Source: JALTID01 sp027004335 [NCBI: bacterium]
GTDB lineage: Bacteria; JALSQH01
Reading direction: 5' to 3'
DNA length: 10,073 nucleotides
Assembly (NCBI GenBank): GCA_027004335.1
Contig: JALTID010000126.1
Span: 1-10,073, forward strand
Positions 1-10,073 of the stretch are shown here, one piece after another. The position numbers and the translations under genes were made by a program. The number at the start of each line of letters is the position of its first letter. Position 1 is the first letter of the stretch. The notes under the pieces were generated by a model. The model saw only the letters and a list, made by a program, of their open reading frames with translations. It had not been told where the DNA came from and made no database searches.

Positions 1-584
1 TGTATTTAAGTAACTACAATCCTGCACACTTTTCAATGGTACTTCAAAAATATATGGAACTGATAAAAAGTATTAAAAAGAAGGATCTTAAAATTTCAAC
101 TGTTACATACCCGGTGGTTCTTGATGATTTTGAGGATGGAGATCTGGATATAGAGGATCTTGCAGATATTCCGGTAGGTTATCCCTCAGCGGGATGGGAT
201 GAGGCAGCTTTTATGGTTTATACCACCATCTTTGATTCTTTTAATCTGACAGGGAAGAGTGATTTTGTTTATCAATATGCCCTCCTTGCGAAAAAATACT
301 ACGGTGATAGAGGGGTAATTGCCCTCGGCATAACTAGCGCAAAGACTTATACCCCTGAAAGATTGAAGGAGGAAATCTCTGCTTCATATGCTGGGGGTAT
401 TAGAAAAATAATGATTTATTCACTGGAGGGAACCTATAAACGCACCGATTATAAATTTTCTCAATGGATGAAAGCGATCTCAGATGCCACTGCACAAATA
501 CCCCCTTCTGGTGGTCTCTTTGATATGACCCATTCCTTTCTGGAAAGTGTGGATAAGGAACTTAATGGGAAAAATGAAAAATAG
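1..584 (+). CDS. C-terminal part of an unrecognised protein, possibly TIM-barrel-like (5' end outside window)
   Basis: The reading frame is already open at base 3, with sense codons before the first internal ATG at 36, so the gene begins upstream of the window. The visible 193 residues show alternating hydrophobic strand and amphipathic helix stretches. Examples are a strand near GVIALGITSAK followed by a helix with ERLKEEISASYAGG, and then a strand KIMIYSLEG. This order resembles the last beta/alpha units of a TIM barrel such as a glycosidase-like domain, but that is inference; I recognise no family motif and no catalytic residue can be assigned. The protein ends in a charged tail and a TAG at 582-584. 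It overlaps the next gene by 20 bp, so the two are probably co-translated. The partner is a GH172-type lipoprotein, which makes a carbohydrate-related role reasonable but unproven. Confidence 0.75.
   Translation, partial: YLSNYNPAHFSMVLQKYMELIKSIKKKDLKISTVTYPVVLDDFEDGDLDIEDLADIPVGYPSAGWDEAAFMVYTTIFDSFNLTGKSDFVYQYALLAKKYYGDRGVIALGITSAKTYTPERLKEEISASYAGGIRKIMIYSLEGTYKRTDYKFSQWMKAISDATAQIPPSGGLFDMTHSFLESVDKELNGKNEK
555..559 (+). promoter_or_regulatory. Shine-Dalgarno that sets the start of the DUF2961 gene
   Basis: AAGGA lies 5 nt before the ATG at 565. The in-frame GTG at 547 has no ribosome site and would put a tryptophan and an arginine ahead of the signal peptide. The ATG at 574 is preceded only by A-rich sequence. 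The site lies inside the end of the preceding gene, in keeping with translational coupling. Confidence 0.65.
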
Positions 585-2073
585 TGGCAGAAGCCCTTTG
601 TTTCTTATTGCTTCTCTACTCATTTTTCTTTTTGTCTCTTCCTGCAATTTGAAAAATGAACCTGTAATTACTCCAACTGAATCCGATACAGATGTTATAG
701 AAATATTAAAGAATTATCCTTTCGTAGGGGACCTATATCCCTTTCAATTTTCCTCCTATGACAGGAAGGGTGGAAACATGGATGGCTTTGTTTATACCTA
801 TATTGGTAAAGAGGAGGGTGATTATATACTGGCTCAGGGTGAGGGTCCCGGATGTATTACCAGATTCTGGTTCACAACGGTAATCCCCCCAGGGGGAAAT
901 CTTTTATTTGATCTTGATGGGAAAAATATAGAGTATCCTGTTGATTATCTTTTTTCAGGGGTGTACCCTGATTTTGAGTTCCCCCTCGTGGGTGATTCTT
1001 CAGCTTCCAGCGGTGGGTGGTATTCCTACCATAATTTTTCATTTGATTCAAATTTTAAGATAGTTACTACTCATCTTTTTTCCTACTATCAGATTCAGGG
1101 TTTCAGAGGGGGAAAATGTTATTTAAAGAATTCAGAACTTCTGGTGCTTCTCCAGAGTGCAGGTATTTATCCATTTTCTAAATCTCCGGAAAATTTTAAT
1201 AACTTCTCAATACCTTCTGGTGAAAGCAGAAATATCTTAAATGTTGGTGGAGAGGGGGAATTGCTCTATCTTCTTGCAAAATTTAGCACTTCTTTTCCCT
1301 CTAAGATAACTGTGGAGATCTATTACGATGGGTTAACTGTTCCATCTGTAAAGCTTCCTCTGGATCTATTCTTTGGAATGGCACCTGCCCCTGAGTCGGG
1401 TGAAAAAGTTTATAAGAGTTCTGTGGTAAGCAACCGTGTAAGTTGTAAAAATCCTCTTTTCTGGGGGAAGAAAGGAGAAATTTATTATTTTTCCTATCCT
1501 CTTCCATTTCACAGGAATTTGAAGATATTGATTTCCAATGGTTCTTCTACTTCTTTCAATATTTCAACTTTTTCATATCTTCTGGAGACCACTATACCAA
1601 CAACTTATGGATACCTCTATGCAAATAAGATTTCCAGAGCTTCTATTAATAGTAGAAGCTTTAATTTGCTGACGCTCAAAAAGGGGCGGGGAAAAGTTGT
1701 GGGAGTGAATCTCAACTACAGAAGCTATATCCCCTCAGAAGGGTTGGAATTATTTCTTGAAGGAGATGATATTGTTTATTTAAATGGCAACTCTTCATCA
1801 TCTATTCATGGAACAGGTACCGAAGATTTTTTTAATGGAGGCTGGTACTTTAAATATGGTCCATTTACTCTCCCGACCCATGGTGAGTATTATCATTATT
1901 ACAATCCCCAAACCCACCTTGATAGGTTAGGGGCGTATAGGATTTACCTTGATGATGCTTATTTTTTTCAGAACGGGATCAAATTTCTCCTGGAACATGG
2001 TCCCCAAAACGATTTTCCAGCTGACATACGAGGGGTAGTATACTACTACCTGCTACCCGGAGAAAATCAATAA
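565..2073 (+). CDS. DUF2961 / GH172-family lipoprotein (putative furanosidase-type glycan enzyme)
   Basis: This is a 502-residue protein from the ATG at 565. A lipoprotein signal peptide ends in the lipobox V-S-S-C with lipid Cys27, so the enzyme should be tethered outside the cytoplasm. The body has DUF2961 hallmarks in order: an SSYDRKGGN-type motif near residues 63-71, GPG-x-I-x-R-F-W near 94-102, an FFG-x-A motif near 270, and the signature GTGTEDFF at 416-423 followed by GGW. The closing segment AYRIYLDDAYFF...FLLEHGPQND matches the family's C-terminal sandwich. Some DUF2961 members are established as GH172 enzymes acting on alpha-fructofuranosyl or D-arabinofuranosyl linkages, using a pair of glutamates. 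Glu420 in GTGTED and Glu395 in G-L-E-L-F are the likely equivalents here, which is inference. Substrate is unknown. It overlaps the upstream gene by 20 bp. Confidence 0.88.
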   Translation: MGKMKNSGRSPLFLIASLLIFLFVSSCNLKNEPVITPTESDTDVIEILKNYPFVGDLYPFQFSSYDRKGGNMDGFVYTYIGKEEGDYILAQGEGPGCITRFWFTTVIPPGGNLLFDLDGKNIEYPVDYLFSGVYPDFEFPLVGDSSASSGGWYSYHNFSFDSNFKIVTTHLFSYYQIQGFRGGKCYLKNSELLVLLQSAGIYPFSKSPENFNNFSIPSGESRNILNVGGEGELLYLLAKFSTSFPSKITVEIYYDGLTVPSVKLPLDLFFGMAPAPESGEKVYKSSVVSNRVSCKNPLFWGKKGEIYYFSYPLPFHRNLKILISNGSSTSFNISTFSYLLETTIPTTYGYLYANKISRASINSRSFNLLTLKKGRGKVVGVNLNYRSYIPSEGLELFLEGDDIVYLNGNSSSSIHGTGTEDFFNGGWYFKYGPFTLPTHGEYYHYYNPQTHLDRLGAYRIYLDDAYFFQNGIKFLLEHGPQNDFPADIRGVVYYYLLPGENQ

Positions 2074-2150
2074 AGAAAGAATGCAGCCTCTCCTCTTTCA
2101 GTATCTTTCCCATAGCCTCAACCTCACATGGTCCCGCTGCATGGTTGATA

Positions 2151-3248
2151 TTAGTGATTATCAAAATTTACCCCTACATAATATAGATCGTATCCTCCTG
2201 ATCCGCCAGCACGGTTTGAGGAAAAAAACATCAAATAATTTTTATATCCGTAGATCCAGTACACACTTGGTCTAAATTCGTCGGCTTTTGTATTTATCGG
2301 ATAGGGGAAATGCCTTGGTTTTGACCATGATTTTGAAGATTCATCATAGGTAGTATAGTACAGATCGTATCCACCTTCTCCCCTTTTCCTGTTTGAAGCA
2401 AAAACCATTGTATCATAGAGAACATAGGGGCAGGTATCATCCGCATCTAGAGTACTTATGCTTGAAATTATTTCCGGTCTTAATTCTTTTGAGTAGTTTT
2501 TTAGCCAGAAGTATAGGTCCATAGGGGAAGTTGCTGAACCTCCGTAGTATTTAGCTTCATTCTGGAGAGAAATTTCGTAAATATTTAACTTACCCTCTTT
2601 ATCAGAAGAGAATAATAGATGTCCAAAGTCATCGAAATAAATATATTTCTCATTATAAACAGTGTTAAACCCGACACTTCTGGGTGTAGGGTCTTCTTGG
2701 GTACAATAAAAAATATCAAAATCTCCACGGGTTGTTTCGGATGTATAAAAATAGACCATATGTTTGCTGAAAATATCTGGATAATCGGCATAAAAATAAT
2801 CTTCTTCATCGGAATAGTCGGGATATGGTATCTCCTCATCATAATTGTGGACAAATTCATAAGGAAGTGATTGAGGAAACATTACTGGACCCAGAATATC
2901 GCCTCCAGAAGTTGCCTTGCAAGGGAAATCATACTGTTCAATATAACGGTCCGTAATAACCACTTTTTTCTTTTCTGATGATGTAAGACTTTTTTCCTTT
3001 TTCAATCTTAGCTCAATGTGTCCTTCTCCTACTCTGTACACACCACCTCTGGAGTATCTGTTTGTAGAATAGATAAAATAGAAGCTTACATCATCAGGGG
3101 GAGGAGCCATGCTGTTGTAATCATCATATTCTGTATTTATGTTATTCATATTTTGTGGTATTTCAGATACCTCTGGGTTGTCACTGGAATAATAAATTGG
3201 ACAGGAAACCAGAAAAAGAATAAAAATTATAATCAGTACATTTTTCAT
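2151..3248 (-). CDS. PD40/TolB-like beta-propeller lipoprotein
   Basis: The protein has 365 residues from the ATG at 3246-3248. A short signal peptide with lipobox L-V-S-C gives lipid Cys16. At least five propeller-like repeats of the WD40-like PD40 type are visible, centred near residues 55-72, 165-183, 209-227, 280-300 and 338-358. The last two are the clearest (F-A-S-N-R...GGYDLYY and F-S-S-N-R-AGGSGGYDLYY). A PINTKADEFRPS segment between them is also typical of PD40 proteins linked to the cell envelope. Residues 134-160 form an unusual acid- and tyrosine-rich stretch. The role is probably protein or glycan binding at the envelope; no enzyme motif or OmpA domain is present. The longer reading from TTG at 3284 is rejected because it would start inside the promoter -35 box and spoil the signal peptide. 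The gene is convergent with the DUF2961 gene. Confidence 0.85.
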   Translation of the reverse strand: MKNVLIIIFILFLVSCPIYYSSDNPEVSEIPQNMNNINTEYDDYNSMAPPPDDVSFYFIYSTNRYSRGGVYRVGEGHIELRLKKEKSLTSSEKKKVVITDRYIEQYDFPCKATSGGDILGPVMFPQSLPYEFVHNYDEEIPYPDYSDEEDYFYADYPDIFSKHMVYFYTSETTRGDFDIFYCTQEDPTPRSVGFNTVYNEKYIYFDDFGHLLFSSDKEGKLNIYEISLQNEAKYYGGSATSPMDLYFWLKNYSKELRPEIISSISTLDADDTCPYVLYDTMVFASNRKRGEGGYDLYYTTYDESSKSWSKPRHFPYPINTKADEFRPSVYWIYGYKNYLMFFSSNRAGGSGGYDLYYVGVNFDNH

Positions 3249-3254
3249 ACTCTT

Positions 3255-3284
3255 ATTATACCCCTTCTCTGTTTCTTTTGACAA
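3255..3284 (-). promoter_or_regulatory. Sigma70-type promoter of the PD40 lipoprotein gene, nearly leaderless
   Basis: On the minus strand, TTGTCA (3279-3284, five of six consensus bases) and a perfect TATAAT (3255-3260) are separated by 18 bp. The -10 box ends only 6 nt before the ATG at 3248, so transcription would begin at or next to the start codon. A G-rich run (GGGG at 3261-3264) could serve as a ribosome site only if a more distal promoter existed. Confidence 0.65.
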
Positions 3285-3322
3285 TGGGAGGTTTGTAAAA
3301 ATGCTGGTGCCCTTGATTTTTT

Positions 3323-3351
3323 TTGAGATTTATGAGAAAATAGACTAAAAG
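3323..3351 (+). promoter_or_regulatory. Weak candidate promoter for the TetR-Tam41-like operon
   Basis: TTGAGA (3323-3328), a 17-bp spacer and TAAAAG (3346-3351) each match four of six sigma70 positions. An overlapping alternative is TTGATT at 3313 with GAAAAT at 3336. The region lies between the divergent lipoprotein and regulator genes. I found no convincing inverted repeat here that could be a TetR operator. Confidence 0.25.
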
Positions 3352-3366
3352 GGTGTTTTGGTCGAG

Positions 3367-3930
3367 ATGAAAAGTGAAATAACAAGAGAGTATATATTAA
3401 GAAAGGCTTATGAACTCTTTTCCCACTTTGGTTTTTATAAAACTGCGATGGACGATATTGCAACAGAGGCCAGGGTGGGGAAGGGGACCATCTACTACTA
3501 TTTTAAAAGTAAATATGAGCTATTTGCTGAGGTCCTGCAGAGAGATTCCTTAAGGATTCTTGAGAAGGTTAAAGAGTCAATCTCCGGGGTACCTGTTTCC
3601 AGGGATAGGATTTTAAAAGTTTTTCTTTTGCATTTAAAAGAGATGAGAGATAGTGCGATTTTAAGACAGACCCTTTCAGATGACAAACTGATGGAGATCC
3701 CGGATATCCGTAAAAGCGTGGAAAAGGTGAGAGAAACTTTTTATTCTTTCTTCAGGGAAATATGCAGGGAGGATTTTGGAGGGGAAAAGACATGCCGTAT
3801 TTCCCAGATCATTTCTGATCTCATTACCATACTTGCACTCTCTCCTTCATACATTTTTAATGAAATAGGAGATGAAAAAAGCACAGAACTTTTCAGATCA
3901 ATTTTAAAGGGAGTTGCACAGAATGAATAA
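3367..3930 (+). CDS. TetR/AcrR-family transcriptional regulator
   Basis: The protein has 187 residues, a normal length for the family. Residues 1-55 are a typical TetR DNA-binding domain: a first helix (TREYILRKAYELFSHFGF), then the helix-turn-helix MDDIATEARVGKGTIYYYF at about 28-46, followed by K-S-K-Y-E-L-F. The rest is a helical ligand-binding and dimer domain that is not conserved enough to name the effector. The start is uncertain. ATG 3367 gives the cleanest N-terminus, with only GGGTG 11 nt upstream, whereas TTG 3358 has no usable ribosome site. The end overlaps the next gene by 8 bp, so the regulator and the Tam41-like protein are co-expressed. By analogy with such pairs it probably controls its own operon, perhaps in response to a lipid or acyl compound (inference). 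It is divergent from the PD40 lipoprotein gene, which it may also regulate. Confidence 0.9.
   Translation: MKSEITREYILRKAYELFSHFGFYKTAMDDIATEARVGKGTIYYYFKSKYELFAEVLQRDSLRILEKVKESISGVPVSRDRILKVFLLHLKEMRDSAILRQTLSDDKLMEIPDIRKSVEKVRETFYSFFREICREDFGGEKTCRISQIISDLITILALSPSYIFNEIGDEKSTELFRSILKGVAQNE
3907..3913 (+). promoter_or_regulatory. Shine-Dalgarno of the Tam41-like gene
   Basis: AAGGGAG lies 9 nt before ATG 3923 and inside the last codons of the TetR gene. It overlaps the position just before TTG 3914, which makes that earlier start unlikely. Confidence 0.6.
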
Positions 3931-4897
3931 GGAACTATTTGAAAATGCTGTTGCCCTTATCAGAGGAAAACTTCTCCAGCCAATTCCGGGAGAAGACATA
4001 GAACATTTTTTGAAGCTTTTTAAGAAAAAATTTGGTGATCACCTCCTTGCTGTTCTTCACTACGGTTCCTTTCTAAGTGATATAACCAGGAAAGAGGATA
4101 GTTTCAGAGATTTTTTTGTGGTGGTTGATTCTTTTCTGGAACTTAAAGGTTTTTCTCAGATGGATAAATTACTGAGTACTTTTTTACCTCCCAATCTCTA
4201 TTATTATGATGAGGTTGTGGATGGGACAAGATATGTTTGTAAATACAATGTAATAACAATTTATGATTTTAATACTTATACCAGTTTTTATCCTCCCGAT
4301 AACTACCTCCTGGGTAGATTTTCTAAGAGGATGGCTCTTCTCTATTATAGGGATGAGAAAGTAATTGACGAGATCGCCACAGGAATGGCAAGATCCGCCT
4401 TTTTCACAGGTGAGAAGTCATTTTTTACTATTGTAAGACCTGTGACTGTAGAGGAATGGATAATGAATGCCCTCTCTTTCAGTTATATGGCTGAGGAGAG
4501 AATAGAGGATTTCAGTGTGAAGAGCAGAGAGCTTTATCTTGCGGCAAAGGAGTATTACAACAAATTATACGGTGGAATTATTCTAAAGAATCTGGAAGTA
4601 GAGGGTGTAGCGAGATACGATTACGGTACAGGGTTACTCTTCCCGGCAATGAGCAGGGAAGAGTTTATTAACAGGAAAAAAGAGATAGAAGAGTACCTCA
4701 GGATTTCCAGAGTGAGGACCAGGTTAAGATGGCCCAAGATGATTCTCACTGTAGATAAATGGGTGGATCAGCTTTTGTGGAAGCTTGAAAGAGTTCATGG
4801 CATCAAGCTTGATATCTCCCCGTGGGAGAGAAAAATCATCCTTATCACAGGCTGGAGATATTATTTCATCCTGAAGAAGAAGGGAAAGGTAAAATAA
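3923..4897 (+). CDS. Tam41-like nucleotidyltransferase-fold protein (putative CDP-diacylglycerol synthase)
   Basis: The protein has 324 residues and no signal peptide or membrane span. It shows the Tam41 (PF09139-type) pattern in order. First is H-Y-G-S at 46-49 followed by D-F-F-V-V-V-D at 63-69, the nucleotidyltransferase GS...D motif. Next comes L-P-P-N-L-Y-Y-Y at about 88-95, then KYNVITIYDF at 107-116, and then N-Y-L-L-G-R-F-S-K-R-M near 127-137. In mitochondrial Tam41 the matching parts read YGSGVF...DFIFAV, VYFN, KYGVIS and LYLAGR-x-QKPV. Tam41 makes CDP-diacylglycerol from phosphatidic acid and CTP. It is a peripheral membrane enzyme unrelated to CdsA. Assigning that reaction here is inference from the motifs. 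It is coupled to a TetR regulator, suggesting regulated phospholipid synthesis. An alternative is a nucleotidyltransferase using another substrate. Confidence 0.7.
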   Translation: MNKELFENAVALIRGKLLQPIPGEDIEHFLKLFKKKFGDHLLAVLHYGSFLSDITRKEDSFRDFFVVVDSFLELKGFSQMDKLLSTFLPPNLYYYDEVVDGTRYVCKYNVITIYDFNTYTSFYPPDNYLLGRFSKRMALLYYRDEKVIDEIATGMARSAFFTGEKSFFTIVRPVTVEEWIMNALSFSYMAEERIEDFSVKSRELYLAAKEYYNKLYGGIILKNLEVEGVARYDYGTGLLFPAMSREEFINRKKEIEEYLRISRVRTRLRWPKMILTVDKWVDQLLWKLERVHGIKLDISPWERKIILITGWRYYFILKKKGKVK

Positions 4898-4911
4898 GGC
4901 TTTTTCCTTTC

Positions 4912-4939
4912 TTGTAAAAAAAAGTTTTCCTGCTAAACT
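4912..4939 (+). promoter_or_regulatory. Weak candidate promoter for the thiol-redox operon
   Basis: TTGTAA (4912-4917), a 16-bp A/T-rich spacer and TAAACT (4934-4939) each match four of six sigma70 positions. The -10 box ends 10 nt before ATG 4950, so the leader would be only a few bases long. No clear terminator separates this from the Tam41-like gene, so read-through from upstream is also possible. Confidence 0.3.
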
Positions 4940-4949
4940 TATTTGAAGA

Positions 4950-5504
4950 ATGGCCGAAAGAAAATCCACACTGGGAAGAGATCTTTTAATAATTTTAGGA
5001 GCGGGATTCATCGTTCTGGTGTTTCTCTTTGCGCAGAGGAAAAATTTTCACAGGATGAAATTGGGGCGGGATGCTCCTGGATTTACTCTCCCGGGAATAA
5101 GTGGTAAGGATTATTCCTTGAAGGATTTTAGAGGAAAAGTTGTGCTGCTGAATTTCTGGGCTACCTGGTGTCCTCCCTGTAAAGCTGAGATCCCATCCCT
5201 GATAAGGCTTAATCATATGTTTTCAAATGAAGGTCTTGTGATTCTTGGCATAAGCGAAGATAATAGAGGTGCAGATGTTGTTGTTCCCTTTGCAAAATCA
5301 TACGGGATGGATTTTGCTGTCCTACTTGATCCATCAAGAGAGGTAGGGAATCTTTACTCCATTGGAGGAGTTCCAGAAACATTTTTAGTAGGTAAGGATG
5401 GAAAAATTAAGTATAAATTTGTAGGTCCCAAGAACTGGGATTCTCCTGAGATGGTCAAATTTATTACCGTATACTTAAAGGAAAAGGAGGAGAAAGATAG
5501 ATGA
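4950..5504 (+). CDS. Membrane-anchored TlpA/ResA-like thiol-disulfide oxidoreductase
   Basis: The protein has 184 residues. An uncleaved N-terminal membrane segment at about 11-28, preceded by Arg/Lys, anchors it with the thioredoxin domain outside the cytoplasm. The AhpC/TSA-like domain starts at about 38 (G-R-D-A-P-G-F-T-L). The active site is W-C-P-P-C with Cys74 and Cys77, followed by Glu80, the glutamate conserved in ResA/TlpA after C-x-x-C-x-x-E. The cis-proline loop is G-G-V-P-E-T-F with Pro142. GVPETF and the Glu fit reductants of the ResA/CcmG type, which reduce apocytochrome c or other exported thiols, but no cytochrome maturation gene is visible. ATG 4950 has only a poor GAAGA just upstream, so it may be read from a very short leader. 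Its end overlaps the next gene by 4 bp (ATGA). Confidence 0.9.
   Translation: MAERKSTLGRDLLIILGAGFIVLVFLFAQRKNFHRMKLGRDAPGFTLPGISGKDYSLKDFRGKVVLLNFWATWCPPCKAEIPSLIRLNHMFSNEGLVILGISEDNRGADVVVPFAKSYGMDFAVLLDPSREVGNLYSIGGVPETFLVGKDGKIKYKFVGPKNWDSPEMVKFITVYLKEKEEKDR
5484..5490 (+). promoter_or_regulatory. Strong Shine-Dalgarno of the second TlpA-like gene
   Basis: AAGGAGG, 10 nt before ATG 5501, is encoded within the terminal Lys/Glu codons of the preceding gene. Confidence 0.7.
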
Positions 5505-6016
5505 AAAAAATAGTATTTCTACTTTTTCTTTTTTTCATTTCCACTTCTCTTGGTGGGACAGGATTTGTAGCAGTTGGGAGCAAAGTTCCTGATGTTAAGG
5601 TAGTGAGAGCAGATGGGAAGTATGTCTCCCTTACCTCCTTTAAAGGAAAAGTTGTTTTAATTAATTTCTGGGCAACATGGTGCCCTCCATGTGTGAGAGA
5701 GATGCCCGAACTAAATAAGCTTTACAAAAAATTTCATAAAAGGGGTCTGGAGGTTCTTCCCATTGCAAATCCAAGAGATTCTGTGGAAAGGGTAAAGTCA
5801 TTTTTCAAATATGTGGGTATAAGGTTCCCATATTATGTGGATGAGAGTTTTACCGTTACAAGATTATTTGGCGTAAGAGCTCTTCCCACCACCTTTATCG
5901 TGGACAGAAAAGGAGTGGTAAGGCAGATTTTCATAGGGATGAGACCGTGGATGTCTCCACAGTTCATAGATTACTTTAAGTCATTATTAAAAGAAAAAAC
6001 AGGGAGGAAAAAATGA
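5501..6016 (+). CDS. Exported TlpA-like thioredoxin-fold protein
   Basis: The protein has 171 residues. The N-terminus MKKIVFLLFLFFISTSLGG is a signal peptide or anchor without a lipobox cysteine, so a soluble periplasmic protein is likely. The domain begins at about 26 (G-S-K-V-P-D). The active site is W-C-P-P-C with Cys61 and Cys64, followed by Glu67, and the cis-Pro is Pro129 in R-A-L-P-T-T-F. It shares the GKVVL-(L/I)-NFWATWCPPC core with the gene before it, but the two have diverged widely elsewhere, so this is a paralogue rather than a recent duplication. The cis-Pro neighbour residues differ (VPET against LPTT), which suggests different redox partners. It is coupled on both sides by ATGA overlaps. 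The partner protein is not identifiable from this window. Confidence 0.9.
   Translation: MKKIVFLLFLFFISTSLGGTGFVAVGSKVPDVKVVRADGKYVSLTSFKGKVVLINFWATWCPPCVREMPELNKLYKKFHKRGLEVLPIANPRDSVERVKSFFKYVGIRFPYYVDESFTVTRLFGVRALPTTFIVDRKGVVRQIFIGMRPWMSPQFIDYFKSLLKEKTGRKK
6001..6007 (+). promoter_or_regulatory. Shine-Dalgarno of the DsbA-like lipoprotein gene
   Basis: AGGGAGG, 5 nt before ATG 6013, lies inside the last Gly-Arg codons of the preceding gene. Confidence 0.65.
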
Positions 6017-6735
6017 GAGGATTAAGGTTATTTCCTGCTATCTTAATAGTTCTTGCTCTGTTTATTTCTTCTTGTCACAAGAAAAAAGAGGCTAAAAAGC
6101 CTCCTTTAACACCTCCTGTAGCTCAAAAAGTCCAAAATATGCAGCAACGACCCAGACAAACTTCCAGGCCTGCAAATGTAAAAACGGTGAGAATTTCTGA
6201 CAAGTTTATCCTTGGTGATCCTTCTTCTAAATTGGTAATGGTGGAATTTACCGATTTTCAATGCCCCTTCTGCAGAAGGTTTCACGCTCAAACTTTTCCT
6301 CTTTTAAAGAAGGAGTATATTGATACTGGAAAACTTAAATGGGTTACCATCCCATTCCCCTTGAGATTCCATCAGTATGCCTTTCCTGCTGCAAGAGGTT
6401 TTATCTGTGCAGGAAAAACTGGAGGGGAAAAGGCGTACTGGCAGTATTATATGAAAATTTTCAATGTTGAAAGATTAAATCCCTACTCTCCTGTTGAGGT
6501 TGCAACGGAAATAGGTCTTAACAGGGGAAAATTCTCCAGTTGTATGGATAGCGAAGAGGTTAGAAACGAACTTGCAGGTTTACTGAGTTTTGCCTCTGTT
6601 ATTGGTGTACGAGGCACTCCCACCTTTATACTTGGTAAGGACAATGGTGACGGGACAATGACAGGAGAAATGGTTGTTGGAGCGCAACCGTATGAGATTT
6701 TTAAGGATAAAATAGACGCTTTATTATCAAAATGA
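6013..6735 (+). CDS. DsbA-like thiol:disulfide lipoprotein
   Basis: The protein has 240 residues. The signal peptide ends in lipobox F-I-S-S-C, giving lipid Cys21, followed by a Lys-, Pro- and Gln-rich linker to about residue 58. The DSBA/Thioredoxin_4 domain then begins (I-L-G-D-P). The active site F-x-C-P-F-C uses Cys84 and Cys87. The cis-Pro loop is R-G-T-P-T-F with Pro203. Two further cysteines, Cys132 and Cys177, sit in positions usual for this subfamily and may form a second, structural disulfide. The family oxidises or isomerises disulfides in exported proteins. A CPFC site with two reducing-type TlpA proteins next to it could mean an electron relay or isomerase pathway (inference). 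No DsbB, DsbD or VKOR partner is visible. Its TGA stop overlaps the TruD start. Confidence 0.9.
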   Translation: MRGLRLFPAILIVLALFISSCHKKKEAKKPPLTPPVAQKVQNMQQRPRQTSRPANVKTVRISDKFILGDPSSKLVMVEFTDFQCPFCRRFHAQTFPLLKKEYIDTGKLKWVTIPFPLRFHQYAFPAARGFICAGKTGGEKAYWQYYMKIFNVERLNPYSPVEVATEIGLNRGKFSSCMDSEEVRNELAGLLSFASVIGVRGTPTFILGKDNGDGTMTGEMVVGAQPYEIFKDKIDALLSK

Positions 6736-7979
6736 GAGTAAAATTTGTACCTTCCGATTTTTTTGTTGAGGAGGTAATTAGTCTCCCCATTGATGAGGAA
6801 GCTGTGTGGCCCTATGCTCTTTTTAAGCTTGAAAAGGTGGGCTACAATACCTGGTATATACTCAAGGCGATTTCAGACAGGTATTTCCATTTTGAAGAAG
6901 ATCCAAGATCGCTCTTTCAGATAGGAGGGCTAAAAGATAAAAATGCGTATACAGTTCAGTATGTTACCCTTCCCCTTAATTTTTTGAGAGGTAACCCCAA
7001 GAGGATCGAGTCCCTTGCCCGGTATCCATTTGAGTTCAGTAAGCCACGTAGAATGGCGAGATTTACCTTTCTTGGGTATGTGCCCTATCCCATGGGTGCA
7101 GACAAGATACTGGGCAATAAATTCGTTCTTATTCTTAGAGATCTTGATGAGTTCGCAATTAGAAGTCTTCCAGAATTATTGGAGAAGAAAGAAAGATCAG
7201 GTTTCCCCAATTACTATGATTCCCAGAGATTTTACCATGTAAGAAGTCGCAGTGATTTTGTGGCAAGACTCATCCTCAGAAGAGAGTTTTTAGGTGCTTT
7301 GAAACTTTTTTTTACTAATTATCAGGAGGATATAGGAGAGAGAAACAGGGTAAATGAAGAGATCGTAAAAAAATACTGGAAAGACTGGGATATGCTGAAG
7401 GATTATTTTAATGGCTTACTCTCTGAGCTTGTTTTAGATGTTCTGAGTGAAAATAACAAACCAGAATATGCCCTGGGAATGATCAGTGACAGGGTGATGG
7501 ATTTCCACTTTATGAAGTATCAGGCTTATGTATGGAATAAGTTTCTGAACAAGGTATTTCGGATTATTGGGTTAAGAGGTAAGAGCTCTCAAGTTGTTGA
7601 TATTAACTTGCTTTTCCCTGAATATTTTCCCTTTCCAGATTTAAAGCTTAATCTTCTTTACAGGAAATGGGCAGAGGAGCCTGGTGATATAGAAGAGCTT
7701 AAGGAAATTGTGCTGAGAGCAAAGTCCGAAGTCCTCAGGGAAGAAGGGATCGAAAACGCATCTTTCAATATTAAAAAGTTCAGGACTACATATTTCAAAA
7801 AATTTAGCAGAGATGTATGGGTAAGACCTTCAATTTTATCGTATGGTGAAGCCGCATTTGATGAAGCTTTCCCTGGAAAATACAGGTACACTTTCTCCTT
7901 TACACTTCCTTCAGGCACCTACGCAACAATTTTCACGAAAGCTATATTTTTAGAGTTGGAAAGAAAAAAGGGGGGATAA
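6732..7979 (+). CDS. truD: tRNA pseudouridine synthase D, divergent member
   Basis: The protein has 415 residues, longer than E. coli TruD (about 350). It converts a uridine in tRNA (U13 in E. coli) to pseudouridine. Visible family marks are the N-terminal D-F-F-V-E-E-V at 9-15; GGLKDKNAYT at 65-74 with the catalytic Asp69; GNKFVLILRDL at 128-138; and the C-terminal LPSGTYAT at 392-399. The conserved NYFGxQRFG block reads N-Y-Y-D-S-Q-R-F-Y at 160-168, so both glycines are replaced (Asp163 and Tyr168). The insertion domain between about 200 and 370 is poorly conserved. The start is fixed by the ATGA overlap with the DsbA-like gene. No Shine-Dalgarno lies within the usual distance. The TAA stop lies in the loop of the terminator of the convergent gene. 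Synthase function is likely, but the target uridine may differ. Confidence 0.88.
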   Translation: MRVKFVPSDFFVEEVISLPIDEEAVWPYALFKLEKVGYNTWYILKAISDRYFHFEEDPRSLFQIGGLKDKNAYTVQYVTLPLNFLRGNPKRIESLARYPFEFSKPRRMARFTFLGYVPYPMGADKILGNKFVLILRDLDEFAIRSLPELLEKKERSGFPNYYDSQRFYHVRSRSDFVARLILRREFLGALKLFFTNYQEDIGERNRVNEEIVKKYWKDWDMLKDYFNGLLSELVLDVLSENNKPEYALGMISDRVMDFHFMKYQAYVWNKFLNKVFRIIGLRGKSSQVVDINLLFPEYFPFPDLKLNLLYRKWAEEPGDIEELKEIVLRAKSEVLREEGIENASFNIKKFRTTYFKKFSRDVWVRPSILSYGEAAFDEAFPGKYRYTFSFTLPSGTYATIFTKAIFLELERKKGG

Positions 7980-7984
7980 CCCCC
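7964..7984 (-). terminator. Intrinsic terminator of the CapA-CoADR-like unit
   Basis: Reading the minus strand, GGGGG (7980-7984), loop TTAT (7976-7979) and CCCCC (7971-7975, with one extra C at 7970) form a perfect 5-bp GC stem. It is followed at once by TTTTTT (7964-7969). It begins 4 nt after the CoADR-like stop codon. In the plus direction the same hairpin follows TruD but lacks an immediate T-run, so it should work mainly on the minus strand. It overlaps the last codons and the stop of truD. Confidence 0.8.
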
Positions 7985-7988
7985 GATT

Positions 7989-9350
7989 CTATTTGAATTT
8001 TTTCTTTCCCACATTAGCAGCAACCAGCACAGGATCCCATGTTGGAGCAAATGGTGGTGCATAGGCTAAATCAATTTCACTAAGTTCCTTTATTGTCATG
8101 TTGTTATGAAGTACGGTAGCAAGGACATCTATTCTCAATCCAGTTCCCTGTCCCCCTGCAAGCATGGCCCCGATCAACCTTCCAGATGGTTTCTCTGCTA
8201 AGAGTTTCACTGTGATTTTTTCTTTTGTTGGGAAATATCCTGCTTGTGTTTTGTCAACTATTTCCACCGATTCAAAATCAATGCCTGCCTTTTCTGCATC
8301 AACTGTTGAGAGTCCTGTTCTTGCGATTTCCACCCCGAAAACTTTTGCAACAGCGCTTCCAAGAGTACCGGGAAATTTTTCCACATCTTTATTAAAAGCT
8401 GCGTTGGCACCTGCATATCTTCCGCTTCTATTCGCATTTAAGGCGAGTGGCAGAAAAGCTGGTTTCCCTGTTATTCTGTTCTTATACTCCACACAATCAC
8501 CGCCAGCAAAAATATAGCTGAAGTTTGTTCGCAGATAATCATTAACTTTTATTGCGCCAGTTTCTCCTAATTCAATTCCTGCTTCTTTAGCTAATTCCAC
8601 ATTGGGCCTGACTCCTATTCCCACCAGAACAAAGTCAGTTTCTACTTTGCCGTTGTTTGTAATTACTCTTTTGACCTTTCCATTTTCTCCTTCAAAGGCT
8701 TCTACCTTTGTTTCAAATTTGAATTTAACACCGTTTCTTTCCATCTCGTCTGTAGCGATTTTTGCAATATCAGCGTCCATTGTACCCAGGGCGTGATCAA
8801 GAAGTTCTATCACTGTAACATCCATTCCTGTATGGGCAAGATTCTCTGCTACTTCCAGTCCGATGAATCCTGCTCCCACAAGCACAGCTTTTGAAGGTTT
8901 ATTTTCTTCAATGTATTTTTTTATCCTCAATCCATCTTTGAGAGTGTGGAGGTAAAAAATATTCTTCAGATCCACGCCAGGGACATTTAATCTCACAGGT
9001 GAAGCTCCAGTTGTGTAAATTAATCTATCAAACTCCATGGTGAATTCCTCGTCTGTTTCTCTGTTAAGAACCCTTACTTTTTTATTTTTTGCGTCTAATT
9101 CAACAACTTCGTGATTAATTCTCACATCTATTCCTCTGTCTTTTCTTGCTTTTTCCAGTGGCAGGACAATAAGAGTATCGGGGTCAGTTATAACATTTCC
9201 CAGATAGTATGGAAGCCCGCATGCCCCGTAGGATATGTGAGGGTCTCTTTCAAAGACCACAACTTCAAGTTCTTTGTTTCTTCTCTTAGCTTGACTGGCA
9301 GCGCTCATCCCTGCTGCTACTCCTCCAATAACTATCAATCGTTCTGGCAT
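7989..9350 (-). CDS. CoA-disulfide reductase / NADH oxidase-type FAD oxidoreductase
   Basis: The protein has 453 residues, full length for the family. An N-terminal FAD site V-I-G-G-V-A-A-G-M is at 7-15. The single redox cysteine Cys44 lies in S-Y-G-A-C-G-L-P-Y-Y, as in CoA-disulfide reductases and related NADH oxidases; the two-Cys motif of glutathione reductase is absent. The NAD(P)H-binding motif V-G-A-G-F-I-G is at 158-164, and the second FAD motif F-A-G-G-D-C at 281-286. The dimerisation domain ends with Y-A-P-P-F-A-P-T-W-D-P near 430-440; its Tyr430 is a candidate for the tyrosine used by CoA-disulfide reductases. The reaction is either CoA-disulfide or polysulfide reduction with NAD(P)H, or NADH oxidation by O2 or peroxide. 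These cannot be told apart by sequence here. The protein is cytoplasmic. It lies 3 bp downstream of the CapA-like gene. Confidence 0.92.
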   Translation of the reverse strand: MPERLIVIGGVAAGMSAASQAKRRNKELEVVVFERDPHISYGACGLPYYLGNVITDPDTLIVLPLEKARKDRGIDVRINHEVVELDAKNKKVRVLNRETDEEFTMEFDRLIYTTGASPVRLNVPGVDLKNIFYLHTLKDGLRIKKYIEENKPSKAVLVGAGFIGLEVAENLAHTGMDVTVIELLDHALGTMDADIAKIATDEMERNGVKFKFETKVEAFEGENGKVKRVITNNGKVETDFVLVGIGVRPNVELAKEAGIELGETGAIKVNDYLRTNFSYIFAGGDCVEYKNRITGKPAFLPLALNANRSGRYAGANAAFNKDVEKFPGTLGSAVAKVFGVEIARTGLSTVDAEKAGIDFESVEIVDKTQAGYFPTKEKITVKLLAEKPSGRLIGAMLAGGQGTGLRIDVLATVLHNNMTIKELSEIDLAYAPPFAPTWDPVLVAANVGKKKFK

Positions 9351-9353
9351 TTT

Positions 9354-10073
9354 TTACCTCCTTTTTGTCTTCTTTATGGGTAGAGCAAACTCTCCGTTTT
9401 CTAAAAAAAGTGGAGAAGTCAGGGGAAAATCTTCCATTGAGAGTTCCCTGATCAGTTTGAATGCACGCTCCCTTTTATCTGGCAGAGGTCCTCCCGGTTT
9501 TTTCTGTATAAATGAAAATATTTTTCCTTTTATAAATTCACCTTTCTTATCAATTGTAATTTTAACAAGTGGTGCAAGCCCCTCTTCTTTTTTAAGGCTG
9601 ATCCAACCGTAGGTGCAAAAATTTCCAAGACTGTAAAGTATCAATCTTTTTTTGTATACTTCCATTGCCCTTGGTACATGAGGGCCATGGCCGATTATTA
9701 GATCCGCTCCTGCATCAATTGCCATATGGGCAAATTTTACCACATTCCCTCTATTTTCTCCGAAAAAATACTCATCTTCATTTCTTGTATGAAGAGCGGA
9801 AAGCCCCTCTCCCCCATTATGAACTGATACGATGATGATAGGATATTCTCTGGATAATTTTTTTATGCTTTTTGTTATCTCATCAGGGTGTAAAATACTT
9901 CCCGGTGGAGGACCAAAAGAGACAGCTATCAGTGCGATCTTAACTCCGTCTAAAGTGAAGGTTGCCACATCTCCATATTTTGTAGCGAATTGAATCTTAA
10001 CCTTTTTTAAAACCCTTTCTGTGGAGAGAAGGCCGCATTCCCCGAAATCCATGGAGTGATTGTTGGCGAGAGA
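9354..10073 (-). CDS. CapA-family metallophosphatase-like protein, N-terminus outside window
   Basis: The frame stays open to the window edge. Before the internal ATG at 10052, codons for S-L-A-N-N-H-S are present, giving the CapA signature L-A-N-N-H-S-M-D-F-G. The gene therefore starts beyond base 10073 and the ATG is not its start. Further family motifs are V-S-V-H-N-G-G-E, where most members have H-W-G-x-E, then A-D-L-I-I-G-H-G-P-H-V, and I-L-Y-S-L-G-N-F. The conserved Asn, His and Asp residues are the metal ligands of the calcineurin-like fold. The family is named for capsule and poly-gamma-glutamate synthesis proteins (CapA/PgsA), but most single members have no proven role. No polyglutamate synthase genes are visible nearby. 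The 239 visible residues include the normal C-terminal end, which is Lys/Arg-rich. Confidence 0.9.
   Translation of the reverse strand, partial: SLANNHSMDFGECGLLSTERVLKKVKIQFATKYGDVATFTLDGVKIALIAVSFGPPPGSILHPDEITKSIKKLSREYPIIIVSVHNGGEGLSALHTRNEDEYFFGENRGNVVKFAHMAIDAGADLIIGHGPHVPRAMEVYKKRLILYSLGNFCTYGWISLKKEEGLAPLVKITIDKKGEFIKGKIFSFIQKKPGGPLPDKRERAFKLIRELSMEDFPLTSPLFLENGEFALPIKKTKRR
9357..9362 (-). promoter_or_regulatory. Shine-Dalgarno of the CoADR-like gene, made from CapA-like codons
   Basis: AGGAGG on the minus strand is exactly the last two Arg codons of the CapA-like gene, and its TAA follows directly. It sits 6 nt before ATG 9350, an optimal spacing, and ties translation of the flavoprotein to the end of the upstream gene. 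Confidence 0.8.

What the first reader, a model, noticed from the sequence alone, without database searches (positions are those of the whole stretch)
3367..4897. A Tam41-type CDP-diacylglycerol synthase candidate in a bacterium, coupled to its own TetR regulator
The 324-residue protein carries YGS...DFFVVVD, KYNVITIYDF and a LLGRFSKR block that line up by eye with the mitochondrial Tam41 family. That family makes CDP-diacylglycerol without the membrane enzyme CdsA. It overlaps a TetR gene by 8 bp, which suggests a dedicated, ligand-responsive lipid circuit. If right, this would be a bacterial Tam41-like lipid enzyme under its own control. The motifs are seen, the Tam41 reaction is established knowledge, and the function and regulation are inference.
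Basis: partly seen in the sequence, partly recalled or inferred. Interest (0 to 1): 0.62.

Follow-up and report, generated by a model that had tools for sequence, protein, structure and literature searches.

The report
Bacterial Tam41-like lipid cytidylyltransferase with TetR
This bacterial gene belongs to a little-noticed family related to the mitochondrial enzyme Tam41, probably activates a membrane lipid phosphate with CTP, and shares an operon with a TetR-type regulator; the same family appears to include CpgC, a bacterial sphingolipid enzyme whose reaction is still unknown.

Summary
In detail: a TetR gene (3367-3930) overlaps by 8 bp a 324-residue nucleotidyltransferase gene (3923-4897). 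The protein alone gives no PF09139 hit, but it belongs to a divergent bacterial family, found in 20 of 386 genomes, whose profile finds the solved Tam41 structures 6ig2 (S. pombe) and 7ecd (recalled as the Firmicutes Tam41) at E 1e-11 and 3e-11. PF09139 matches 10 of 290 genomes, 8 above cut-off, all at loci this profile had found. Eight core residues are invariant in 28 of 28 sequences, two Tam41s included. Lipid genes stand nearby in 4 of 17 genome loci and in the 6 plasmid loci viewed (of 17 records). One clade has the gene order of Caulobacter cpgA-cpgB-cpgC-spt, so it looks like CpgC. The window protein lies outside that clade and outside Tam41 proper, and its genome also has CdsA, so its substrate, phosphatidate or another lipid phosphate, is open. 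Two sister-family genomes lack detectable CdsA, not a significant excess. Bacterial Tam41 is already published; new here are the sister family and its CpgC link. The TetR pairing was seen only here and in the sister genus.

The parts
3343..3363 (+). candidate TetR operator, near-palindrome GACTAAAA-N5-TTTTGGTC, ending 3 bp before the tetR start codon, inside a 26-bp block (3339-3364) with 23 of 26 bases identical in the sister genus
   Evidence: the dyad alone is not significant against shuffles (0.11)
3367..3930 (+). TetR/AcrR-type regulator, 187 aa
   Evidence: PF00440 E 5.1e-17; best PDB relative 8sv6 over residues 9-94, E 9e-12
3906..3913 (+). probable ribosome-binding site AAAGGGAG for the NTase gene, within tetR (translational coupling)
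   Evidence: read directly
3923..4897 (+). Tam41-like nucleotidyltransferase, 324 aa, proposed lipid-phosphate cytidylyltransferase
4061..4069 (+). YGS, residues 47-49, nucleotidyltransferase signature, invariant in 28 of 28
4109..4111 (+). D63 of the DFFVVVD block, invariant in 28 of 28; the position two residues on is F, so no DxD
   Evidence: a paper states that Tam41 keeps only one of the three acids of the fold (PMC11646218 passage)
4241..4243 (+). K107 of the KYxV block, invariant in 28 of 28
4313..4318 (+). G131-R132 of the GRFSKR block; R132 invariant in 28 of 28
4484..4501 (+). Y188 to R193 (SYxx[ED]xR block); Y188 and R193 invariant in 28 of 28, position 191 always E or D
4655..4894 (+). 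basic C-terminal 80 residues (22 K+R, 10 D+E), possible membrane-binding part
4950..7979 (+). co-directional neighbours: TlpA/ResA-like 4950-5504 and 5501-6016, DsbA-like 6013-6735, truD 6732-7979; same order in the sister genus

Best explanation
The gene encodes a probably peripheral-membrane, Mg-CTP-dependent nucleotidyltransferase of a bacterial sister family of Tam41. Shown here: homology of the family to Tam41, conservation of the core residues, the lipid gene context of several relatives, and the gene pair with TetR. Inferred: it transfers CMP from CTP to the phosphomonoester of a membrane lipid, giving a CDP-lipid and pyrophosphate. The substrate is phosphatidate (product CDP-diacylglycerol) where CdsA is lacking, probably ceramide-1-phosphate in the CpgC-like clade, and undecided here. 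TetR most likely represses its own operon from the 3343-3363 site. The enzyme would then be a second, conditional liponucleotide supply beside CdsA.
For: The family profile finds S. pombe Tam41 6ig2 at E 3e-7 from 6 rows and 1e-11 from 17 rows, with 7ecd at 3.3e-11; the next PDB hit, a nucleotidyltransferase domain, is at 3.7e-4. PF09139 matches 15 of 19 members at E<=1 and 10 of 290 genomes, 8 over its cut-off. A profile of the 17 other members finds the window protein at 240 bits. Eight core residues are invariant in 28 of 28. Neighbours: lipid kinase DAGK_cat in G015, G225 and G306; acyltransferase in G015 and G194; CDP-alcohol transferase in G194 and G225; desaturase in G225, that is 4 of 17 loci. 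Plasmid relatives stand directly after a lipid kinase in 5 of 6 viewed and three genes before one in the sixth, and beside serine palmitoyltransferase in Roseomonas haemaphysalidis. CdsA is not detected in 3 of 19 carriers, which have 2, 6 and 4 CDP-alcohol transferases needing a CDP-lipid. TetR pair and upstream block are kept in the sister genus; in either genome this is the only site with at most 1 mismatch.
Against: The window protein alone has no PF09139 match, and PF09139 rang in 0 of 14 control genomes. The structure test failed (AF2 pLDDT 39). No recognised lipid gene lies in the 10-kb window. In 11 of 17 genome loci no lipid kinase, acyltransferase, CDP-alcohol transferase, SDR or BacA turned up among the neighbours scanned; a 12th (G181) was not scanned and a 13th (G021) has only SDR and BacA. 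CdsA is present in this genome and in 16 of 19 carriers. Absence of CdsA is 3 of 14 good carrier genomes against 16 of 319 others (p 0.038), but one of the three, G104, carries a protein that groups with Tam41 proper; without it, 2 of 13 against 17 of 320, p 0.17, not significant. The dyad alone is no better than shuffles (window 0.11, L001 0.95), and the site pattern came from the sites themselves. Plasmid loci viewed include three from one genus, so are not independent.
Confidence: 0.68

Rival explanations
1. It is functionally an ordinary CDP-diacylglycerol synthase, redundant with CdsA, with phosphatidate as substrate.
For: Tam41 and the published bacterial Tam41 use phosphatidate (passages of PMC7018664 and PMC11646218); carriers G034 and G179 of the sister family, and G104 of Tam41 proper, lack detectable CdsA; acyltransferase and CDP-alcohol transferase flank the gene in G194.
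Against: CdsA is present in this genome; lipid kinases are the most frequent lipid neighbour; the CpgC-like clade belongs to a sphingolipid-type locus; the CdsA-absence excess is not significant within the sister family.
Confidence: 0.37
2. It activates another lipid phosphate (ceramide-1-phosphate-like, ether-lipid or polyprenyl phosphate), as suggested in print for CpgC.
For: Homology with the CpgC-like clade (window to Pseudomonas plasmid pPNP1, tblastn 3e-9; family profile 217 bits with, 174 bits without the G225 row); kinase-NTase gene pairs in G015, G306 and five plasmids, and a kinase two genes up in G225; CdsA co-occurrence in 16 of 19.
Against: The window protein is outside the CpgC-like clade and no kinase or sphingolipid gene is in the window; the rest of the genome was not searched for them.
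Confidence: 0.36
3. It is a non-lipid nucleotidyltransferase (MNT-like, antibiotic adenylyltransferase or toxin/antitoxin type) that only shares the fold.
For: About 50 positions near the start of the profile also hit 9xbd at E 3.7e-4; Polbeta hits 2 of 19 members, best 0.058; most genome loci viewed lack lipid neighbours.
Against: Tam41 hits are about seven orders stronger and span about 200 profile positions, well past the NTase motif; the core block is DFF, not DxD.
Confidence: 0.1
4. TetR does not control this gene specifically; the overlap is only operon packing with the downstream redox genes and truD.
For: In the window the downstream genes overlap one another by 4 bp each; the gene just upstream is no TetR in 16 of 17 other loci.
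Against: TetR-NTase order is kept in the sister genus together with a block of 23 of 26 identical bases before tetR, while DNA further up is much less alike; gaps of 52 bp (window) and 197 bp (L001) follow the NTase gene, room for another promoter.
Confidence: 0.3

Closest known systems
Tam41 / TAMM41 (PF09139; S. pombe structures 6ig2, 6ig4)
   Same: YGS, Asp block, KYxV, GR, SYxx[ED]xR blocks in the same order; basic C-terminal part.
   Different: Window protein scores nothing against PF09139 alone; separate group in the tree (97/97); the profile match to 6ig2 ends near position 218 of 316, so the family's conserved C-terminal block (RWPK, KxER, GW) is not matched; bacterial gene pair with TetR.
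Bacterial Tam41 from a Firmicutes bacterium (FbTam41, Kimura et al. 2022; PDB 7ecd)
   Same: Bacterial, same superfamily, published CDP-DAG activity (seen only through passages of PMC11646218).
   Different: Groups with S. pombe Tam41, not with the 25 rows that hold the window protein. That 7ecd is FbTam41 is recalled; the tool names it only phosphatidate cytidylyltransferase.
CpgC (CC_1161/CCNA_01219) of Caulobacter crescentus
   Same: Likely same broad family: relatives on two Roseomonas plasmids stand in the order CDP-alcohol transferase, lipid kinase, this protein, PLP enzyme (serine palmitoyltransferase where tested), ACP, like CC_1159 to CC_1163. A paper notes that CC_1161 carries a CDP-DAG-synthase InterPro domain and might form an NDP-activated ceramide (PMC11324152 passage).
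   Different: The CpgC-like clade excludes the window protein; identity to a plasmid member about 23%; the Caulobacter sequence itself was not compared.
CdsA (PF01148)
   Same: Same proposed reaction type.
   Different: Integral membrane protein of another family; this genome has one elsewhere.
CpgD / IMPCT-type cytidylyltransferases
   Same: CTP-dependent, same lipid pathway in Caulobacter.
   Different: Paper places CpgD with COG1213/IMPCT enzymes, no mention of Tam41 (PMC12275187 passages).

Membership tests
Tam41 (PF09139) | Match of the protein itself to PF09139 | tested here: not met
   No hit up to E 10, none in own genome at 1e-3; the same model hits relatives in 10 of 290 genomes
Tam41 (PF09139) | Homology of its family to Tam41 | tested here: met
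Tam41 (PF09139) | YGS, core Asp, Lys of KYxV, Arg of GR, SYxx[ED]xR | tested here: met
   Y47, G48, S49, D63, K107, R132, Y188, R193 in 28 of 28
Tam41 (PF09139) | Falls within the group of S. pombe and Firmicutes Tam41 | tested here: not met
   (97/97 split); partial Tam41 chains only
Tam41 (PF09139) | NTase plus winged-helix fold | tested here: inconclusive
   AF2 from 2 rows, pLDDT 39
Tam41 (PF09139) | Basic C-terminal membrane-binding part | tested here: inconclusive
   net +12 in the last 80 residues, no structure
Tam41 (PF09139) | CTP + phosphatidate to CDP-DAG | not testable with these tools
   needs assay
CpgC | Homology to CpgC-like proteins | tested here: met
   window to plasmid protein 3e-9 over 289 residues; family profile 115-217 bits for six plasmid proteins, 91-174 bits with L044 and L045 left out; the Caulobacter protein itself not compared
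CpgC | Clade and locus with lipid kinase and serine palmitoyltransferase | tested here: not met
   window outside the 7-row clade; no such gene in the window
CpgC | Activation of ceramide-1-phosphate | not testable with these tools
   mechanism called unidentified in the papers seen
TetR | TetR_N DNA-binding domain | tested here: met
   PF00440 61.8 bits
TetR | Autoregulatory palindromic operator | tested here: inconclusive
CdsA (PF01148) | Match to PF01148 | tested here: not met
   not among the Pfam hits up to E 10

The most novel reading that the evidence does not exclude
A bacterial sister family of mitochondrial Tam41 is a general class of lipid-phosphate cytidylyltransferases. CpgC is its sphingolipid branch, making CDP-ceramide from ceramide-1-phosphate. 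Other branches replace CdsA. The window branch is a TetR-controlled second liponucleotide synthase, possibly for a lipid other than phosphatidate.
Probability: 0.35. Interest if true: 0.75.

Novelty: new variant of a known kind. Interest (0 to 1): 0.52.

Why it matters
Recent papers leave the step from ceramide-1-phosphate to ceramide phosphoglycerate in Caulobacter as an unidentified mechanism of CpgC. Tying CpgC-like proteins to Tam41 by sequence, gene order and shared core residues turns that into one assay: CTP plus ceramide-1-phosphate. It also gives candidates for CDP-lipid synthesis in bacteria with no detectable CdsA, and may bear on where mitochondrial Tam41 came from.

Tried and rejected
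CpgD as a Tam41 relative: rejected, the paper places it with IMPCT/COG1213 enzymes. Viral relatives: none confirmed. Dyad as a stand-alone signal: not significant. A TetR regulon: matches up to 2 mismatches are no commoner than the control pattern, 7 against 22 in G000 and 11 against 21 in G001. G015's phylum held only itself. The L045 row might have pulled the profile towards Tam41, so it was left out with L044: E went from 2.4e-15 to 1e-11. G041 was dropped as a carrier before the CdsA counts because its only match was a 60-residue fragment. CdsA absence as strong support: withdrawn, since p rises from 0.038 to 0.17 when G104, whose protein groups with Tam41 proper, is not counted as a carrier; for this the first rival's odds were lowered from 0.40 to 0.37. 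In one search the G417 row was a wrong-frame ORF; that tree is discarded and one search used. One search listed 100 neighbour references; 75 of these plus one set in by hand (L043:7217-7969) were scanned, whose list shows only the 25 commonest of 103 families; all six of L036 (G181) were left out. Of 17 plasmid records, 6 were viewed.

Full report
What is there. A TetR-type gene (3367-3930) overlaps a 324-codon gene (3923-4897) by 8 bp; AAAGGGAG lies 9 nt before the second ATG. The TetR has a clear PF00440 domain (E 5.1e-17). The 324-aa protein has no NCBIfam match and only a sub-cut-off coiled-coil hit in Pfam; PF09139 does not appear even at E 10. Four further genes follow on the same strand: two TlpA/ResA-like proteins, a DsbA-like protein and truD. 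The order TetR-NTase-TlpA-TlpA-DsbA-truD is the same in the only near relative found, L001 (evidently G001:C108), with 66% identity for the NTase protein.

Family. A single-sequence search found the protein in 6 of 59 genomes, the window's own included. A profile of six rows found it in 20 of 386 genomes; one of these, G041, is only a 60-residue fragment. It is patchy, but present in 8 of 9 genomes of the phylum of G306. In the phylum of G194 it was matched in 5 of 47 genomes, two of them (G391, G394) by short weak fragments and a third (G418) in two pieces.

Link to Tam41. The six-row profile finds S. pombe Tam41 in the PDB at E 3e-7. With 19 rows E is 2.4e-15 for 6ig2 and 1.2e-14 for 7ecd. 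Without the two rows least like the window, one of which (L045) is the nearest to Tam41, E is still 1e-11 and 3.3e-11, against 3.7e-4 for the next PDB entry. In the other direction PF09139 hits 3 of 6 members, 15 of 19 members at E<=1 and 10 of 290 genomes at 1e-3, 8 of them above the curated cut-off; it rings in 0 of 14 control genomes. All ten places are loci that the family profile had found. The window's own protein is not among the hits; it is tied to them by a leave-out profile of the other 17 rows at 240 bits. In an alignment of 28 sequences, Y47, G48, S49, D63, K107, R132, Y188 and R193 are invariant, the two Tam41 parts included, and position 191 is always E or D. The core block is DFF rather than DxD; a paper states that Tam41 keeps only one of the three acids of the NTase fold (PMC11646218, passages). 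The last 80 residues are basic (22 K+R, 10 D+E); a review describes a C-terminal membrane-binding domain and a positively charged amphipathic helix in S. pombe Tam41 (PMC7018664, passages). No usable structure model could be made.

Placement. In the tree (28 rows) S. pombe Tam41, 7ecd and L045 (G104) form one group (97/97), apart from 25 rows that include the window. Within these, a clade of seven (100/99) holds G225 and six plasmid proteins. The window and L001 form their own long branch, whose position among the others is unresolved. 7ecd is listed by the tool only as phosphatidate cytidylyltransferase; that it is the Firmicutes Tam41 of Kimura et al. 2022 is recalled, and that paper was seen only as cited. 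The citing paper says that Tam41 homologues are known from Firmicutes and Proteobacteria, so some members of the present family may already be counted there.

Context of relatives. Of 17 genome loci read with flanks, four have lipid-metabolic neighbours confirmed by Pfam: G015 (lipid kinase, epimerase, acyltransferase), G306 (lipid kinase, short-chain dehydrogenase), G194 (acyltransferase on one side, CDP-alcohol transferase on the other) and G225 (CDP-alcohol transferase, lipid kinase, desaturase, then the gene). G021 has a short-chain dehydrogenase and BacA beside it. Eleven others show no such neighbour among those scanned and G181 was not scanned; over 76 neighbours the tally gives 3 lipid kinases, 2 acyltransferases and 2 CDP-alcohol transferases. 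On plasmids, 3 records match the window protein directly and 17 match the G225 protein. In the six viewed, the relative is called hypothetical protein each time. It stands directly after a lipid kinase in five; in the sixth, Diaphorobacter, it follows a CDP-alcohol transferase and the kinase is the third gene downstream. Three of the six are Roseomonas, so they are not independent.

CpgC. In Roseomonas haemaphysalidis and R. marmotae the order is CDP-alcohol transferase, lipid kinase, this protein, PLP enzyme, acyl carrier protein; the R. haemaphysalidis PLP enzyme scores 625 bits against a serine palmitoyltransferase model, cut-off 500. This matches CC_1159 (cpgA), CC_1160 (cpgB, ceramide kinase), CC_1161 (cpgC), CC_1162 (spt) of Caulobacter (PMC11324152, passages); that CC_1163 is the acyl carrier protein is recalled. 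The same paper remarks that CC_1161 carries an InterPro domain of CDP-DAG synthases and might form an NDP-activated ceramide. Later papers still call its mechanism unidentified (PMC12275187 and PMC13228409, passages). The word Tam41 occurs in none of these three papers, and among the 15 papers listed of 1,027 none holds both Tam41 and CpgC. The five plasmid members scanned do not match PF09139 at E<=1 (R. gilardii was not scanned). The family profile finds all six plasmid proteins at 115-217 bits, or 91-174 bits with L044 and L045 left out of it. The Caulobacter protein itself was not compared.

CdsA. The window's genome has one CdsA (E 4.6e-65). Among 19 carriers tested (20 less G041), 16 have CdsA; G034, G104 and G179, 93-97% complete, have none detectable but have 2, 6 and 4 CDP-alcohol transferases. 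In the wider set 314 of 333 good genomes have CdsA. Absence is thus 3 of 14 good carriers against 16 of 319 others, p 0.038; but G104's protein groups with Tam41 proper, and with it set among the others the figures are 2 of 13 against 17 of 320, p 0.17. So within the sister family this is only a lead: genomes are not independent, and a divergent CdsA could be missed.

Regulation. A near-palindrome, GACTAAAAgggtgTTTTGGTC, lies at 3343-3363, ending 3 bp before the tetR start. L001 has it with one changed arm base, just after a TATAAT; a 26-bp block is 23 of 26 identical while DNA further up is much less alike. Shuffled upstream DNA reaches an equally good best dyad in 11% (window) and 95% (L001) of cases, so the evidence is the conservation, not the symmetry. 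In both whole genomes the only site with at most one mismatch is this one, but the pattern came from these sites. The gene just upstream is no TetR in 16 of 17 other genome loci (G181 not tested), and none is annotated in the six plasmid stretches. The ligand is unknown; likeness to fatty-acid regulators (FadR, FasR) is weak, 46-49 bits against cut-offs of 200-330, and no stronger than to AcrR.

Conclusion. It should not be filed as PF09139 Tam41, and 'first in a bacterium' would be wrong. The best account is a lipid-phosphate cytidylyltransferase of a bacterial sister family, substrate open, most likely a TetR-controlled second liponucleotide supply. The wider point, a likely shared ancestry and chemistry of CpgC and Tam41, is the more interesting and is directly testable.

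Noticed in passing
L083 (Pseudomonas sp. JS425 pPNP1) and L084 (Diaphorobacter sp. JS3051 pDCB2): Lipid islands with LptF/LptG copies, lipid kinase, CDP-alcohol transferase and the CpgC-like gene lie on plasmids, with an IS5 element or mercury genes nearby: possibly mobile sphingolipid-type loci.
   Followed up: partly
G034, G104, G179: Bacterial genomes 93-97% complete with CDP-alcohol transferases but no detectable CdsA; each carries a Tam41-related protein.
   Followed up: partly
L089 8221-10725 (G001): Sister genome has a fused MobA-type NTP transferase/CDP-alcohol transferase beside myo-inositol-1-phosphate synthase, as in di-myo-inositol phosphate makers (recalled).
   Followed up: partly
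L045 9-4172 and L089 4070-8170: BadF/DUF2229 proteins of about 1,370-1,390 aa stand beside the Tam41-like gene of G104 and beside the inositol genes of G001.
   Followed up: partly
window 36-2073: A secreted-looking protein (547-2073) with a DUF2961 domain (E 2.4e-41), overlapped by a preceding ORF (36-584) without any Pfam match.
   Followed up: no
window 4950-6735: Three consecutive thioredoxin-fold genes (two TlpA/ResA-like, one DsbA-like) next to truD, conserved in the sister genus.
   Followed up: partly
L041, L042 (G151, G289): The Tam41-like gene follows ruvB in both genomes of this family that were found.
   Followed up: partly
L033 9574-10515 (G168): By eye a patatin-like protein lies within three genes of the Tam41-like gene; not counted as a lipid neighbour.
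   Followed up: no
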